From Arenibacter sp. P308M17 (GTDB taxonomy: Bacteria; Bacteroidota; Bacteroidia; Flavobacteriales; Flavobacteriaceae), in the NCBI RefSeq assembly GCF_003426735.1, contig NZ_QVON01000006.1, positions 186,001 to 250,000 of the forward strand: a stretch of 64,000 bases of DNA. The letters are read 5' to 3'. This document shows positions 1-64,000 of this stretch, piece by piece. The position numbers were made by a program, and so were the translations under genes. Each line of letters begins with the position of its first letter. Positions within the stretch are counted from its first letter, which is position 1. Below the pieces are notes generated by a model. It made no database searches and was not told the origin of the DNA. It was given only the letters and a program-made list of their open reading frames with translations.

Positions 1-507
1 GCCGAAAATATAGGTGTCAATGCCGAACAGGTGGGCACCAATAAGAATTCTGTGGAGTATTCCTTGTTCGAGCCAATGAACGATAACTTTAGGAACAATG
101 TACAGGAAGGAATAGAAACAACTTATGAAACATTTTTGGACAGAGTGGCCAAGGGACGTGGAATTACCATGGCCCAAGCCGATAGTGTTGCCCAAGGAAG
201 GGTTTGGAGCGGGGTGGATGCCAAGCGCTTGGGACTGGTAGATGAATTGGGAGGACTGGACGAAGCCATTGCAGCGGCTGCCAAAATGGTGGATCTGGAA
301 AATTATGGAATAAAAAAACTTCCGAAGTATAAATCGGATTTTGAGAAGTTAATGGAAGATATGGGGGGCGCCACTTCCAAGAGTAAGGAAACCATTATTA
401 GGGAAGAAATCGGGGCCGAGGCCTATACGATTCTAAAGGAGATAAGATCCGCAATGGAAAATAAGGGGATTCAGGCAAGAATGCCCTTTACCTTGAATAT
501 CAAATAG
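1..507 (+). CDS. sppA: Signal peptide peptidase SppA, C-terminal part (5' end outside window)
   Basis: The reading frame is open from base 1, so only the last 168 residues are visible. SppA is a membrane-anchored serine protease that cleaves leftover signal peptides. The visible part matches the end of the C-terminal S49 protease domain: the stretch GRVWSGVDAKRLGLVDELGG followed by a short helical tail is typical of the region just after the catalytic serine. The catalytic Lys and Ser themselves would lie upstream of the window. The gene ends with TAG at 505-507, and the next gene on the same strand starts 137 bp later. Family identity is firm. Which SppA subtype this is (67K or short form) cannot be told from this fragment. 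Confidence 0.88.
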   Translation, partial: AENIGVNAEQVGTNKNSVEYSLFEPMNDNFRNNVQEGIETTYETFLDRVAKGRGITMAQADSVAQGRVWSGVDAKRLGLVDELGGLDEAIAAAAKMVDLENYGIKKLPKYKSDFEKLMEDMGGATSKSKETIIREEIGAEAYTILKEIRSAMENKGIQARMPFTLNIK

Positions 508-643
508 GAATTCTAATCCATAGTGGTGGTTTATTGTTGATCGATTATCGTTCAATTAAATTTGGATGGTTTAAATAGGAGCAGTTTTTTAAGAATTCTT
601 AAATGGGAGTATAGATTTATATGTTAAAAAATTTAATTACGGT

Positions 644-1369
644 ATGGGGAATATGATCTTAAAGGAGGGGGATAAAAAATTGGCCTTTAAGATCTATCTC
701 TATTTGGGAGCATTGTTCATTACTTCTTTAGTGGTTTCCAATTTAATTTTTCAAAAATTTTTTTATTGGAGGCCCTTTGGCGATGTTACGGTATTTGGAG
801 CGTCTTTATTTGAAGTTTCTGTGGGAATCTTGCCATACCCCCTTACTTTTTTGATTACCGATCTTATTTCGGAAATTTATGGGAGGAAAAAGGCCAACCA
901 AATTGTGACTGCCGGAATATTTGCCTCCTTTTTTTCAATGGGAATCGTATTGCTGGCCAATTGGGTGCCGGCATTGCCCAATTCCCCTGTGCAGGATGAG
1001 GTGTTTAGCCATGTATTTGCACTATCCCCAATAGCGGTATTTGCCTCTATGCTTGCCTATCTTTTTGCACAATACGTGGATATTGGCATATATCATTTCT
1101 GGAAAAAAATTACCAATGGCAAGCATCTTTGGTTGCGCAATAATTTCTCCACCTTCCTTTCCCAATTTCTGGATACGTTTACCGTGGTTGGACTGTTGTG
1201 CATTTTTAAAGTGTTGCCTTGGTCCATGTTTTACGGACTATTGGTCAGTGGATTCATTTTTAAAGTAATTGTAGCATTCTTGGACACCCCTTTCCTCTAT
1301 TTTTTCGTATATCTCTTTAGAAGGCGATTTAATTTAAAAGTAAACCAGGAAATTGATCTTGAGGCATAA
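644..1369 (+). CDS. yhhQ: Queuosine precursor transporter (YhhQ/QPTR family)
   Basis: A 241-residue integral membrane protein with about six hydrophobic segments. The family (YhhQ, QPTR) imports queuosine precursors such as preQ0 or preQ1 across the inner membrane for tRNA modification. The signature stretch GILPYPLTFLITDLISEIYG near residues 63-82, with the polar DLISE motif inside a membrane segment, is characteristic. ATG 644 is chosen; a second ATG at 653 would shorten the protein by three residues. No strong ribosome binding site is seen, as usual for Bacteroidota. The queuosine enzyme gene queA lies at 49.1 kb in the same window, so the cell appears able to use the imported precursor; whether it also makes preQ1 itself is not visible here. 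Confidence 0.85.
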   Translation: MGNMILKEGDKKLAFKIYLYLGALFITSLVVSNLIFQKFFYWRPFGDVTVFGASLFEVSVGILPYPLTFLITDLISEIYGRKKANQIVTAGIFASFFSMGIVLLANWVPALPNSPVQDEVFSHVFALSPIAVFASMLAYLFAQYVDIGIYHFWKKITNGKHLWLRNNFSTFLSQFLDTFTVVGLLCIFKVLPWSMFYGLLVSGFIFKVIVAFLDTPFLYFFVYLFRRRFNLKVNQEIDLEA

Positions 1370-1481
1370 TAAAACAGGCTTTTCACTGTTCTTATCGTGT
1401 AGACCGATATGTTCTTCTAATATGTGGTGAACTATCGGGATTCTTAAATTTATAGTTGAATAATTACTAAAATATAAAGGT

Positions 1482-4223
1482 TTGAAAAATAAAATTTTAA
1501 AGATTGTTGGAGGTGTGGTTTTGGTGATAGTTTTATTGCTGATCGCAACCCCATTTTTCTTAAAGGGTAAAATTGCCGATATAATCAAGAATAAGGTAAA
1601 TAATAGTATTAATGCCAGCTTCGATTTTTCCGATGCGGATTTAAGTCTGTTCAGAAGTTTTCCCAATGCGTCCGTAACCTTGGATAACATTACCTTAATA
1701 AATAAGGCTCCCTTTGAAGGCGATACCTTATTTGCATCGGATAAGGTACGTTTGGATATGTCCATAAGGGAGCTCTTCAAGGAGGCCAAAGAACCTATTG
1801 CCATAAAAAGCCTAATACTGGATCGCCCACGGCTAAACATAAAGGTGGACAAGGATGAAAATGCCAACTATGATATCGCTAACGGGGATAGTTCTATACC
1901 AGATGCCCCGGCCGACACGGATTCCTCTGAAAGCGGTTTCAATCTATCTATGGAGTCTTACGCAATCAATAATGCATTGATAATGTATAACGACCATTCC
2001 AGCGGTATGTCCTTTGTCATTTCTGAAATGAACCATAACGGTCAGGGAGATCTTTCCCTGGATAAATCGGAATTGGATACGAAAACCAGTGGTCTGGTTT
2101 CTTTTGTCATGGACAGTACCCAATATCTCAACAAGAATCCGGTTCAATTGAAGGCCCTTATAGGGGTAGATCTTAACGAAAATAAATATTCCTTTTTAAA
2201 GAACGAGGCCATAGTAAATCAATTGGCCTTGGTATTTGACGGGTTTGTGAAATTGAACGAGGACGACCAGGAGGTAAACATTAGCTTTAAAACACCTTCG
2301 TCCGATTTTAAAAACTTTTTGGCCGTGATCCCAGAAGTATATTCAAAAGATATAGCACAGGTGTCCACCACTGGAAATTTTACGGTGGCAGGCGAGTTTA
2401 AGGGCATAGTTGACGATGATCATATTCCCCAATTCAAAATAGATATCAACTCGGAGAATGCCTCCTTTAAGTATCCAGATCTGCCCAAAGCGGTCCGAAA
2501 TGTATATATTGATACCGAAATTTCAAATAGTACCGGTATAACGGAAGATACCTTTGTCGATATCCGAAAGTTATCTTTTATGATTGATGAGGACAAGTTT
2601 AATATGGTGGCCAAAATAAGCGACCTTATGGGGAACACCAAGGTAAATGCCCATATAGATGGAAAAATGAATCTTGCCAATATTTCCAAGGCGTATCCGG
2701 TTCCGGCCGATTTAAATTTAAAGGGGATTTTAGTTGCGGATATTTCTACGGCCTTTGATATGGCATCCATAGAAAAAAAGAAGTATGAAAATACCAAAAC
2801 TTCCGGGGACTTAAAATTGAGCGATTTTGAGTATAAGTCCGATGAATTTCCAAACCCCATTATCTTAAAAAGTACTTCGGTAACATTTAATCCTACTACC
2901 GTAACCCTGAACAGCCTGGCAGGAGCTACCGGAAAGACCGATTTTGATGCCTCAGGGTCTATCAACAACCTGTTGGGATTTATGTTCAACAATGAAAACA
3001 TAGAGGGCAACTTCAATCTTAGTTCCAACACCTTTGCAGTGAACGATTTTATGATGGCGGAAGCTGCTGAAGTAAGTGGTGATGTAAATGGGTCATCCCC
3101 CATTTCCACGGAGGAGAAAATAAAGATACCTTCCTTTTTGGATTGTACCATAAATGCCACTGCCAATACCGTGATTTATGACAATCTTACTTTAAAGGAT
3201 GTAAAGGGAACACTCGTAATAAGGGATGAGAAAGCCATACTGTCCAATATGACATCTTCTATCTTTGATGGTAAATTGGCTCTTAATGGAGAGGTGTCCA
3301 CCAAAGGGGCCACACCAACCTTTGCCATGAAATTGGGAATGGAAAGCTTTAAGATTGCCGAGACCTTTAAGGCTTTGGAAATGTTCAGGACATTGGCGCC
3401 AATAGCTAGGATACTACAGGGGACCCTAAATTCCGATGTACAGTTGTCCGGAAGTTTAAAGGACGATTTTACTCCCAATTTAAATACCATTTCAGGAAAT
3501 TTATTGGCTGAATTATTGACCGATAAAATAGATGCGGAAAGTGCACCTTTGCTTACAGAGTTGGATAACAAATTGAATTTTCTGAATCTTGAAAAATTGA
3601 ATTTGAAGGACCTGAAAACAACATTGTCCTTTGAGGACGGAGTGGTAAAGGTAAAGCCGTTTACCATTAAATATCAGGATTTTGCCATTAATGTTGCCGG
3701 TAGCCATACCTTCGATCAAAAACTGAATTATGCGGCCACTATTGAAGTACCCGCCAAGTATTTGGGAAAGGATATCAACAACATAATAGCAAGGATCGAT
3801 GAAAACTCCTTGGAAAATTTAACCATCCCGGTTACGGCCAATATTGGAGGGGGCTATACCAGTCCCACCGTGACTACGGACCTAACTTCGGGAATCAAAA
3901 ATCTAACGGCCCAACTGGTGGAGATTGAAAAGCAAAAATTGATTGCCAAGGGCAAGGACAAGGCCAAGGACATTATTGGCGATCTTATTGCCAAGAACCA
4001 GAAGGCCACAGACTCTACCAAGAAGGAAAATGAGGAAAAAACCATGGATGTCATAGGGGGGCTTTTAGGGGCTGCCACAAAAAAAACGGATTCTACCGCA
4101 AAGGTGGATACCGCAACTACGGCTAAAAAGGAAGCACAGAAGGATGTGGCCAAAAAAATATTGGGTGGCCTTTTGGGTAAAAAGAAGGAAGCCACAGAAA
4201 CAAAAAAAGATAGTGCCCAATAA
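1482..4223 (+). CDS. AsmA-like outer-membrane biogenesis protein (DUF748/AsmA superfamily)
   Basis: A 913-residue protein that opens with a single N-terminal membrane anchor (about residues 4-28) followed by a long beta-rich periplasmic region. The N-terminal part, with the phrase SLFRSFPNASVTLDNITLIN around residues 57-76, and the C-terminal AsmA-like region place it in the AsmA/TamB-like superfamily, whose members are thought to move or distribute phospholipids between membranes. The last ~110 residues are Lys/Asp/Thr-rich low complexity with repeated GGLLG-type motifs. The start codon is TTG at 1482, directly before KNKILK; no in-frame ATG precedes the anchor. It stands alone, with 112 bp to the gene before it. 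The family call is good; a precise role is inference. Confidence 0.8.
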   Translation: MKNKILKIVGGVVLVIVLLLIATPFFLKGKIADIIKNKVNNSINASFDFSDADLSLFRSFPNASVTLDNITLINKAPFEGDTLFASDKVRLDMSIRELFKEAKEPIAIKSLILDRPRLNIKVDKDENANYDIANGDSSIPDAPADTDSSESGFNLSMESYAINNALIMYNDHSSGMSFVISEMNHNGQGDLSLDKSELDTKTSGLVSFVMDSTQYLNKNPVQLKALIGVDLNENKYSFLKNEAIVNQLALVFDGFVKLNEDDQEVNISFKTPSSDFKNFLAVIPEVYSKDIAQVSTTGNFTVAGEFKGIVDDDHIPQFKIDINSENASFKYPDLPKAVRNVYIDTEISNSTGITEDTFVDIRKLSFMIDEDKFNMVAKISDLMGNTKVNAHIDGKMNLANISKAYPVPADLNLKGILVADISTAFDMASIEKKKYENTKTSGDLKLSDFEYKSDEFPNPIILKSTSVTFNPTTVTLNSLAGATGKTDFDASGSINNLLGFMFNNENIEGNFNLSSNTFAVNDFMMAEAAEVSGDVNGSSPISTEEKIKIPSFLDCTINATANTVIYDNLTLKDVKGTLVIRDEKAILSNMTSSIFDGKLALNGEVSTKGATPTFAMKLGMESFKIAETFKALEMFRTLAPIARILQGTLNSDVQLSGSLKDDFTPNLNTISGNLLAELLTDKIDAESAPLLTELDNKLNFLNLEKLNLKDLKTTLSFEDGVVKVKPFTIKYQDFAINVAGSHTFDQKLNYAATIEVPAKYLGKDINNIIARIDENSLENLTIPVTANIGGGYTSPTVTTDLTSGIKNLTAQLVEIEKQKLIAKGKDKAKDIIGDLIAKNQKATDSTKKENEEKTMDVIGGLLGAATKKTDSTAKVDTATTAKKEAQKDVAKKILGGLLGKKKEATETKKDSAQ

Positions 4224-4307
4224 TGTATGTTACTTAAAACGAAGCATAGGACAGGTAAATTTTAGGGAATAATTTTCGCTTTCAACATAGATAATGGAAA
4301 ACCCATA

Positions 4308-5186
4308 TTAAGATGTGGTCAATTCCTTCTCCAGAACTACAATTAAATCCGTCGGACTCTCTAGGTAGATCAACAAATCATTATTCTTAATTGGAGAATT
4401 AAGGGGATTACCGGAAAAGAGAAGTGGTGTCTGGGTTTCCGAGGATAGTTTAATAATTTTTTCCTCAATTACGGATGGGGTCGTGGTAACAAAAAAGGTT
4501 AGAAAATAATTGGGCTTTACCAAGTTTGCCATAGTTTTTAAGTTGTCATGGGGTACATTTTGCCCAAGATAGTAGACCCGCCATCCTAATTTTTTGGCAA
4601 TAAAACAAGCCAATAAAAGGCCAATTTCATGATTTTCACCTTCAGCCAAGAACATGATGATCCGTGGGGCATTCTTTGGTGCGATGGGCAGTAAATCTAT
4701 GGCCGAACATATTTTTTGCCGAATTAGGTTGGATACAAAATGCTCCTGCGCGGGCATAATTTTATTGATGCCCCATAGTACGCCCACTTTGTGTAGAAAG
4801 GGATAGATCACCTCAGTAAAGGTGTTTAAAATACCATTCTTTAATATATGGGATTTGATAATGTTGTCAAACTCCTGTTCATCCAAATTGATCATGCTCA
4901 ATACAAGGGCCTTCACCTCGGCATCCTGATCGGACCCGATCAAGGCTTCTGCAACCATCTTATGGATTTCTTCGTCCGTCATCTGGCCTATGGCGGATAA
5001 ACGAACACCTTGTCCCCTTAAAATACTTATGTTTAATAGTTTCTTTAATTGGGCGTCGGAATAGAACCGGATATTGGTATCTGTTCTTTCAGGTATCAAA
5101 AAGTCGTATCTGCTTTCCCATTTTCTTAAGGTATGTGAATTTATACCTGTTAGGGAAACAATCTGCGCCATGGAATACCTGCTCAT
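4308..5186 (-). CDS. MerR-family regulator with B12-binding domain (CarH/LitR-like)
   Basis: A light- or cobalamin-responsive repressor candidate of 292 residues when the ATG at 5186 is used (a TTG at 5198 would add four). Residues 3-70 form a MerR winged helix (IVSLTGINSHTLRKWESRYD). A helical bundle follows with the W-x9-E-H motif of CarH (W138, E148, H149). Then comes a cobalamin-binding fold with E-x-H-x-x-G at residues 184-189, whose His would be the lower axial ligand of cobalt. In known CarH proteins adenosylcobalamin keeps a DNA-bound tetramer that light breaks apart, switching on carotenoid and photolyase genes. That context is present: phytoene synthase and photolyase lie downstream, and a set of TTGTCTAA-type half-sites lies in the divergent promoter region. 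The residue after W138 is Gly, where Thermus CarH has the light-state His. Confidence 0.88.
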   Translation of the reverse strand: MSRYSMAQIVSLTGINSHTLRKWESRYDFLIPERTDTNIRFYSDAQLKKLLNISILRGQGVRLSAIGQMTDEEIHKMVAEALIGSDQDAEVKALVLSMINLDEQEFDNIIKSHILKNGILNTFTEVIYPFLHKVGVLWGINKIMPAQEHFVSNLIRQKICSAIDLLPIAPKNAPRIIMFLAEGENHEIGLLLACFIAKKLGWRVYYLGQNVPHDNLKTMANLVKPNYFLTFFVTTTPSVIEEKIIKLSSETQTPLLFSGNPLNSPIKNNDLLIYLESPTDLIVVLEKELTTS

Positions 5187-5254
5187 ATCAACGTCCAATT
5201 AATTACTAGGTAAAGTTAAACAAAAAATTGAACGAAGAAGGTTTAAAATATTTT

Positions 5255-5338
5255 TTGTCTAATAAAATTTAATAATAGTTGGACAAAATGAAATTATTAT
5301 TATATTTGTCTAAGTATTAACCTAAAAAAATTAGACAT
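5255..5338. promoter_or_regulatory. Divergent promoter region with four TTGTCTAA-type half-sites (probable MerR/CarH operators)
   Basis: The 150-bp region between the MerR gene and the FAS1 gene holds TTGTCTAA at 5255-5262, TTGGACAA at 5279-5286, TTGTCTAA at 5306-5313 and TTAGACAT at 5331-5338. They form two inverted pairs with start-to-start spacing of 24, 27 and 25 bp. The third site overlaps the -7 element TATATTTG (5301-5308) of the FAS1 promoter and the fourth overlaps its ATG, so a bound protein should block transcription. The sites are read directly; assigning them to the adjacent MerR protein is inference from position. Confidence 0.65.
5279..5308 (+). promoter_or_regulatory. FAS1 gene promoter, Bacteroidota type
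   Basis: A TTG at 5279-5281 as -33 element and TATATTTG at 5301-5308 as -7 element, 19 bp apart, match the Bacteroidota sigma consensus (TTTG/TTG and TAnnTTTG). The FAS1 start codon is at 5337. Confidence 0.65.
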
Positions 5339-6869
5339 GAAAAAATTTGGCATTTATTTTTTGGCATTTTTCAGTTCATTGTTACTTTTTGTTTCCTGTA
5401 GCAATGATGATGATAATGACATGATTGAAGAGCCCACATTGGTGAATATTGTGGAAACTGCTCAGGAAACGGACATTTTAAGTAGTTTGGTGGCTGCCTT
5501 GGTCAAGGCGGATGAAAATGAGGACTCGGATTTAATAGGTGCCTTGAGCGGTAACGGACCTTTTACTGTTTTTGCACCGACCAATGGTGCATTTACTTCA
5601 CTTTTTGCCAGTCTGGATGGATTTGATAGTTTAAGCGACTTTGATACTCCCGAGAAAAGGGAGATCCTTGCCACTATTTTAAAGTACCATGTGGTGGTTG
5701 GAGCGGCCGCTACTTCCAGTTCTCTTTCCAATGGTCAGGAATTTACTACCCTTCAGGGTGAAAAGCTTACAGTTAGGATAGATGGCGATGTCTATATTCA
5801 GGATCCGACCGATACGGATGCAAAAGTAGGTCCTGCAGATGTATTGGCTTCCAATGGTATAGTTCATGTAATCGATAAAGTTTTGGTACCCCAGGAAGTT
5901 TTGGATGCCCTTAATCCGGAACCGACACCAAATATTGTAGAACTGGCCATGGATACCGAGTTTCTATCCTCCTTGGTGGGAGCCTTGGTACAGGCCGATG
6001 CCGGATTGGTGGATCTGTTGCAGACCGACGGTCCCTTTACCGTGTTCGCGCCCACCGATACCGCCTTTGCGGCCCTATTGGATGCATTGGGTGACGGTTA
6101 CAATAGCTTGGCCGATTTTGACACTGCCGAGGAAAAGGCCTTGTTGGCACAGATCTTAAAATATCATGTGGTTGCCGGAACAGCTGCCTATTCTACGGAC
6201 CTTTCCGATGGACAAATGGTAGAGACCGCCCAGGGCGAATCCGTAACGGTTAGTTTAACGGGCGGAGTCTTCATACAGGATAAGACCGATGTGGATGCGG
6301 CCGTGGCCCCGGCAGATATCGCCGCCAGCAACGGGGTGGTACATGTGATCGATAAGGTGTTATTGCCACAGGAAGCCTTGGATGCCCTAATGCCAACACC
6401 TAATATTGTGGAACTGGCCATGGATACCGAGTTTCTATCCTCATTGGTAGGTGCCTTGGTGCAGGCCGATGCCGGATTGGTGGATCTGTTGCAGACCGAT
6501 GGTCCCTTTACCGTGTTCGCACCCACCGATACCGCCTTTGCGGCCCTATTGGATGCATTGGGTGACGGTTACAACAGCTTGGCCGATTTCGACACTACCG
6601 AGGAAAAGGCCTTGTTGGCACAGATCTTAAAATATCATGTGGTTGCCGGAGCAGCTGCGTATTCTACGGACCTGTCCGATGGACAAATGGTAGAGACCGC
6701 CCAGGGCGAATCCGTAACGGTAAGTTTAACGGGCGGAGTCTTCATACAGGATAAGACCGATGTGGATGCGGCCGTGGCCCCGGCAGATATTGCCGCCAGT
6801 AACGGGGTGGTACATGTAGTTGATAAAGTATTGTTGCCACAGGAAGCAATTGATGCCCTATTGCACTAG
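5337..6869 (+). CDS. Lipoprotein with three fasciclin (FAS1) domains
   Basis: A 510-residue surface lipoprotein. Residues 1-20 are a signal peptide ending in the lipobox LFVSC (Cys21), followed by an Asp/Asn-rich spacer. Three FAS1 domains follow at about residues 37-185, 198-350 and 355-508, each with the H1 box GPFTVFAPT and the H2-like end ASNGVVHVIDKVL. FAS1 domains mediate adhesion or protein-protein contacts; in Bacteroidota many such lipoproteins have no defined role. Domains 2 and 3 are nearly identical at DNA level, so the third is a recent tandem copy. The gene is divergent from the CarH-like regulator and shares its operator region, so light control is plausible. It ends before a strong intrinsic terminator. 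Confidence 0.92.
   Translation: MKKFGIYFLAFFSSLLLFVSCSNDDDNDMIEEPTLVNIVETAQETDILSSLVAALVKADENEDSDLIGALSGNGPFTVFAPTNGAFTSLFASLDGFDSLSDFDTPEKREILATILKYHVVVGAAATSSSLSNGQEFTTLQGEKLTVRIDGDVYIQDPTDTDAKVGPADVLASNGIVHVIDKVLVPQEVLDALNPEPTPNIVELAMDTEFLSSLVGALVQADAGLVDLLQTDGPFTVFAPTDTAFAALLDALGDGYNSLADFDTAEEKALLAQILKYHVVAGTAAYSTDLSDGQMVETAQGESVTVSLTGGVFIQDKTDVDAAVAPADIAASNGVVHVIDKVLLPQEALDALMPTPNIVELAMDTEFLSSLVGALVQADAGLVDLLQTDGPFTVFAPTDTAFAALLDALGDGYNSLADFDTTEEKALLAQILKYHVVAGAAAYSTDLSDGQMVETAQGESVTVSLTGGVFIQDKTDVDAAVAPADIAASNGVVHVVDKVLLPQEAIDALLH
5931..6866 (+). repeat. Two tandem 471-bp FAS1-domain repeats
   Basis: The block starting at 5931 recurs at 6402 with a period of 471 bp (157 codons) and only scattered, mostly third-position differences. 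It covers a whole FAS1 domain plus linker. The first FAS1 domain of the gene (5437-5900) is clearly divergent, so the duplication involves domain 2 only. Confidence 0.9.
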
Positions 6870-6895
6870 ATCTGGCGCATTTTAGTTTGGTTACC

Positions 6896-6932
6896 GAAAC
6901 TGACGGCCATTAATTGGTCGTCGGTTTCTTTT
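6896..6932 (+). terminator. Intrinsic terminator after the FAS1 gene
   Basis: A hairpin with arms GAAACTGACGGCC (6896-6908) and GGTCGTCGGTTTC (6916-6928), pairing over 13 bp with two G-U wobbles, is followed by a short T run. It separates the FAS1 gene from the phytoene synthase gene. Confidence 0.75.
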
Positions 6933-6981
6933 CAATAGGACATTTTATTATGATCCATTAAATAATTAAAGACTTCATATT

Positions 6982-7818
6982 TTGAAAGCACTCTTCGACT
7001 CTTCCAGTTTAAAGTGTAGTAAATTGGTTACCCGTACCTATAGTACTTCATTTTCTTTGGGAATTAGATTGTTCGCACCCAAAATAAGACCGGCAATTTA
7101 TGCCATTTATGGATTTGTGCGGTATGCGGATGAGATTGTGGATTCTTTTCACAACTATGATCAGGAGGAATTACTGACCGAATTTATACAGGAATATAAA
7201 CGGTCCTTGAAAAGAAAGATTAGTCTAAATCCAATTATCAATTCCTTTCAGGCCGTGGTCCATGAATTTGGACTTCATGAATATGCCGATATTTTTTTAG
7301 AGCGGATGCAGTATGATCTTGAAATTTCTGAATATACGACCAAGGAGGCTTATGAAAATTATATCTACGGATCGGCCGATGTGGTTGGTCTTATGTGCTT
7401 AAGGGTGTTTGTGGATAATGACAATGAGAAGTTCAATTCCCTTCAATCTTCGGCCAGGTATCTGGGCTCCGCTTTTCAGAAAGTTAATTTTTTGAGGGAT
7501 ATAAAGCAGGATATGGAAAACTTGGGCAGGTCCTATTTTCCCAATGTGCATCATAAAAAATTGACGGATGAAGTGAAAAAGGAAATCATCGTGGACATTG
7601 AACAAGATTTTGGGAAGGCCTATCAAGGATTGATCCAATTGCCTATAGAAAGCAGATTGGGGGTCTACATAGCTTATAAATACTATTCCAAACTTCTAAA
7701 AAAACTAAAACACACCGAATCCGAAAAATTAATGAACGCCAGGATCCATATATCCAATCCTATGAAAATGCTGATATTGGCCAAGGGATATGTGAGATAT
7801 AAGCTAAATGTTATTTAA
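6982..7818 (+). CDS. crtB: Phytoene synthase (squalene/phytoene synthase family)
   Basis: A 278-residue all-alpha enzyme that condenses two geranylgeranyl diphosphates to phytoene, the first committed carotenoid step. Both Asp-rich metal-binding motifs are present: DEIVD at residues 50-54 and RDIKQD at 172-177 inside FQKVNFLRDIKQDMENLGR. The helix YGSADVVGLMCLRVF (about 129-143) is also typical. The start codon is TTG at 6982, with no better ATG nearby. Phytoene desaturase (crtI) and lycopene cyclase, usual neighbours in flavobacteria, are missing here; only a truncated crtZ follows 43 bp downstream. Squalene synthase activity cannot be excluded from sequence, but the carotenoid context favours CrtB. 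Confidence 0.88.
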   Translation: MKALFDSSSLKCSKLVTRTYSTSFSLGIRLFAPKIRPAIYAIYGFVRYADEIVDSFHNYDQEELLTEFIQEYKRSLKRKISLNPIINSFQAVVHEFGLHEYADIFLERMQYDLEISEYTTKEAYENYIYGSADVVGLMCLRVFVDNDNEKFNSLQSSARYLGSAFQKVNFLRDIKQDMENLGRSYFPNVHHKKLTDEVKKEIIVDIEQDFGKAYQGLIQLPIESRLGVYIAYKYYSKLLKKLKHTESEKLMNARIHISNPMKMLILAKGYVRYKLNVI

Positions 7819-7861
7819 GTAAAGCAGATCCATTAACAATAATTGACCAAAAAAATAGTAA

Positions 7862-8011
7862 ATGGAAATAGTAGTGTACATTTTAACAACATTGTTAACT
7901 TTTATGATGATGGAAGTAATTACCTGGCGTACCCAAAAATTGGCGGTACACGGTTTTTTTGGGACTTTGCATACCGACCATCATAAGCCCAAAATGTACC
8001 CCTATTTTTAG
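7862..8011 (+). pseudogene. crtZ: Truncated beta-carotene hydroxylase (crtZ) remnant
   Basis: A 49-codon frame beginning ATG at 7862, 43 bp after crtB, encodes an N-terminal membrane segment and then VHGFFGTLHTDHHKPKMYP before a TAG stop. This matches the first third of flavobacterial CrtZ/sterol-desaturase-type hydroxylases, including the H-x2-H-H iron-binding motif (HTDHH). The first His of the preceding H-x4-H motif is Gln here (TQKLAVHG). The remaining ~100 residues with the other two histidine motifs are absent: the photolyase gene on the opposite strand begins (at its 3' end) within the last four bases. The product should be inactive. It is either a decay product or the scar of a rearrangement that brought in the photolyase gene. 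Confidence 0.72.
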
Positions 8012-9351
8012 GACCCGATTCCAATTTTATACGCTTTTAAAGCTCTTTCCCTGGCAAATTTATGCTCAACTATGGGGTCCGGGTATTTAAAAGTGTCAAA
8101 TTCAGGAATCCACTTTCTTACATATTTGTAATCTTTGTCGAACTTTTGTTGTTGTGATAAAGGGTTAAAAACCCTAAAATAGGGAGCGGCATCACATCCT
8201 GTTCCCGCCGCCCATTGCCAGTTTCCATTGTTGGAGGACAGTTCATAATCCAATAATTTTTTGGCAAAATAACTTTCTCCCCACCTCCAGTCGATCAATA
8301 AATGTTTGCACAGGAATCCAGCTGTGATCATCCTTACCCGGTTATGCATAAATCCAGTATTGTTCAGCTGCCTCATACCGGCATCCACCATGGGGTATCC
8401 GGTTTTACCTTGGCACCAGAGTTCAAATTCCTCCTTGTTGTTTCTCCATTGGATATTATCGTATTTGGGCCTAAAATTTTGGGTGACCACCTTAGGGAAG
8501 TGAAATAGGATTTGCATAAAGAATTCCCTCCAGATCAATTCACTCATAAAAACCTCATGTTTTTTATCTATCCGGGCAATTACCTGTCTAATACTTATGG
8601 TTCCGAATCTTAAATGGGGACTTAGATAACTGGTAATGTCCTCGTAAGGAAAATCCCTTTGTTCCCCATAAATGTCTAGCTTGGTCAGGTCAAAGTCCGG
8701 CACTGGAATATCCGATTTTTTAAACCCAATATCTTCCAAAGTTATGGTGGCATAATCTCCTTTGTGAAGGTTGTTCAGCTTGAGTTTCTTGGGTTGAATG
8801 GCATTTATCTCCTGAAATTTGGAGAGCCATTGATTCTTATAGGGGGTAAAAACGGTATAGGGTTCCCCATCGCTTTTTACAATTTCATTTTCCTCGAATA
8901 TTACCTGATCTTTAAAACTTAGAAAGGGGATATTCTTATTTGTAAGAATTTCTGCAATTTCCTTATCCCTGCCAATGGCATACGGCTCGTAGTCGCGATT
9001 GGTGAATACGGCGGCAATATTATATTTTAAAATTAAAGCCTTCCAAATGGTTACCGGCTCCCCATACAGGCATATAATGTCGGACCCATGGTCCTTTAGA
9101 CCCTCTTTTATCCTTTGAATTGATCTATGGATGAAATTAACCCTGGCGTCATCTTCGGCCAGTTCGTTTAAAATGTGTCGGTCAAATATAAATAGGGGCA
9201 GCACGGGAATATCCTTGTCCAATGCTGCTGTCAGTGCCGTGTTGTCTTCTATCCTAAGATCGCGTCTAAACCAAAATATAGCAATTGGGGTTTGGTCATT
9301 GGACGGGGTAGGAATGTGTTCTGTACTCATATTGGACGCTTTTGTATGCAT
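8008..9351 (-). CDS. phr: Deoxyribodipyrimidine photolyase / cryptochrome family
   Basis: A 447-residue flavoprotein that uses blue light to split UV-induced pyrimidine dimers in DNA. The N-terminal Rossmann-like antenna domain begins with IAIFWFRRDLRIEDNTAL (about residues 22-39). The C-terminal FAD-binding region holds the conserved WRWGESYFAKKLLDYELSSN and GNWQWAAGTGCDAAPYFRVF stretches that contact flavin and DNA. Length fits class I photolyases. ATG 9351 is used; an ATG at 9330 is equally possible. It is convergent with crtB and the crtZ remnant and overlaps the latter by four bases. Its location beside a CarH-like regulator fits a light-response locus, although its own promoter shows no clear TTGTCTAA site. 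Confidence 0.93.
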   Translation of the reverse strand: MHTKASNMSTEHIPTPSNDQTPIAIFWFRRDLRIEDNTALTAALDKDIPVLPLFIFDRHILNELAEDDARVNFIHRSIQRIKEGLKDHGSDIICLYGEPVTIWKALILKYNIAAVFTNRDYEPYAIGRDKEIAEILTNKNIPFLSFKDQVIFEENEIVKSDGEPYTVFTPYKNQWLSKFQEINAIQPKKLKLNNLHKGDYATITLEDIGFKKSDIPVPDFDLTKLDIYGEQRDFPYEDITSYLSPHLRFGTISIRQVIARIDKKHEVFMSELIWREFFMQILFHFPKVVTQNFRPKYDNIQWRNNKEEFELWCQGKTGYPMVDAGMRQLNNTGFMHNRVRMITAGFLCKHLLIDWRWGESYFAKKLLDYELSSNNGNWQWAAGTGCDAAPYFRVFNPLSQQQKFDKDYKYVRKWIPEFDTFKYPDPIVEHKFARERALKAYKIGIGS

Positions 9352-9502
9352 AGGAAAAAATGATTGTCATTAAAGATATCGGGCTTTGGACCCAAATGGA
9401 TTTGGAGGGGTGAAGAAGCTGGTCTTCTTGTCCTGTTCGGTATACAACTTCATGGATATCCTAAACATATACTGTGCGGGGCAAACGATTCCCTCTTGCC
9501 TT

Positions 9503-10297
9503 CTAGTTTACTTCTAAACTAACCACGTATCCTTCACTTCCCCTAACATTAAAGACCGTACTGTCCTCAAAGATTAGATACTGCCCTTTAATACCTTTTA
9601 AGATTCCACTGTATATAGGTGTTTTATCCAAATTAAGACTCTTTACCTTTTTGGGATACTGAAGCACCGGAAACGCCAGTTGGGTTTCTGAATTACTTTC
9701 AATGTAATATGTTGCAGCCTCTTCCGGAATGTATTTTTTTAATTTATTTCTATATTCCACAAGATCTTCATCCTGAATATCGTTAGTCAACATTTTACGC
9801 CAATTGGTCTTGTCGCCAATGTGTTCCTTTAAGGCAACTTCGGTAAGGCCGGCCAAATAACGATTTGGCACTTCAACAATCTCTATGGCCTCATGGGCCC
9901 CTTGATCTATCCATCTAGTGGGCACCTGCGATTTACGGGTAACGCCCACTTTGATATTACTGGAATTGGCAAGATAAACGATATGAGGCTGTATTTGAAC
10001 CTTTTTTTCATATTCCAGATCACGGTCTTCCTTGTCCAGATGTGCCTTGCTCAATTCGGGCCGCATGATCCAATCCCCGGCCGTAGGAATTTCATAAAAA
10101 CAGGTTTTACAGAAACCTTGTCTATGAATTGGGCGATCAAGGCCACAATTAAGACATTGGTATTTTATAAATGAAATGGTAAGTCCCTTGTTCAATACCT
10201 GGTTCAGGTTTAAAAAGTCGCCCTCAAATATGAGGTAATATTGTATGGGGTCCGCGAATTCGGTCTGCATTTTTCTTAAAACTCCTTGATACTGCAT
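9503..10297 (-). CDS. DUF2797 domain protein with zinc ribbon
   Basis: A 264-residue conserved protein of unknown function (DUF2797). A four-cysteine zinc ribbon sits at about residues 48-67 (CLNCG ... CKTC). Downstream, HIVYLANSSNIKVGVTR resembles the core of GIY-YIG-like folds (about residues 105-121). The C-terminal ~60 residues are beta-rich. No catalytic role is known. The gene is single, with 151 bp to the photolyase gene on its downstream side; that gap shows nothing recognisable. The start ATG at 10297 is clear. Confidence 0.82.
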   Translation of the reverse strand: MQYQGVLRKMQTEFADPIQYYLIFEGDFLNLNQVLNKGLTISFIKYQCLNCGLDRPIHRQGFCKTCFYEIPTAGDWIMRPELSKAHLDKEDRDLEYEKKVQIQPHIVYLANSSNIKVGVTRKSQVPTRWIDQGAHEAIEIVEVPNRYLAGLTEVALKEHIGDKTNWRKMLTNDIQDEDLVEYRNKLKKYIPEEAATYYIESNSETQLAFPVLQYPKKVKSLNLDKTPIYSGILKGIKGQYLIFEDSTVFNVRGSEGYVVSLEVN

Positions 10298-10446
10298 ATT
10301 TTTTCTGCTTAGGGTAAAATCAATTTGAATATGAATCCAATTAAAGCTATTTTTAGCCGATTTAACTTAGCGTTTATATAATAAATTCTTTGATGGGCAC
10401 TTTACTCATAAAAACTTGCTATAAAAAGCTATAAAGATACCTAAAA

Positions 10447-11961
10447 ATGCCAATAACATTATTCAATTCCATTGCTTCTTGGCTGTTGAAAAAGCGATAT
10501 CACCAGATAGAACTTTTTTTAAAGTATCCTGAGGAGGTGCAGAACGAAGTATTGCACCAGTTATTGGCCTTTGCTGAAGATACCGAGATGGGAAGGAAGT
10601 ACGATTTTGAATCCATAGCCAGCTATGAAACCTTTGCAGAGCGGGTTCCTATAGTTTCCTATGAGGAGGTAGAGCCTATGATAGAACGGTCCAGAAGGGG
10701 GGAACAGAACATCTTTTGGCCAACGACCATTAAATGGTTCGCAAAGAGTAGTGGTACTACCAACGCCAAGAGCAAGTTTATTCCTGTAAGTTCCGAAGCT
10801 TTGGAAGATTGCCATTATAAATCCAGTAAGGATCTACTCTGCCTATATTTGAACAACAATGAGAATTCCCAGTTGTTTACGGGCAAGAGTTTACGATTGG
10901 GAGGGAGTAAGGAGCTATATCAGGATAATGGTACTGTTTTTGGGGATCTTTCCGCAATTCTAATAGATAATATGCCATTTTGGGCAGAACTGAGCAGTAC
11001 CCCTAGCAATAAGGTTTCCCTAATGAGCGAATGGGAGTCCAAGTTACAGGCCATTATTAGGGAAAGTGTTCAGGAAAATGTGACCAGCCTGGCCGGGGTG
11101 CCTTCTTGGATGTTGGTACTCTTGAACAATGTGCTGGAACAAACGGGAAAAGAGCATCTTTTTCAGGTATGGGCCAATTTGGAAGTATATTTTCATGGTG
11201 GGGTAAGTTTTAACCCTTATAAGGACCAATATTCCAGACTCTTGCCGAGGAAGAACTTTAACTATTATGAAATATACAATGCTTCCGAAGGATTTTTTGC
11301 CATTCAGGATAGAAATAATGCGGACGATCTTTTACTGATGCTGGATTATGGGATTTTCTATGAATTTATCCCCATGGAAACCTATGGTACCAGTGGGCAG
11401 GTAGCCCTCCCGTTATGGAAGGTTACGGTAAATAGGAACTATGCGGTAGTAATTACGACCAATGCAGGTCTTTGGAGGTATAAAATAGGGGATACGGTTA
11501 GGTTTACCTCCATCAATCCCTATAGGATCAAGATTACCGGGAGAACAAAACATCATATCAATGTATTCGGGGAGGAGCTGATCATAGAGAATGCTGAAGA
11601 GGCCTTAAAGACCATTTGTAAAAAAACGGGTTCCGAAATTAAGGACTATACGGTGGCTCCGATATTTATGGAAGGTAAGGAAAAAGGTGCCCATGAGTGG
11701 ATTATAGAGTTTAGAAAGGCTCCCGAGGAACTGGCCTATTTTACCGAGATTCTTGATAACGCCCTTAAATCCTTGAACTCGGACTATGAGGCCAAACGTT
11801 ATAACAACATTACTTTAAAACTTCCCAAAGTGCATATTGCCCGGGAGAACCTATTTTATGATTGGCTAAAATCAAAAGATAAATTGGGAGGGCAGCATAA
11901 AATTCCAAGATTGTCCAATAAAAGGGATTATATCGAGGAATTGCTTCAGATGAACAAATAA
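10447..11961 (+). CDS. GH3 auxin-responsive promoter family acyl-adenylating protein
   Basis: A 504-residue member of the GH3 family, an ANL-type adenylate-forming fold that in plants joins amino acids to acyl substrates. The nucleotide-binding loop WFAKSSGTTNAKSKFIPVS lies at about residues 97-115. The YYEIYNASEGFFAIQD stretch (about 272-287) and the hinge LWRYKIGDTVRFT (about 341-353) with GRTKHHINVFGEE are family signatures. In bacteria the substrate is unknown. A 182-residue hydrolase-fold protein starts 74 bp downstream on the same strand and may be co-transcribed; together they could form an acyl-transfer pair, but this is inference from proximity. Confidence 0.85.
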   Translation: MPITLFNSIASWLLKKRYHQIELFLKYPEEVQNEVLHQLLAFAEDTEMGRKYDFESIASYETFAERVPIVSYEEVEPMIERSRRGEQNIFWPTTIKWFAKSSGTTNAKSKFIPVSSEALEDCHYKSSKDLLCLYLNNNENSQLFTGKSLRLGGSKELYQDNGTVFGDLSAILIDNMPFWAELSSTPSNKVSLMSEWESKLQAIIRESVQENVTSLAGVPSWMLVLLNNVLEQTGKEHLFQVWANLEVYFHGGVSFNPYKDQYSRLLPRKNFNYYEIYNASEGFFAIQDRNNADDLLLMLDYGIFYEFIPMETYGTSGQVALPLWKVTVNRNYAVVITTNAGLWRYKIGDTVRFTSINPYRIKITGRTKHHINVFGEELIIENAEEALKTICKKTGSEIKDYTVAPIFMEGKEKGAHEWIIEFRKAPEELAYFTEILDNALKSLNSDYEAKRYNNITLKLPKVHIARENLFYDWLKSKDKLGGQHKIPRLSNKRDYIEELLQMNK

Positions 11962-12035
11962 ATGTGATTTAACCGGTCAATATGTTCAAATTAGTGGCAT
12001 CAAATGTTTCCCATTAACTATTTATACTTTTTATT

Positions 12036-12584
12036 ATGGCGAATAGATTAGTAATATTGTCCGATATGTGGGGTTCTAAAAAAGGGCTATGGATAACCTC
12101 TTATTTGGGTTACTTGCAACAATATTATGATATTACATTTTATGATTGTCAGCATTTGGCCAATATAAGTTTGGAGGTAAATTCTCCAGAAAATGTCCAC
12201 AAGGAATTTATTGATGGGGGAGTGGAAACCGCTGTGGCACATTTGCTTAAAAGGGAAACGGAGCCCAGCCATTATTTAACCTTTGGGATTGGTGGCTGCA
12301 TAGCATGGAAGGCTGCCCTTAAAGGCTTGCCCTTAAAAACATTATATACTATCTCCAGTACAAGACTACGTTTTGAGAGCGAAAGACCGGCAGCAGGAAA
12401 TATTCAACTCCTTTATGGGCAAAATGATGAGTTTAGGCCTTCAACTACTTGGTCCGATCAAATTGGTGTGGAGGTTGAGGTTGTAGCGGGTTTTGGACAT
12501 GAACTCTATACAGATGAAAAAATAATCAGTAAGGTTTGCCAAGACTTATTGGCCAAGGTGATGCAAAAACAGTATGTGGCTTAA
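12036..12584 (+). CDS. Small alpha/beta-hydrolase-fold protein, nucleophile apparently missing
   Basis: A 182-residue cytoplasmic protein with alternating beta-alpha pattern resembling a minimal alpha/beta hydrolase. The nucleophile elbow, usually G-x-S-x-G, reads FGIGGCIAW at about residues 88-96, so Gly stands where Ser is expected. The C-terminal His region GFGHELYTD (about 152-160) is retained. It may have no hydrolase activity, may use the Cys one residue further on, or may act as a binding partner. It follows the GH3-type gene by 74 bp on the same strand and ends at a bidirectional terminator shared with clpX. I do not recognise a specific function. Confidence 0.6.
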   Translation: MANRLVILSDMWGSKKGLWITSYLGYLQQYYDITFYDCQHLANISLEVNSPENVHKEFIDGGVETAVAHLLKRETEPSHYLTFGIGGCIAWKAALKGLPLKTLYTISSTRLRFESERPAAGNIQLLYGQNDEFRPSTTWSDQIGVEVEVVAGFGHELYTDEKIISKVCQDLLAKVMQKQYVA

Positions 12585-12618
12585 CACCTAAATATAGAAA
12601 ACAAAATATAGAGTTTAT

Positions 12619-12660
12619 AAAAGTTAAAAGCAGTCCCTTAAGAGACTGCTTTTAACTTTT
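12619..12660. terminator. Bidirectional terminator overlapping the clpX stop codon
   Basis: A perfect 17-bp stem (12619-12635 with 12644-12660, arm AAAAGTTAAAAGCAGTC) and an 8-base loop lie between the two convergent genes. A/T runs on both sides give U tails on both strands. The clpX stop codon (12638-12640) sits in the loop, and one stem arm encodes the last residues of ClpX (KKLKAVS). Confidence 0.85.
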
Positions 12661-13873
12661 TAATAGTTTCAAAGGATAATTTTTCTTCGGCATAAGGTTT
12701 GGTTACCTTAAATTCCGTTTCGTTCGTACTGGGAAATTCGAACATGGCATCGGTAAAAATGGCTTCGCATAGGGAGCGTAATCCCCTTGCTCCCAATTTA
12801 TATTCTATGGCCTTGTCCACAATATAATCCATTGCTTGTTCGGTTATCTTAAAGGAAATTCCATCCATCTTGAACAATTTTTCATATTGCTTGATGATGG
12901 CATTCTTGGGCTCTGTTAAAATGGCCCTTAAGGTTTCCTTGTCCAGAGGGTTCATATAGGTAAGTACCGGTAGTCTACCAATAATCTCGGGTATTAATCC
13001 AAAATCCTTTAAATCTTTGGGTACAATGTACTGCAGAATATTTTCGTTGTCTACTTTCTCTTCGGCCTTTGAAGCGCTATACCCTACTGCCTGCATGTTC
13101 AGCCTTTTGGTAATGTGTCTTTCAATTCCATCAAAGGCACCTCCGGCAATGAACAGGATATTTTCTGTGTTTACTTCTATAAATTTTTGATCCGGGTGCT
13201 TTCTGCCACCTTTGGGAGGTACATTTACTATTGTTCCTTCCAAAAGTTTAAGAAGCCCTTGTTGGACACCTTCCCCGGATACATCACGTGTAATGGACGG
13301 ATTGTCGCTTTTGCGCGCGATTTTATCAATTTCATCTATAAAGACAATACCGCGTTCTGCTTTTTCCAAATTGTAATCAGCCGCCTGTAGCAATCGGGTA
13401 AGTATACTTTCCACATCCTCTCCAACATAACCGGCTTCCGTTAGTACCGTTGCATCAACAATGGCCAAAGGAACATTCAGCATCTTGGCAATCGTTTTGG
13501 CCATAAGGGTCTTACCGGTACCGGTCTGGCCCACCATAACAATATTGCTCTTTTGGATTTCTATATCGTCATCCTTGCTTTTTGGTTGTAGAAGTCGCTT
13601 GTAATGGTTGTAAACGGCAACGGACATTACTTTTTTGGTGCGATCCTGACCAATGATAAAGGTGTCCAAAAATTCCTTGATATCCAAAGGTTTTTTCAAG
13701 GTTAGTTCGGAGGAAAGGTCGTTGTTTTTGGTCTGCTTGGATTCTTCGGCAACAATACCGTGCGCCTGCTCTATACAACGATCACAGATATGCGCATCAA
13801 GGCCTGCGATCAATAAATTGGTTTCTGGTTTCTTTCTACCACAAAAAGAGCATTCTAAATTTTCTTTTGCCAT
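12638..13873 (-). CDS. clpX: ATP-dependent Clp protease ATPase subunit ClpX
   Basis: A 411-residue AAA+ unfoldase that feeds substrates to ClpP. The N-terminal zinc-binding domain has two Cys pairs, CSFC at residues 8-11 and CDRC at 30-33. The AAA+ core shows Walker A GQTGTGKT (about 114-121), the pore loop GYVGED (about 148-153), Walker [10 protein letters not shown] (about 175-183) and the GGRKHPD loop (about 222-228). The ClpP-docking loop, IGF in E. coli, appears here as VGY. clpP lies 97 bp upstream on the same strand and tig before it, giving the common order tig-clpP-clpX. Length is standard. Confidence 0.97.
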
Positions 13874-13970
13874 ATCATTTTATCACTTTCAATAATAGTA
13901 ACGAAATAATCCACAATTAGGGGTATCCGCGTGGTACGCAACCCGGATTTTTCGAATCTTTTAATTTTCC

Positions 13971-14651
13971 CTAATCTTTGTCCCTTACCAAGATTTCGTC
14001 GATCATGCCATAATCCTTGGCTTCTTTTGCTTTCATCCAGTAATCCCTGTCACTATCGTCACTTACTTTTTCAAGGGCCTGTCCGGAATGATGTGCAATG
14101 ATTTGGTACAATTCATCCTTAAGTTTAAGGATTTCCCTGGCCGTAATTTCAATATCACTGGCCTGTCCTTGTGCCCCGCCAAGAGGTTGGTGGATCATTA
14201 CCCTGGAGTGGGTCAATCCGCTACGCTTGCCTTTTTCACCGGCACATAGGAGCACGGCGGCCATAGAGGCCGCCATTCCGGTGCATATGGTGGCCACATC
14301 GGGTTTTATGAACTGCATGGTGTCATAGATTCCCAAACCGGCATAAACACTTCCTCCAGGCGAATTGATATATATCTGTATGTCCTTGGAGGCATCCGTA
14401 CTTTCCAAAAATAATAACTGTGCCTGCACAATATTGGCAACCTGGTCATTGATCCCTGTTCCAAGAAAAATGATCCTGTCCATCATCAAGCGTGAAAAAA
14501 CATCCATTGCCACTGCGTTCAGCTGTCTTTCTTCAATAATGTTCGGAGTAAGGTTGGTGGGGTACATATTGCTCAAAATAGTATCGTAATACATGCTATT
14601 TATTCCCTGATGTTTAATAGCATAGTTTTTGAATTCTTTCCCGTAATCCAT
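13971..14651 (-). CDS. clpP: ATP-dependent Clp protease proteolytic subunit ClpP
   Basis: A 226-residue serine peptidase that forms the barrel partner of ClpX. The catalytic triad is visible: Ser in [12 protein letters not shown], His in [10 protein letters not shown] and Asp in the DSDRDYWM segment. The start is set at ATG 14651 (MDYGKEF). A longer frame to 14708 exists, but its first 19 codons would run through the tig terminator hairpin, so they are unlikely to be translated. The gene lies between tig (upstream) and clpX (downstream), all on the minus strand. Confidence 0.95.
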
Positions 14652-14675
14652 ATTTATATCAATAGTTATATAAGA

Positions 14676-14709
14676 TAAAAAAAGTGTCGAAAATAAAATC
14701 TTCGACACT
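14676..14709 (-). terminator. Intrinsic terminator after tig
   Basis: On the minus strand the arms AGTGTCGAA (14709-14701) and TTCGACACT (14691-14683) form a 9-bp stem followed by a run of T (14683-14677). It separates tig from clpP and argues that clpP has its own promoter in 14652-14676 or is read by leak-through. Confidence 0.8.
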
Positions 14710-14792
14710 GTAAATATACTTATTTTTAGTGAAACTATATTTTATTGGCTCCTATCGTAGCGTATTTAAAAGTTGGCCCCAACTAATTTTAA

Positions 14793-16115
14793 TTAGCCGT
14801 AAACTTCCTTAACAAAGTCTTCGTAGGTAACTTCTTTCAATTTCAAATTCGCCTTTTCTTTATAAAGGGTCAAAAGCTTTTGGCTCATCAATTGTTCCGA
14901 TAGGCGTTTTACCTCCTCTTGGTTTGAAAGTACCCTTGCTGCAATATTATCCAACTCCTCCTCTTTGGGATTCAACTGTCCAAATTGTGCCATTTGCTGT
15001 TTGATAAAGCCCTTTGCAAATTCTTTTAGCTCATCAAACTGTATCTGAATACCATTTTCATGTATAATTTTACCTTCTATTAGTTGATAGCGCAGACCTT
15101 TTTCCGATTTTTCAAACTCTTCGTTCGCTTCTTCCTCTGTCAATTGTTTTTCACCGGTCATCTGGATCCATTTGGTCAAGAATTCCGTAGGAAGGTCAAA
15201 TTTGATGTTGTCTATAAAATGTTCGGTAACATCATTTAACAGCTTCTGGTCGGATTGTTGCTCAAATTGCTTTTCAGAATCTTCCTTGATACGTTCTTTA
15301 AGTTCCTTTTCGGAGGTAACCACATCCTTCCCGAACAACTTGTCAAAAAGTTCCTGATCTAATTTTGCAGGTTCCTTCTCATTGATTTCCTCTATGGTGA
15401 AAGTAACTTCGATATCCAATTTTTCGGATTTTTCACCATCGATACCTAAGGAACTGCCCAATAGGTAATCTTCTTTGAACAAGCCTTTTGTATTCAAGGT
15501 AACCACATCGCCCACTTTTTTGCCCAAAAGGCTTTCAAGTGCTTTTTTACTTTTTATTTTCTCGATCTCGATAACGGTCTTGTGGTCTATTTCCTCTGCC
15601 CCGTTCGTGAAAACACCATTTACTTCATCCTTTTTCCCTATTTCCTTCTTGCTGATCAACTTTCCGTATTGCTTCTGAATACGCTCTACCTGCTCATCGA
15701 TCATTTTCTTGTCGGCAATGATCTTGTAGTGCGTTATGGCTTTTTTCGACTTAAGGTCTACATTGAAATTAGGGGCAAGTCCCAATTCAAATTCAAATGC
15801 AAATTCCTCGGAATCCCAATTAAAGTTATCCTGTTGTTTGGGAAGCGGATTTCCCAGAACATCCAGTTTTTCTTCCGTAAGATATTTGTTTAGATTGTCC
15901 TGTAATAGTTTATTTACCTCATCTACCAAAACGGCCTTTCCATATTGCTTCTTGATCAATCCCATAGGCACCTGACCTTTTCTGAAACCTGGTATGTTGG
16001 CCTGTTTTCTGTAGTCCTTTAAGATTGTTTCTACCTTATCGAAGTAATCGTCCTTGGTTACCGCAACTTTTACTACTGCATTTAATTCGTCAATCTGCTC
16101 TTTAGTGATGTTCAT
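14793..16115 (-). CDS. tig: Trigger factor (ribosome-associated chaperone)
   Basis: A 440-residue chaperone and peptidyl-prolyl isomerase that binds nascent chains at the ribosome exit tunnel. The N-terminal ribosome-binding domain contains the signature IPGFRKGQVPMGLIKKQYG (about residues 39-57), close to the GFRxGxxP motif. A degenerate FKBP-like domain follows at about 150-240, and the rest is the long helical C-terminal domain. The start is taken at ATG 16115 (MNITKEQ); an upstream in-frame extension to 16181 encodes a sequence not seen in the family. The minus-strand order tig-clpP-clpX is conserved in many bacteria. Confidence 0.94.
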   Translation of the reverse strand: MNITKEQIDELNAVVKVAVTKDDYFDKVETILKDYRKQANIPGFRKGQVPMGLIKKQYGKAVLVDEVNKLLQDNLNKYLTEEKLDVLGNPLPKQQDNFNWDSEEFAFEFELGLAPNFNVDLKSKKAITHYKIIADKKMIDEQVERIQKQYGKLISKKEIGKKDEVNGVFTNGAEEIDHKTVIEIEKIKSKKALESLLGKKVGDVVTLNTKGLFKEDYLLGSSLGIDGEKSEKLDIEVTFTIEEINEKEPAKLDQELFDKLFGKDVVTSEKELKERIKEDSEKQFEQQSDQKLLNDVTEHFIDNIKFDLPTEFLTKWIQMTGEKQLTEEEANEEFEKSEKGLRYQLIEGKIIHENGIQIQFDELKEFAKGFIKQQMAQFGQLNPKEEELDNIAARVLSNQEEVKRLSEQLMSQKLLTLYKEKANLKLKEVTYEDFVKEVYG

Positions 16116-16375
16116 TTCTATATCTAATTTTGCTAAAATAAAATGGGATGCAAAAGTAGTATATTTTCCAATCTCCAACAAGTTTTTAAAAGACTGAATG
16201 TCAAAAAGGTAACTTAGTGTCCTGTTAACCCTATTTTAGTTACCCCAAGTCGTGTTCTTTTTCACCTGACCATCGTTAAAAAAGGGTTCCGTAGCTATGG
16301 CTATGCAACTATTTTTTGCCTCGTCCAGATAAAAAATAACGGCGACTTAACCAACATAATAGCATTAACATAACA

Positions 16376-16726
16376 CTAGGTTTTTTTGTCGTCATTTAGA
16401 AATGAATAAAATATAGATTGCAGTAAAGATAATAAAAGGCTAAAAAGTAAGGCCCACCATATGTTATTCACCTGAAAACCATCAATGAAATAATCGGTCA
16501 GAAGGATGATTATAGCATTGATTATGAGCAGGAAAAGCCCCAAGGTAAGAATGGTGACCGGCAAGGTGAGGATGACCAGGACGGGTTTAACTATAAAATT
16601 CAGCAAACTTAGAACAATGGCAACGATAATGGCCGTGGTATACGAGTCCACACCTACCCCGGGGAGTATTTTTGATAAAATAACAACGGCTATGGCGCTT
16701 AGGAGAATTCTTAAAATCAGTTTCAT
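16376..16726 (-). CDS. Four-helix membrane protein (YvlD / 'phage holin family' type)
   Basis: A 116-residue protein made almost entirely of four hydrophobic segments, with the stretch NFIVKPVLVILTLPVTILTL (about residues 43-62), typical of the YvlD-like family that databases often name 'phage holin'. No phage genes surround it, so it is a chromosomal membrane protein of unknown role. The 260 bp downstream (16116-16375, between this gene and tig) contain no gene, and the last bases before its stop codon resemble the end of the dispersed repeat at 20.9 kb. Confidence 0.75.
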   Translation of the reverse strand: MKLILRILLSAIAVVILSKILPGVGVDSYTTAIIVAIVLSLLNFIVKPVLVILTLPVTILTLGLFLLIINAIIILLTDYFIDGFQVNNIWWALLFSLLLSLLQSIFYSFLNDDKKT

Positions 16727-17112
16727 ATGTAGATATTTATTGTTTTTTAGCGGTCATATGTAATTCGCATATCTTCATTTGGGTTTGCCCGCCAGAAGGA
16801 ATCTTTCTGGCTGGCGACCAAATTTTGGTCATGCTCATTTCATGATTTACTTTTTTTGGGTTAATAGTTTGTTTTATCAATTTTATTTATGTACAAGACA
16901 ATATTCAATTCCGAAAACCTTGTTAAGACGATTTTTGTCATGTATTGAACAATTTATAATCCCACTAAATGTAAACATTTAAAGGTTAAAACCCAGCAAT
17001 TTTCTTGCAGTTAATTTAGTTTCCAAAAACTTTGGGTGTCCTTGTTCGGCAAAAGACAGTGGGCGGTAAAATCTGTTTTTTTACTTACGGCCTATAGCCT
17101 AAAGCCTACAAC
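16727..17112. other. 386-bp intergenic region with a hairpin and a shared 26-bp motif
   Basis: No gene is supported here. A GC-rich hairpin lies at 16789-16814 (CGCCAGAA ... TTCTGGC/TGGCG). A 26-bp motif at 16919-16944 recurs once at 30.1 kb. AAATGTAAACATTT at 16967-16980 is a near-palindrome, and a short CCTA-type microrepeat sits at 17089-17107. The motif lies about 190 bp upstream of the membrane protein gene on the minus strand. Confidence 0.6.
16919..16944 (+). repeat. 26-bp dispersed motif, copy 1
   Basis: CTTGTTAAG followed by ACGATTTTTGTCATGTA; identical at 25 of 26 positions to 30128-30153. Both copies lie in non-coding DNA and are followed by a partial inverted complement of TTGTT (AACAA). 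Confidence 0.7.
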
Positions 17113-17880
17113 TTATTTGATAAAAAGGATGGATTTCTCGAAGAACTGGGTCGGGTTCTCTGCGTGAAGCCAATGCCCTGCCTTTTCTATGGTTTCTATC
17201 GTGGCCAATGGAAAATGTCTTTTTATGACAGGGAAATCATCTTGGGTGATGTACTCCGATCTGTCTCCCCTTAAAAAAAGTGTTGGTCCTTTGTAGGTGT
17301 CGGTAGATCCAATATTTTCCCCAATTTCCTCTATTTTTTCACTTAGAATCTTAAGATTGAAACGAAAACCCAGTACCCCCTTTTCTTCCCAATATAAATT
17401 TTTCAACAAAAATTGTCGGACCCCAACATTTTTGATGTATTTGGACAACTGTTCGTCCGCGTCATTTCTTGAGGTGATATTCCTAATGTCAATGGCATTG
17501 AGCCCGTTGATTATATCTTGATGATGCGGCGGGTAATATTTGGGGGCAATGTCGGCCACAAGCAGCTTTTTTGTCAAATGGGGATAGCGACAGGCAAAAA
17601 GCATGGCCGTTTTCCCCCCCATGGAATGGCCAAGTATAGTGGCGTTTCCCAATTGATAGTGGTCCATGTATTGTTTCACATCCCCTGCCAACAAATCATA
17701 ATTAAAATCGGCCGAATGAAAACTCTTTCCATGGTTGCGCAGATCCAGTAGGTGTGCTTGAAAGCCTTCTTCGGCATATTTGGAACCCATGGATTTCCAA
17801 TTGTCGGACATGCCCAAAAATCCGTGTAAAATAATTATGGGCTGTCCTTTCCCTAAAATATTGGAATGTAATACCGGCAT
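17113..17880 (-). CDS. Alpha/beta hydrolase, YbfF-like esterase
   Basis: A 255-residue soluble hydrolase. HGFLGMSDNWKSMG near residue 19 forms the oxyanion region, GHSMGG (about residues 84-89) is the nucleophile elbow with Ser86, and GHWLHAENP near the end supplies the catalytic His. The arrangement is that of YbfF-type acyl esterases; the natural substrate is unknown. It overlaps the end of pdxJ by one base, so the two form a translationally linked pair on the minus strand, with pdxJ first. A link to vitamin B6 metabolism is not established. Confidence 0.85.
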   Translation of the reverse strand: MPVLHSNILGKGQPIIILHGFLGMSDNWKSMGSKYAEEGFQAHLLDLRNHGKSFHSADFNYDLLAGDVKQYMDHYQLGNATILGHSMGGKTAMLFACRYPHLTKKLLVADIAPKYYPPHHQDIINGLNAIDIRNITSRNDADEQLSKYIKNVGVRQFLLKNLYWEEKGVLGFRFNLKILSEKIEEIGENIGSTDTYKGPTLFLRGDRSEYITQDDFPVIKRHFPLATIETIEKAGHWLHAENPTQFFEKSILFIK

Positions 17881-18593
17881 TATTTTAATTTGTTCAGGTA
17901 CATATTAATGACATTTTCCAGGCCTAGATAAAGGGATTCACATATTAGGGCATGGCCAATGGACACTTCCAATAAGTGGGGTATATTTTCCTTGAAATAT
18001 TTAATATTCTCCAAATTAAGGTCGTGCCCTGCATTGATGCCCATCCCCAATTGATGGGCCGCTTTGGCAGCTTCCCGAAAAGTAATAACGCCTGCCTTGT
18101 TTCCTTTGGAATATTCCTGGGCATAGCTTTCGGTATATAGTTCTATGCGGTCCGTGCCCGTCAATGCGGCGCCACGGACCATTTCAATATCGGCATCCAC
18201 AAAAATGGAAGTTCTGATCCCATTGCTTTTAAATGTTGCGATGACTTCTTTTAGAAAATCCCTATTTTTTACAGTGTCCCATCCTGCATTGGAGGTAATG
18301 GCATCAATGGCATCGGGGACTAGGGTAACCTGTGTAGGTTTTACCTCTAAAACCAAATCCATAAAGGATTGTACAGGGTTTCCTTCAATATTATATTCGG
18401 TGCGGACCAATTTCTTTAAATCCCTGGCATCCTGGTATTTAATATGCCTTTCATCAGGTCTTGGGTGTATGGTTATGCCCTGTGCACCAAAATCTTCGAT
18501 ATCCCTGGCTACTTTTAACAGGTCGGGTACGTTTCCTCCACGCGAATTTCTTAATGTTGCAATTTTATTTATATTAACGCTAAGCTTTGTCAT
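17880..18593 (-). CDS. pdxJ: Pyridoxine 5'-phosphate synthase PdxJ
   Basis: A 237-residue TIM-barrel enzyme that condenses 3-amino-2-oxopropyl phosphate with deoxyxylulose 5-phosphate to give pyridoxine 5'-phosphate, the last ring-forming step of vitamin B6 synthesis. The N-terminal [17 protein letters not shown], the phosphate-binding [13 protein letters not shown] (about residues 39-51) and [13 protein letters not shown] (about 189-201) are diagnostic. Length is standard. It is first in a two-gene unit with the downstream esterase gene. Confidence 0.97.
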
Positions 18594-19020
18594 AGGATTT
18601 AGGTATGTTTAAAAAGCAAAAATACAAATTAGGCATACCTTTTGCTTCTTTTATTGGGAAATGAGCATAAACAAAATTAATTTTTTTACATACCGACCGA
18701 AATAATTAAATTTTTTATGCGAAAGCGCAGCGGTTGATTTAAGTGAAAAATTTTTATTATCCTTATTTTCAGATTAATAAAAATTTTAAATAAATGAAAG
18801 ACTTCGATTTTCAAGCTCGGTTGGATCTATTGTGGAAAATATAGGCAACAGGATTCCGGGGGCTCTTGATGGCATTTATGTAGGATAGGTTTTGGAGCAA
18901 CGATAATTTTTCCCATTGTTTTTTAAATGCATACAAAAGCTTGGTTTTTTAGAAATAATACTTGGGAAGATTCGGGTTCTTAGAAATTATTATTAGTATT
19001 TTGCGTTATAATATGAAGTT
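18594..19020. other. 427-bp divergent intergenic region, no gene supported
   Basis: AT-rich DNA between pdxJ (minus) and the CBS gene (plus). Only a 16-codon frame at 18794-18844 is present, with no family. It should hold promoters for both genes, but I see no clean TAnnTTTG element; the closest on the plus strand is TATTTTG near 18997. Confidence 0.6.
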
Positions 19021-19677
19021 ATGAACATTCAAAACAACATAATTGTCACATTGCCGGTTTTTAAAGTAGGGGATTCCTTAAAAAAGGTAATCAAATTCTT
19101 TAATGAATCTACCTATTCCCATATTGCCGTAGTGGAAGGGAATGTTTTTCTTGGGGTTTTGGGTGAAGATGATCTTGATAATTACGAACAGAATGGTAAG
19201 GTAGAGGATTATCGATATAATTTGGAAACCTTTTTTGTCCGAAAGGAAACTTCTTGGCTGGATGTACTGGAACTATTTTCGAAGAACGGGGCAAACCTTT
19301 TGCCTGTCCTGGATGATAACGGCCTTGTTTTGGGGTATTATGATCTTATTGATATTGTGGACAAGTTTATAGATACGCCCTTTTTTACGGAGCCAGGGGG
19401 AATCCTTGTCCTGGCAAAGGGAATAAAGGATTACTCCTTTAGCGAAATTGCCCAAATTGTGGAAAGCAACAATGTTAAGCTGATCGGAGGGTTTATTACG
19501 GAGATACGAAATGACGTTATTCAGATCACCATTAAAATAGGGACTACACATTTAAATGAAATTATACAGTCATTTAGAAGATATAACTACACCATACTCT
19601 ACGGAAATAACGACGATCAATTTATTGAGGATTTAAAGCAGAGGTCCGATTATTTGGATAAATATCTCAATGTGTAA
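19021..19677 (+). CDS. CBS-domain pair protein
   Basis: A 218-residue cytoplasmic protein with two CBS motifs at about residues 5-60 and 65-125 (VLPVLDDNGLVLGYYDLIDI is the typical end of the second). The C-terminal ~90 residues form an ACT-like or alpha-beta region. CBS pairs bind adenine nucleotides and regulate partner proteins. It lies 192 bp upstream of nadK on the same strand, an arrangement I recall as common in flavobacteria, but no direct functional link is known. Confidence 0.83.
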   Translation: MNIQNNIIVTLPVFKVGDSLKKVIKFFNESTYSHIAVVEGNVFLGVLGEDDLDNYEQNGKVEDYRYNLETFFVRKETSWLDVLELFSKNGANLLPVLDDNGLVLGYYDLIDIVDKFIDTPFFTEPGGILVLAKGIKDYSFSEIAQIVESNNVKLIGGFITEIRNDVIQITIKIGTTHLNEIIQSFRRYNYTILYGNNDDQFIEDLKQRSDYLDKYLNV

Positions 19678-19869
19678 CCCCTATGGAATAAATCAGCTTG
19701 ATCAAGAGCCATGCCTCCCGATAATTTTGGGGCTTATGTCTATTGACCTTGGCCAATAACATCTGCCTGTCCGCCCCTTCCGGTACGGACGGGAATGGAG
19801 AAATTGGGCGGGTCTGACCAAAAGAAATAAATTTAAACGGATAAAACGAACATTAAGAAATTTAAACCT

Positions 19870-20751
19870 GTGAAAGTTGCCATTTACGGACTTACCGGTC
19901 AGAACAACGTTTTGGATTGTATTGTGGAATTGTTGGATGAACTTCAAAATGAAAACGCAGAAGTCTATTTTGAAAAAGGGTTTTACAATTTGATTATGTC
20001 CAAACAAAATGTGGGCGAATTCCCCGTATTTACAGACTCCATTGGGCTAGATACCAGTTTCGATATGTTTGTGAGTTTTGGTGGCGATGGTACCATATTA
20101 AGGGCTACCACGTATGTGCGCGACCTAGGAATACCGATCGTAGGTGTAAATACGGGTAGACTGGGATTTTTATCCACCTTTAGAAAAGAAGATGTACGCA
20201 AGGTGGTAAAGGAATTCGTTTCGGGAGCCTATACCGTAGTAGAGCGCAGTTTGGTGCAGGTAGATGCCCGATCCGATATTCCGGAATTTAAGACATTGAA
20301 CTTCGCATTGAATGAGATTACCGTAAGCAGGAAGGATACCACTTCCATGATTACGGTGGAAACACATTTGAACAATGAATACCTTACATCCTATTGGGCA
20401 GATGGATTAATAGTGGCGACGCCAACCGGGTCTACGGGGTACTCACTAAGCTGTGGCGGCCCTGTAATTGCCCCCACGGCAAAATCATTGATACTTACCC
20501 CCATTGCACCCCATAATTTAAATGCAAGACCTTTGGTAATTTCGGACGATACCGTTATTAGGCTCAAGGTTTCGGGGAGGGAAGAAAGTCATTTAGTTTC
20601 TTTGGACTCCAGGATAGCTACTGTGGCCAGTGGAAAGGAAATTTTTATTAGAAAAGCGCCATTTACCATTAAAATGATAGAATATACCTCCGAAAGTTTT
20701 CTTAAAACACTTCGAAATAAGTTGTTATGGGGCGAAGACAAACGTAACTGA
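19870..20751 (+). CDS. nadK: NAD kinase
   Basis: A 293-residue enzyme that phosphorylates NAD to NADP with ATP. The catalytic GGDGT motif is at about residues 74-78 (FGGDGTILRAT), followed by the NTGRLGFLSTF motif and the glycine-rich TPTGSTGYSLSCGGP stretch (about 180-194). The start is GTG at 19870. It opens the envelope block that continues with DUF6089, uppS and bamA, although a dispersed repeat of about 150 bp separates it from DUF6089. Confidence 0.96.
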   Translation: MKVAIYGLTGQNNVLDCIVELLDELQNENAEVYFEKGFYNLIMSKQNVGEFPVFTDSIGLDTSFDMFVSFGGDGTILRATTYVRDLGIPIVGVNTGRLGFLSTFRKEDVRKVVKEFVSGAYTVVERSLVQVDARSDIPEFKTLNFALNEITVSRKDTTSMITVETHLNNEYLTSYWADGLIVATPTGSTGYSLSCGGPVIAPTAKSLILTPIAPHNLNARPLVISDDTVIRLKVSGREESHLVSLDSRIATVASGKEIFIRKAPFTIKMIEYTSESFLKTLRNKLLWGEDKRN

Positions 20752-20822
20752 TTGTTTTTCGGGGCGACAATAAAAAGGAACAAAATCTGTTTATCAAGTG
20801 GGAACATGAATGTAATAATTGG

Positions 20823-20969
20823 CTTGTGCTAAGTAGACCGTGAAATGACTTCTCTTCCGAAAACCTTCGGAATCCGCTCGAAGTGACGATCGATTGTCCG
20901 GTCGAGGATCCCGATAGCTATCGGGAGAGACCTAAATTCAATGGCAAAACATACTTAACATAACACTGG
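20823..20969 (+). repeat. MITE-like dispersed element, copy A
   Basis: A non-coding ~147-bp stretch that is repeated in inverted orientation at 54920-55046. Shared core pieces include GATTGTCCGGTCGAGGATC and the perfect palindrome CCCGATAGCTATCGGG (20910-20925). Its right end TTAACATAACACTGG resembles the inverted left end of copy B (CTAGTGTTAGTCAA), suggesting short terminal inverted repeats. Copy A contains an extra small hairpin, TTCCGAAAACCTTCGGAA. Confidence 0.75.
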
Positions 20970-20988
20970 TCTAAACTGCTGAAATTGT

Positions 20989-20996
20989 TATATTTG
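20989..20996 (+). promoter_or_regulatory. -7 element for the DUF6089-uppS-bamA unit
   Basis: TATATTTG, a perfect TAnnTTTG match, lies 16 bp before the DUF6089 start codon. No clear -33 TTTG is seen at the expected distance; the repeat element ends just upstream and could supply part of the promoter. Confidence 0.5.
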
Positions 20997-21012
20997 CAAA
21001 TTTTTATAAATA

Positions 21013-21699
21013 ATGAGGTTATTTTTTGCAGCAATCCTTCTTTTTATTTTTAGTGAAATGAAGGGGCAAACATACGAGATCGGCCTATTTGCAGGGGGCG
21101 CCAATAATATTGGGGATGTTGGAAGGTCTAATTTTATTTTGCCTTCGGGTCCGGCTTTTGGTGGCATTTTTAAATGGAACAAGAGTAAACGGTATGCTTG
21201 GAGGGCCAGTATTATTTATGGAGAGTTTACGGCGGACGATTCCAAATCGGACATTCCGTCCCGTCAACAACGTAATTTTATTATGGACAATAATATTCTG
21301 GAGGCGTCCGCAGGTTTGGAATTTAATTTTGTAGAATATAATCTACACCGTTTGGGGCCGGCCTTTACCCCTTATCTATATACTGGTGTTACCTATTTTA
21401 GATATGGGTATCATTATTTTGATGCGGCGCAGTTGCAGGATGTAGGGCAAAAAGACGGTTCATTTGCGGTACCAATGACAGTTGGGGCCAAATTAAGGAT
21501 CAGTCAGTTCTTTATTGTAGGGGCCGAAATAGGGGCGAGATATACTTTTACCGATAATTTGGATGCCAGCAACCCACAAGGTTCCAATTATGAAGAATTT
21601 AGGTTTGGGAATATTTTTAGTGATGATTGGTATGTGTTCTCCGGGGTTACCTTAACGTATACCTTTGGAAGAAAACCTTGTATGGATTGCTTTCAGTAG
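21013..21699 (+). CDS. DUF6089 family outer-membrane beta-barrel protein
   Basis: A 228-residue exported protein. A signal peptide (about residues 1-19, ending MKGQ) is followed by alternating amphipathic strands, consistent with a small outer-membrane beta-barrel. It ends with the aromatic strand VTLTYTFGRK and a short Cys-containing tail. It sits directly before uppS and bamA, and its TAG stop overlaps the uppS GTG by one base, so all three are probably one operon. Role unknown; position suggests an envelope function. Confidence 0.82.
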   Translation: MRLFFAAILLFIFSEMKGQTYEIGLFAGGANNIGDVGRSNFILPSGPAFGGIFKWNKSKRYAWRASIIYGEFTADDSKSDIPSRQQRNFIMDNNILEASAGLEFNFVEYNLHRLGPAFTPYLYTGVTYFRYGYHYFDAAQLQDVGQKDGSFAVPMTVGAKLRISQFFIVGAEIGARYTFTDNLDASNPQGSNYEEFRFGNIFSDDWYVFSGVTLTYTFGRKPCMDCFQ

Positions 21700-22448
21700 T
21701 GAAAAAAAATATTAGTTTGGAAGAATTAAAGATCAAATCATTGCCAAGACACTTGGCCATAATTATGGATGGTAACGGGCGATGGGCAAAAGAAAAGGGG
21801 AAATTAAGGGTTTTTGGCCATGAACAGGGGGTAAAAACGGTTAGGAGAACTGTCGAGGATTGTGCCAGGATAGGGTTGGAGTACCTTACTTTATACACCT
21901 TCTCTACCGAGAATTGGAACAGGCCCAAATTGGAAGTGGATACTTTAATGCGATTATTGGTTTCTTCCCTGAAAAAGGAGTTGAAAACCTTGAATAAAAA
22001 TAATATAAGGTTAAATACCATTGGCAATATAGCTTCCTTGCCAAATAATGCGTATAAGGAATTGTTGGACGTAATGGGGAAAACCAGTGCCAATACCGGT
22101 ATGACTTTGACTCTTGCTCTTAGTTATGGGTCTCGGGAAGAAATAAAAAATGCCGTACAACAGATTTGTGTCAAAGTTAAAAATAATATAATTTCTCCCG
22201 AAAATATTGACGAAACCATTATTAATAACCATCTTTACACGCAAAATTTACCAGATGTAGACTTGTTGATCCGTACCAGTGGAGAGCATAGGATCAGTAA
22301 TTTCCTACTATGGCAGATTGCATATGCGGAATTGTATTTTATTGATGTATTTTGGCCGGATTTTTCGGAACAGCATTTATTGGAAGCCATTAAAAATTAC
22401 CAGAACAGAGAACGAAGATTTGGAAAAACTAGCGAACAACTCACCTAG
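21699..22448 (+). CDS. uppS: Isoprenyl transferase (undecaprenyl diphosphate synthase)
   Basis: A 249-residue cis-prenyltransferase that makes the C55 lipid carrier for peptidoglycan and other envelope polymers. The IMDGNGRWAKEKG motif holds the catalytic Asp (about residues 23-35), and RTSGEHRISNFLLWQIAYAE (about 190-209) is the conserved substrate-binding stretch. The start is GTG at 21699, overlapping the previous stop; the frame is open further upstream but those codons overlap DUF6089. The downstream bamA starts four bases after the stop. Confidence 0.95.
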   Translation: MKKNISLEELKIKSLPRHLAIIMDGNGRWAKEKGKLRVFGHEQGVKTVRRTVEDCARIGLEYLTLYTFSTENWNRPKLEVDTLMRLLVSSLKKELKTLNKNNIRLNTIGNIASLPNNAYKELLDVMGKTSANTGMTLTLALSYGSREEIKNAVQQICVKVKNNIISPENIDETIINNHLYTQNLPDVDLLIRTSGEHRISNFLLWQIAYAELYFIDVFWPDFSEQHLLEAIKNYQNRERRFGKTSEQLT

Positions 22449-22452
22449 CGGC

Positions 22453-25032
22453 ATGAATAGGTTCATGTCCCTTGAACTTTTTATTACACTTTTATTCTTA
22501 ATTTTTACTACAGTTATCTCGGCGCAGGATACTTCCTATGAAGATGGTAAGAAGTATATTCTTGGAGGGCTGGAAGTTACCGGATTGCAAAGTTACAACG
22601 AACAGACCGTTAAGACCTATACAGGTTTAAGGATAGGACAGTCCATTACCGTCCCCGGAGATGAAATTAGTGCCGTCATCAATAAATTATGGGGATTGGA
22701 ACTGTTTACGGATATCAACTTTTATATTACCAACATTGAAGGGGAAAATGTTTTTCTCGAATTGAACATCCTTGAGAGGCCAACTCTTTCCAATGTAACC
22801 GTGTATGGGGTAAAAAAAGGAAAGATAGAGGAAATTTTAAAGGATACCGATCTAAAAAAGGGCAAAAAGATAACCGAGAGTTTGATCGCCAATTCCAAGA
22901 ATTACATCCAGAACAAATACAAAAAAAAAGGATATCTTAATGCCAAGGTAAATATTGCCACTGCAAAGGATACCGTCGATGCCAATACGCAGACTATGGT
23001 CATTAATGTAAAGAAGGGCGATAAGGTAAAGATCCACGATATTGTTTTTGAAGGAAACGAACAGTTGTCCGACAAAAAATTGGGCAAGGCCATGAAAAAG
23101 ACCAAAAAGAAAAAGTTCTATCGTTTCTGGAAGAAATCCAAATATATAGAGGAGGATTACAAAACAGATCTCGTGTCCCTGGTGGATAAATACGCCGAAA
23201 ACGGTTATAGGGATGCAAGGATCGTTTCCGACACTTTTGTAAGGGTTTCCGATGATCTCATCGATTTGAAGATCAAGGTAGAGGAAGGGAACAAGTATTA
23301 TTTTGGGGATATAGATTTCGTTGGAAATACAATTTATACGGACCGTCAACTTGGGCAGGTCTTGGGGCTCAAAAAGGGGGATACCTATAATGGGGTATTG
23401 TTGCGCGAACGTATTGCGGATGACACAAAGCCGGATGCGGAAGATTTAACCAATTTATATCAAAACAACGGCTATCTGTTCTCCAGTATCAACCCAGTGG
23501 AGATTTCCGCAGATAATGATACCATCAATTTTGAAATTAGGATTATTGAAGGCAAGGAGACCTTTTTGGATCACGTTACCGTTATCGGTAATGACAAGAC
23601 CAATGACCATGTTATTTTTAGGGAGCTGCGTACAAGGCCTGGCCAACGCTATAATAAATCGGACATCATTAGGAGTATCAGGGAATTGGGCCAATTGGGA
23701 TTCTTTGATGCGGAACAGATTAAACCGGATATCCAAAACCCGGATCCGAATGCGGGAACAGTGGATATTGCTTACAATCTGGTGGAAGCCGGATCCAGCC
23801 AGATAGAGCTCCAAGGGGGGTATGGTGGTGGAGGTTTTATCGGTACCTTGGGATTGTCCTTTAGTAACTTCTCCATGAAAAATTTATTTAAAGGGGAAGC
23901 TTATAAACCGGTCCCTATGGGAGATGGGCAAACCTTTGCCCTGCGTTTGCAGGCTAGTAGGACCTATAGGGTGTATAGTTTAAATTTTTCCGAACCATGG
24001 TTGGGGGGTAAAAAACCGGTAAGGTTCAATATGTCCCTTTCCAGAACACAACAATTTTATTTCAATCCCTATGTAAGTAACAGACCGGACAAAAGCAGGC
24101 AATTCTCCATAACCGGAATTACGGCCGGTTTGGCAAAAAGGGTACAATGGCCGGATGATTTCTTTACCATTTCCCACTCTTTGGGATATCAGTTATATAA
24201 TTTTCAGGATTATAATTTGGGACTTTTTAATTTCGGGAACGGAAAATCGAACTCCATAGCATATACGTTGGGAATTTCTAGAAATGCTACTGGCGGCGGA
24301 CGTATTTATCCAAGATCGGGATCCAACTTTGAAGTAACTGCAAAATTTACACCTCCATTTTCTTTGTTCAACAATATAGATTATAAACAGCTTAATGAAG
24401 ATTTGGAAGTCGCCATTGAGGAAAGGGACAATGAGGAGGTAGAGCGCATAGATCAGGAGCGCTTTAAATGGCTGGAATTCTACAAGGTTAATTTTAAGGG
24501 AGATTGGTATACCGCTTTGGTAGGTGATCTTGTTCTAAGGACCAACGCCGAATTTGGATTTCTGGGAAATTATAATGAAGAGGTAGGTAAAGTGCCATTT
24601 GAACGATTTTTTGTTGGTGGGGACGGTATGGGTGCCTACACTTTGGATGGTAGGGATGTTATTGCCCTTAGAGGGTATGAGAATCAATCCCTGACCCCCT
24701 ATGGTACGGATCTGCTAAGTGGTGGACAAGTACAGGATGGTGGAGTGGTGTACAATAAATATTCCTTGGAGCTGAGATATCCTTTGACCTTAAAACCATC
24801 CGCTTCCATTTATGGACAGGTATTTTTAGAGGCGGGTAATGCCTTCAACAATTTTCAAGACTTTAATCCGTTTGAGTTAAAAAGATCTGCCGGAGTGGGG
24901 CTACGTATTTTTATGCCGGCATTTGGATTATTGGGAATTGATTTCGGATATGGATTTGATCAAGATTATAACCCCAATTCAAATGGACCTAGCGGTTGGC
25001 AAACCCACTTCATTATTGGACAACAGTTTTAA
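22453..25032 (+). CDS. bamA: Outer membrane protein assembly factor BamA
   Basis: An 859-residue outer-membrane protein that inserts beta-barrels. A signal peptide occupies residues 1-25. Five POTRA repeats follow (recognisable by returns such as KKGYLNAKV, ENGYRDARI and NNGYLFSSI), then the 16-strand barrel with the lid motif ALRGYENQ and the C-terminal FGYGFD ... HFIIGQQF ending in Phe. ATG 22453 is used because it starts a clean signal peptide; an in-frame upstream region overlaps uppS. Two Skp-like chaperone genes follow, which fits joint work in outer-membrane assembly. Confidence 0.95.
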   Translation: MNRFMSLELFITLLFLIFTTVISAQDTSYEDGKKYILGGLEVTGLQSYNEQTVKTYTGLRIGQSITVPGDEISAVINKLWGLELFTDINFYITNIEGENVFLELNILERPTLSNVTVYGVKKGKIEEILKDTDLKKGKKITESLIANSKNYIQNKYKKKGYLNAKVNIATAKDTVDANTQTMVINVKKGDKVKIHDIVFEGNEQLSDKKLGKAMKKTKKKKFYRFWKKSKYIEEDYKTDLVSLVDKYAENGYRDARIVSDTFVRVSDDLIDLKIKVEEGNKYYFGDIDFVGNTIYTDRQLGQVLGLKKGDTYNGVLLRERIADDTKPDAEDLTNLYQNNGYLFSSINPVEISADNDTINFEIRIIEGKETFLDHVTVIGNDKTNDHVIFRELRTRPGQRYNKSDIIRSIRELGQLGFFDAEQIKPDIQNPDPNAGTVDIAYNLVEAGSSQIELQGGYGGGGFIGTLGLSFSNFSMKNLFKGEAYKPVPMGDGQTFALRLQASRTYRVYSLNFSEPWLGGKKPVRFNMSLSRTQQFYFNPYVSNRPDKSRQFSITGITAGLAKRVQWPDDFFTISHSLGYQLYNFQDYNLGLFNFGNGKSNSIAYTLGISRNATGGGRIYPRSGSNFEVTAKFTPPFSLFNNIDYKQLNEDLEVAIEERDNEEVERIDQERFKWLEFYKVNFKGDWYTALVGDLVLRTNAEFGFLGNYNEEVGKVPFERFFVGGDGMGAYTLDGRDVIALRGYENQSLTPYGTDLLSGGQVQDGGVVYNKYSLELRYPLTLKPSASIYGQVFLEAGNAFNNFQDFNPFELKRSAGVGLRIFMPAFGLLGIDFGYGFDQDYNPNSNGPSGWQTHFIIGQQF

Positions 25033-25131
25033 TGTATAGAAATTTGTAATTGTTTCATATGTTAAACGGTTCATTCTAAAATATTTAGTTATTTTGGCAC
25101 GATATTTTCTATAGTATAAAAAGAAGATAGC

Positions 25132-25977
25132 ATGGGAATTAAATCAAAAGTACTTTTGTCTCTGGCGGCAACTTTGTTTCTTGCCACTGTTTCGGCCCAA
25201 AGGACAATTAGGATAGGTTATGTGGATATGGAATATATCCTGGAGAATGTAGAGGAGTACCGGGAGGCCAATGAGCAATTGGCGGACAAGGTACAGAAAT
25301 GGAAATTGGAGCTGGATAAGGAGAAGGGGGTAATAGACCAGATGAAGAAGGACTTAATGGCGGAGAAAGTGCTGTTGACCGAGGAATTGATTTCGGAGCG
25401 GCAGGAGGAGATCCAAATCTTGGAAAAGGAGATGTTCGATTATCAACAGGATAGGTTTGGTCCGGAAGGGGATCTGGTACTTCAGAAAGCAAGATTGATC
25501 CAACCCATTCAGGATCAGGTTTTCAATGAAGTGCAGAAAATAGGTGCAAATAAAAAATATGATTTTATTTTTGATAAATCGGCAGATGTTGTAATGTTGT
25601 ATTCCGAGAAAAGACACGATATTAGCGATCTTGTTTTAAGGGGGATTTCGAGGACAAGAAAAATAAGTGCACCCAAGAACAGACAAAGTGCCGGAAGTAG
25701 TTTTGAAAATATAGAAGAAGAGGAAGCTGAAGAAAATATAAGCGATGCCATTTTAGAGCGTCAGGAAAGGGCAAAGCAGGCAGAAGAGGCCAGAACCAAG
25801 ACTGCTGAGGAAAACCGGGCAGAACAGTTAAAGATCCGGGAAGAACGCAAAAAGGCATACGAGGAAAGAAGGAAAAAATTATTGGAGGAAAGGGAAGCCA
25901 AAAGAAAAAAGGAGCTGGAAGAAAGAAGCGGTAAAAACGATCCGGAAGAACAGGATAGTTCAAAGGACAGTCAATAA
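25132..25977 (+). CDS. OmpH/Skp-family periplasmic chaperone with extended charged tail
   Basis: A 281-residue secreted protein: signal peptide (residues 1-22, ending SAQ), a Skp-like beta/coiled-coil body beginning RTIRIGYVDMEYILEN, and a C-terminal ~90 residues of highly charged Glu/Lys/Arg coiled coil. Skp/OmpH proteins hold unfolded outer-membrane proteins. The tail is longer than in classic Skp (about 160 residues), so the pair here seems to be one long and one short paralogue. It lies 99 bp after bamA. Confidence 0.88.
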   Translation: MGIKSKVLLSLAATLFLATVSAQRTIRIGYVDMEYILENVEEYREANEQLADKVQKWKLELDKEKGVIDQMKKDLMAEKVLLTEELISERQEEIQILEKEMFDYQQDRFGPEGDLVLQKARLIQPIQDQVFNEVQKIGANKKYDFIFDKSADVVMLYSEKRHDISDLVLRGISRTRKISAPKNRQSAGSSFENIEEEEAEENISDAILERQERAKQAEEARTKTAEENRAEQLKIREERKKAYEERRKKLLEEREAKRKKELEERSGKNDPEEQDSSKDSQ

Positions 25978-26053
25978 TATTAAATTAAGCTTAAACCAAA
26001 TTACATTTATATAACTAAATCTTTAAATTAACACTCAAACATTAATTGAAATC

Positions 26054-26563
26054 ATGAAACAGATTAAAAGAATAGCAGTAGCCATAGTTTTGTTCGTAGC
26101 AGCTACCAGTTTTGTTAATGCACAGGCAAAAATTGCACATATAGATGTACAGAAATTGTTGTCTGAAATGCCGGAGATGAAGGCGGCCGAAGCAGAACTT
26201 AAGAAACTACAGGAAACATACAGGGCCGATATTGAGAGCTCTATGACCGAATTTCAAAATAAGTTGACCCAGTATAGAAATGAATCCGCATCCAAATCCG
26301 AAGAAGAAAACCAGAAAAGGGCTTTGGAAGTTCAAGGTTTTGAAAAAAATATAAGTGAGGCACAACAGACCGCGCAGCAGGAACTACAAAAGAAACAGGC
26401 CGAGCTTTTAGGCCCTATCACAGAAAAGGCCAAAAAAGCGATCGAGTCGGTTGCCGCCGCCCAAGGCTTGGATTATGTTATGGATGCTACCCAAGGTGGT
26501 GGATTGATCGTAGCCAAAGGGAAGGATATCCTACCTGACGTGAAGAAACAATTGGGTTTCTGA
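26054..26563 (+). CDS. OmpH/Skp-family periplasmic chaperone
   Basis: A 169-residue secreted chaperone of standard Skp length. Signal peptide residues 1-23 (ending VNAQ), then AKIAHIDVQKLLSEMPEMK, a long coiled coil (about residues 45-115) and a closing beta region DYVMDATQGGGLIVAKG. It lies 76 bp after its longer paralogue and is followed by a strong terminator that ends the envelope operon. Confidence 0.92.
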   Translation: MKQIKRIAVAIVLFVAATSFVNAQAKIAHIDVQKLLSEMPEMKAAEAELKKLQETYRADIESSMTEFQNKLTQYRNESASKSEEENQKRALEVQGFEKNISEAQQTAQQELQKKQAELLGPITEKAKKAIESVAAAQGLDYVMDATQGGGLIVAKGKDILPDVKKQLGF

Positions 26564-26585
26564 TCCAACAATAAAATGTTTTAAT

Positions 26586-26621
26586 AAAAAGGCCGTCCAA
26601 TACGTATTGGACGGCCTTTTT
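26586..26621 (+). terminator. Strong intrinsic terminator after the Skp genes
   Basis: A perfect 15-bp stem, AAAAAGGCCGTCCAA with TTGGACGGCCTTTTT, around a TACGTA loop, ending in a T run. It lies 22 bp after the stop codon. Confidence 0.92.
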
Positions 26622-26629
26622 ATGTGTAG

Positions 26630-26837
26630 TTGGCGCGAGCCTGCCTCGCCGTCCTTAGTCGGCAGACAGGTGTCACACTCGTGCCTATAAATTACTTGCC
26701 CGTCCCGCTTTCGGGCGGGAGGGTTGGGGGGAGGCCCATTCACCGCTGGCGAGAATGCCACATTCATGTCTGCAAAGTACTCCCCCTCCTTGGGAGGGGG
26801 TTGGGGGGAGGTCCATTCACACTCGTGCCTGTAAAGT
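26630..26837. repeat. GC-rich dispersed repeat cluster
   Basis: Between the Skp terminator and the cytochrome gene lies a GC-rich mosaic. GGTTGGGGGGAGG plus CCATTCAC occurs twice (26722-26743 and 26800-26821), each preceded by a short hairpin (CCCGCTTTCGGGCGGG; CCCCCTCCTTGGGAGGGGG). CAGGTGTCACACTCGTGCCT (26667-26686) is closely related to 58146-58166. No coding potential is evident. Confidence 0.7.
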
Positions 26838-29800
26838 TTATTCTTCCCCCGTTGCCACTTTTAGGGTCTCTAAATAGGCCACCAAATCCACCAAGTCCGT
26901 CTCCGGCATTATATTGGCCAAACCTTGTGTCATTAATGATTGTTCCAGGGCAGCCTGTTCTACAACATCCTTCAATTCCAGGGTTTTTTGGGAGCCTCCC
27001 ATCATCTTTATGGTTATTTCATCCTCTGTCCTGCTCAGGATATACCCAGTATAGGTTTTACCATCCTTTGTTTTAAAAGAGTATCCTTCATAGCCAAAAT
27101 TAATTCCGGCACTGGGATAAATAATATTGGAGTACAAAAATTGCTTCGAAAGTTTATTGCCTATATCCGATAGTTCCGGTCCAAATTCAATTCCCGTACC
27201 TGCGGCCAAATGACAGGAACTGCAATAGGTACCGTAAACTTCCTTGCCGTGGGCGGCATTGCCCTTTCGTTCCACCAATTGGGAAATGTCCAGCGTTCCA
27301 TCTCCTTGGGCGGCAAGGAATTTAGGGGCGTTGGTCCTTATCTCGTCGTTCCAGCTGCCCATAAGCTTTAGCACGGCGGTGGTCTTGTAATCTCCCGTCA
27401 ATTTTTCATCCTTTAGCATTTGGTACAATTCTTCCTGTCCCGATCCTGTATTGCCCAATGTTTCAATCATTTTTCTGGTTAGCGCATGACCTAATTCCTG
27501 GGAGCCAATGTTCTCCTTCAGCAGTGCAATGGTAGGGGGATTGGATATTCCGCTCAATCTTTCCAATACTGTAATCTTGGAAGATTCCTGTTCTTGGGAA
27601 TGAAGGAAGGTGCTGATTAAGGTAGCCCCCTCATTATTGAGCAAAATGTGGGCGGCTTCCTTGCCGATATCTGTATCGGCCCCGTTGGCCACTACCCTAA
27701 GCAGGGCTTCATTCTGGTCCTTTAATTCCAGGTTTTTGATGACCATGATCCATTCCGGCGTTCCTTCAATTTTGGGAAGCACTTCTTTTACCATTCCAAT
27801 ATGTTTTGGGGAGCTAAACACAAATTCGGCATCCATTTGCCCTATGGCATATGCCTGAATATGGTTTTTAAGGGGGTGGTTCCAAGTAAGCATGTCCATT
27901 AGGTAGTTGTCTTTTTCTGGATGATCTTTAAAATCGAGGGCCCTAAAATAGGAAGCCAATTCGGTAGACGGTATGGATTGGTCTTTGATAAGGGATGCCA
28001 GCATAGGGACCGATTCTTTGGCCCGGATACGCCAGACTATTTCTTTTCCGGCTTCACTTTGCCAGTTTTCGCCAACTTTGTCTTTCCATGTCTTAAAATA
28101 GAGATCAGGGAATTTGTCGGCTCCGATTCCCAATGCTTCCAAATACCATCTATCCCCAGTGGTATGTTGAACGGCCAAATTGGCCCATTGGCCCGCAGCC
28201 GCATCGGTGCCAATAAACCTAAGGGCAATGGCAGCTTCCCTACGGACCTGGGACGATGCATCGTTTGTTACAAGGGACACGTATTGCACCAGTTTTTCTT
28301 TGCCTTTAAAACGCGCCATGCGGACGCCCTGCATCCTAATCTTTGGGTCTGTGTCCTTTAGTGCCATCTCTATGTACTCCTTACTTTTTGTCGGAATTTG
28401 TAATCCGATCCATAATGCCCGGGCCTTGGCTATTCCGCCCCTGGAAATTAATTCAGTTAAAAGGGGCTGCGCTGCTTCCCCCATGGAATGCAATTTTTGC
28501 CATGATTGATAAAAGATATCCATGTTTCCGGAAAGAAGTCCTTTGACTGCTCCATCTTCGGTCATTGGGTCTATGGCAACAGCCTTATAATCCGGGGAAG
28601 TGGACAATCTGTAAATTCTTCCCCTTGCACTGTCTTCCGCTTTGTGCCCACCAACACCGCCATCATACCAATCGGAAATGAAAAGGGAGCCATCAGGGGC
28701 TGTGGCAACATCGTCCGGCCTAAACCATTTATCCTTACTTTTTACTAAATTTTCAATTTTTGCCGTATAACCAGCATCCAGTTCATCTACCATATAGGCA
28801 CGCACTACATTATGGCCTGGTTCGGCATGTATGGGCCTATTTTGGAATTTTTGCGGCAACATCCTATCCTCGTAGACTAGTATGCCGCATGGCGATCCCG
28901 ATCCGGTCTGAAGCAAATTTGGGACCGTTCCCGGATCGTTTAAATGCCAATGCCTTTTTGGGATGTCGTTATCCCATCCCGTTCTTCTTTCCCGCCAGTT
29001 AGCACCTGTTAACAAATCGGTATATCCATAATTGCCATATTCCATAACATAGTTTATCCGCGCTCCCCTATTGCCGTCATCATCATTATCAGATTGCCAT
29101 AAACCGCCGTAGGAGTCAATGGCAATTTCATAGGGGTTCCTAAAATTATGCCCTAGCACTTCCAGATTGGTGCCGTCCATATCCATTCTAAAGGCCATCC
29201 CTTCCCGATAAGGCTTGCCATTGGCCACTATCTCCTGGCCGTGCATGTCCAAAACGGCCTCTCCATCCTTATTCAGTAATTGCTTTCCATTATTCCCGAA
29301 GTTAAAATAAAGTCGGCCATCCGGACCAAAGACAAATGCATGTACCCCATGGTCGTGGTCTATACCTTCTATGCCCTGGAATAGGACTTCTTTGGCATCA
29401 GGGATATCGTCACCGTTCTCGTCCGTAAAAACAAAAACCTTAGGACTTACGGAGATTATGACCTTATTTCCCAGAACGGCTATGCCCAAAGCGGCATTGA
29501 TGTCCTCGCCCTGGTAGAAAACCTTTGAAGTGTCCGCTTTGCCATCACCATTGGTGTCTTCAAGTATTAGGATCCGGTCCCCGCTGTTGTCATAGCTATT
29601 GTCCGGATTGGCGAACAATCTGTAATTCCTGGCCTCGCACACCCATATTCTGCCCTTGGCATCTATGGCCATATTGGTAGGGTTGGTCACCATTGGTTCC
29701 GAGGCAAAAAGCTCAAGATCGAGTCCCTCGGCCACTTCCATGGAGGCTAGGGCGTTCTCGGGATTTCTTTTTTCCTGTTCTGAAAGCGATGAAAAATCGA

Positions 29801-29918
29801 TTTCTGCCTTAGATTTTTCCTTGCAAGCGGTAAGGATTCCCAAGGCTATTGTAATTACTAAGATTTTGGTGGCAATTTGGTTTCGAAACATTTGAACGTT
29901 CATGGATTGTTGCTTCAC
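26838..29918 (-). CDS. PVC-type heme-binding dehydrogenase lipoprotein (beta-propeller, HEAT-like repeats, cytochrome c)
   Basis: A 1026-residue exported lipoprotein. A signal peptide ends in a lipobox, LGILTAC, near residue 32. Residues ~55-430 form a sorbosone/glucose-dehydrogenase-like beta-propeller, with the phrase GLDLELFASEPMVTNPTNMA at its start and DYGGLWQSDNDDDGN-type blades. A helical HEAT-like region covers ~470-850. The C-terminal domain (~890-1026) carries one c-type heme motif, YCSSCHLAAGTG, with later Met residues available as axial ligand. The architecture matches the PVC-type 'membrane-bound dehydrogenase plus heme-binding CxxCH' family, presumed to oxidise sugars or polyol-like compounds in the periplasm. 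The substrate is unknown. A secreted esterase gene is divergent from it. Confidence 0.88.
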   Translation of the reverse strand: MKQQSMNVQMFRNQIATKILVITIALGILTACKEKSKAEIDFSSLSEQEKRNPENALASMEVAEGLDLELFASEPMVTNPTNMAIDAKGRIWVCEARNYRLFANPDNSYDNSGDRILILEDTNGDGKADTSKVFYQGEDINAALGIAVLGNKVIISVSPKVFVFTDENGDDIPDAKEVLFQGIEGIDHDHGVHAFVFGPDGRLYFNFGNNGKQLLNKDGEAVLDMHGQEIVANGKPYREGMAFRMDMDGTNLEVLGHNFRNPYEIAIDSYGGLWQSDNDDDGNRGARINYVMEYGNYGYTDLLTGANWRERRTGWDNDIPKRHWHLNDPGTVPNLLQTGSGSPCGILVYEDRMLPQKFQNRPIHAEPGHNVVRAYMVDELDAGYTAKIENLVKSKDKWFRPDDVATAPDGSLFISDWYDGGVGGHKAEDSARGRIYRLSTSPDYKAVAIDPMTEDGAVKGLLSGNMDIFYQSWQKLHSMGEAAQPLLTELISRGGIAKARALWIGLQIPTKSKEYIEMALKDTDPKIRMQGVRMARFKGKEKLVQYVSLVTNDASSQVRREAAIALRFIGTDAAAGQWANLAVQHTTGDRWYLEALGIGADKFPDLYFKTWKDKVGENWQSEAGKEIVWRIRAKESVPMLASLIKDQSIPSTELASYFRALDFKDHPEKDNYLMDMLTWNHPLKNHIQAYAIGQMDAEFVFSSPKHIGMVKEVLPKIEGTPEWIMVIKNLELKDQNEALLRVVANGADTDIGKEAAHILLNNEGATLISTFLHSQEQESSKITVLERLSGISNPPTIALLKENIGSQELGHALTRKMIETLGNTGSGQEELYQMLKDEKLTGDYKTTAVLKLMGSWNDEIRTNAPKFLAAQGDGTLDISQLVERKGNAAHGKEVYGTYCSSCHLAAGTGIEFGPELSDIGNKLSKQFLYSNIIYPSAGINFGYEGYSFKTKDGKTYTGYILSRTEDEITIKMMGGSQKTLELKDVVEQAALEQSLMTQGLANIMPETDLVDLVAYLETLKVATGEE

Positions 29919-30127
29919 AATTTACTAAAAAAACCGGCATTAGTTTAAAAACATTGGAATAGTCTTTAGGAGGGAATGGCGAAAAGTGGGCCAGCCCAGT
30001 ATCAACTTCAATATGGATATTGTCTAGTGATTTTTATTGGGTTGATTGAATTTGACTCCATAATAATAAAACAATGGTGGAAAAGCACTATTTTAGGGTT
30101 TGGGGCAAAACGGATTTTCCGTGAAAT

Positions 30128-30153
30128 CTTGTTAATACGATTTTTGTCATGTA
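30128..30153 (+). repeat. 26-bp dispersed motif, copy 2
   Basis: CTTGTTAAT followed by ACGATTTTTGTCATGTA, one mismatch from 16919-16944. Here it is enclosed by a longer inverted pair, TCTTGTTAA at 30127 and TTAACAAGA ending at 30163, and lies 37 bp before the esterase start codon, so it could form a hairpin in the 5' leader or an operator. Confidence 0.7.
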
Positions 30154-30190
30154 CTTAACAAGAACTTTAAACTTTTGAAATTTTAAACAG

Positions 30191-31354
30191 ATGAAAAAAT
30201 TAGTCAGTCTTATTACAGTTCTATTTTTGGGTTTAACGGCCTATGGCCAGGATAGTAAGCTGTGTGTGGGGCATTATTGGACCGAGGATGAGGCCAATAT
30301 TGTAATGAAAAAATTTGCTTCCGAATGGAACGACCTGGAATCCTGGGAACAAAGGGCCTTAAGAATTAAGAAGGGGATTATAGAGGGCATGCAACTGGAT
30401 AAAATGCCAAAAATTACCGGCAATTTCAATCCCATTATTAGAAATACCAGGGCTATGGACGGTTATATTGTGGAAAATATTGCTATTGAGAGCTTCCCGG
30501 GCTTCTATATTACGGGCAATCTGTACAGGCCTGCGGAAGAAAAGGGCAAGTATGCGGCCGTTCTTAGTCCACATGGTCATATGAAGAATAAAAGGTATAC
30601 GGACTATATTCAATGGCGTTGTGCGGCATTGGCCAGAATGGGTGCTGTAGTGTTTGCCTATGACATGGTGGGCTATGCCGAAAGTACCCAGGTAAACCAT
30701 AAGATGCCAATAGCCTTACTGTTGCAGACCTGGAACAGTAAACGGGTCTTGGATTATTTGCTGTCCAGACCCGATGTGGATTCGGAACGTGTAGGGATGA
30801 CAGGTGCCTCTGGAGGAGGTACACAAACCTTTGTTTTAGCGGCCATAGATGATAGGATAAAAGTAGCAGCACCTGTAGTACAGGTTTCCGCCCACTTTTT
30901 TGGAGGATGTGTCTGCGAAAGTGGAATGCCCATACACAAAAGTGACGATCACCAAACCAATAATGTGGAAATAGCTGCCCTATGTGCCCCAAGGCCTTTA
31001 TTGTTGGTGTCCGATGGTTCCGACTGGACCAGAAATACCCCAAGAATAGAGTATCCATATATACAAAAAATATATGCCCTGTACAATGCCGAACACAAGG
31101 TGGAAAATGTGCATCTTCCGGCAGAAAGACACGATTATGGTTATAATAAAAGAACGGCCCTCTACAATTTTTTTGACCACCATCTTGATCTGAACGCCGG
31201 AAAAATACCTTATGCCGAGGGTTATAAGGAAGATTTTGTTACTATTTTGTCTCCTGAGGAGCTAATGGTCTTTGGCAAGGACAGCCCAAGGCCCAAGAAT
31301 GCATTGGAGGGAGATGATGCCGTTATGGCATACTTAAAAATATCAGGGGATTAA
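30191..31354 (+). CDS. Secreted alpha/beta hydrolase, acetylxylan-esterase-like
   Basis: A 387-residue exported hydrolase. Signal peptide residues 1-19 (ending AYGQ). The nucleophile elbow is GASGGG (about residues 203-208, Ser205), the oxyanion region is VLSPHGHMKN and a catalytic His is expected in AERHDYGYNKR near residue 315. The acidic partner is likely in LLLVSDGSDWTRN. The fold is that of large dienelactone-hydrolase or acetylxylan-esterase-like proteins often found in carbohydrate degraders. The opposite-strand neighbour is a sugar-dehydrogenase-like cytochrome, so both may serve extracellular carbohydrate use; that link is inference. Confidence 0.78.
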   Translation: MKKLVSLITVLFLGLTAYGQDSKLCVGHYWTEDEANIVMKKFASEWNDLESWEQRALRIKKGIIEGMQLDKMPKITGNFNPIIRNTRAMDGYIVENIAIESFPGFYITGNLYRPAEEKGKYAAVLSPHGHMKNKRYTDYIQWRCAALARMGAVVFAYDMVGYAESTQVNHKMPIALLLQTWNSKRVLDYLLSRPDVDSERVGMTGASGGGTQTFVLAAIDDRIKVAAPVVQVSAHFFGGCVCESGMPIHKSDDHQTNNVEIAALCAPRPLLLVSDGSDWTRNTPRIEYPYIQKIYALYNAEHKVENVHLPAERHDYGYNKRTALYNFFDHHLDLNAGKIPYAEGYKEDFVTILSPEELMVFGKDSPRPKNALEGDDAVMAYLKISGD

Positions 31355-31358
31355 AGGA

Positions 31359-31386
31359 TTTGGAAATGCCCGAAACCGTAATTTTG
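31359..31386 (+). promoter_or_regulatory. Promoter of the molybdate operon
   Basis: TTTG at 31359-31362 and TAATTTTG at 31379-31386 (16-bp spacer) match the Bacteroidota -33/-7 pattern. Transcription would begin near 31393, which makes ATG 31427 a more comfortable modA start than ATG 31403. No molybdenum-cofactor riboswitch or ModE palindrome is evident in the short leader. Confidence 0.6.
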
Positions 31387-31426
31387 TACTCCTGATGGTG
31401 CTATGACCCGGCTTATACATATAAAG

Positions 31427-32215
31427 ATGCTCAACATCGAAATAAAAATTAAGGGGGGTGCCTGTAAATGGCTGGGGTTAATACTCCTAACCGTTATATT
31501 TGCAGGGTGTAAGGATAATCGGGACAAAAAAATTATAGTAGCCACTGCGGCCAATATGGAGTCTGCCATGGCAACTTTGACAAAAGTCTATACCCATAAA
31601 GCGGGGGTGGAATTTGAATTGATTGTTGGTTCATCGGGAAAGCTAACGGCACAGATTATGGAAGGCGCCCCTTTTGATGTTTTTGTTGCCGCCAACATGA
31701 AATATCCCGAGGCGGTCTATGCCGGTGGAAAGGCGCAGAATGCTCCCAGGGTCTATGCCTATGGAAAATTGGTGCTTTGGTCCATGGTGGGGAATACCCC
31801 CGTTTCCATTGCTGCCTTGACCGATTCCAATATAGAGTATATCGCTTTGGCAAATCCCAAAACTGCCCCATATGGTGTTGCTGCCAAAGAAGTTTTGCAG
31901 CATTATGGATTGATGGAAGTCTTGAATCCTAAATTGGTCTATGGCGAAAGTATCGGTCAGACCGATCAATTCATAATTTCCCAAGCTGCACAAATTGGTT
32001 TTACGGCCTTATCAACGGTGCTATCTCCAGAAATGAAGGGAAAGGGGAGTTGGGTTCCAATAGACCCATCGCTCTACTCCAATATAAGTCAAGGGGTGGT
32101 GCTTATACAGCGGAAAGAAGGTACCAATCCGGATACCCAGGGCTTTTATGACTTTCTTTTTTCAATTGAGGCCAAGGAAATATTAAAAGAATTTGGATAT
32201 TTGGTAGATGAATAG
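31427..32215 (+). CDS. modA: Molybdate ABC transporter substrate-binding lipoprotein ModA
   Basis: A 262-residue substrate-binding protein. The signal peptide ends in the lipobox VIFAGC, so it is lipid-anchored at the outer face of the inner membrane or in the outer membrane. IIVATAANMESAMATL, GSSGKLTAQIMEGAPFDVFVAANMKYPE and later ANPKTAPYGVAAKE are the conserved molybdate/tungstate-binding strands, with Ser/Asn/Tyr ligands for the oxyanion. ATG 31403 would add eight residues. The gene overlaps the next frame by eight bases, so the four mod genes are tightly coupled. Confidence 0.93.
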   Translation: MLNIEIKIKGGACKWLGLILLTVIFAGCKDNRDKKIIVATAANMESAMATLTKVYTHKAGVEFELIVGSSGKLTAQIMEGAPFDVFVAANMKYPEAVYAGGKAQNAPRVYAYGKLVLWSMVGNTPVSIAALTDSNIEYIALANPKTAPYGVAAKEVLQHYGLMEVLNPKLVYGESIGQTDQFIISQAAQIGFTALSTVLSPEMKGKGSWVPIDPSLYSNISQGVVLIQRKEGTNPDTQGFYDFLFSIEAKEILKEFGYLVDE

Positions 32216-32609
32216 TTTTCCGGGCCATATAACAGATATTAATACAAATGGGGCCATGTCCATTGTAGGTGTTGAGATGGATGGTGGGGAGAAATTGATG
32301 TCCATCGTTATAGATACGCCCGAATCTGCCCCTTATTTGAAAATGGGCAATAAGGTGAATGTCCTGTTCAAGGAATTGGAGGTTGCGGTATCTACCCAAA
32401 CCGAATTGGATATTAGTATAGAGAATAGGATTGCTGGAAAAATAACAAATATGGAAATGGGTGTTTTGTTGAGTAGGCTAACTTTGGAGACCTCATTAGG
32501 CGTGGTCATTGCCATAATAAGCAGTATGAGTGTAGGGAAGATGGGATTGGGTAAAGGGATGAATGTTATGATTATGGTTAAATTGAACGAGATAATACTG
32601 GCACCATAA
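32208..32609 (+). CDS. Molbindin-like protein with two Mop (TOBE) domains
   Basis: A 133-residue cytoplasmic protein built of two Mop domains, residues ~1-65 and ~70-132. The second begins ENRIAGKITNMEMGVLLSRLTLET, a typical Mop strand pattern. Such di-Mop proteins bind molybdate at subunit interfaces and buffer or sense it; they resemble the C-terminal part of ModE but lack its DNA-binding domain. It is embedded between modA (8-bp overlap) and modB (1-bp overlap). Confidence 0.85.
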   Translation: MNSFPGHITDINTNGAMSIVGVEMDGGEKLMSIVIDTPESAPYLKMGNKVNVLFKELEVAVSTQTELDISIENRIAGKITNMEMGVLLSRLTLETSLGVVIAIISSMSVGKMGLGKGMNVMIMVKLNEIILAP

Positions 32610-33280
32610 TGGATTGGCAACCTTTAGCGCTTACCTTTAAACTTGCGTTGGTGACCACGGCAATATTATTTGTGATCTCCATTCCCATTGCCAGTTGGCT
32701 TTCCAGTACCAAATCCAAATTAAGACCTGTCCTGGAAACTTTGGTGAGTATGCCATTGGTCTTGCCGCCTACCGTATTGGGGTTTTATATGTTGGTAGCC
32801 TTTAGTCCGGAAAATGCCTTTGGAGGTTGGTTAAACGAATGGCTGGGGATTAAGCTTATATTTTCTTTTGGGGGTTTGGTCCTGGCTTCCGTTATTTATA
32901 GTCTACCGTTTATGGTACAGCCCATTCAGGCAGGGCTATCCTCCCTGCCTCCTACATTAAAGGAGGCTTCCTATACGATGGGGAAATCAAAAATGAAGAC
33001 ATTGCTGAAAATTTTGTTGCCCAATATTAGGCCTTCCCTTCTTACAGGGATTGTACTTTCCTTTGCCCATACGGTCGGAGAGTTTGGCGTAGTGTTGATG
33101 ATCGGGGGGAATATGCCGGGAAGGACCAAAGTGGCCTCAATTGCCATATATGATGAAGTGGAGGCCCTTAATTACACTGCGGCCAATAACTATTCCTTGA
33201 TTTTATTTTTCATAACTTTTATAATCTTGTTACTGGTCTATCTCATCAATGGGGGATACTTTAAACGCTTTGCCCAATGA
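32609..33280 (+). CDS. modB: Molybdate ABC transporter permease ModB
   Basis: A 223-residue inner-membrane permease with about five or six membrane helices. The cytoplasmic EAA loop, which docks the ATPase, is LKEASYTMGKSKMKTLLKILLPNIRPSLL (about residues 117-145 region). FAHTVGEFGVVLMIGGN is the conserved ModB/CysT stretch. Start ATG overlaps the mop stop (TAATG), and its own stop overlaps modC by four bases. Confidence 0.94.
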   Translation: MDWQPLALTFKLALVTTAILFVISIPIASWLSSTKSKLRPVLETLVSMPLVLPPTVLGFYMLVAFSPENAFGGWLNEWLGIKLIFSFGGLVLASVIYSLPFMVQPIQAGLSSLPPTLKEASYTMGKSKMKTLLKILLPNIRPSLLTGIVLSFAHTVGEFGVVLMIGGNMPGRTKVASIAIYDEVEALNYTAANNYSLILFFITFIILLLVYLINGGYFKRFAQ

Positions 33281-34149
33281 TAAGTTTAAACCTAAAGAAA
33301 AAATTGAAATCCGCCGGGGGACAGATGGTGCTGGATTTGAAGCTAACCATTGAAAAGGGACAATTTGTTACCTTATTTGGGGAATCGGGCGCAGGAAAGA
33401 CATCTACTTTAAGGATGCTTAGTGGTTTGTTAAAGCCAGATAGTGGGTTAATAGAAGTGGGGGAAACCACATGGTTTAACAGCGATGAAAATATTGATCT
33501 TAAACCCCAACAGCGGAAGGTGGGATATGTATTTCAGGACTATGCCCTCTTTCCCAATATGAGCGTTCGTCAAAATTTGGAATATGCCCTTCATAAAGGT
33601 CAGGATAAAGCTATCATAGGGGAGTTGTTGCAATTTGCCGAACTTAATGAACTGGAACAGAGAAAACCTGAAACCCTATCGGGAGGACAAAAACAGCGTG
33701 TGGCATTGGCCAGGGCATTGGTGCAGCGACCTGAAATTTTAATATTGGACGAACCTCTATCGGCATTGGATTTGAAGATGCGGATAAAGTTACAGGAATA
33801 TCTTTTGCAAGTTCATAGGAAATATAAACTAACTACCATATTGGTAAGTCATGATATTGGGGAAATTGTAAAACTATCGGATAAGGTCTTTGAGCTTCAT
33901 AAAGGTCGCGTAATCAAAAAAGGGGCTGCTGCCGATTTTTTCGGACTAAACAAGACCAGTGCCAAGTTTAGGTTTTCAGGGGAAGTATTGAAGATACAGA
34001 AAGAAGATGTAATTTATATTGTTTCCGTACTAATAGGTAATGATATCGTTAGGGTAGTCTCGGATCCTATAGAGGCTGCCCAGTTAAAGGTAGGCGATCA
34101 GGTGCTTGTTGCTTCCAAGGCTTTCAATCCAATAATTCAAAAATTATAG
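33277..34149 (+). CDS. modC: Molybdate ABC transporter ATP-binding protein ModC
   Basis: A 290-residue ABC ATPase. Walker A is GESGAGKTS (about residues 34-42), Q-loop FQDYALFPNMSV, signature LSGGQKQRVALARAL (about 130-144) and Walker B ILILDEPLSALD (about 150-161). After residue ~220 comes a single TOBE/Mop-like domain (KFRFSGEVLKIQKED onward) that probably binds molybdate for feedback. It ends the operon 37 bp before the convergent gldA stop. Confidence 0.94.
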   Translation: MISLNLKKKLKSAGGQMVLDLKLTIEKGQFVTLFGESGAGKTSTLRMLSGLLKPDSGLIEVGETTWFNSDENIDLKPQQRKVGYVFQDYALFPNMSVRQNLEYALHKGQDKAIIGELLQFAELNELEQRKPETLSGGQKQRVALARALVQRPEILILDEPLSALDLKMRIKLQEYLLQVHRKYKLTTILVSHDIGEIVKLSDKVFELHKGRVIKKGAAADFFGLNKTSAKFRFSGEVLKIQKEDVIYIVSVLIGNDIVRVVSDPIEAAQLKVGDQVLVASKAFNPIIQKL

Positions 34150-34186
34150 TTCCACCAGTTTTGAGCAACTAACAATGTAATTAGTT

Positions 34187-35080
34187 CTAGAGGGTCAGCT
34201 CGGTAAACAAGCTCTCCAGATTCTTGTTCTTCCTGCTTAATTGTAATATTTTCAATTGGTTGTCATGTGCAAAGTCGAACACAATTGGTCGCATATCCTT
34301 GGATGTGTCAAACGTAATCTCATAGATAAAACCACCAATATTTTTGATCAATATTGCGTTGGGCAATTTGTTTAAAAATGCTTCCTCCACCCTATAATCG
34401 AATTCAACCACCAAAACTTGGTCTTGTCCGTCCCTTAATTCCGAAAGTTTTTTATCTGCCACTAGGGTTCCCTTATTTATGATCAACACCCTATCACAGA
34501 CGGCTTCGACCTCCTTCATGATATGGGTGGACAGTAAAATGGTCTTTTCTTTTCCAATTTCTCGGATCAATTTTCTTATTTCCAACAATTGATTGGGATC
34601 AAGTCCCGTTGTGGGTTCGTCAAGGATCAACACCTCCGGATCGTGAAGAAGTGCGGCCGCCAATCCAACCCTTTGTCTATAACCTTTGGAGAGTTGCCCT
34701 ATCTTTTTGTTGGCCTCGGGACCAAGACCGGTTTGATCTATTACCGTATTGATCCTATTTTTATTTACTTTATACACATCCGCGTTAAAGGCAAGATATT
34801 CCTTTACGTACATATCCAAATAGAGTGGATTGTGTTCGGGAAGGTATCCAATACTCTTTTGAACGTTTTTTTTTCCACTTTTCACATCAAATGAATTAAC
34901 CTCGGCTAGCCCCTCATCTGCGGTATGATAGGTGGTCAATATTTTCATCATAGTGGATTTTCCGGCACCATTGGGGCCTAAAAAACCAACTATTTCCCCT
35001 TTCTCTATGGTAAAGGAAACCTTGTTCAAGGCTTTTTGCTTTCCGAAAAATTTGGTGATGTTTTTTACTATGATGGACAT
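34187..35080 (-). CDS. gldA: Gliding motility ABC transporter ATP-binding protein GldA
   Basis: A 297-residue ABC ATPase that, with the permeases GldF and GldG (not in this window), is required for gliding in several Bacteroidota. Walker A is GPNGAGKST (about residues 34-42), the signature is LSKGYRQRVGLAAALLHDP (about 131-149) and Walker B is VLILDEPTTGLDPNQ. The whole-length match to the GldA type, including the C-terminal FDFAHDNQLKILQLSRKNKN region, separates it from generic ABC-2 ATPases. gldB and gldC are at 56.7 kb, so three gld genes fall in this window at two sites. Confidence 0.88.
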   Translation of the reverse strand: MSIIVKNITKFFGKQKALNKVSFTIEKGEIVGFLGPNGAGKSTMMKILTTYHTADEGLAEVNSFDVKSGKKNVQKSIGYLPEHNPLYLDMYVKEYLAFNADVYKVNKNRINTVIDQTGLGPEANKKIGQLSKGYRQRVGLAAALLHDPEVLILDEPTTGLDPNQLLEIRKLIREIGKEKTILLSTHIMKEVEAVCDRVLIINKGTLVADKKLSELRDGQDQVLVVEFDYRVEEAFLNKLPNAILIKNIGGFIYEITFDTSKDMRPIVFDFAHDNQLKILQLSRKNKNLESLFTELTL

Positions 35081-35096
35081 GCGCTTACTTTTTTAT

Positions 35097-35104
35097 CAAA
35101 AATA
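35097..35104 (-). promoter_or_regulatory. Candidate -7 element for gldA
   Basis: On the minus strand TATTTTTG matches TAnnTTTG and lies 16 bp before the gldA start codon. A convincing -33 element is not seen. Confidence 0.4.
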
Positions 35105-35417
35105 ATGTAAATAAGTGAAATCTATTTTTAATCCCATTAAATGGGTATAATTTCCTGATGTCCATATCGAAATGGATGCGGTTTTGTTTGCTTGGATACC
35201 AAGAGGTGGCCGATTTGTTATTTGGATGGAATAAAAGGTCTTTGATATTGATGATGTTGGTAGCTCGATTTTGTTCTTCGTAATTCGTAAAAATATACGG
35301 ATTTAAAGGGTTAATCGGTATTATTTTTTGCTTTAGACTGAAATAAATAAAAAAATGTACGCGTAAATGCCGAATTATAAATTTAATTATTAATTTAGCC
35401 GGAGTTTTACAAGAAAA

Positions 35418-35489
35418 ATGACAAAGCAATATTTTTGGAACGGTTTTTATTTTTACTTCTTTTTTAAGGGAGGTATGGGACTGTTCTAG
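35418..35489 (+). CDS. pheL: Phe/Tyr-rich leader peptide of the aromatic amino acid operon
   Basis: A 23-residue frame, ATG 35418 to TAG 35489, with an extreme composition: seven Phe, three Tyr and one Trp. Ten of these eleven aromatic residues fall in residues 5-16 (YFWNGFYFYFFF). It lies 140 bp upstream of pheA and is followed 23 bp later by a terminator hairpin. This is the classic layout of ribosome-mediated attenuation, where scarcity of charged tRNA-Phe or tRNA-Tyr stalls the ribosome and prevents termination. The gene name is used by analogy with E. coli pheL; the peptides are not homologous. A candidate -7 element TAATTTAG (one mismatch) at 35391-35398 would put transcription start near 35404. 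The opposite-strand 135-codon frame covering this area has no family. Confidence 0.82.
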   Translation: MTKQYFWNGFYFYFFFKGGMGLF

Positions 35490-35545
35490 CATATTATGAA
35501 ATATATATAGATAAAAGTCCTGTGAAAACCAGGACTTTTTTTTTG
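35477..35545 (+). promoter_or_regulatory. Transcription attenuator of the pheA operon (antiterminator and terminator)
   Basis: The terminator is a 10-bp stem, AAAAGTCCTG (35513-35522) with CAGGACTTTT (35530-35539), then more T. Its 5' arm can instead pair with GGGACTGTT at 35477-35485, inside the last codons of the leader peptide. A ribosome stalled at the Phe/Tyr run (ending 35465) would leave that segment free to pair and prevent termination. A ribosome that reaches the stop codon at 35487-35489 would cover it, so the terminator would form. Pairings were read by eye; relative stabilities were not computed. Confidence 0.78.
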
Positions 35546-35628
35546 GATATAACTTTCGAAAAGAACCAAAGGATAAAACTTAAACAGTTTCTAAGTCTTT
35601 GACAGGTCGGAAGATAATTTTTAAAAGG

Positions 35629-36459
35629 GTGAAATTAAAAATTGCAATACAGGGTATAAAAGGTTCCAACCACCATCAAGTGGCGATGGATTATTTTGGC
35701 GATGATGTTACATTCGTGGAATGTTCATCCTTCGATATTTTGGTAGATCACTTGATCAATAAAACAGCGGATAAGGGGGTGATGGCCATAGAAAATTCCA
35801 TTGCCGGATCCATTATACCCAACTACGCCCTGGTCTTTCACAATAACCTTCATATTATTGGGGAGCAGTATTTAAATATACATCATAACCTCATGGCTTT
35901 AAAGGGGCAGACCATTAACGATATTCTGGAGGTGCGTTCCCATCCCATGGCCCTGCTTCAGTGTAATGAGTTTTTTAAAAATTATAGACACATTAGACTA
36001 GTGGAAGATGTGGATACTGCCGAGACGGCAAAAAGAATTCAGGAAAATCAATTGAAGGGAATAGCTGCCATTGCGCCAAAAGTGGCTGCCGAGCTTTACG
36101 GTTTGGACATTATACACTCGGAAATACAGACTATAAAGGATAATGCTACCCGGTTCATAATCGTTAAGACAAAAAATAGTGTCCTGCCGGAGGAGGAGAT
36201 CAATAAGGCGTCGGTACGCTTCATTACGGACCACAAACGCGGAAGTCTTGCTGCCATATTGAATGTGATGAGCGATTGCAACTTGAACCTTACCAAGATC
36301 CAATCCCTTCCGGTAATACAGACACCTTGGAAGTATTCCTTTTTCGTTGATGTAACTTTTGAAAAGTACAAGCATTTTTCAAAGGCCAAGGCCTTGTTGG
36401 AAATTATGTCCGAAGAGTTTAAAGTATTGGGAGAATATAAAAATGCCAGAATATTATGA
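35629..36459 (+). CDS. pheA: Prephenate dehydratase with ACT domain
   Basis: A 276-residue enzyme that converts prephenate to phenylpyruvate, the phenylalanine branch. The dehydratase domain (about residues 1-178) begins KLKIAIQGIKGSNHHQVA and ends with the catalytic Thr-Arg-Phe motif in NATRFIIV. The ACT domain (about 190-275, starting VRFITDHKRGSLAAILNVM) gives feedback control by Phe. There is no chorismate mutase domain here; that activity is fused to the DAHP synthase three genes downstream. The start is taken as GTG 35629; a TTG at 35599 is less likely. The stop overlaps the next gene by four bases. Expression is probably governed by the attenuator just upstream. Confidence 0.93.
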   Translation: MKLKIAIQGIKGSNHHQVAMDYFGDDVTFVECSSFDILVDHLINKTADKGVMAIENSIAGSIIPNYALVFHNNLHIIGEQYLNIHHNLMALKGQTINDILEVRSHPMALLQCNEFFKNYRHIRLVEDVDTAETAKRIQENQLKGIAAIAPKVAAELYGLDIIHSEIQTIKDNATRFIIVKTKNSVLPEEEINKASVRFITDHKRGSLAAILNVMSDCNLNLTKIQSLPVIQTPWKYSFFVDVTFEKYKHFSKAKALLEIMSEEFKVLGEYKNARIL

Positions 36460-37598
36460 TAGCGGCAAATAGATTAAATACCGTTGAAGAGTACTACTTT
36501 TCTAAAAAACTAAGGGAAGTTAGGGGGTTAATGGCAGAAGGAAGGCCTATTATAAATATGGGTATCGGAAGTCCGGATCTGGAGCCGTCCATTGAGGTGC
36601 TGCGTGCGGTAAAAGAGGCTATGGGCCACGATGGGGCACATCAATACCAGAGTTATCAGGGCCTGCCCGAGCTAAGGGAGGCGTTTTCATCCTTTTATAA
36701 AAATAAATTTGGTGTAAGGGTAAATCCCCAGAATGAAGTATTGCCCTTGATGGGGTCCAAGGAAGGTATTATGCACATAAGTCTGGCCTTTTTGAACCCC
36801 GGGGATGAGGTGTTGATTCCCAACCCCGGGTACCCCACATACACATCGGTTACCAATTTGGTAGGGGCGGTACCACGGTATTATGATTTGGTTGGAAAGA
36901 AAGGTTGGTTTCCCGATTTGGAAGAATTGAGGGGACAGGACCTTTCAAAAGTGAAGTTGATGTGGACCAGCTACCCGCATATGCCGACCGGTGCCACGGC
37001 GAGTAGGGAACAAATGACAGATCTTGTAGCCTTTGCACAGGAAAACGATATTTTATTGGTCAATGACAATCCCTATAGTTTTGTGCTGAACCAAAATCCG
37101 ATCAGTATTTTGGAGGTGAGGGGGGCCATGGACGTTGCTTTGGAATTAAATTCGTTGAGCAAGACTTTTAATATGGCGGGTTGGCGCGTTGGGATGGTAC
37201 TGGGTAACAGTGAGCATATCAATGCTGTTTTAAAGGTAAAGAGCAATATGGATTCCGGGATGTTCTATGGTATCCAAAAAGGGGCCATAGCCGCCCTGAA
37301 CTGTAGCGAATCATGGTACAGTGAATTAAACAAGGTGTATCATGAACGAAGGGAATTGATGTTCGCATTGGCCGATACCCTTAAATGTACCTATGATAAG
37401 AATGCTGTGGGGATGTTCGTTTGGGCCAAATTACCAAAGGGGGTTTCGTCTTCCGAAAAGTTTATTGACGAAGTACTTTATGAAAAGAATATTTTCATTA
37501 CCCCCGGAACTATTTTTGGTGCCAACGGGGAGGGGTATATTCGTTTTTCCTTATGTGTCCCCGCAGAAAGGATACAAGAAGCGATCAGTAGGTTTTAA
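36456..37598 (+). CDS. Class I/II aminotransferase, probable aromatic amino acid or prephenate aminotransferase
   Basis: A 380-residue PLP enzyme of fold type I. The PLP lysine is in LNSLSKTFNMAGWRVG (about residues 225-240), and NPGYPTYTS and NDNPYSF are the usual cofactor-contact segments. Substrate cannot be read from sequence. Its place between pheA and tyrA suggests it transaminates phenylpyruvate and 4-hydroxyphenylpyruvate (final steps to Phe and Tyr) or prephenate itself. ATG overlaps the pheA stop by four bases. A 109-bp gap follows before tyrA, holding only an unconvincing 17-codon frame. Confidence 0.85.
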   Translation: MIAANRLNTVEEYYFSKKLREVRGLMAEGRPIINMGIGSPDLEPSIEVLRAVKEAMGHDGAHQYQSYQGLPELREAFSSFYKNKFGVRVNPQNEVLPLMGSKEGIMHISLAFLNPGDEVLIPNPGYPTYTSVTNLVGAVPRYYDLVGKKGWFPDLEELRGQDLSKVKLMWTSYPHMPTGATASREQMTDLVAFAQENDILLVNDNPYSFVLNQNPISILEVRGAMDVALELNSLSKTFNMAGWRVGMVLGNSEHINAVLKVKSNMDSGMFYGIQKGAIAALNCSESWYSELNKVYHERRELMFALADTLKCTYDKNAVGMFVWAKLPKGVSSSEKFIDEVLYEKNIFITPGTIFGANGEGYIRFSLCVPAERIQEAISRF

Positions 37599-37707
37599 AA
37601 AGAAAGCGTAGTAAGAATATTGGAAAAATGGAAACTGAAAAAGATAAGGTTTGGGAGAATAATTCTTTGTCTGTTTTTTAACATTTTTTCTCTGTTAACA
37701 AGGTAAT

Positions 37708-38568
37708 ATGAATGTATTTGTAATCGGTATCGGATTAATCGGGGGGTCTCTGGCCAAGGATATTAAGCGCAATAGGCCGGAATCCAAAATTTATGGCATT
37801 GATACCAATGAGGCACATTTGGATGAAGCGATGTCATTATCTTTGATCGATGGGAAGGCAGATTATGAACAACTGAAGCAGGCCGATGTTGTAATAGTGG
37901 GTATTCCCGTAGATGTTATGGTACAGGAACTGCCCAAGATTTTGGATGCCATTGATGATGATGCCGTTGTTTTTGATGTGGGATCTACAAAGTCACTTAT
38001 CTGCAATGTTGTGGAAAACCACCCCAGGAGAAGAAATTTCTTGGCCTGCCACCCTATTGCGGGAACCGAATTTTCAGGTCCCTCAGCGGCCGTGGAAGGT
38101 TTGTTTATGGGGAAGACCAATATTATTTGCGAAATAGAAAAAACGGCCTTTAAATTGCAGGAAAAAGCTTTGGAGCTCTTTCAGCAATTGGGGATGCGGA
38201 TACGTTATATGAATCCGGAGGCACACGATAAGCACATTGCCTACGTTTCACATTTGTCACATATCAGTTCCTTTATGTTGGGAAAGACGGTTATTGAGAA
38301 AGAAAGGAATGAACGTGATATTTTTGACATGGCGGGAAGTGGTTTTGAAAGTACAGTGCGATTGGCAAAGAGCTCACCTGCCATGTGGACCCCTATTTTT
38401 AGGCAAAACAAGGAAAATGTGGTCGAAACCTTGGGGGAATATATACAAAATTTGAAGGAATTTAAAGCCATGCTGATAGCCGATGATTATGAAGGTATCT
38501 ATAAGGAAATGAACAGTACAAATAAAATAAAGGAAATATTGAACGGAATACCACTTAACAAAAAATAG
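37708..38568 (+). CDS. tyrA: Prephenate dehydrogenase
   Basis: A 286-residue NAD-dependent enzyme that oxidatively decarboxylates prephenate to 4-hydroxyphenylpyruvate for tyrosine. The Rossmann motif GIGLIGGSLA is at residues 7-16, and the Asp at the end of strand 2 (YGIDTNE) predicts NAD rather than NADP. HPIAGTEFSGP (about residues 112-122) is the conserved substrate-binding histidine region. No ACT or chorismate mutase domain is fused. It lies nine bases before the DAHP synthase gene. Confidence 0.93.
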   Translation: MNVFVIGIGLIGGSLAKDIKRNRPESKIYGIDTNEAHLDEAMSLSLIDGKADYEQLKQADVVIVGIPVDVMVQELPKILDAIDDDAVVFDVGSTKSLICNVVENHPRRRNFLACHPIAGTEFSGPSAAVEGLFMGKTNIICEIEKTAFKLQEKALELFQQLGMRIRYMNPEAHDKHIAYVSHLSHISSFMLGKTVIEKERNERDIFDMAGSGFESTVRLAKSSPAMWTPIFRQNKENVVETLGEYIQNLKEFKAMLIADDYEGIYKEMNSTNKIKEILNGIPLNKK

Positions 38569-38577
38569 AGTATAGAA

Positions 38578-39660
38578 ATGGAAAATTTAAAAGAAATGAG
38601 AACTTGGTTGGACGATATGAAATTGGACCATCCGTTAGTAATTGCCGGACCTTGCAGTGCGGAAACAGAGGAACAGGTGCTTCGTATAGCAAATGAGTTA
38701 AAGGATACCGATGTTAATTACTATCGTGCAGGTATCTGGAAACCAAGAACACGTCCCGGAATGTTTGAAGGGGTAGGGGCGCTAGGTCTAAAGTGGTTAC
38801 AAAAAGTAAAGGCGGAAACTGGTATGAAAACCTGTACCGAGGTAGCCAATGCGGCCCACGTAAAATTAGCATTGGAGCATGATATTGATCTATTGTGGGT
38901 CGGTGCAAGATCTACCGTTAGTCCGTTTATCATGCAGGAAATTGCGGATGCCCTAGCGGGAACCGATAAAATTGTTTTGGTAAAGAACCCGGTAAATCCG
39001 GATTTGGCCTTATGGCTTGGAGGAATTGAAAGGTTATATACGGCCGGTATAAAAAATTTAGGTGCCATACATAGGGGTTTCTCCACCTATGAAAAAACAA
39101 AATATAGAAACATTCCAGAATGGCAGTTGGCGATCGAGTTTCAAAATAAATTTCCCGATCTGCCTTTGATCAATGATCCATCGCATATAACAGGGAACAG
39201 GGAAATGATTTTTGATGTTTCACAAACTGCCCTGGACCTTAATTTTGATGGTCTTATGATAGAGACACATTACGATCCGGATAACGCATGGAGTGATGCA
39301 GCGCAACAGGTAACCCCTGCCAAATTGATCCAGATTATGAGGGATTTGAAAATTAGGAAGGAGACCGATTCCGAGGCGGAGTACAATAACAAGCTTAGTA
39401 ACTTAAGGGCGCAGATAGATGTGCTGGATAGCCAGTTGATCGAAATGCTCGGCAAAAGAATGAAGATTTCCGATGGGATAGGCTTATTGAAGAAGCAAAA
39501 GAATGTTGCCGTTCTGCAATCCAATAGGTGGAACCAGATTTTAGGGGCCATGATCCTGGAAGGGGAGGCCAAAGGATTGAGTGAGGAATTTGTGTTGAAA
39601 ATGTTCAAGGCCATTCACCAAGAATCCATAAATCACCAGGAGAAGATAATCAACGCATAA
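38578..39660 (+). CDS. Bifunctional DAHP synthase / chorismate mutase
   Basis: A 360-residue fusion joining the first step of the shikimate pathway to the branch-point step. Residues ~15-265 form a type I-beta DAHP synthase barrel (VIAGPCSAETEEQV, KPRTRPGMFEGVG, NDPSHITGNR). Residues ~275-358 are an AroQ chorismate mutase helix bundle starting LRAQIDVLDSQLIEMLGKRM. In characterised enzymes of this layout the mutase domain also conveys prephenate feedback to the synthase. Here the C-terminal mutase orientation fits the Bacteroidota/Porphyromonas type. It is last in the operon and followed by a terminator. Confidence 0.93.
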   Translation: MENLKEMRTWLDDMKLDHPLVIAGPCSAETEEQVLRIANELKDTDVNYYRAGIWKPRTRPGMFEGVGALGLKWLQKVKAETGMKTCTEVANAAHVKLALEHDIDLLWVGARSTVSPFIMQEIADALAGTDKIVLVKNPVNPDLALWLGGIERLYTAGIKNLGAIHRGFSTYEKTKYRNIPEWQLAIEFQNKFPDLPLINDPSHITGNREMIFDVSQTALDLNFDGLMIETHYDPDNAWSDAAQQVTPAKLIQIMRDLKIRKETDSEAEYNNKLSNLRAQIDVLDSQLIEMLGKRMKISDGIGLLKKQKNVAVLQSNRWNQILGAMILEGEAKGLSEEFVLKMFKAIHQESINHQEKIINA

Positions 39661-39686
39661 ACTATTTTATTGGTATACCGTTAAAG

Positions 39687-39718
39687 AGGTCGTCTAAAAA
39701 CTATTTGGACGACCTTTT
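39687..39718 (+). terminator. Intrinsic terminator of the aromatic amino acid operon
   Basis: A 12-bp stem, AGGTCGTCTAAA with TTTGGACGACCT (one G-U), followed by TTT. It lies 27 bp after the last stop codon. Confidence 0.85.
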
Positions 39719-39748
39719 GCTTTTTGGTCTTATTCCTTGTTCCACGCT

Positions 39749-39808
39749 CCCGCCAATTTGCAACTGGTGGCACAGCTCCCTTGTTCCCGCCAGTTTTTAA
39801 CTGGTGGG
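39749..39808 (+). repeat. Two REP-like palindromes upstream of the RAYT gene
   Basis: CCCGCCAATTTGCAACTGG (from 39749) and CCCGCCAGTTTTTAACTGG (from 39786) are two head-to-tail copies of a short imperfect hairpin. They lie 28 bp before the RAYT start codon. A related sequence in inverted orientation lies after the gene. Confidence 0.75.
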
Positions 39809-39835
39809 TATTACTACTTTTTGTATTTTTAGAAT

Positions 39836-40393
39836 ATGAGCAGAAACTACAAATTTCTTAATACGAAAGGAGTGTATTTTGTATCCTTTGCCACAGTATA
39901 TTGGATGGACGTGTTTACTAGGCCATTGTATATGGTTGTCCTTGAAGAAAGCCTGCAATATTGCAGAAAGGAAAAAGGGATGGAATTGTATGCTTATTGT
40001 TTTATGCCCAACCATATTCATTTAATTTTTCGCTCTGCCAATGAAGACCCTTCGGGAGTTTTGCGCGATTTCAAAAAATATACATCCAAAAAGTTGGTAA
40101 AGGCCATTAATGATCATCTAGGGGAAAGTAGAAAGGAATGGTTGCTTTGGATGTTTGAACGAGCGGGCAAAAAGAAAGGCAATGTTTCAAGGTACCAATT
40201 CTGGCAACATCACAACAAACCCATTGAACTGTGGAGCACGGCCGTGATAAAACAAAAATTGGACTATATACATAACAATCCAGTCAAGGCAGGTTTTGTA
40301 AGCCGTCCGGAAGATTGGAAATATTCGAGTGCCCGGAATTATCAGGATGACCATACCGTTATGGAAATTGATACTATTGGTTTTTTGGGCTAG
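39836..40393 (+). CDS. REP-associated tyrosine transposase (RAYT, Y1_Tnp family)
   Basis: A 185-residue single-strand nuclease-like protein of the TnpA_REP group. The HUH motif is H60-I-H62 in FMPNHIHLIF. The catalytic Tyr is probably Y144 in KLDYIHNNPVKAG, followed by the family-typical WKYSSARNY. RAYTs are thought to have spread REP palindromes through bacterial genomes and are usually stably held, single-copy genes. REP-like hairpins flank the gene on both sides, which supports the call. The 28-bp spacing to the upstream palindrome is typical of such loci. The gene is intact. Confidence 0.92.
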   Translation: MSRNYKFLNTKGVYFVSFATVYWMDVFTRPLYMVVLEESLQYCRKEKGMELYAYCFMPNHIHLIFRSANEDPSGVLRDFKKYTSKKLVKAINDHLGESRKEWLLWMFERAGKKKGNVSRYQFWQHHNKPIELWSTAVIKQKLDYIHNNPVKAGFVSRPEDWKYSSARNYQDDHTVMEIDTIGFLG

Positions 40394-40423
40394 CTGCCTA
40401 TTGGTCAACTGTTTTGGACAGCT

Positions 40424-40438
40424 GTTGCAAACTGGCGG
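40424..40438 (-). repeat. REP-like sequence downstream of the RAYT gene
   Basis: GTTGCAAACTGGCGG is the inverted counterpart of the upstream CCGCCAATTTGCAAC with one difference. Together with the two upstream copies it brackets the RAYT gene in opposite orientations. Confidence 0.65.
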
Positions 40439-40484
40439 CAACAAGAATAAAGTTAATTGTTTCTATAATGTAGTGTAACAAATC

Positions 40485-40492
40485 TACTTTTG
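40485..40492 (+). promoter_or_regulatory. -7 element for the DUF2807 gene
   Basis: TACTTTTG fits TAnnTTTG. A TTG at 40457-40459 could serve as -33 but the spacer of 25 bp is long. Confidence 0.5.
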
Positions 40493-40510
40493 TTCCATCT
40501 TTACGTAGTA

Positions 40511-40536
40511 GTGGAACTAATAATTAAAAGTTCCAC
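40511..40536 (+). promoter_or_regulatory. Perfect inverted repeat in the DUF2807 leader (operator or hairpin)
   Basis: GTGGAACT at 40511-40518 and AGTTCCAC at 40529-40536 are perfect complements around a 10-base A/T spacer. They lie 18-43 bp downstream of the -7 element and 38 bp before the start codon, a place suited to a repressor site or a leader hairpin. The regulator is unknown. Confidence 0.5.
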
Positions 40537-40574
40537 AAAGAATTACAAATAACTTTAATAAAAAATTGAGGATA

Positions 40575-41249
40575 ATGAAAAATGTTTTGGCAATTGCTTT
40601 TCTATGTCTGTCGTTGGTAGGTTTCTCCCAGCGAATAGTGGATAGGTCCGTTGGGGATTTCAACGAGGTAAAGGTGTATGATCTGATAGAGGTGAACCTT
40701 ATCAAATCTAATGAGAATAAGGTTTTGGTAAAAGGGGATAATGTGGATGATATTCAAATTATTAGTAAAAATGGGGTCCTTAAAATAAAAATGGAACTCG
40801 ATAAAAAGTTTCACGGGGAAAATACCTTTGTGGAAGTATATTATAAACACATAGACCTCATTGACGGGAATGAGGGCGCTAGAATTACGGTCAATGAGAC
40901 CTTGAGCCAGGAAAAGATAGAACTGAAGACTCAGGAAGGGGCCAAAATAAAAGTAGGACTCGATGTGCACCAATTAATAGTGCGTTGTGTAACCGGAGGT
41001 AATGTGGAGGCTTCCGGAAAAACTATAAATCAGGAGGTGGTTTTAAATACGGGAGGATTTTTTGAAGGAAAACCATTGCTTAGTGAGAAGGCCAGTGTTA
41101 AGATAACGGCTGCCGGAGAGGCGGCAATGTTCGCTTCGGAGGCAATAGATATCAATATCAAAGCTGGTGGGGATGTGTATGTTTATGGAAATCCTAAGAC
41201 GGTAAATAAAAATACCTTTGCCGGGGGAAGGGTGAAAATTATGGATTAA
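40575..41249 (+). CDS. DUF2807 (head GIN domain) secreted protein
   Basis: A 224-residue exported protein: signal peptide residues 1-19 (ending GFSQ), then a right-handed beta-helix-like DUF2807 domain with repeats of short strands (for example VVLNTGGFFEG and IKAGGDVYVYGNPKTV). The family is very common in Bacteroidota; function is unknown but cell-surface or periplasmic adhesion-like roles are guessed. ATG 40575 (MKNVLA) is preferred because it begins the signal peptide; ATG 40566 adds three residues. It is a single gene with its own promoter and terminator. Confidence 0.85.
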   Translation: MKNVLAIAFLCLSLVGFSQRIVDRSVGDFNEVKVYDLIEVNLIKSNENKVLVKGDNVDDIQIISKNGVLKIKMELDKKFHGENTFVEVYYKHIDLIDGNEGARITVNETLSQEKIELKTQEGAKIKVGLDVHQLIVRCVTGGNVEASGKTINQEVVLNTGGFFEGKPLLSEKASVKITAAGEAAMFASEAIDINIKAGGDVYVYGNPKTVNKNTFAGGRVKIMD

Positions 41250-41285
41250 TAAGACATTTTTTGTAAAATATGGTTCAATAAAAAT

Positions 41286-41320
41286 CAAAACCCGGTCCAT
41301 TTGGCCGGGTTTTGAATTTT
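41286..41320. terminator. Bidirectional terminator between DUF2807 and the convergent hypothetical gene
   Basis: Arms CAAAACCCGG (41286-41295) and CCGGGTTTTG (41305-41314) form a 10-bp stem with a TCC/GGC inner part, followed by a T run on the plus strand. Confidence 0.82.
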
Positions 41321-41332
41321 TTTATCTGGAAC

Positions 41333-41773
41333 CTACTTCTTGAAGATGTACCGGGTAATAAAAATGCCCTGTCCATCGTCTTTGCCGCTGTCGCTTTCCA
41401 CGGCACTGGTAACAAAGGCCAATTCCCATCCCTCGGCCACCATGGCATTCAATTTTGATGAGATCAGAGCGTCATTGGCAGCAATGTTCTGGAATCGGAT
41501 TCCCCCTATATTGTAAAAATTCAAAAGTTTTGTTTCTTCAAAATTTTTCACCCGGATATCTCCCCGGTCAGATTTATTTCTGGTATTGTCCTCCTCCGTT
41601 TGTTCACTGGTGAACTCCTTGTAATCCCTATCCTCCGTTGCGCTAATGATCCGTGATCTTCCCAGACCGTTGGGAACTATGGATTCCACACTGGTGATGA
41701 CCTTAAATTGTTGTGCGTTTGCGTCCAAAATGGCCGTAACTACCAAACAGGCCATGAGTATAAAGTTTTTCAT
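41333..41773 (-). CDS. Hypothetical secreted protein
   Basis: A 146-residue protein with a signal peptide (residues 1-20, ending DANAQ). The mature part is polar and ends with a block resembling DUF4177-type small proteins: LNAMVAEGWELAFVTS (about residues 109-124) recalls the 'LN..G.eGWELV' motif of that family. No catalytic motif is seen. It is convergent with the DUF2807 gene and divergent from rsgA. The function is not known. Confidence 0.65.
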   Translation of the reverse strand: MKNFILMACLVVTAILDANAQQFKVITSVESIVPNGLGRSRIISATEDRDYKEFTSEQTEEDNTRNKSDRGDIRVKNFEETKLLNFYNIGGIRFQNIAANDALISSKLNAMVAEGWELAFVTSAVESDSGKDDGQGIFITRYIFKK

Positions 41774-41931
41774 TTTTTCGTGTTTTTTATAATTTATATC
41801 GGTTTAACAACGATGAATTTTAAAAGATAGTGTCCAGTAAACGTTTAAATTACCTGTAGGTTTAGGCTTGACTGGATACTATTATAAAACTAAAGTTGTT
41901 TCTTTGTAAACAAATATGTCAGTACTCTTTA

Positions 41932-42882
41932 ATGGAAGGAACCGTATATAAATCTACTGGAAGTTGGTACAGCGTAAGAACCGGGGAAGGAGTTTTCTAC
42001 GAATGCCGTATCAAAGGGAAATTTCGGCTCAAGGGAATTAAAAGTACCAATCCGGTCTCCGTTGGGGATGTGGTGGTATTTGAGATAGATGGGGACTTTG
42101 AAAATTTACAGGGCGTCATTACCGAAATTAAGGATAGGAAGAATTATATTATTAGAAAGTCGGTCAACCTATCCAAGCAGACCCATATCATTGCCGCTAA
42201 TTTGGATCAGGTGTTCTTGATAGTAACCTTGAACAATCCGCCCACCTTTACCAGTTTTATAGATCGGTTTTTGGTGACATCCGAGGCCTACCACATTCCC
42301 GCTATTCTACTTTTTAATAAGATAGACACCTACACTGAAGAGGAGCTGGGTGAGATAAAATATCTCGCAAGCCTTTATAGGGAGATTGGATATACCTGTA
42401 TCGGGATTTCTGCCATAACCGGTAAAAATGTGGATAGGGTAAAGGAATTGATGCTCGGGAAGACCAGTATGTTCTCCGGACACTCCGGTGTGGGGAAGTC
42501 TACCTTGGTCAATGCCATTGAGCCCCAACTGGACTTAAAGACCAAAAATATATCCTCCCAGCATATGCAGGGGCAGCACACTACCACTTTTGCGGAAATG
42601 TTCGATTTGGAATGTGGGGCCAGGATTATCGATACCCCTGGAATCAAAGGATTTGGAATCGTGGATATGGCGAAGGAGGAAATAGGGGATTATTTTCCTG
42701 AATTCTTTAAATTGAAAGGGGAATGCAAGTTTAATAATTGCCTGCATTTGGACGAACCCCATTGTGCGGTAAAGAAGGCGTTGGAGGATAACGAAGTTGC
42801 TTGGAGCAGGTACAAAAGTTATGTGCAGATGTTGAACGGGGAACAGGAAAACTATAGAACGGATATTTACGGGGAAAAGTAA
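41932..42882 (+). CDS. rsgA: Ribosome small-subunit biogenesis GTPase RsgA
   Basis: A 316-residue circularly permuted GTPase that helps mature the 30S subunit. An OB-fold N-terminus (residues ~1-65) is followed by the permuted G domain: G4 LLFNKID (about 123-129), then G1 GHSGVGKSTLVN (about 181-192) and G3 DTPGIKGFG (about 229-237). The C-terminal zinc-binding part has CKFNNCLHLDEPHCAVKKA. ATG 41932 gives the usual start MEGTVYKSTG. The stop overlaps dtd by one base, so the two are co-translated. Confidence 0.95.
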   Translation: MEGTVYKSTGSWYSVRTGEGVFYECRIKGKFRLKGIKSTNPVSVGDVVVFEIDGDFENLQGVITEIKDRKNYIIRKSVNLSKQTHIIAANLDQVFLIVTLNNPPTFTSFIDRFLVTSEAYHIPAILLFNKIDTYTEEELGEIKYLASLYREIGYTCIGISAITGKNVDRVKELMLGKTSMFSGHSGVGKSTLVNAIEPQLDLKTKNISSQHMQGQHTTTFAEMFDLECGARIIDTPGIKGFGIVDMAKEEIGDYFPEFFKLKGECKFNNCLHLDEPHCAVKKALEDNEVAWSRYKSYVQMLNGEQENYRTDIYGEK

Positions 42883-43334
42883 TGCGTGCAACAATACAAA
42901 GGGTAAGCTCGGCGAGTGTAAGCGTGGACGGGAAAGTAATTTCGGAAATTTCCAACGGACTGCTAATATTTTTGGGAATAGAGGATGCGGATACGGGAGA
43001 TGATATGAAGTGGCTTACCAATAAAATTGTAAATCTCCGGATTTTTAACGATGCGGACGGAGTTATGAATTTATCCCTGTTGCAGGAGGAAGGGGAGGCC
43101 TTGGTAATTAGTCAGTTTACCTTACATGCCTCCACAAAAAAAGGAAATAGGCCCAGTTATATAAAAGCGGCAAAGCCGGATATTGCTATTCCCTTGTACG
43201 AAGGCTTTGTGGTACAATTGGAAAAAGATCTTGGTAAAAAGGTGGGAACAGGTATTTTTGGAGCGGACATGAAAGTGGCACTGCTCAACGATGGGCCCGT
43301 AACCATTCAAATAGATACAAAGAACAGAGAATAA
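42882..43334 (+). CDS. dtd: D-aminoacyl-tRNA deacylase
   Basis: A 150-residue enzyme that removes D-amino acids wrongly attached to tRNA. It begins MRATIQRVSSASVSV and contains the catalytic SQFTLHAST (about residues 77-85) and GPVTIQID near the end. The Gly-cisPro region NRPSYIKAA is present. Length and start are standard. It is paired with rsgA through a TAATG overlap. Confidence 0.95.
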   Translation: MRATIQRVSSASVSVDGKVISEISNGLLIFLGIEDADTGDDMKWLTNKIVNLRIFNDADGVMNLSLLQEEGEALVISQFTLHASTKKGNRPSYIKAAKPDIAIPLYEGFVVQLEKDLGKKVGTGIFGADMKVALLNDGPVTIQIDTKNRE

Positions 43335-43416
43335 TTAATTTCATCGAATTTTTTTGAAAGTGCTGTACGAAAAGTACTATTTTTCGGAGCTATAAATAGT
43401 TATTTTCATTTTGTTG

Positions 43417-45330
43417 ATGCGATTATATATATTTCTTTTTCTTAGTCTATGCCTCTCCGGTTTAAGGGCCCAAAACAAAGAATACTCAGCACTTTTCCTG
43501 AACGATACATTGCTTTCAAATGCAAATGCAGTTATTAGATTGGATGCCACGACCATTGAAATAGCAAGTCCCAAAAGTCTAAAACAAACCCATAAAAGAG
43601 TTGTTACCATATTAAATAAAAAGGGGAACAGTCATTCGGACCTACATGTTTATTATGACGACAAGATCAATGTCAAAAACCTTGGTGCTCTTGTTTACGA
43701 TAAATTCGGTAAGGAAATTAAGAAGTTTAAGAGTGCCGATTTTAAGGATATGGCCGCTGTCAGTAGCTTTTCTATATATGAGGACAGCAGAATAAAATTT
43801 TTAAATTACGTTCCCATCGACTATCCCTATACCATAGAGTTTTATTATGAAACTACCACATTCAATACCGCATGGATTCCTTTTTGGCGACCCTTGCAAG
43901 GATATAATGTTAGTACGGAAAAAAGCACTTTTGATGTAGTATTTGATAGTTCGGTCGGAGTTGGTAAAAAAGAGAATAATTTTTCCGGTTATAATTTAAA
44001 GGATTACAGTAAGGAAGGTCTTGTGAGCTATGTTGCTGAAAATCTGGCGGCAGTTGAACTGGAGGAGCTAAGTCCGGACTTTAGGAGTTTTAGCCCGCTA
44101 CTAATGGTAACCCCCCTAAATTTTCAATATGAGGGTTACTCAGGCCAGGCTGGGGATTGGGTGGTTATGGGTAAATGGATGTACGATAATTTACTGAGCG
44201 GTAGAACCAATCTTTCTGAGGAAACCGAACAACTGGCCAAGGATTTGGTCCTTGGATTGGATGATCCTATTGAAAAGGCACGAAAAATATATAAGTATGT
44301 ACAGGATAATACTAGATATATTAGTGTGCAGGTGGGTATTGGAGGTATTCAGCCCATTTCGGCGTCTGAAGTGGATAAGATCAAATATGGCGATTGTAAG
44401 GGTTTGACCAATTATACAAAAGCACTCCTTCAAGCAGTCGGCGTAGATTCTTATTACACGGAGGTTTATGCAACATCGTCCAGACAAATAGGTGTGGATG
44501 AAAATTTCCCGTCACTATTAGGTCAGGCCAATCATGTCATTTTAAATATTCCAATCGAAAATAAGGAATCCGTTTGGCTGGAATGTACCAGTCAAACAAT
44601 GCCTTTTGGGTTCTTGGGAGATTTTACCGATAACAGAAATGTTCTTGCAATTACTCCGGAAGGAGGTAAAATAATCAGCACTCCTAAGTACGGGCCATCA
44701 GAAAATACCCAAGTTACAGATGCAGAGTTGCAGATACTGGAAGACGGAAGCGTTGAAGCCAGTGTTACCATTGTTTCAAAAGGCATACCCTACGGTAACA
44801 AATATCATTTAGAAAGGGAAGAAAGTCGTGAACAGGATAAATATTTCAAAAATCATTGGAATTATATTGGCAATATGAGCATTGATGAAATGAAGTTCTT
44901 TAACGATAAGGAAAATGTTGCGTTTACACAAGAAGTGAGTTTTAAGGCCATCGATTTTTGTTCCTTTACCGGGGAGCGAATTTTATTTACTCCCAATGTT
45001 TTAAATAGGAATACGAATACCCCAAATAGGTATCGCAATAGAAAATTACCATTACAAATTGAAAGAGGATTTATAGATAAGGATGAATACGAAATCAATT
45101 TGCCAAAAGGGTATACCGCTGAGTTTATACCGGAAAATGTTTCCTTAGAAAATATCTTTGGTAATTATACCGTGGCAATTGAAAAAATAACCGATACCAA
45201 ATTAAGGTATGTAAGAAAGTTTGAGATTTCCGGAGGTTTTTATCCTAAGGAGCAATATGAAAACTATAGAGATTTTATAAAGGAAGTTTCAAAAAACGAT
45301 AATGCCAAAATTGTATTAACAAAACAATAA
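43417..45330 (+). CDS. DUF3857 / transglutaminase-like secreted protein (catalytic residues present)
   Basis: A 637-residue exported protein. Signal peptide residues 1-19 (ending LRAQ), an N-terminal DUF3857 beta domain (~45-240), then a transglutaminase-like domain (~270-420). In the latter the Cys is in YGDCKGLTNY and the His in QANHVILNI, so a papain-like site could be intact; WLECTSQTMPFG replaces the usual Asp block with Glu. A C-terminal DUF3858-like beta region follows. ATG 43417 is chosen over two preceding TTG codons. A paralogue lies nine bases downstream. Substrate unknown. Confidence 0.83.
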   Translation: MRLYIFLFLSLCLSGLRAQNKEYSALFLNDTLLSNANAVIRLDATTIEIASPKSLKQTHKRVVTILNKKGNSHSDLHVYYDDKINVKNLGALVYDKFGKEIKKFKSADFKDMAAVSSFSIYEDSRIKFLNYVPIDYPYTIEFYYETTTFNTAWIPFWRPLQGYNVSTEKSTFDVVFDSSVGVGKKENNFSGYNLKDYSKEGLVSYVAENLAAVELEELSPDFRSFSPLLMVTPLNFQYEGYSGQAGDWVVMGKWMYDNLLSGRTNLSEETEQLAKDLVLGLDDPIEKARKIYKYVQDNTRYISVQVGIGGIQPISASEVDKIKYGDCKGLTNYTKALLQAVGVDSYYTEVYATSSRQIGVDENFPSLLGQANHVILNIPIENKESVWLECTSQTMPFGFLGDFTDNRNVLAITPEGGKIISTPKYGPSENTQVTDAELQILEDGSVEASVTIVSKGIPYGNKYHLEREESREQDKYFKNHWNYIGNMSIDEMKFFNDKENVAFTQEVSFKAIDFCSFTGERILFTPNVLNRNTNTPNRYRNRKLPLQIERGFIDKDEYEINLPKGYTAEFIPENVSLENIFGNYTVAIEKITDTKLRYVRKFEISGGFYPKEQYENYRDFIKEVSKNDNAKIVLTKQ

Positions 45331-45338
45331 CCAACCCT

Positions 45339-47354
45339 ATGAAAAAATTATTACTGATTTACCTAGCCCTGAACATTCAATTTTTGATGGGTCAGGATTA
45401 TGATTTCGGAAAAGTCTCCAAAGAAGAATTATTGGAGGCGTTTAATCCATCGGATTCTGCTGCCACCGCTTCTTATTTATACAAGTATAGGAAGTCGTTT
45501 TTCGAATATTCAGAGGATAGTGGCTTTCAATTGATAACTGAGATTCACGAAAGAGTTAAGATTTATAACAAGGAAGGATTTGATTATGCTACCAAAAAAA
45601 TAAATCTATTCAAGGATGGGGGCGAATACGAAAAGATGACAGAGTTAAAAGCCATTACCTTTAATTTGGTAAATGATAATATAGAGGAAAGCAAACTTAA
45701 AGGTGATGGTGAGTTCGATATTGAATTGTCCAAATTCTATGATCAAAAGTCATTTGCCATGCCAAACGTTAAGGAGGGTTCTGTGATCGAGTATAAGTAC
45801 AAAGTACGATCTCCTTTTGTTTCTGTGGTGGACGAATTTAAGTTTCAACATGACATACCGGTAAAGAAATTGGTTGCGATATTCGAGGTGCCGGAGTATT
45901 TTAATTACAGTGTTAATGTTAAAGGATATATGTCCGTTGTTCCAAAAGTTGAAGTTCTTAACGGGGATATAACCTTTAATACAAAGTCAAGGTCTGGGGG
46001 TTCTTGGACCCCATCAAAAACAACCTTTAATACTTCCAAAATTTCCTACCTAAAAAACAGATCTTTGTATGAAATGAACGATGTTCCCGCGTTAAAAAGT
46101 GAACCTTTTGTGAACAATATAGACAATTATCGGTCATCCGTTAAGTATGAGCTATCCTACACTAAATTTCCCAACACCGGGCTTAAATACTATTCAACAA
46201 CATGGGAAGATGTTGTGAAAACAATTTATGAAAGTTCCAATTTTGGTAGTGAATTGAACAAAACCGGATATTTTGAGAAGGATTTGGAGGCCCTCTTGTT
46301 AAATGTTATGGATCCTTTGGAGAAAACATCAAAGATTTTCGATTTGGTCAAATCAAAAGTGAAATGGAATGGCTACTTTGGCAAATATACCGATATTGGG
46401 GTAAAACAGGCCTATAAAGAGGGTAGTGGCAATGTTGCCGAAATTAATTTGATGCTTACCTCCATGCTTAGGAGTATTGGTTTAAATGCCAATCCTGTTT
46501 TGGTAAGTACCAGGGATAATGGGATTCCCATTTTTCCAACAAGGGAAGGTTATAATTATGTAATCTCCGGAGTGGAGGTTGCCAATGACACTATTTTGTT
46601 GGATGCCACCAGCAGTTATAGTACACCGAATATTTTACCATTAAGGGCGTTGAACTGGGAAGGTAGAATGATCAAAAAGGAAGGTAGCTCGGTAACCGTG
46701 AATCTATATCCTAAGGATAAGGCCCTTGAGTCGGTAACCTTTGATGTAAAGATAACGGATAATGGGGATTTGGACGGTATGCTAAGGAGAATCAAGAAAG
46801 GTCATGGCGCCATGTATTATAGGGGGGAGTATAATGACGCCAATGAAGACGAATTCATTGAAAAACTTGAAAATAAATATGGGAGCATGGAAATCTCGGG
46901 TTTTGAGGTGACTAATAAGGACGATTTATCCCAAGCTATTACGGAGTCCTATAAATTTAATACAGAAGATCAAATAGAAATTATTGGGAATAGGATGTAT
47001 TTTTCACCTATGTTTTTTTTACGGACAGGGGAAAGTCCCTTTAAATTGGAAAAGAGGGAGTTTCCAGTGGATTTTGGGTATCCATCGGAAAGCAAATACC
47101 GGATAGGGATCAATATTCCCGAGGGATATGTTGTTGAAATTTTACCTGAACCCGCAATGCTAAAGTTACCGGATGGCTTGGGAAGCTTTACGTATAATCT
47201 TTCTGCCTCTTCCGATCGTATACAATTAATGGTGAACACTAAATTGGAGCAATCGGTCATAGCTCCCCTCTATTATGATACGCTCAAAGAATATTTTAAA
47301 TTAATGATCGGAAAAATGAACGAAAAAATAGTTTTGTCCAAAAATTCTAAATAA
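45339..47354 (+). CDS. DUF3857 / transglutaminase-like secreted protein, catalytic site degenerate
   Basis: A 671-residue paralogue of the preceding protein with the same layout: signal peptide residues 1-18 (ending LMGQ), DUF3857 domain and transglutaminase-like domain. The segment aligned to the catalytic Cys reads SGNVAEINLMLTSML (Cys replaced by Val) and that aligned to the catalytic His reads EGYNYVISGVEV (His replaced by Tyr), although LLDATSSYSTPN keeps the Asp. It is thus probably not a peptidase or crosslinker by itself. It may bind or regulate the partner. The stop overlaps the MazG-like gene by one base. Confidence 0.82.
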   Translation: MKKLLLIYLALNIQFLMGQDYDFGKVSKEELLEAFNPSDSAATASYLYKYRKSFFEYSEDSGFQLITEIHERVKIYNKEGFDYATKKINLFKDGGEYEKMTELKAITFNLVNDNIEESKLKGDGEFDIELSKFYDQKSFAMPNVKEGSVIEYKYKVRSPFVSVVDEFKFQHDIPVKKLVAIFEVPEYFNYSVNVKGYMSVVPKVEVLNGDITFNTKSRSGGSWTPSKTTFNTSKISYLKNRSLYEMNDVPALKSEPFVNNIDNYRSSVKYELSYTKFPNTGLKYYSTTWEDVVKTIYESSNFGSELNKTGYFEKDLEALLLNVMDPLEKTSKIFDLVKSKVKWNGYFGKYTDIGVKQAYKEGSGNVAEINLMLTSMLRSIGLNANPVLVSTRDNGIPIFPTREGYNYVISGVEVANDTILLDATSSYSTPNILPLRALNWEGRMIKKEGSSVTVNLYPKDKALESVTFDVKITDNGDLDGMLRRIKKGHGAMYYRGEYNDANEDEFIEKLENKYGSMEISGFEVTNKDDLSQAITESYKFNTEDQIEIIGNRMYFSPMFFLRTGESPFKLEKREFPVDFGYPSESKYRIGINIPEGYVVEILPEPAMLKLPDGLGSFTYNLSASSDRIQLMVNTKLEQSVIAPLYYDTLKEYFKLMIGKMNEKIVLSKNSK

Positions 47355-47680
47355 TGAACATAGAAAACGCACAGGAAGCCGTAGACGAATGGATAAAGGC
47401 CCATGGAGTACGCTATTTTAACGAACTTACCAATATGGCCCAGCTTACGGAGGAAGTAGGGGAGGTGGCCAGAATTATTGCAAGGCGGTATGGGGAGCAA
47501 AGCGAAAAGGAGTCTGACAAGGATAAGGATCTAGGGGAAGAACTGGCAGATGTGCTTTTCGTAGTACTCTGTCTGGCCAATCAGACGGGCATAAATTTAC
47601 AGGAGTCCTTCCATAAGAAATTAAACCTTAAGGCCAAACGCGATCATAATCGCCACCACAATAATAAAAAGCTGAAATAG
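47354..47680 (+). CDS. MazG-like nucleotide pyrophosphohydrolase
   Basis: A 108-residue all-alpha NTP pyrophosphohydrolase. The metal-binding motifs are TEEVGEVAR (about residues 31-39) and EELADVLFVV (about 63-72), with EExxE and ExxD spacing. Single-domain MazG proteins hydrolyse non-canonical or excess dNTPs. It starts within the stop of the preceding gene (TAATG) and precedes aroA by 80 bp, which contains a separate promoter element. Confidence 0.9.
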   Translation: MNIENAQEAVDEWIKAHGVRYFNELTNMAQLTEEVGEVARIIARRYGEQSEKESDKDKDLGEELADVLFVVLCLANQTGINLQESFHKKLNLKAKRDHNRHHNNKKLK

Positions 47681-47683
47681 TGT

Positions 47684-47691
47684 TATATTTG
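47684..47691 (+). promoter_or_regulatory. -7 element upstream of aroA
   Basis: TATATTTG matches TAnnTTTG, 69 bp before the aroA start. No clear -33 TTTG is seen. Confidence 0.45.
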
Positions 47692-47760
47692 TAGCTTGTT
47701 TTTGTTTCTTCGATCAGAAATAACAAATAATGTAAATAGGTATTAAAAATCCCATAAAAA

Positions 47761-48990
47761 TTGAAGCTACATTTATCAGCCCCTTCAGAAACCCTTATTA
47801 AATCAGAAATAAAAATTACTGGATCCAAAAGCGAATCCAATAGGTTGTTGCTGTTACAGGCCTTATTTCCTTCTATAAAAATAAAGAACCTTTCCAATTC
47901 CGATGATGCGGAAGTGATGCAAAAAGGCCTGCAGATCGGCAAAGGAGTTGTGGATATACATCATGCCGGTACGGCCATGCGTTTTTTAACCGCCTATTTT
48001 GCGTCACAGGAAAACAAGGAAGTTACCCTCACAGGGTCTAAAAGAATGACCGAAAGGCCCATCAAAGTTTTGATAGAGGCATTGCGGGGCTTGGGAGCGG
48101 AAATAAGTTATTTAAAGGAAGAGGGTTATCCGCCCATTGCCATAAAGGGTAAAAGGTTGACAAAGCATAAAGTTAGTTTGCCTGCGGATATCAGTAGTCA
48201 ATATATTTCGGCCCTGCTTCTGATAGCCCCAAGTTTGGAAAATGGAATCGAGCTGGAGCTGGTCGGTAAAATTACATCGGTACCCTACATAAAAATGACC
48301 TTGGGCCTACTTTCCCAAATTGGGGTAACGGGTTCTTTTCAGGGAAATACGATTCGGGTATTGCCAAAAACTACTGTTGAGCCCTACACCCTGGTAGTGG
48401 AATCGGATTGGAGTTCCGCCTCCTATTTTTATAGTATAGCGGCACTTTGTGATTTAGGTACGGAAATATCTTTGTCCGCCTATACTAAGAACAGCCTTCA
48501 GGGAGATAGCGTACTCCAGGAAATTTACCGGAATTTTGGTGTGGAAACCCATTTTCAGGACCACAAAGTTGTTTTGAAAAAAATTGCCGCTCCCAACAAT
48601 ATCATTTTCAATTTTGATCTGGCCAATGCCCCGGATATAGCACAGACCATTGCTGTAAGCTGTTTGGGTTTGGGAGTAGGATGTCATATAACGGGCCTTC
48701 ATACCCTTAAAATCAAGGAAACCGATAGGTTGGAGGCATTAAAGACGGAAATGACCAAGTTGGGCGCATCCATATCCGTAACCAATAATAGCTTGACGCT
48801 GGAACCTTCCCAAGAAATTAAAAACGAAATAGCCATAGATACCTATAATGATCACAGAATGGCCATGGCCTTTGCTCCCTTGGCGCTAAAAACTCCTCTG
48901 TACATCAACGATGCGGAAGTGGTATCCAAATCATACCCGGACTATTGGGAGGATCTGAAAAATCTCAATTTCAAGGTGCAGGCCGTTTGA
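47761..48990 (+). CDS. aroA: 3-phosphoshikimate 1-carboxyvinyltransferase (EPSP synthase)
   Basis: A 409-residue enzyme of the shikimate pathway that joins PEP to shikimate 3-phosphate. The substrate-binding ITGSKSESNRLLLLQAL is at about residues 19-35, HAGTAMRFLTAYFA (about 65-78) replaces the usual N-A-G-T block, and DTYNDHRMAMAFAPLA (about 360-375) closes the active site. The start is TTG at 47761. The other pathway genes in the window (pheA operon, 35.6-39.7 kb) are not adjacent. At 409 residues it is slightly shorter than E. coli AroA (427), as usual for Bacteroidota. Confidence 0.93.
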   Translation: MKLHLSAPSETLIKSEIKITGSKSESNRLLLLQALFPSIKIKNLSNSDDAEVMQKGLQIGKGVVDIHHAGTAMRFLTAYFASQENKEVTLTGSKRMTERPIKVLIEALRGLGAEISYLKEEGYPPIAIKGKRLTKHKVSLPADISSQYISALLLIAPSLENGIELELVGKITSVPYIKMTLGLLSQIGVTGSFQGNTIRVLPKTTVEPYTLVVESDWSSASYFYSIAALCDLGTEISLSAYTKNSLQGDSVLQEIYRNFGVETHFQDHKVVLKKIAAPNNIIFNFDLANAPDIAQTIAVSCLGLGVGCHITGLHTLKIKETDRLEALKTEMTKLGASISVTNNSLTLEPSQEIKNEIAIDTYNDHRMAMAFAPLALKTPLYINDAEVVSKSYPDYWEDLKNLNFKVQAV

Positions 48991-49013
48991 TTTTTATTTA
49001 TATAGGGATTTAC

Positions 49014-49045
49014 TTGACATCGCCCTCTGCATAATCGTATATTTG
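49014..49045 (+). promoter_or_regulatory. queA promoter
   Basis: TTG at 49014-49016 and TATATTTG at 49038-49045 with a 21-bp spacer, matching the Bacteroidota consensus. The queA start codon is at 49086. Confidence 0.7.
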
Positions 49046-49085
49046 CAGCCGCTAAACATGAATCTAAATTTAAGGAATATACTAA

Positions 49086-50135
49086 ATGAAATTATCGCAC
49101 TTCAATTTTGAACTTCCAAATGAATTATTGGCAGAGTATCCGGCAGAGAATAGGGATGAGTCCAAACTAATGGTCATTCATAGGAGTACAGGAAAAATAG
49201 AACACAAAATGTTCAAGGATCTAATTGACTATTTTGATGAGGGCGATGTTATGGTGCTGAACAACACCAAAGTTTTTCCTGCTAGATTATATGGTAATAA
49301 GGAAAAGACCGGTGCAAGGATCGAGGTTTTTTTATTGCGTGAATTAAATGAGGAACAACGTCTTTGGGACGTACTGGTAGATCCGGCACGTAAAATAAGA
49401 ATAGGGAACAAGCTTTATTTTGGCGATGATGAAACCCTTGTGGCCGAGGTGATAGACAATACCACCTCAAGGGGCAGGACTTTGAGGTTCCTTTATGATG
49501 GCTCCTATGCCGATTTCAGAAGAAAACTAAAGGAACTTGGCGAAACACCATTGCCCAAATATATTAAGCGAAAGGTGGAGGCCGAGGACGAGAAAAGATA
49601 TCAGACCATTTATGCAAAGCATGAAGGTGCCGTTGCGGCACCCACTGCCGGGTTGCATTTTTCCAAACATTTGTTGAAAAGATTGGAAATAAAGGGAATC
49701 GACTTTGCAGAGGTGACCCTACATGTAGGTCTGGGAACTTTTAATCCTGTGGAAGTTGAGGATCTTTCCAAACACAAGATGGACAGTGAGGAATTGATCA
49801 TAGATGAAAGGGCAACGGAAATCGTTAATGCCGCCAAGCTAAAGAAACGTCGTATTTGTGCGGTAGGGACCACTGCAATGAGGGCCTTGGAAAGTGCCGT
49901 CTCCTCGCAACAGACCTTGAATACCTTTGATGGTTGGACGAACAAGTTTGTTTTTCCTCCGTACGATTTTAGTATTGCCAATGCCATGGTGACCAATTTT
50001 CACCTGCCAAAATCGACCCTCTTAATGATGGTTTCGGCCTTTATGGGACATGATTTGATGAAAAAGGCATATAAGGAAGCCATCTTGGAAGGATATAAAT
50101 TTTATTCCTACGGGGATGCCATGTTGATCATTTAA
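49086..50135 (+). CDS. queA: S-adenosylmethionine:tRNA ribosyltransferase-isomerase QueA
   Basis: A 349-residue enzyme that transfers the ribosyl part of SAM to preQ1 in tRNA, giving epoxyqueuosine. It starts [20 protein letters not shown] and contains the conserved [19 protein letters not shown]-like [21 protein letters not shown] and [10 protein letters not shown] stretches. Length is standard. It has its own promoter and terminator. Together with the transporter gene at 0.6 kb it shows that this cell modifies tRNA with queuosine. Confidence 0.96.
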
Positions 50136-50154
50136 GTATACAAATTAGTATTAT

Positions 50155-50199
50155 AATCCCGTCAGTAGCGCAGATAATTGTGGATTGACGGGATTTTTT
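50155..50199 (+). terminator. Intrinsic terminator after queA
   Basis: AATCCCGTCA (50155-50164) and TGACGGGATT (50186-50195) pair over 10 bp with a 21-base loop, followed by a T run. The rlmN start lies 15 bp downstream. Confidence 0.8.
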
Positions 50200-50210
50200 A
50201 TCTTTAGGAT

Positions 50211-51257
50211 GTGGAAGTTGTAAAAAACAAAAGGGATATAAGGGCCTATACCAAGGACCAGCTTAGGTCGTTTTTTGAAGATCAGGGGGACAAAGCCTTT
50301 AGGGGCAACCAGGTCTACGAATGGCTGTGGCAAAAGGCGGCCCATTCCTTTGCGGATATGACCAATATTTCCAAGGAGACAAGGCAGATGTTGGAAGATA
50401 ATTTTGTGATCAACCATATAAAGGTAGATCAAATGCAACGGAGTAGCGACGGCACTATTAAAAATGCAGTCCGCCTGCACGATGACCTTATAGTAGAATC
50501 TGTCCTGATCCCCACAAAAACAAGAACTACCGCCTGTGTGTCCAGTCAAGTGGGCTGTAGTTTGGATTGTAAATTTTGTGCTACTGCCCGACTAAAGCGG
50601 ATGAGAAACCTTAATCCGGACGAGATTTATGACCAAGTGGTGGCCATAGACAATGAGAGTAGGCTGTATTTTGATCGCCCATTGAGCAATATTGTGTTTA
50701 TGGGCATGGGAGAGCCCTTAATGAATTATAACAATGTGCTTTTGGCCATCGATAAGATTACCTCCCCGGAGGGCTTGGGGATGTCTCCCAAACGTATAAC
50801 CGTTTCGACTTCGGGGGTGCCCAAAATGATCCGTAAAATGGCGGACGGGGAAGTGAAGTTTAAATTGGCGGTTTCCCTGCATTCCGCCATAGAGGAAATA
50901 AGGACTTCCATAATGCCCTTCAATGCAACCTTTACCTTGACCGACCTAAGGGCGTCACTTGAATATTGGTACCAAAAAACAAAAAGTAGGATTACTTATG
51001 AATATGTGGTCTGGGAGGGTATCAACGACACTCGAAGGGATGTTGATGCCTTGGTAGATTTCTGTAGGTTTGCCCCTTCCAAGGTGAACCTTATCGAGTA
51101 CAATCCAATAGACGATGGGGAATTTAAGCAGGCGAACAATGCCGCCATTGAAATGTACGTAAGTACACTGGAAAAAAATGGCATAACGGTAACGGTAAGA
51201 CGTTCCAGGGGTAAGGATATTGATGCGGCATGCGGACAGTTGGCCAATAAATCCTAG
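50211..51257 (+). CDS. rlmN: 23S rRNA (adenine2503-C2)-methyltransferase RlmN (also tRNA)
   Basis: A 348-residue radical SAM methyltransferase acting on A2503 of 23S rRNA and A37 of some tRNAs. The iron-sulfur cluster motif CSLDCKFC (C-x3-C-x2-C) is at about residues 115-122. FMGMGEPLMNY is the GEPL SAM-binding motif, and SQVGC and the C-terminal DAACGQL hold the two cysteines needed for methyl transfer. The start is GTG at 50211; an overlapping ATG two bases upstream is out of frame. Confidence 0.96.
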   Translation: MEVVKNKRDIRAYTKDQLRSFFEDQGDKAFRGNQVYEWLWQKAAHSFADMTNISKETRQMLEDNFVINHIKVDQMQRSSDGTIKNAVRLHDDLIVESVLIPTKTRTTACVSSQVGCSLDCKFCATARLKRMRNLNPDEIYDQVVAIDNESRLYFDRPLSNIVFMGMGEPLMNYNNVLLAIDKITSPEGLGMSPKRITVSTSGVPKMIRKMADGEVKFKLAVSLHSAIEEIRTSIMPFNATFTLTDLRASLEYWYQKTKSRITYEYVVWEGINDTRRDVDALVDFCRFAPSKVNLIEYNPIDDGEFKQANNAAIEMYVSTLEKNGITVTVRRSRGKDIDAACGQLANKS

Positions 51258-51426
51258 ATAAATCGGATCGTGGGGGGAAGTACCTTGGTTTTTGCCGATT
51301 TCCTCTACAAACTCGCCAAAATCTATAAAATAGGGTTACATAACCATTGCGGGCCGTTAATTACTATCTTTTTTTACCTAATTTTACGGAACTGAACAAA
51401 CAGTCCAAAATAGCCCAAAAAATCCC

Positions 51427-52404
51427 TTGAAAGTTGTATCCCAAATAAAGGAACCGATTAATCAGGAAATGGAACTTTTTGAAAAAAAGTTTTATGAATC
51501 CATGTCTTCCAAGGTTGCCTTATTAAATAGGATTACGTACTATATTGTTAACCGAAAGGGGAAGCAGATGCGCCCAATGTTCGTATTTCTTACGGCCAAA
51601 TTGCTGAATAACGGAGAGGTAAACGAAAGGACGTACAGGGGAGCATCGGTCATAGAACTTATACATACTGCCACTCTGGTCCATGACGATGTTGTGGACG
51701 ATAGCAATAAACGTCGTGGTTTCTTCTCGGTAAATGCCCTATGGAAAAATAAGATTGCCGTTCTGGTGGGCGACTACCTACTTTCAAAAGGGCTTCTATT
51801 GTCCATAGACAATGGGGATTTTGATCTTCTCAGCATTATTTCCGTAGCCGTACGTGAAATGAGTGAGGGGGAATTGCTTCAGATTGAAAAGGCGAGGCGT
51901 TTGGATATTACCGAGGAGGTGTATTACGATATTATAAGGCAGAAGACGGCCACCCTGATTGCCGCTTGCTGTAGTTTGGGGGCCTGTTCCGTAAAACCGG
52001 ATTCCGCGGATGTGGAAACTTTTAGGAAGTTTGGGGAGTTGATCGGTATGGCCTTTCAAATCAAGGATGATCTGTTCGATTACGGGGAGGAAAGAATTGG
52101 CAAGCCTACAGGGATAGATATTAAGGAGCAAAAAATGACCTTACCGTTGATATACGTACTTAATCAATGTTCCAAGACCGAAAAAAAATGGTTGATCAAT
52201 TCCATCAAAAACCACAACAAGAATAAAAAGCGGGTAAAGGAAGTCATCGCCTTTGTAAAAATGAACGGAGGCCTTGAATATGCCGTGGAAAAGATGTTGG
52301 CGTACAAGGAAGAGGCATTGGCCTTGTTGGATACCTATCCGGATTCGGAATATAAAAGTTCACTTAAACTCATGGTGAACTATGTGGTAGATCGAAAAAA
52401 GTAG
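51427..52404 (+). CDS. Polyprenyl diphosphate synthase (octaprenyl type)
   Basis: A 325-residue trans-prenyl synthase. The two Asp-rich motifs are VHDDVVDDSNKRRG (about residues 85-98) and FQIKDDLFDYG (about 213-223). The GKQMRPMFVFL region is the N-terminal lysine/arginine site for IPP. Chain length is set by residues before the first motif and cannot be stated firmly; the neighbours and size suggest a menaquinone side-chain synthase of the IspB/HepT kind. The start is TTG at 51427. It could also supply GGPP for the carotenoid genes at 7 kb, but there is no direct sign of that. Confidence 0.88.
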   Translation: MKVVSQIKEPINQEMELFEKKFYESMSSKVALLNRITYYIVNRKGKQMRPMFVFLTAKLLNNGEVNERTYRGASVIELIHTATLVHDDVVDDSNKRRGFFSVNALWKNKIAVLVGDYLLSKGLLLSIDNGDFDLLSIISVAVREMSEGELLQIEKARRLDITEEVYYDIIRQKTATLIAACCSLGACSVKPDSADVETFRKFGELIGMAFQIKDDLFDYGEERIGKPTGIDIKEQKMTLPLIYVLNQCSKTEKKWLINSIKNHNKNKKRVKEVIAFVKMNGGLEYAVEKMLAYKEEALALLDTYPDSEYKSSLKLMVNYVVDRKK

Positions 52405-52483
52405 GTCTTGCCTGCCGTAATTCATTATAACATATCTTCGGGATGGCGTTTTTATTTTTAATATTAGAGTGGTCGGAACGATC

Positions 52484-52750
52484 TTAGTTTTTAGATTCGA
52501 TGCCTGTGCTGGTACCAATGCCGCGTTCCATTTCTTCCGTAAATTCATCCTTATAATAGGTTCTTTTGCAATGGGAGCAGCTAATGGTCGTATGGGTGCC
52601 CACTTCAAAAAGGGAGATCCAGAATAGGTGAAAATAGGTGGTACCCGTAACCGCTGTTAGGGTTCCCTTGTTTTCGCAATAGGGGCATTCCACACTTTGA
52701 AGCAATTTTGAAGTGGTCTTTCCCGGTTTGGTGCCTAGAAATAATATCAT
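52484..52750 (-). CDS. Small zinc-ribbon protein
   Basis: An 88-residue protein with two Cys pairs, CPYC (about residues 22-25) and CSHC (about 58-61), that would form one zinc ribbon around a short hydrophobic segment. No other domain is seen. It is convergent with the polyprenyl synthase gene and divergent from dnaG. The function is not known; similar small proteins are common in flavobacteria. Confidence 0.7.
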   Translation of the reverse strand: MILFLGTKPGKTTSKLLQSVECPYCENKGTLTAVTGTTYFHLFWISLFEVGTHTTISCSHCKRTYYKDEFTEEMERGIGTSTGIESKN

Positions 52751-52875
52751 TTCCTGTTCGTTTATCCTTCTATAATGAAAATTGCAATTTAACCAATATT
52801 TATTTTATAAGGATGGCTTTTCCTTTTTTCAACAGGCCTTAAAGTACTATCTTTAACTTGAAAAAAATGTAAAGA

Positions 52876-54855
52876 TTGATATCTAAATCCACCATAGATA
52901 AAGTATACGAAACGGCCCGATTGGAGGAGGTGATAGGAGATTTTGTACAATTGAAAAAATCCGGTGCCAACTTTAAGGGACTAAGTCCCTTTACCGATGA
53001 GCGCAGTCCCAGTTTCATGGTCTCCCCGGTAAAACAGATATGGAAAGATTTTAGTAGTGGCAAAGGGGGGAACGTGGTGGCCTTTTTGATGGAACATGAA
53101 CACTTTTCCTATCCGGAGGCCATAAAATATTTGGCCAGGAAGTACAATATAGAAATTGAGGAAACGGAACTCAGCAGCGAGCAAAAGGAACAGACCAATG
53201 AACGGGAGAGTATGTATCTGGTTTCCGAATTTGCAAAAAAATATTTCTCTGAAGTTTTATGGGAAAGGGAGCAGGGCAAGGCCATTGGTTTAAGTTATTT
53301 TAAGGAACGCGGATTTACGGACGATACTATCAAGAAGTTCGATCTGGGCTATTGTCTGGATCAGTGGGACGGTTTTACCAAAGCCGCCCTGGACAAGGGA
53401 TATCAATTAAACTTTTTGGAGAAAACCGGCCTTACCATTGTCAAGGAGGATACGGCCGCTGGGGACAACCAAAAGACTTTTGACCGTTTTAAGGGCCGTG
53501 TTATGTTTCCCATACACAGTATGAGTGGTAGGGTGCTGGGTTTTGGGGGAAGGATATTGACGAACGATAAAAAAGCGGCCAAATATCTAAACTCCCCGGA
53601 AAGCGACATTTACCACAAAAGTAAGGTACTGTACGGTATTTATTTTGCAAAGCAGGCCATTGCCAAGGAAGACAATTGTTACTTGGTAGAAGGCTATACG
53701 GATGTTATCCAGATGCACCAATGCGGTATTCACAATGTAGTTTCTTCCAGTGGTACGGCCTTGACCTCGGATCAGATCAGATTGATCAATAGGCTTACCA
53801 AGAATATAACGGTTTTGTTCGATGGGGATGCGGCAGGATTACGGGCATCCCTTAGGGGAATAGATCTAATTCTGGAACAGGGGATGAACGTAAAGGTATG
53901 TTCCTTTCCGGAAGGAGAGGATCCGGATAGTTTTTCCAAAAACAATGACTATGGGGAGGTAGTGCTCTACCTACAGGAAAATTCCAAGGATTTTATTCAG
54001 TTCAAAGCCTCCTTGTTGGTGCAGGAAGCGGCCAATGACCCTATTAAAAGGGCGGATACGGTTAGGGATATTGTTAATAGTATCTCCAAGATCCCGGACC
54101 GGATACAGAAGGAAATCTATGTACAGGAGTGTGCGCAGATTATGAATATTTCCGAGGAGGTCCTGTTCAATACCCTGGCGCAGATGGGGAAAAAGGAGGT
54201 GTCCGATGCCAATAAAAAGATGAAGCAGGAGCAGCAGGCATTTGATGTGGTCAGGAACGAACCATTGCGGCAGAAGGTTGATGTGCAATATGAATTGGAG
54301 CGCAAAATTATAGAGATGTTGTTGCTTTATGGGGGCTCGGAACAGCAATTCGAGGATTTGGTCCTAAAGGAAAACGAAAAGGGCGATCTGGAGCTGGAGC
54401 CCGAGTCCTTGGAGGCCAAAGTATACGAAAAGATATATCTGGATCTTCAGGACGATGAAATTGAGCTAGCAAATGAGCAGTTCAGAAATATCTATTATAG
54501 ATTGATGGAAGATCTTAATGGGAAGGAAATATTTTCCATTACCGGCTTCATGGCGAATTTGGACCAAGAACTGGCATCGGAAATTTCCTCTATCCTAATG
54601 GAAGAAGAAAAATACGTGCTACATCAGTGGGAACGAAAGGATATATATCCGAAAGATAAAAAAGTAGGGATTTCCCAGTTGGTGAGCGAAACCATTTTAA
54701 CGCTGAGATGCTATTTGATAAAAAAGCGGATCGGTTCCCTACAGGAGAATACCATAAACAATGAGGACGGAAATATGGAAACCATGGAAGAGATTATGAA
54801 CTATATACAGCTCAATGTATTGCTGAACAAAAAATTGAACAGGGTTCTTTCCTAG
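52876..54855 (+). CDS. dnaG: DNA primase DnaG without zinc ligands
   Basis: A 659-residue primase that makes RNA primers for replication. The N-terminal zinc-binding domain is recognisable in order (ANFKGLSPFTDERSPSF, then QIWKDFSSGKGGNVVAF), but the four metal ligands of E. coli DnaG (Cys, His, Cys, Cys) correspond to Ser37, Thr40, Asp58 and Ser61. The TOPRIM core is normal: YLVEGYTDVIQM and LFDGDAAGLRASLRG. A C-terminal helicase-binding region of ~200 residues follows. The start is TTG at 52876. The zinc-free domain is seen in other Bacteroidota as far as I recall, so the enzyme is probably active. A terminator follows the gene. Confidence 0.94.
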   Translation: MISKSTIDKVYETARLEEVIGDFVQLKKSGANFKGLSPFTDERSPSFMVSPVKQIWKDFSSGKGGNVVAFLMEHEHFSYPEAIKYLARKYNIEIEETELSSEQKEQTNERESMYLVSEFAKKYFSEVLWEREQGKAIGLSYFKERGFTDDTIKKFDLGYCLDQWDGFTKAALDKGYQLNFLEKTGLTIVKEDTAAGDNQKTFDRFKGRVMFPIHSMSGRVLGFGGRILTNDKKAAKYLNSPESDIYHKSKVLYGIYFAKQAIAKEDNCYLVEGYTDVIQMHQCGIHNVVSSSGTALTSDQIRLINRLTKNITVLFDGDAAGLRASLRGIDLILEQGMNVKVCSFPEGEDPDSFSKNNDYGEVVLYLQENSKDFIQFKASLLVQEAANDPIKRADTVRDIVNSISKIPDRIQKEIYVQECAQIMNISEEVLFNTLAQMGKKEVSDANKKMKQEQQAFDVVRNEPLRQKVDVQYELERKIIEMLLLYGGSEQQFEDLVLKENEKGDLELEPESLEAKVYEKIYLDLQDDEIELANEQFRNIYYRLMEDLNGKEIFSITGFMANLDQELASEISSILMEEEKYVLHQWERKDIYPKDKKVGISQLVSETILTLRCYLIKKRIGSLQENTINNEDGNMETMEEIMNYIQLNVLLNKKLNRVLS

Positions 54856-54864
54856 GGATTTGAT

Positions 54865-54908
54865 AAAAAAAGACCGAAGTCCTATGGTAAGGAAATCGGT
54901 CTTTTTTT
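54865..54908 (+). terminator. Intrinsic terminator after dnaG
   Basis: AAAAAAAGACCGA (54865-54877) pairs with TCGGTCTTTTTTT (54896-54908) over 13 bp, with a shorter inner TCC/GGA stem. It ends ten bases before the MITE-like copy B. Confidence 0.85.
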
Positions 54909-54919
54909 ATTAGCTGTTG

Positions 54920-55046
54920 TATTGTTATTTTAAGTATATTTTGTCATTGAATTCAGGTCTCTCCCGATAGCTATCGGGATCCTCGACCGGACAATCGATA
55001 GTCACTTCGAGCGGAGTCGAGAAGTCAATCACGTTGACTAACACTA
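54920..55046 (-). repeat. MITE-like dispersed element, copy B (inverted relative to copy A)
   Basis: The reverse complement of this stretch matches 20823-20969 along nearly its full length, including GATTGTCCGGTCGAGGATC and the 16-bp palindrome CCCGATAGCTATCGGG. It lacks the extra 18-bp hairpin of copy A. It ends exactly at the stop codon of the response regulator gene. Confidence 0.75.
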
Positions 55047-55673
55047 GTACAGTTCCAGAGCTTTGGCCTGCTGCAACAAATCCACTAAATTGTCAACGTT
55101 TAGTTTACGCATTAAGCGCGCTTTATAGGTACTTACCGTTTTTTCGTTCAGGTCCAGGCCTTGGGCCACCTCTTTATTTCGCTTTCCACTGGCGAGGAGC
55201 TTTAGGACCTCTACCTCCCTTGTGGAAAGCTTTCTAAAGAACCTTCTTGGTTTTTGTGTGCCTTCGTCAAAAGCAAGGCGTTGCGCCAATTCGTTGGTAA
55301 TAAACATATTGCCTTCGCTAACTTTTCGTATAGCACTGATAATATAGTCTATTTCCGATGTTTTGGAAAGGTAACCAAATGCACCGGCACGGATGGTACT
55401 CAGGGCATAAACATCCTCAGATTGACCGCTATAGATCAAAACCTTTATGTGAGGGTACTCCTTTTTTATTTTTCTAAGGGTAGCAATGCCATTAATTTCC
55501 GGAATATCCATTTCCAGAAGAATCACGTCCGGATTAAAAAGTTCCAGCTTATGGAATAATTCCGTGGTGGTAGATGCATCGGCGATAACTTGGATATCCG
55601 ATACCGAATCCAAGACTTGTTTTACGCCCATCCGTACTATGGGATGATTATCGGCAATTAAAATTTTGATCAT
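55044..55673 (-). CDS. NarL/FixJ-type response regulator with Glu at the phosphoacceptor site
   Basis: A 209-residue protein: receiver domain (residues ~1-120) and LuxR-type helix-turn-helix (~145-205, LSTREVEVLKLLASGKRNKEVAQ). The receiver keeps the signal Ser (LIYSGQ) and Lys (YLSKTSE). However, the phosphoacceptor position, normally Asp in a 'LLD-x-x-MP' block, reads LLEMDIP, so it is Glu54. The acid pocket is D8-N9 rather than D-D. It may therefore act without phosphorylation or as a permanently active form. No histidine kinase is adjacent. Confidence 0.88.
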   Translation of the reverse strand: MIKILIADNHPIVRMGVKQVLDSVSDIQVIADASTTTELFHKLELFNPDVILLEMDIPEINGIATLRKIKKEYPHIKVLIYSGQSEDVYALSTIRAGAFGYLSKTSEIDYIISAIRKVSEGNMFITNELAQRLAFDEGTQKPRRFFRKLSTREVEVLKLLASGKRNKEVAQGLDLNEKTVSTYKARLMRKLNVDNLVDLLQQAKALELY

Positions 55674-55842
55674 TTTAGGTTATTTTTCTAGATTTCAACA
55701 TCAATAATCATGTCTAAAAATACTGACATGCAATGTAGGGTTAAAATATCTAATTAGGTAAACAAAGCTTCATTTTTTTATCCGAAATCAAAAATTTTTA
55801 CATGTTTTTTCGATTTAATCACTTGGTTCCTAGGTGAGAGGT

Positions 55843-56631
55843 TCATTTTAACGAATTTGGAATTTCACAAACGGGAATTGGTACCATCTTATGGTGGTTG
55901 GTACGGTTAAATCTTTTGTATATCCGAAAAACTTCTTTTTGCCTATCCGAAAAATCCGTATCCACTATTCCTTTTTCATCCATTTGCATGGCCCACTCCA
56001 ATTCTGGATAGGACGCCCCAATTTGATCTTCGTCCGTTCTGTCATCGCCCCATAGCCCATCTGTGGGAGCCGCCTTAATAATGTCTTCATTAATGCCCAG
56101 CACCTTGGCAATCCCATATACCTCGGTTTTAAGTAGATCGGCGATGGGACTTATATCCACCCCACCATCCCCATATTTCGTATAGAAGCCTACGCCAAAA
56201 TCCTCCACCTTGTTTCCGGTTCCCGCCACTAGCAACTTGTTCAAGGCGGCAAAGTAATACAGGGTGGTCATTCTTAACCTGGCCCTAGTGTTTGCCAAGG
56301 ACATAAATCTATCTTCCTCATTGTCAACTTTGGGCAATGCATTTACCAAACTATCAAATGTGGGCGTAAGGTTTACCTCTAAACTTTCAACATTGGGGTA
56401 GTGTCCTTTAAGCCATTTTATATGCTCAGAAGCCCTGGTAACTTGGCTTTCGGCCTGGTGTATGGGCATTTCCAGACATAAAAGTTGTAGTCCCGTCCTT
56501 GCACATAGGGTAGAGGTTACAGCGGAATCTATACCACCCGAAATTCCAATTACAAAGCCTTCAATATTTGCTTTATTGGCATATTCCTGCAACCATGTTA
56601 CAATGTGGCCAATAACTTTTTCGGTCTGCAT
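55843..56631 (-). CDS. nadE: NAD(+) synthetase (ammonia-dependent type)
   Basis: A 262-residue enzyme that amidates nicotinic acid adenine dinucleotide to NAD. The ATP pyrophosphatase P-loop is VIGISGGIDSAVTS (about residues 22-35). The substrate-binding TGNKVEDFGVGFYTKYGDGGVDI (in two parts) and APTDGLWGDDRTDEDQIG are conserved. There is no glutaminase domain, so ammonia is the likely nitrogen source. nadK, the next enzyme toward NADP, lies at 19.9 kb. The gene is divergent from gldB. Confidence 0.95.
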   Translation of the reverse strand: MQTEKVIGHIVTWLQEYANKANIEGFVIGISGGIDSAVTSTLCARTGLQLLCLEMPIHQAESQVTRASEHIKWLKGHYPNVESLEVNLTPTFDSLVNALPKVDNEEDRFMSLANTRARLRMTTLYYFAALNKLLVAGTGNKVEDFGVGFYTKYGDGGVDISPIADLLKTEVYGIAKVLGINEDIIKAAPTDGLWGDDRTDEDQIGASYPELEWAMQMDEKGIVDTDFSDRQKEVFRIYKRFNRTNHHKMVPIPVCEIPNSLK

Positions 56632-56658
56632 ATGAACAATTTATAAGGTTTAAAAACT

Positions 56659-56666
56659 TAACTTTG
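56659..56666 (+). promoter_or_regulatory. Candidate -7 element for gldB-gldC
   Basis: TAACTTTG matches TAnnTTTG and lies 58 bp before the gldB start. A matching -33 element is not clear. Confidence 0.45.
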
Positions 56667-56724
56667 CACCGTAAAAATAAAGCCTAGAGTTCAATATTAA
56701 AAACATTAACCGAATTACTTTACA

Positions 56725-57690
56725 ATGCGAAAGGCCATAATCCTTGTTTTGATCCCAATTATTATTTTTTGCAGTTGTGATGGCGGCGATAATTTGGCCA
56801 ATGAGGTCGCCAAAATAAATGTAGATGTAAAGGTGAACAGGTTTGATAGGGAATTTGCCGAAGCAAAACCTTTGGATATTCCAAAGTTGAAAGAAAAGTA
56901 CCCCTATCTATTCCCTGCCAATTATCCGGATAGCATATGGGTGGCCAAATTGCAGGATACCCTGCAAATGGAAGTTATGGAGGAGGTTGGAAAATCTTTC
57001 CCCGATTTTAAAAGTGAAAAGGAGGATTTGGAGTGGTTGTTCAAGTATATAAAATATTACTTTCCTAAATTTAGGGTTCCGGAGGTTCTTACACTAACCA
57101 ATGATGTGGAGTACAACTATCGAGTTATCTTAACGGATAGCTTACTTCTTGTTGGCCTTGATAATTATTTGGGGGGTACCCATAAATTTTATCAGGGTAT
57201 TTCCAAATATATCGCCAATGATCTGGATAAGAAGTTTTTAACCAGGGACGTGGCCAGTGCCTTTGCCAAAACCGCTATAGTGCCCCCGCGAGACCGTACC
57301 TTTTTATCGCAACTTGTTTATTATGGCAAAGAACTTTATTTAATGGAGAAGCTTATGCCCCAAAAAAATGAAGCTGTCATTATGGGCTATACACCAGAGG
57401 AATTGGATTGGGCCATAGCCAACGAGGAACAGATTTGGCGCTACTTTATTGAACGCGAATTGCTGTACAGTACCAACAGTAAATTGGGCCCTCGATTTCT
57501 GGATCCGGCTCCTTTTTCGAAGTTTGAATTGGAATTGGATAATGAATCGCCCGGTAAAATTGGGCGGTATATGGGTTGGCAAATCGTCAAGGCCTTCATG
57601 GAGAACAATACGATTAATTTAAAGGAAATGTTGACCCTCCCCGAGGAGGAGCTTTTTAAAAGGTCCGGATATAAACCTAGAAAACTGTAA
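56725..57690 (+). CDS. gldB: Gliding motility lipoprotein GldB
   Basis: A 321-residue lipoprotein of the gliding machinery. The signal peptide ends in a lipobox, IFCSC (Cys18), placing it in the membrane from the periplasmic side. The body contains the family-typical FPKFRVPEVLTLTNDVEYNY (about residues 108-127) and a C-terminal ERELLYSTNSKLGPRFLDPAPFSKFELE region (in part). GldB is required for gliding and chitin use in Flavobacterium johnsoniae; its biochemical role is unknown. gldC follows 27 bp downstream, the usual pair. Confidence 0.92.
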   Translation: MRKAIILVLIPIIIFCSCDGGDNLANEVAKINVDVKVNRFDREFAEAKPLDIPKLKEKYPYLFPANYPDSIWVAKLQDTLQMEVMEEVGKSFPDFKSEKEDLEWLFKYIKYYFPKFRVPEVLTLTNDVEYNYRVILTDSLLLVGLDNYLGGTHKFYQGISKYIANDLDKKFLTRDVASAFAKTAIVPPRDRTFLSQLVYYGKELYLMEKLMPQKNEAVIMGYTPEELDWAIANEEQIWRYFIERELLYSTNSKLGPRFLDPAPFSKFELELDNESPGKIGRYMGWQIVKAFMENNTINLKEMLTLPEEELFKRSGYKPRKL

Positions 57691-57717
57691 AGGACAATAC
57701 AAATAAAAAATTATACA

Positions 57718-58053
57718 ATGGCAAAACTGCATACATCGGAAATTACGTTAAGGGTCGGATTGGATGAAAATAGGGTTCCCGAAGAGCTCAGGTGGTCTGC
57801 GCAAGATGGGGGCATAGTCAATGAAAAGGCCAAGGCAATGCTATTGTCCGTTTGGGACAGTAAAAACCAGGAATCCTTAAAGATCGATCTATGGACAAAG
57901 GACATGCCGGTTGATGAAATGAAAGTTTTTTTCCACCAAACCCTTGTTTCCCTATCCGATACTTTTATGAAGGCTACGCAGGATGAAAAAATGACGGCCA
58001 CTATGAAGGATTTCTGTAATTATTTTGCAGAAAAATTGGAATTGAAAAAATAG
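57718..58053 (+). CDS. gldC: Gliding motility protein GldC
   Basis: A 111-residue cytoplasmic protein. The sequence AKLHTSEITLRVGLDENRVPE at the start and WSAQDGGIVNEKAKAMLLSVWD (in part) match GldC. In Flavobacterium johnsoniae loss of GldC impairs but does not abolish gliding. It is paired with gldB. After the stop come short repeated pieces (CTGCCAACTG twice) and a REP-like hairpin at 58146-58166. Confidence 0.9.
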   Translation: MAKLHTSEITLRVGLDENRVPEELRWSAQDGGIVNEKAKAMLLSVWDSKNQESLKIDLWTKDMPVDEMKVFFHQTLVSLSDTFMKATQDEKMTATMKDFCNYFAEKLELKK

Positions 58054-58145
58054 TTGCCTTAGGTTGAACTTTGGGCCTGAAACTTTGAACTTTAAAGCTG
58101 CCAACTGTCACTGCCAACTGAAGACTATTTAATCTCCCGCTAGCG

Positions 58146-58166
58146 CAGGTGTCACGCCCGTGCCTG
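58146..58166 (+). repeat. REP-like hairpin
   Basis: CAGGTGTCACGCCCGTGCCT plus G can fold with CAGG/CCTG and CACG/CGTG stems and a three-base bulge. A variant is present at 26667-26686, both in intergenic DNA. Confidence 0.55.
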
Positions 58167-58201
58167 CGGAGTCGGGAAGAACTTTCACGCTTAGCAGTAC
58201 A

Positions 58202-58816
58202 CTAATTTATGGCCTTGAAAAAATTGGAGTTTAAATTATCAATAAAGCCAAGCAATTCTTCCTGGCCCATACCATTGGATGAAGAAGTGACAAAATAATG
58301 GGGAGCCTCTTCCCAAACCCCTTCCATTAATTCTTTAATATAGGCGTTTACGTGGTTTTCTATGGCCTTTGGTTTCAGTTTGTCCGCTTTGGTAAAGATC
58401 ATGGAAAACGGAATCCGGTTTTCTCCCATCCATTCCAGAAATTCCATGTCCACCTTTTGGGGTTCGTGCCTTATATCGATCAAAACAAAGGCACATACCA
58501 ATTGCTGACGTTCTAAAAAGTAATCGGTAATATATTTTTGAAAGGTTTTCTTGTCCTTTTTGGATACACGGGCATAGCCATAACCAGGTAAATCTACCAA
58601 AAACCAATTTTCGTTTATTTTAAAGTGATTTATAAGTTGAGTCTTTCCAGGTCTTCCAGATGTTTTGGCCAAATTTTTTCTTTGGGTGAGCATATTGATC
58701 AAGGAGGACTTTCCAACATTGGAGCGACCAATAAATGCGTATTCCGGCAAATGATCCTTTGGGCAATTTGCTACGTTGGAATTGCTCATGACGAAGTCGG
58801 CCGACTTAATTTTCAT
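58202..58816 (-). CDS. engB: Ribosome biogenesis GTP-binding protein EngB (YsxC/YihA)
   Basis: A 204-residue TRAFAC GTPase needed for large-subunit assembly. G1 is GRSNVGKSSLIN (about residues 30-41), G3 VDLPGYGYARVSK (about 74-86) and G4 TKADK (about 141-145). Length is standard. A 37-bp gap separates it from an upstream alpha/beta hydrolase gene on the same strand. Confidence 0.95.
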   Translation of the reverse strand: MKIKSADFVMSNSNVANCPKDHLPEYAFIGRSNVGKSSLINMLTQRKNLAKTSGRPGKTQLINHFKINENWFLVDLPGYGYARVSKKDKKTFQKYITDYFLERQQLVCAFVLIDIRHEPQKVDMEFLEWMGENRIPFSMIFTKADKLKPKAIENHVNAYIKELMEGVWEEAPHYFVTSSSNGMGQEELLGFIDNLNSNFFKAIN

Positions 58817-58853
58817 TGGTTCGTTTTTAAAGGTTACAGGTCTTGACCAGCAA

Positions 58854-59618
58854 TTAGAAATTTCTTTTTACCAGCCAGGCGTCAAGAACAGTGTTGAATT
58901 CCTGTGGATGTTCCATCATTGGGGCATGCCCACACTTCTCGATCCAGAATAAATCGGAATCCGGAAGCAGCGCATGGAATTCTTCGGCCACATTGGGCGG
59001 TGTTACATTATCGTTTTTTCCCCATATTATACAGGTAGGGGTAAACATATGTGGTAAATCTTTGGACATATTGTGCCTGATGGCACTTTTTGCAATGGCC
59101 AAAGTTTTTACCAGTTTAATACGATCGTTCACAGTAGCAAAGACTTCGTCCACAATTTCCTTGGTGGCTACTTCCGGATCATAAAATACATCCTGGGCTT
59201 TTTTCTTTATAAACTCATAGTCGCCACGCTTGGGATAACCATCCCCCATGGCACTTTCGTATAATCCGGAGCTACCGGTAATTACCAGTGCTTTTACCTT
59301 TTTTGGGTATAATTTGGTATGGAGCAGGCCAATATGCCCGCCTAATGAATTGCCTAGAAGAATTGACTCTTTAAGGGCCTTGTGCTCTATAAACCCTTGC
59401 AAAAATTTAGCAAAGTTCATTACATTGGTCTTGAGCAATGGCATATCGTAAATTGGAAGCTCGGGGACCAATACCTTATATCCCTTGGGCGGAAAATGAT
59501 TCATGACCCCATGAAAATTGCTCAATCCCCCCATTAGACCGTGTAATATTATAATAGGTGTTCCTTCACCCATTTCAATATATCGGTATTTCCCCTCTTT
59601 AATTATCTTTTTTTCCAT
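58854..59618 (-). CDS. Alpha/beta hydrolase
   Basis: A 254-residue hydrolase with HGLMGGLSNF (oxyanion region, about residues 25-34), nucleophile elbow LGNSLGGHIG (Ser91) and catalytic His in CGHAPMMEHP (about 232-241). PLPIYDMPLL after the first core resembles the 2-hydroxymuconate-semialdehyde-type hydrolases, but substrate cannot be assigned. It lies directly upstream of engB. The 266 bp between it and mraZ hold the MraZ operator and otherwise AT-rich DNA. Confidence 0.86.
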   Translation of the reverse strand: MEKKIIKEGKYRYIEMGEGTPIIILHGLMGGLSNFHGVMNHFPPKGYKVLVPELPIYDMPLLKTNVMNFAKFLQGFIEHKALKESILLGNSLGGHIGLLHTKLYPKKVKALVITGSSGLYESAMGDGYPKRGDYEFIKKKAQDVFYDPEVATKEIVDEVFATVNDRIKLVKTLAIAKSAIRHNMSKDLPHMFTPTCIIWGKNDNVTPPNVAEEFHALLPDSDLFWIEKCGHAPMMEHPQEFNTVLDAWLVKRNF

Positions 59619-59810
59619 TTAAGGACAGCTTCTGGTCTTAGTTGGCAAATATAGGCATTTCAATATAATGCAAGTATAGGCAAGTTTTCGGAACGGCAAT
59701 ATTTAATGATAAATTTTTGTTGAAAGATTTTTTTGCGGAGGAATTCCAAAAAATTTTTCGATCACAATCAGGGTGTCGTTTGTCGATAAAGTAGGTAATT
59801 TATTAACAAA

Positions 59811-59854
59811 GTGGTATTTTGTGGTAAATAGTGGTAATAATTTCTATATATTTG
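59811..59854 (+). promoter_or_regulatory. mraZ promoter with three GTGGTA boxes (probable MraZ operator)
   Basis: GTGGTA occurs at 59811, 59821 and 59831, exactly 10 bp apart, and a variant GTAGGTA at 59791 is two turns upstream. TATATTTG at 59847-59854 is the -7 element. MraZ proteins are known to bind short direct repeats at one-helical-turn spacing upstream of their own gene, so autoregulation of the division cluster is the simplest reading. The exact Bacteroidota MraZ box has to be inferred here. Confidence 0.75.
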
Positions 59855-59884
59855 AGTTATTAAATTAAAAACCAGCAGCTTTAA

Positions 59885-60349
59885 GTGATCAACTTCATTG
59901 GGACATATGATTGTAAGGCCGATTCCAAGGGAAGGGTAATGCTTCCTGTGGCGCTTAAAAATCAAATGTCTCCTGTAATCAATGATGGTTTTGTGGTTAA
60001 ACGTTCTGTTTTTCAGCCTTGTTTGGAGCTGTATCCCATGGCGGAGTGGAATCTGTTGATGCAGAAAATGAACAAAAAGAACAGGTTCAAGAAAAAGAAC
60101 AACGATTTTATTAGAAGGTTTTCCGCAGGAGTAAAGGTGGTGGAAATAGATGTCACTGGTAGGTTGTTGATCCCAAAAAATTTGGCGGACGTGGCGGGAA
60201 TTACGAAAGAGGTGGTATTGAGTTCGGCAATCAACATTGTTGAGATATGGGACAAGGACAATTATGAAAAGGTATTGGAGGAAACGGCAGAGGACTTTGC
60301 AAGTTTGGCCGAAGAAGTAATGGGAGATGACGACGATGACCTATCATAG
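59885..60349 (+). CDS. mraZ: Transcriptional regulator MraZ
   Basis: A 154-residue AbrB-like DNA-binding protein, usually first in the division and cell wall cluster and its autorepressor. The two DXXXR motifs are DSKGR (about residues 13-17) and DVTGR (about 86-90), each within a swapped-hairpin fold. It starts at GTG 59885 (INFIGTYDCK). Its acidic tail (GDDDDD) overlaps the beginning of rsmH by 14 bases. Three upstream GTGGTA boxes support autoregulation. Confidence 0.95.
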   Translation: MINFIGTYDCKADSKGRVMLPVALKNQMSPVINDGFVVKRSVFQPCLELYPMAEWNLLMQKMNKKNRFKKKNNDFIRRFSAGVKVVEIDVTGRLLIPKNLADVAGITKEVVLSSAINIVEIWDKDNYEKVLEETAEDFASLAEEVMGDDDDDLS

Positions 60350-61232
60350 CCCCGTTTTGTTGAAAGAGTCCGTTGAGGGGTTGAATATAAAGCCTGATGG
60401 GATTTATGTGGATGTGACCTTTGGTGGCGGCGGACATTCCAGGGAGATATTGAAAAGGCTGGGGGAAAATGGTAGGCTTTTGGCATTTGATCAGGACGAA
60501 GATGCCTTGCCCAATGCTATTGATGATGGCCGCTTTCAGTTGATCAATGAAAATTTTAGGTATATAAAACAGTTTTTGAAGTTCTATGGCATAAGGAAGG
60601 TGGATGGAATATTGGCCGATTTTGGGGTGTCGTCGCATCAATTCGATCAGGCGGAGAGGGGTTTTTCTACTCGTTTTGATGCTGATCTGGATATGCGAAT
60701 GAGTAAGAAGAACCAGGTTTCAGCCTTTGATGTGGTAAATGTCTATGACTATGGGGAGCTGAGTAGAGTGCTTTTTCAATATGGTGACTTAAGGAATGCC
60801 AACGCTATGGCAAAAACCATTGTAGGGCAGCGGGAAATCGACCCTATAAAGACTACCGATCAATTGAAGGAAGTTCTTGGCCAATATCTGCCAAAGCATA
60901 GGGAGCATAAGATTTTGGCCCAGATCTATCAGGCGATAAGGATAGAAGTGAACCAGGAAATACAAGTGATAAAGGAGTTTTTATTGCAGGTACCGGAATT
61001 GTTGAACGAAGGAGGTAGGTTGAGTGTTATAAGTTACCATTCCTTGGAAGATAGGCTGGTGAAGCGATTTATAAGGGCCGGACAGTTTGAGGGAGAGCCG
61101 GAAAAGGATTTTTATGGGAATTTGGAAGTCCCTATGAAAAAAGTTGGAGGTTTGCTGGTCCCTTCCAAAGAAGAGATAAAGCGGAACAATAGGGCGAGAA
61201 GTGCCAAGCTGAGGATAGCCGAGTTGGTTTAA
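60336..61232 (+). CDS. rsmH: 16S rRNA (cytosine1402-N4)-methyltransferase RsmH
   Basis: A 298-residue SAM-dependent methyltransferase. The SAM-binding FGGGGHSREIL is at about residues 29-39, and ADFGVSSHQFDQAERGFSTR (about 93-112) and VISYHSLEDRLVKRFI (about 232-247) are conserved. ATG 60336 (MTYHSPVLLKESV) matches the family start better than ATG 60327. It overlaps mraZ, and a 90-bp gap separates it from the ftsL-like gene. Confidence 0.95.
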   Translation: MTYHSPVLLKESVEGLNIKPDGIYVDVTFGGGGHSREILKRLGENGRLLAFDQDEDALPNAIDDGRFQLINENFRYIKQFLKFYGIRKVDGILADFGVSSHQFDQAERGFSTRFDADLDMRMSKKNQVSAFDVVNVYDYGELSRVLFQYGDLRNANAMAKTIVGQREIDPIKTTDQLKEVLGQYLPKHREHKILAQIYQAIRIEVNQEIQVIKEFLLQVPELLNEGGRLSVISYHSLEDRLVKRFIRAGQFEGEPEKDFYGNLEVPMKKVGGLLVPSKEEIKRNNRARSAKLRIAELV

Positions 61233-61322
61233 TGTTAATGGAGCGGAATAAAGCATTATTCCTTGTGCGTCTAACGTAGTGCATTGGTATAATTTGGTTG
61301 GATAATATATAAGTAATAAGTA

Positions 61323-61646
61323 ATGAGAAAAGGGATTCTGGACATATTAAAAGGAAAGTTTTTGGTGAGCGGTGGTGCTCCCAAGAACTGGATGTTTATC
61401 ATTTATGTTTCCTTTTTGGCAACGGTGATGATTGCCAGTTCCCATAGTGCGGATGGAAAAGTCCATAAAATTGCGGCCCTCGATGAGCAGGTCAAAGAAT
61501 TACGGAGCGAGTTTGTGGATGTCCGCTCCGATATGCAGGAGTTAAAATTGGAGTCCACCGTATTGAGAATATTGGAGCAAGATGGTTTATTGCCATCGGA
61601 TACTCCTCCCAAAAAAATAAAAGTTAAAACCGAAACCGAAAAATAG
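61323..61646 (+). CDS. ftsL: FtsL-like cell division protein
   Basis: A 107-residue bitopic membrane protein: cytoplasmic N-terminus, one membrane segment (about residues 23-40, WMFIIYVSFLATVMIASS) and a short periplasmic coiled coil (about 48-85). Sequence similarity to E. coli FtsL is weak, as for most members. The assignment rests on topology and on position between rsmH and the class B PBP. Its stop codon overlaps the next start (TAGTG). Confidence 0.82.
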   Translation: MRKGILDILKGKFLVSGGAPKNWMFIIYVSFLATVMIASSHSADGKVHKIAALDEQVKELRSEFVDVRSDMQELKLESTVLRILEQDGLLPSDTPPKKIKVKTETEK

Positions 61647-63652
61647 TGCCTGTAACTGAGAAAAACATATTGACCAGATTATATATTGTGGCGGGATTCC
61701 TATTTCTGTTCGCAATTGCCGTTTTGGTCAAATTGGTGAGCATACAGATGGTGGAAGGGGAAAAGTATCGTAAACTGGCCATGGATCGCACGGAGAAAAT
61801 GTTCACTATTGCCCCAAAGAGAGGGAATCTATATTCCGATGACGGCAGTTTGTTGGCAACTTCTGTATCCAGATATACCATACGATTTGATGCTGAAACC
61901 GTTGGGAAAAGGGATTTTGAGGAAAATGTAAAGCCCTTGTCCGATGCCTTGGCAAAATTGCTGGGCAATACCTCTTCCCATTACCAGCAATTGTTAAGAA
62001 AGGCCAAGGTAAATAAGAACAGATATGCTCTGATTGCCAGAAATTTGGATTATTCGGAATATGTGGCCGTAAAACAGTTTCCACTTTTTAATAAGGGGCC
62101 TTATAAAGGGGGACTCATTATTGAGCAAAAAATTGTGCGTGAACATCCCTTGGGGAAGATCGCTGAGCGGAGTGTTGGGTATGAAAGGGTAGATGAGGAC
62201 GGATACTATACCAGGGTTGGATTGGAAGGGGCTTTCGGACAATACCTTAGAGGGGTAGAGGGGAAGAGATTGAAACAAAAAATTGCCAAGGGGCAATGGA
62301 AGCCGATCGGCTGGGATAATATTGTGGAGCCCAAGGATGGGTACGATGTGGTTTCCACTATAGACATCAACATACAGGATATAGCACATCATGCCTTATT
62401 GGGGCAGCTGGAAAAGTACAATGCGGAGCATGGCTGTGTAATCGTTATGGAGACCAAGACAGGTGAGGTCAAGGCCATATCCAATTTGGGAAGGACCAGT
62501 GAGGGCAAGTATTATGAGCGACTTAATTATGCCATTGGGGAGTCGCACGAACCTGGGTCCACTTTTAAGCTAATGTCCATGGTCGTAGCCTTGGAGGATA
62601 AGGTGATAGATACCAGTACGGTAATAGACACGGAAAATGGCACTTTTAAGGTCTATAACAGGACGGTTAGGGACTCCAAACACGGTGGGTATGGCAAGAT
62701 ATCCGCTGCCAAGGCATTTGAGGTGTCTTCCAATACCGCTTTTGCAAAAATTATCAATAATAATTATAAGGACAATCCGGAAAAATTTGTCAACCGTCTC
62801 ATGAATATGAATCTTCACAGGGAATTGGGGTTGCCGGTTAAAGGGGAGGGGAAACCTGTAATCCGTTATCCTGGGGACAAAGGTTGGTCCGGGGTTTCCT
62901 TGGCATGGATGTCCCATGGGTATGAAGTTTCACTTACCCCATTGCAGACCCTGACTTTTTATAATGCCATTGCCAATGATGGGGAGATGTTAAAGCCCAG
63001 ACTTATTAAGGCGGTGAAAGAGTGGGACAAAACCATTTTGAATTTTGAGAAAGAAGTTATCAATCCGTCCATCTGTTCCAAGGAAACCGCGCTCAAGGTG
63101 CAGCAATTGTTAAAGGACGTTGTGGAAAAAAAGCACGGGACAGGGCATGGGCTGTATTCGCCCAATTTTTCAATGGCGGGAAAAACGGGGACTACACAGA
63201 AGAACTATGTCTCCAAAGATCCGGAGGTGATGAAGTATATTTCCACTTTTGCGGGTTACTTTCCTGCGGACAACCCAAAATATTCCTGTATTGTGGTGAT
63301 ACATGAGCCGGACAAGAGCGTGGGTTATTATGGTGCCGATGTATCCGGTCCAGTATTTAAATCCGTTGCCCAAAAGATTTACGCTAGCTCTCCTGTGGTG
63401 GATGAGGTGGATATTAATGAAGCAGAAAACAAGAACTTGGAAAAGGATTTTCAAAAATATTTTGCAGCTTCCAATAGAAAATATGATGAACTCCCAAATG
63501 TGGAAGGTATGAGCGGTATGGATGCCGTATCCATCCTTGAAAATTTAGGGATCGAAGTGGAGGTAAAGGGGAACGGTAAGGTGAAGAAACAATCCATTGC
63601 TAAAGGAACGGATCTGAAAAAGGTCAATAAAATCGTATTGGTACTATCATGA
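61646..63652 (+). CDS. ftsI: Division penicillin-binding protein FtsI (PBP3) with PASTA domain
   Basis: A 668-residue class B transpeptidase that crosslinks septal peptidoglycan. A membrane anchor lies at about residues 12-34. The dimerisation/pedestal domain follows. The transpeptidase motifs are STFK (GSTFKLMSM, about residues 310-318), SSN (about 358-360) and KTG (MAGKTGTTQ). The final ~60 residues form one PASTA domain (LPNVEGMSGMDAV to the end). The start is GTG at 61646, and the stop overlaps murE by four bases. Confidence 0.95.
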   Translation: MPVTEKNILTRLYIVAGFLFLFAIAVLVKLVSIQMVEGEKYRKLAMDRTEKMFTIAPKRGNLYSDDGSLLATSVSRYTIRFDAETVGKRDFEENVKPLSDALAKLLGNTSSHYQQLLRKAKVNKNRYALIARNLDYSEYVAVKQFPLFNKGPYKGGLIIEQKIVREHPLGKIAERSVGYERVDEDGYYTRVGLEGAFGQYLRGVEGKRLKQKIAKGQWKPIGWDNIVEPKDGYDVVSTIDINIQDIAHHALLGQLEKYNAEHGCVIVMETKTGEVKAISNLGRTSEGKYYERLNYAIGESHEPGSTFKLMSMVVALEDKVIDTSTVIDTENGTFKVYNRTVRDSKHGGYGKISAAKAFEVSSNTAFAKIINNNYKDNPEKFVNRLMNMNLHRELGLPVKGEGKPVIRYPGDKGWSGVSLAWMSHGYEVSLTPLQTLTFYNAIANDGEMLKPRLIKAVKEWDKTILNFEKEVINPSICSKETALKVQQLLKDVVEKKHGTGHGLYSPNFSMAGKTGTTQKNYVSKDPEVMKYISTFAGYFPADNPKYSCIVVIHEPDKSVGYYGADVSGPVFKSVAQKIYASSPVVDEVDINEAENKNLEKDFQKYFAASNRKYDELPNVEGMSGMDAVSILENLGIEVEVKGNGKVKKQSIAKGTDLKKVNKIVLVLS

Positions 63653-64000
63653 AGACGCTAAAGGACATATTGTACGGTGTTGGTCTTTCTGCGGTAAGTG
63701 GATCCACATCCATCATGGTAAACCATATATGTTTCGATTCCAGAAAAGTGGGGAAGGATGATGTTTTTGTGGCTATAAAGGGGCTTGTTGTGGATGGTCA
63801 TGAGTACATAGACAGGGCCATCGCTTCCGGGGCAAAATCCATAATCTGCGAAGTGCTTCCCGGGAAGATGGATAATGGAATAACCTATGTGGAAGTGGAT
63901 AACGGGAATAAGGCTTTGGCCATTATGGCATCCAACTATTACGGGAATCCCTCCAAAAATTTGAAATTGGTAGGGGTAACCGGGACCAACGGAAAGACCA
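63649..64000 (+). CDS. murE: UDP-N-acetylmuramyl-tripeptide synthetase MurE, 5' part (cut by window end)
   Basis: The first 117 codons of murE are visible. MurE adds the third residue (meso-diaminopimelate in Gram-negative bacteria) to the peptidoglycan precursor. The N-terminal UMP-binding region contains FDSRKVGKDDVFVAIKG (about residues 29-45), and the ATP-binding loop begins VGVTGTNGKT at the window end. ATG 63649 overlaps the ftsI stop (ATGA). Confidence 0.93.
   Translation, partial: MKTLKDILYGVGLSAVSGSTSIMVNHICFDSRKVGKDDVFVAIKGLVVDGHEYIDRAIASGAKSIICEVLPGKMDNGITYVEVDNGNKALAIMASNYYGNPSKNLKLVGVTGTNGKT

Follow-up and report, generated by a model that had tools for sequence, protein, structure and literature searches.

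The pheL leader of Escherichia coli is a proven attenuator that works with phenylalanine, and in the thrL and ilvL leaders one peptide reads more than one amino acid. The element described here, located before pheA of Arenibacter sp. P308M17, is like enterobacterial pheL (Rfam family RF01859, Phe_leader) in its short Phe-rich peptide, its alternative 2:3 and 3:4 hairpins and the gene that it precedes, and like thrL and ilvL in having codons for more than one amino acid, although those leaders concern other amino acids and operons. The pheL peptide is devoid of Tyr, whereas the Arenibacter leader contains three; likewise, tyrA of E. coli is convergent with pheA and outside its operon, whereas tyrA of Arenibacter lies inside the pheA operon. 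The RF01859 covariance model scored 18.0 bits here (E 1.3), below its gathering score of 55. The same genome carries a Bacteroid-trp leader (RF01692) at L253:1501-1617 (MKNMVSNTWWWSNLRKTS, 54.2 bits), a leader-peptide attenuator of the same phylum but with Trp codons; RF01692 (gathering score 49 bits) had no match at the pheA leader in 35330-35640, even at E values up to 10. A His leader (MKNNRTHHHHFFTCNQAS) with its own terminator precedes hisG in that genome (L254) and has a build like that of the pheA leader. Bacteroid-trp is also listed in PMC2864571.

A putative attenuator before the pheA operon of B. thetaiotaomicron was reported in 2005 in Table 7 of PMC1173090, taken from a prediction website; it is a table entry, the operon content is as here, and the term 'leader peptide' is absent from the main text. 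In F. psychrophilum, a structured 5' element before pheA that is shared with other Flavobacteriaceae genera was described in 2021, together with clues to leader-peptide attenuation before amino-acid operons (PMC9723704); the available parts of that paper do not give the peptide, the codons or the pairing of the pheA element. Leader-like frames were reported in B. thetaiotaomicron generally (PMC7366714), and terms for Bacteroidota and pheA do not occur in PMC2965389. The literature searched, mostly without subscription papers, yielded no Phe/Tyr leader peptide of Bacteroidota, and this leader may be included in a survey that Lopatovskaya et al. published in 2010 and that PMC4833913 cites. The original prediction knew of no experimental description of this case; it is not undescribed, since the putative attenuator (PMC1173090) and the conserved 5' element (PMC9723704) had already been reported. 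An attenuator before pheA is not wholly new; judged from the accessible parts of these sources, what appears to be new is the explicit Phe and Tyr peptide, the competing RNA, the spacing rule and the breadth.

The window analysed is the whole stretch of 64,000 nucleotides. From sequence and modelling, the element is very probably a ribosome-mediated transcription attenuator responding jointly to charged tRNA-Phe and charged tRNA-Tyr. The leader peptide gene (MTKQYFWNGFYFYFFFKGGMGLF, 35418-35489, plus strand) has 23 codons, is conserved in relatives and abounds in codons for the amino acids that the operon makes. Its translation contains seven Phe, three Tyr and one Trp, exactly the frame and counts that had been predicted, and 10 of the 12 residues at codons 5-16 are aromatic. 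These control codons (YFWNGFYFYFFF, 35430-35465, plus strand) were assigned with the modelled capture profile. Among ATG frames of 12-45 codons on both strands of the 64-kb window, the leader is the only one with at least seven aromatic codons in 12; simulated first-order Markov strands gave 0.4 such frames per strand, and none with at least eight in 60 strands. A plain terminator behind a T-rich frame of chance origin would suit an AT-rich region such as this, but the chance of 10 aromatic residues in 12 within a 548-nt stretch of local composition was 0.00015 (20,000 simulations) and the frame recurs in 220 distinct sequences; that explanation, left with next to no probability, is refuted by the conservation. 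No NCBIfam model matched the 23-residue peptide. As a pattern for finding leaders, six consecutive Phe/Tyr codons proved useless, with 40 matches (21 + 19) in the own genome vs 76 in a backward control.

A putative promoter box resembling a -7 element (TAATTTAG, 35391-35398, plus strand) lies 27 nt 5' of the leader ATG. The corresponding motif TAnnTTnG, which resembles the -7 box of Bacteroidota, occurs in 194 of 219 elements at 10-60 nt 5' of the leader ATG, vs 38 for the reversed and 9 for the reverse-complemented sequence, and its position peaks at 26 nt. Across 220 elements the stretch just 5' of the ATG is A-rich, and a Shine-Dalgarno (SD)-like motif (AGGAG, GGAGG or GAGG) was found within 20 nt 5' of it in none.

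Four RNA segments were delimited on the plus strand. Segment 1 (35435-35447), the partner of segment 2, was taken from the MFE fold; segment 2 (GGGACTGTTCTAG, 35477-35489) from position, fold and pairing searches; segments 3 (AAAAGTCCTG, 35513-35522) and 4 (CAGGACTTTT, 35530-35539), the 5' and 3' arms of the terminator, from sequence, conservation and covariation. The 10-bp stem AAAAGTCCTG / CAGGACTTTT and a T run at 35536-35544 make up an intrinsic terminator, which lies past the leader frame and ahead of the first gene. Both the terminator and GGGACTGTT (35477-35485), the 5' strand of the antiterminator, were found where they had been predicted; GGGACTGTT starts 14 nt past the first base of the last Phe codon in the run. 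In the folding model, segment 2 is paired upstream at 0.87 before segment 3 is made. Folding of the transcript 35404-35560, which had been proposed as a check, gave -34.7 kcal/mol vs a shuffled mean of -24.1 (z -3.46), with none of 200 shuffles as good. Such structure would also be expected of a riboswitch, a T-box or a protein-bound leader with the short frame playing no part, but no Rfam family reaches its gathering score in the 64-kb window (a relaxed threshold in 35330-35640 gave 14 matches, none of them near it), and conservation is codon-specific and the spacing tied to codons, which makes a leader of that kind hardly credible here.

The gene upstream of the leader encodes an ABC ATPase on the minus strand; since it is divergent, the terminator cannot serve it. 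Downstream, Pfam identified the four genes in the predicted order, all on the plus strand: pheA (prephenate dehydratase, 35629-36459, with a presumed GTG start and an in-frame TTG at 35599), a class I/II aminotransferase (AT, 36456-37598), tyrA (prephenate dehydrogenase, 37708-38568) and a DAHP synthase (DAHPS) fused to chorismate mutase (CM, 38578-39660). The ACT domain of PheA scored 24.8 bits, slightly below the Pfam cut-off of 27. The order pheA-AT-tyrA-DAHPS is found in 79 of 80 named loci. A gene for a Y1 (IS200-like) transposase (39836-40393) lies directly past the operon.

The detector used on other genomes required only a frame in which at least five of 12 residues are aromatic and, within 110 nt, a hairpin with a T-rich tract; the tract rule was 6/8 in the main surveys and slightly laxer, 5/8, in the follow-up scans. 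It was present upstream of pheA in 234 of 252 loci (155/172 plus 79/80 named loci), representing 220 distinct sequences; because the rows are related, these locus counts are not independent events. The named loci with the element include Maribacter, Zobellia, Flavobacterium, Tenacibaculum, Polaribacter and Cellulophaga, and at the sole miss (L205) the contig begins at the gene. PheA and the leader are both present in all 18 same-genus genomes, the own one included; the PheA of Arenibacter algicola (L173) is 93% identical to that of the window. In the family of the window (f1) the element was found in 138 of 141 loci, the 141 being 112 of the 130 family genomes with PheA, 17 of the same genus and 12 further ones; the family counts 149 genomes, of which 19 are without a PheA match, and 18 of the 130 were left out. 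By the detector rule the element is absent from L129 and L148; a third locus, L099, was missed by the rule, with the terminator and the end of the frame visible at the edge of the stretch. Between the terminator of the attenuator and pheA, this locus carries a tandem array (L099:105-521) in which a 110-bp unit containing a small inverted repeat is present in 3.8 copies.

Outside the family and within the same class, frame and terminator were found in 21 of the 23 genomes for which the place of PheA was listed, a figure that includes G235 and G318 (by eye) and three with the element 3.6-3.7 kb upstream of pheA; PheA matches in G349, G177 and G258, of other families in the same class or order, were left out of the 23. 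Three loci (L061-L063) had no element in the first stretches, and their leaders were then located 3.6-3.7 kb upstream. In three genomes of family f8 (L262, L291 and L292) the leader lies 3.6-3.7 kb upstream of pheA, and the gene order of L262 is leader, DAHP synthase-chorismate mutase, aroB, aroA, pheA. L160 and L162 were missed by the rule and are present by eye. Two F/Y-rich leader frames stand in series before pheA in L160 and L286 (family f9); a terminator follows both frames in L160 (by eye), and in L286 the rule finds a hairpin for the first only. G338 has the frame and no terminator by rule, and G287 has no element within 1.0 kb upstream. Of the 32 loci examined beyond the class, five have the element in stretches of 0.5 to 3 kb upstream and 27 are without it; the five are L065, L071, L072 and L157, for which a transfer of the operon together with its leader is possible, and L171 by eye. 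In L171 an F/Y leader (MFKRYYFYYFTRARDCALSLR) and a terminator precede a DAHP synthase gene, 1.3 kb upstream of pheA. PheA of L065, L071, L072 and L157 is 44-46% identical to that of the window, and that of the other listed members of families f15, f18 and f33 only 31-35%. The comparison with relatives, which the prediction had named as a check, showed that the run of aromatic codons and the competing pairing both persist in the genus, in the family and in neighbouring families.

Phe and Tyr are both present in all 220 of the 12-codon cores, with at least three Phe and two Tyr in 219; the mean core holds 5.2 Phe, 3.1 Tyr and 0.6 Trp. Because F, Y and W count equally in the detector, a run of Phe alone would have been accepted. 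The order of F and Y varies by clade (FYFYFFF, NWFYFFF, FYFYFYFF), which fits selection on the codons rather than on a function of the peptide. The same attenuator might sense Phe alone, the Tyr codons being tolerated as near-synonyms; Phe is the commoner residue in the cores, and the E. coli pheL leader has Phe codons without Tyr. This is nevertheless improbable, as Tyr, found in every core, far exceeds the other one-base neighbours of Phe (676 Tyr vs L 8, S 97, C 3, I 13 and V 17), Phe and Tyr stand together within the six codons before the capture cut-off in 211 of 220 elements (206 and 208 at other offsets of the ribosome edge), and the operon makes both amino acids. The placement of Phe and Tyr before the edge is compatible with joint sensing, and from sequence and model together dual sensing is the presumed function. 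Trp might be sensed as well, DAHP synthase feeding all three pathways: Trp occurs in 136 of 220 cores, and in the window it is at codon 7, where modelled capture is 0.66. Against this, Trp makes up only 4% of the six codons before the cut-off and a separate Trp leader with WWW exists in the same genome, and a third sensed amino acid is very unlikely.

For the attenuator that would read both Phe and Tyr, the pairing of the RNA segments was followed through the relatives. In the terminator, four of the 10 pairs are changed on both sides, which 0 of 500 shuffles reach. Segment 2 matches arm 3 with at least six contiguous bases in 209 of 220 elements, in a zone 11-35 nt past the last aromatic codon. 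The pairing of GGGACTGTT with the 5' arm of the terminator, as predicted for the window, is retained in relatives and surpasses that with permuted arms: the score of segment 2 with its own arm 3 was 16.7 vs 12.8 with arms permuted (sd 0.18; maximum of 200: 13.2), and when each distinct arm 7-mer was represented by a single row (n = 60), 0 of 1000 permutations reached the own score. The two words vary together, as in GGGACT/AGTCCC, CGAGAC/GTCTCG, AGGATT/AATCCT and GAGGCTTT/AAAGCCTC. In the searches for segment 2, G:U pairs were scored low; otherwise T-rich matches inside the codon run arise in several Arenibacter rows. An antiterminator competing with the terminator is indicated by these searches and by the simulated ribosome positions, the test on a single alignment being weaker: in a 22-row MAFFT alignment, in which three rows are off register by eye, 65 of 500 shuffles reach the percentage paired of the 2:3 helix, 64 its covariation score and 11 its pairs changed on both sides. 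That alignment was drawn from the 68 of 220 elements with a 23-residue peptide and fitting spacing, reduced to 26 diverse rows and then to 22 by omission of L134, L152, L190 and L191.

In a search of the whole leader, the start of segment 2 lies 9-19 nt past the last aromatic codon, counted from its first base, in 208 of 220 elements (sd 1.6 nt) and in 11.7% of 2200 trials with shuffled spacers; relative to the stop codon its position has an sd of 6.6 nt and ranges from -33 to +4. In L046 and L049 the word AGGATTGTG is equally far from the codon run, and the stop codon overlaps its start in the former and lies 21 nt further on in the latter. With the spacing tied to the codon run and not to the stop, the C-terminal residues would follow the RNA pairing, and the spacing the stalled ribosome.

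Ribosome positions were simulated for the stage at which arm 4 is still to be transcribed, and the front edge of the ribosome was set 14 nt from the A-site codon; this offset is an E. coli-like assumption, and +11 and +17 move the cut-off by one codon. Mean capture of arm 3 was 0.76 with the ribosome stalled in mid-run, 0.11 with it at the stop and 0.46 when stalled with the spacer shuffled, and capture was higher for the stall than for the stop in 219 of 220 elements. The last capturing codon was at most one codon from the last aromatic codon in 207 of 220 and exactly on it in 155; among 172 shuffled spacers with any capture the numbers were 20 and 4. The same computation on E. coli pheL, the positive control, gave 0.84 through T13, 0.51 at the last Phe and 0.00 at the stop, a downstream edge at the last control codon being common to both leaders; pheL differs from the Arenibacter leader in that its capture is close to 0 at codons 1-3 and amounts to 0.14 when no ribosome is present. 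In the window, capture was 0.70 for codons 9-15 and dropped to 0.59 with the stall at codon 16 and to 0.20 with it at codon 17; it was also 0.58-0.68 for codons 1-8, and the stop codon still gave 0.36. Because of the latter two values the profile has a sharp edge on its downstream side only, and a ribosome at the stop would bring about less clean termination than on average or in E. coli. The geometry that had been predicted, with segment 2 freed by a stall and covered at the stop, was reproduced as this edge. The His leader gave 0.75 up to codon 11, then a fall, and a renewed rise to 0.45 at the stop, and the Trp leader a flat profile near 0.5 until codon 15, so that the three leaders differ in how clearly they show the sharp edge.

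At equilibrium with a stalled ribosome the terminator usually still wins (mean 0.69), and the model therefore needs kinetic capture. Only 85 of 220 elements have a codon at which the equilibrium terminator drops under 0.5, with both Phe and Tyr there in 59; in the window, stalls at codons 10-13 (F Y F Y) bring it down to 0.13-0.35. The outcome without a ribosome is ambiguous in the model: while arm 3 is still absent, segment 2 pairs upstream in 200 of 220 elements (mean 0.72, vs 0.70 in E. coli); arm 3, once present but ahead of arm 4, is captured in 176 (mean 0.65, vs 0.14 in E. coli); and for the complete leader at equilibrium the terminator is the preferred structure in 211 (mean 0.90, vs 0.96 in E. 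coli).

The computation strongly supports the attenuator reading through anatomy, conservation, terminator covariation, matching of segments 2 and 3, spacing and modelled outcomes; we infer where transcription starts, that the leader is translated, that termination takes place in vivo and how the element responds to each amino acid. RNA polymerase would start about 15 nt before the leader gene, and a ribosome would initiate on the A-rich, SD-less ATG. When Phe-tRNA or Tyr-tRNA is short, the ribosome would stall in FYFYFFF (codons 10-16) and cover segment 1; segment 2 (GGGACUGUU), left free, would capture segment 3 before segment 4 is made, and with antitermination transcription would continue into pheA-AT-tyrA-DAHPS/CM. 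When both are plentiful, the ribosome would reach the stop codon and cover segment 2, and the 3:4 hairpin would terminate transcription. A more specific version is tentative and on balance doubtful: one leader would compute 'Phe low OR Tyr low' with an SD-less start, a fixed spacing of ribosome length and no lasting protector, the antiterminator forming when the leader is not translated. An untranslated leader would then antiterminate, unlike superattenuation of the E. coli style; this last clause is weakened because without a ribosome the terminator is favoured at equilibrium in 211 of 220 elements.

The distinctive trait of this very well conserved candidate attenuator is its dual Phe/Tyr codons. 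Because the mechanism would be an ordinary one, the gain lies in breadth and precision and adds no new principle. A likely control of Phe and Tyr synthesis is named for a large group of Bacteroidota, and the peptide, the pairing and the spacing rule are usable for automatic annotation. Since the spacing tracks the last control codon and not the stop, the leader may further serve as a natural ruler for the ribosome footprint and for transcription-translation coupling in non-SD bacteria.
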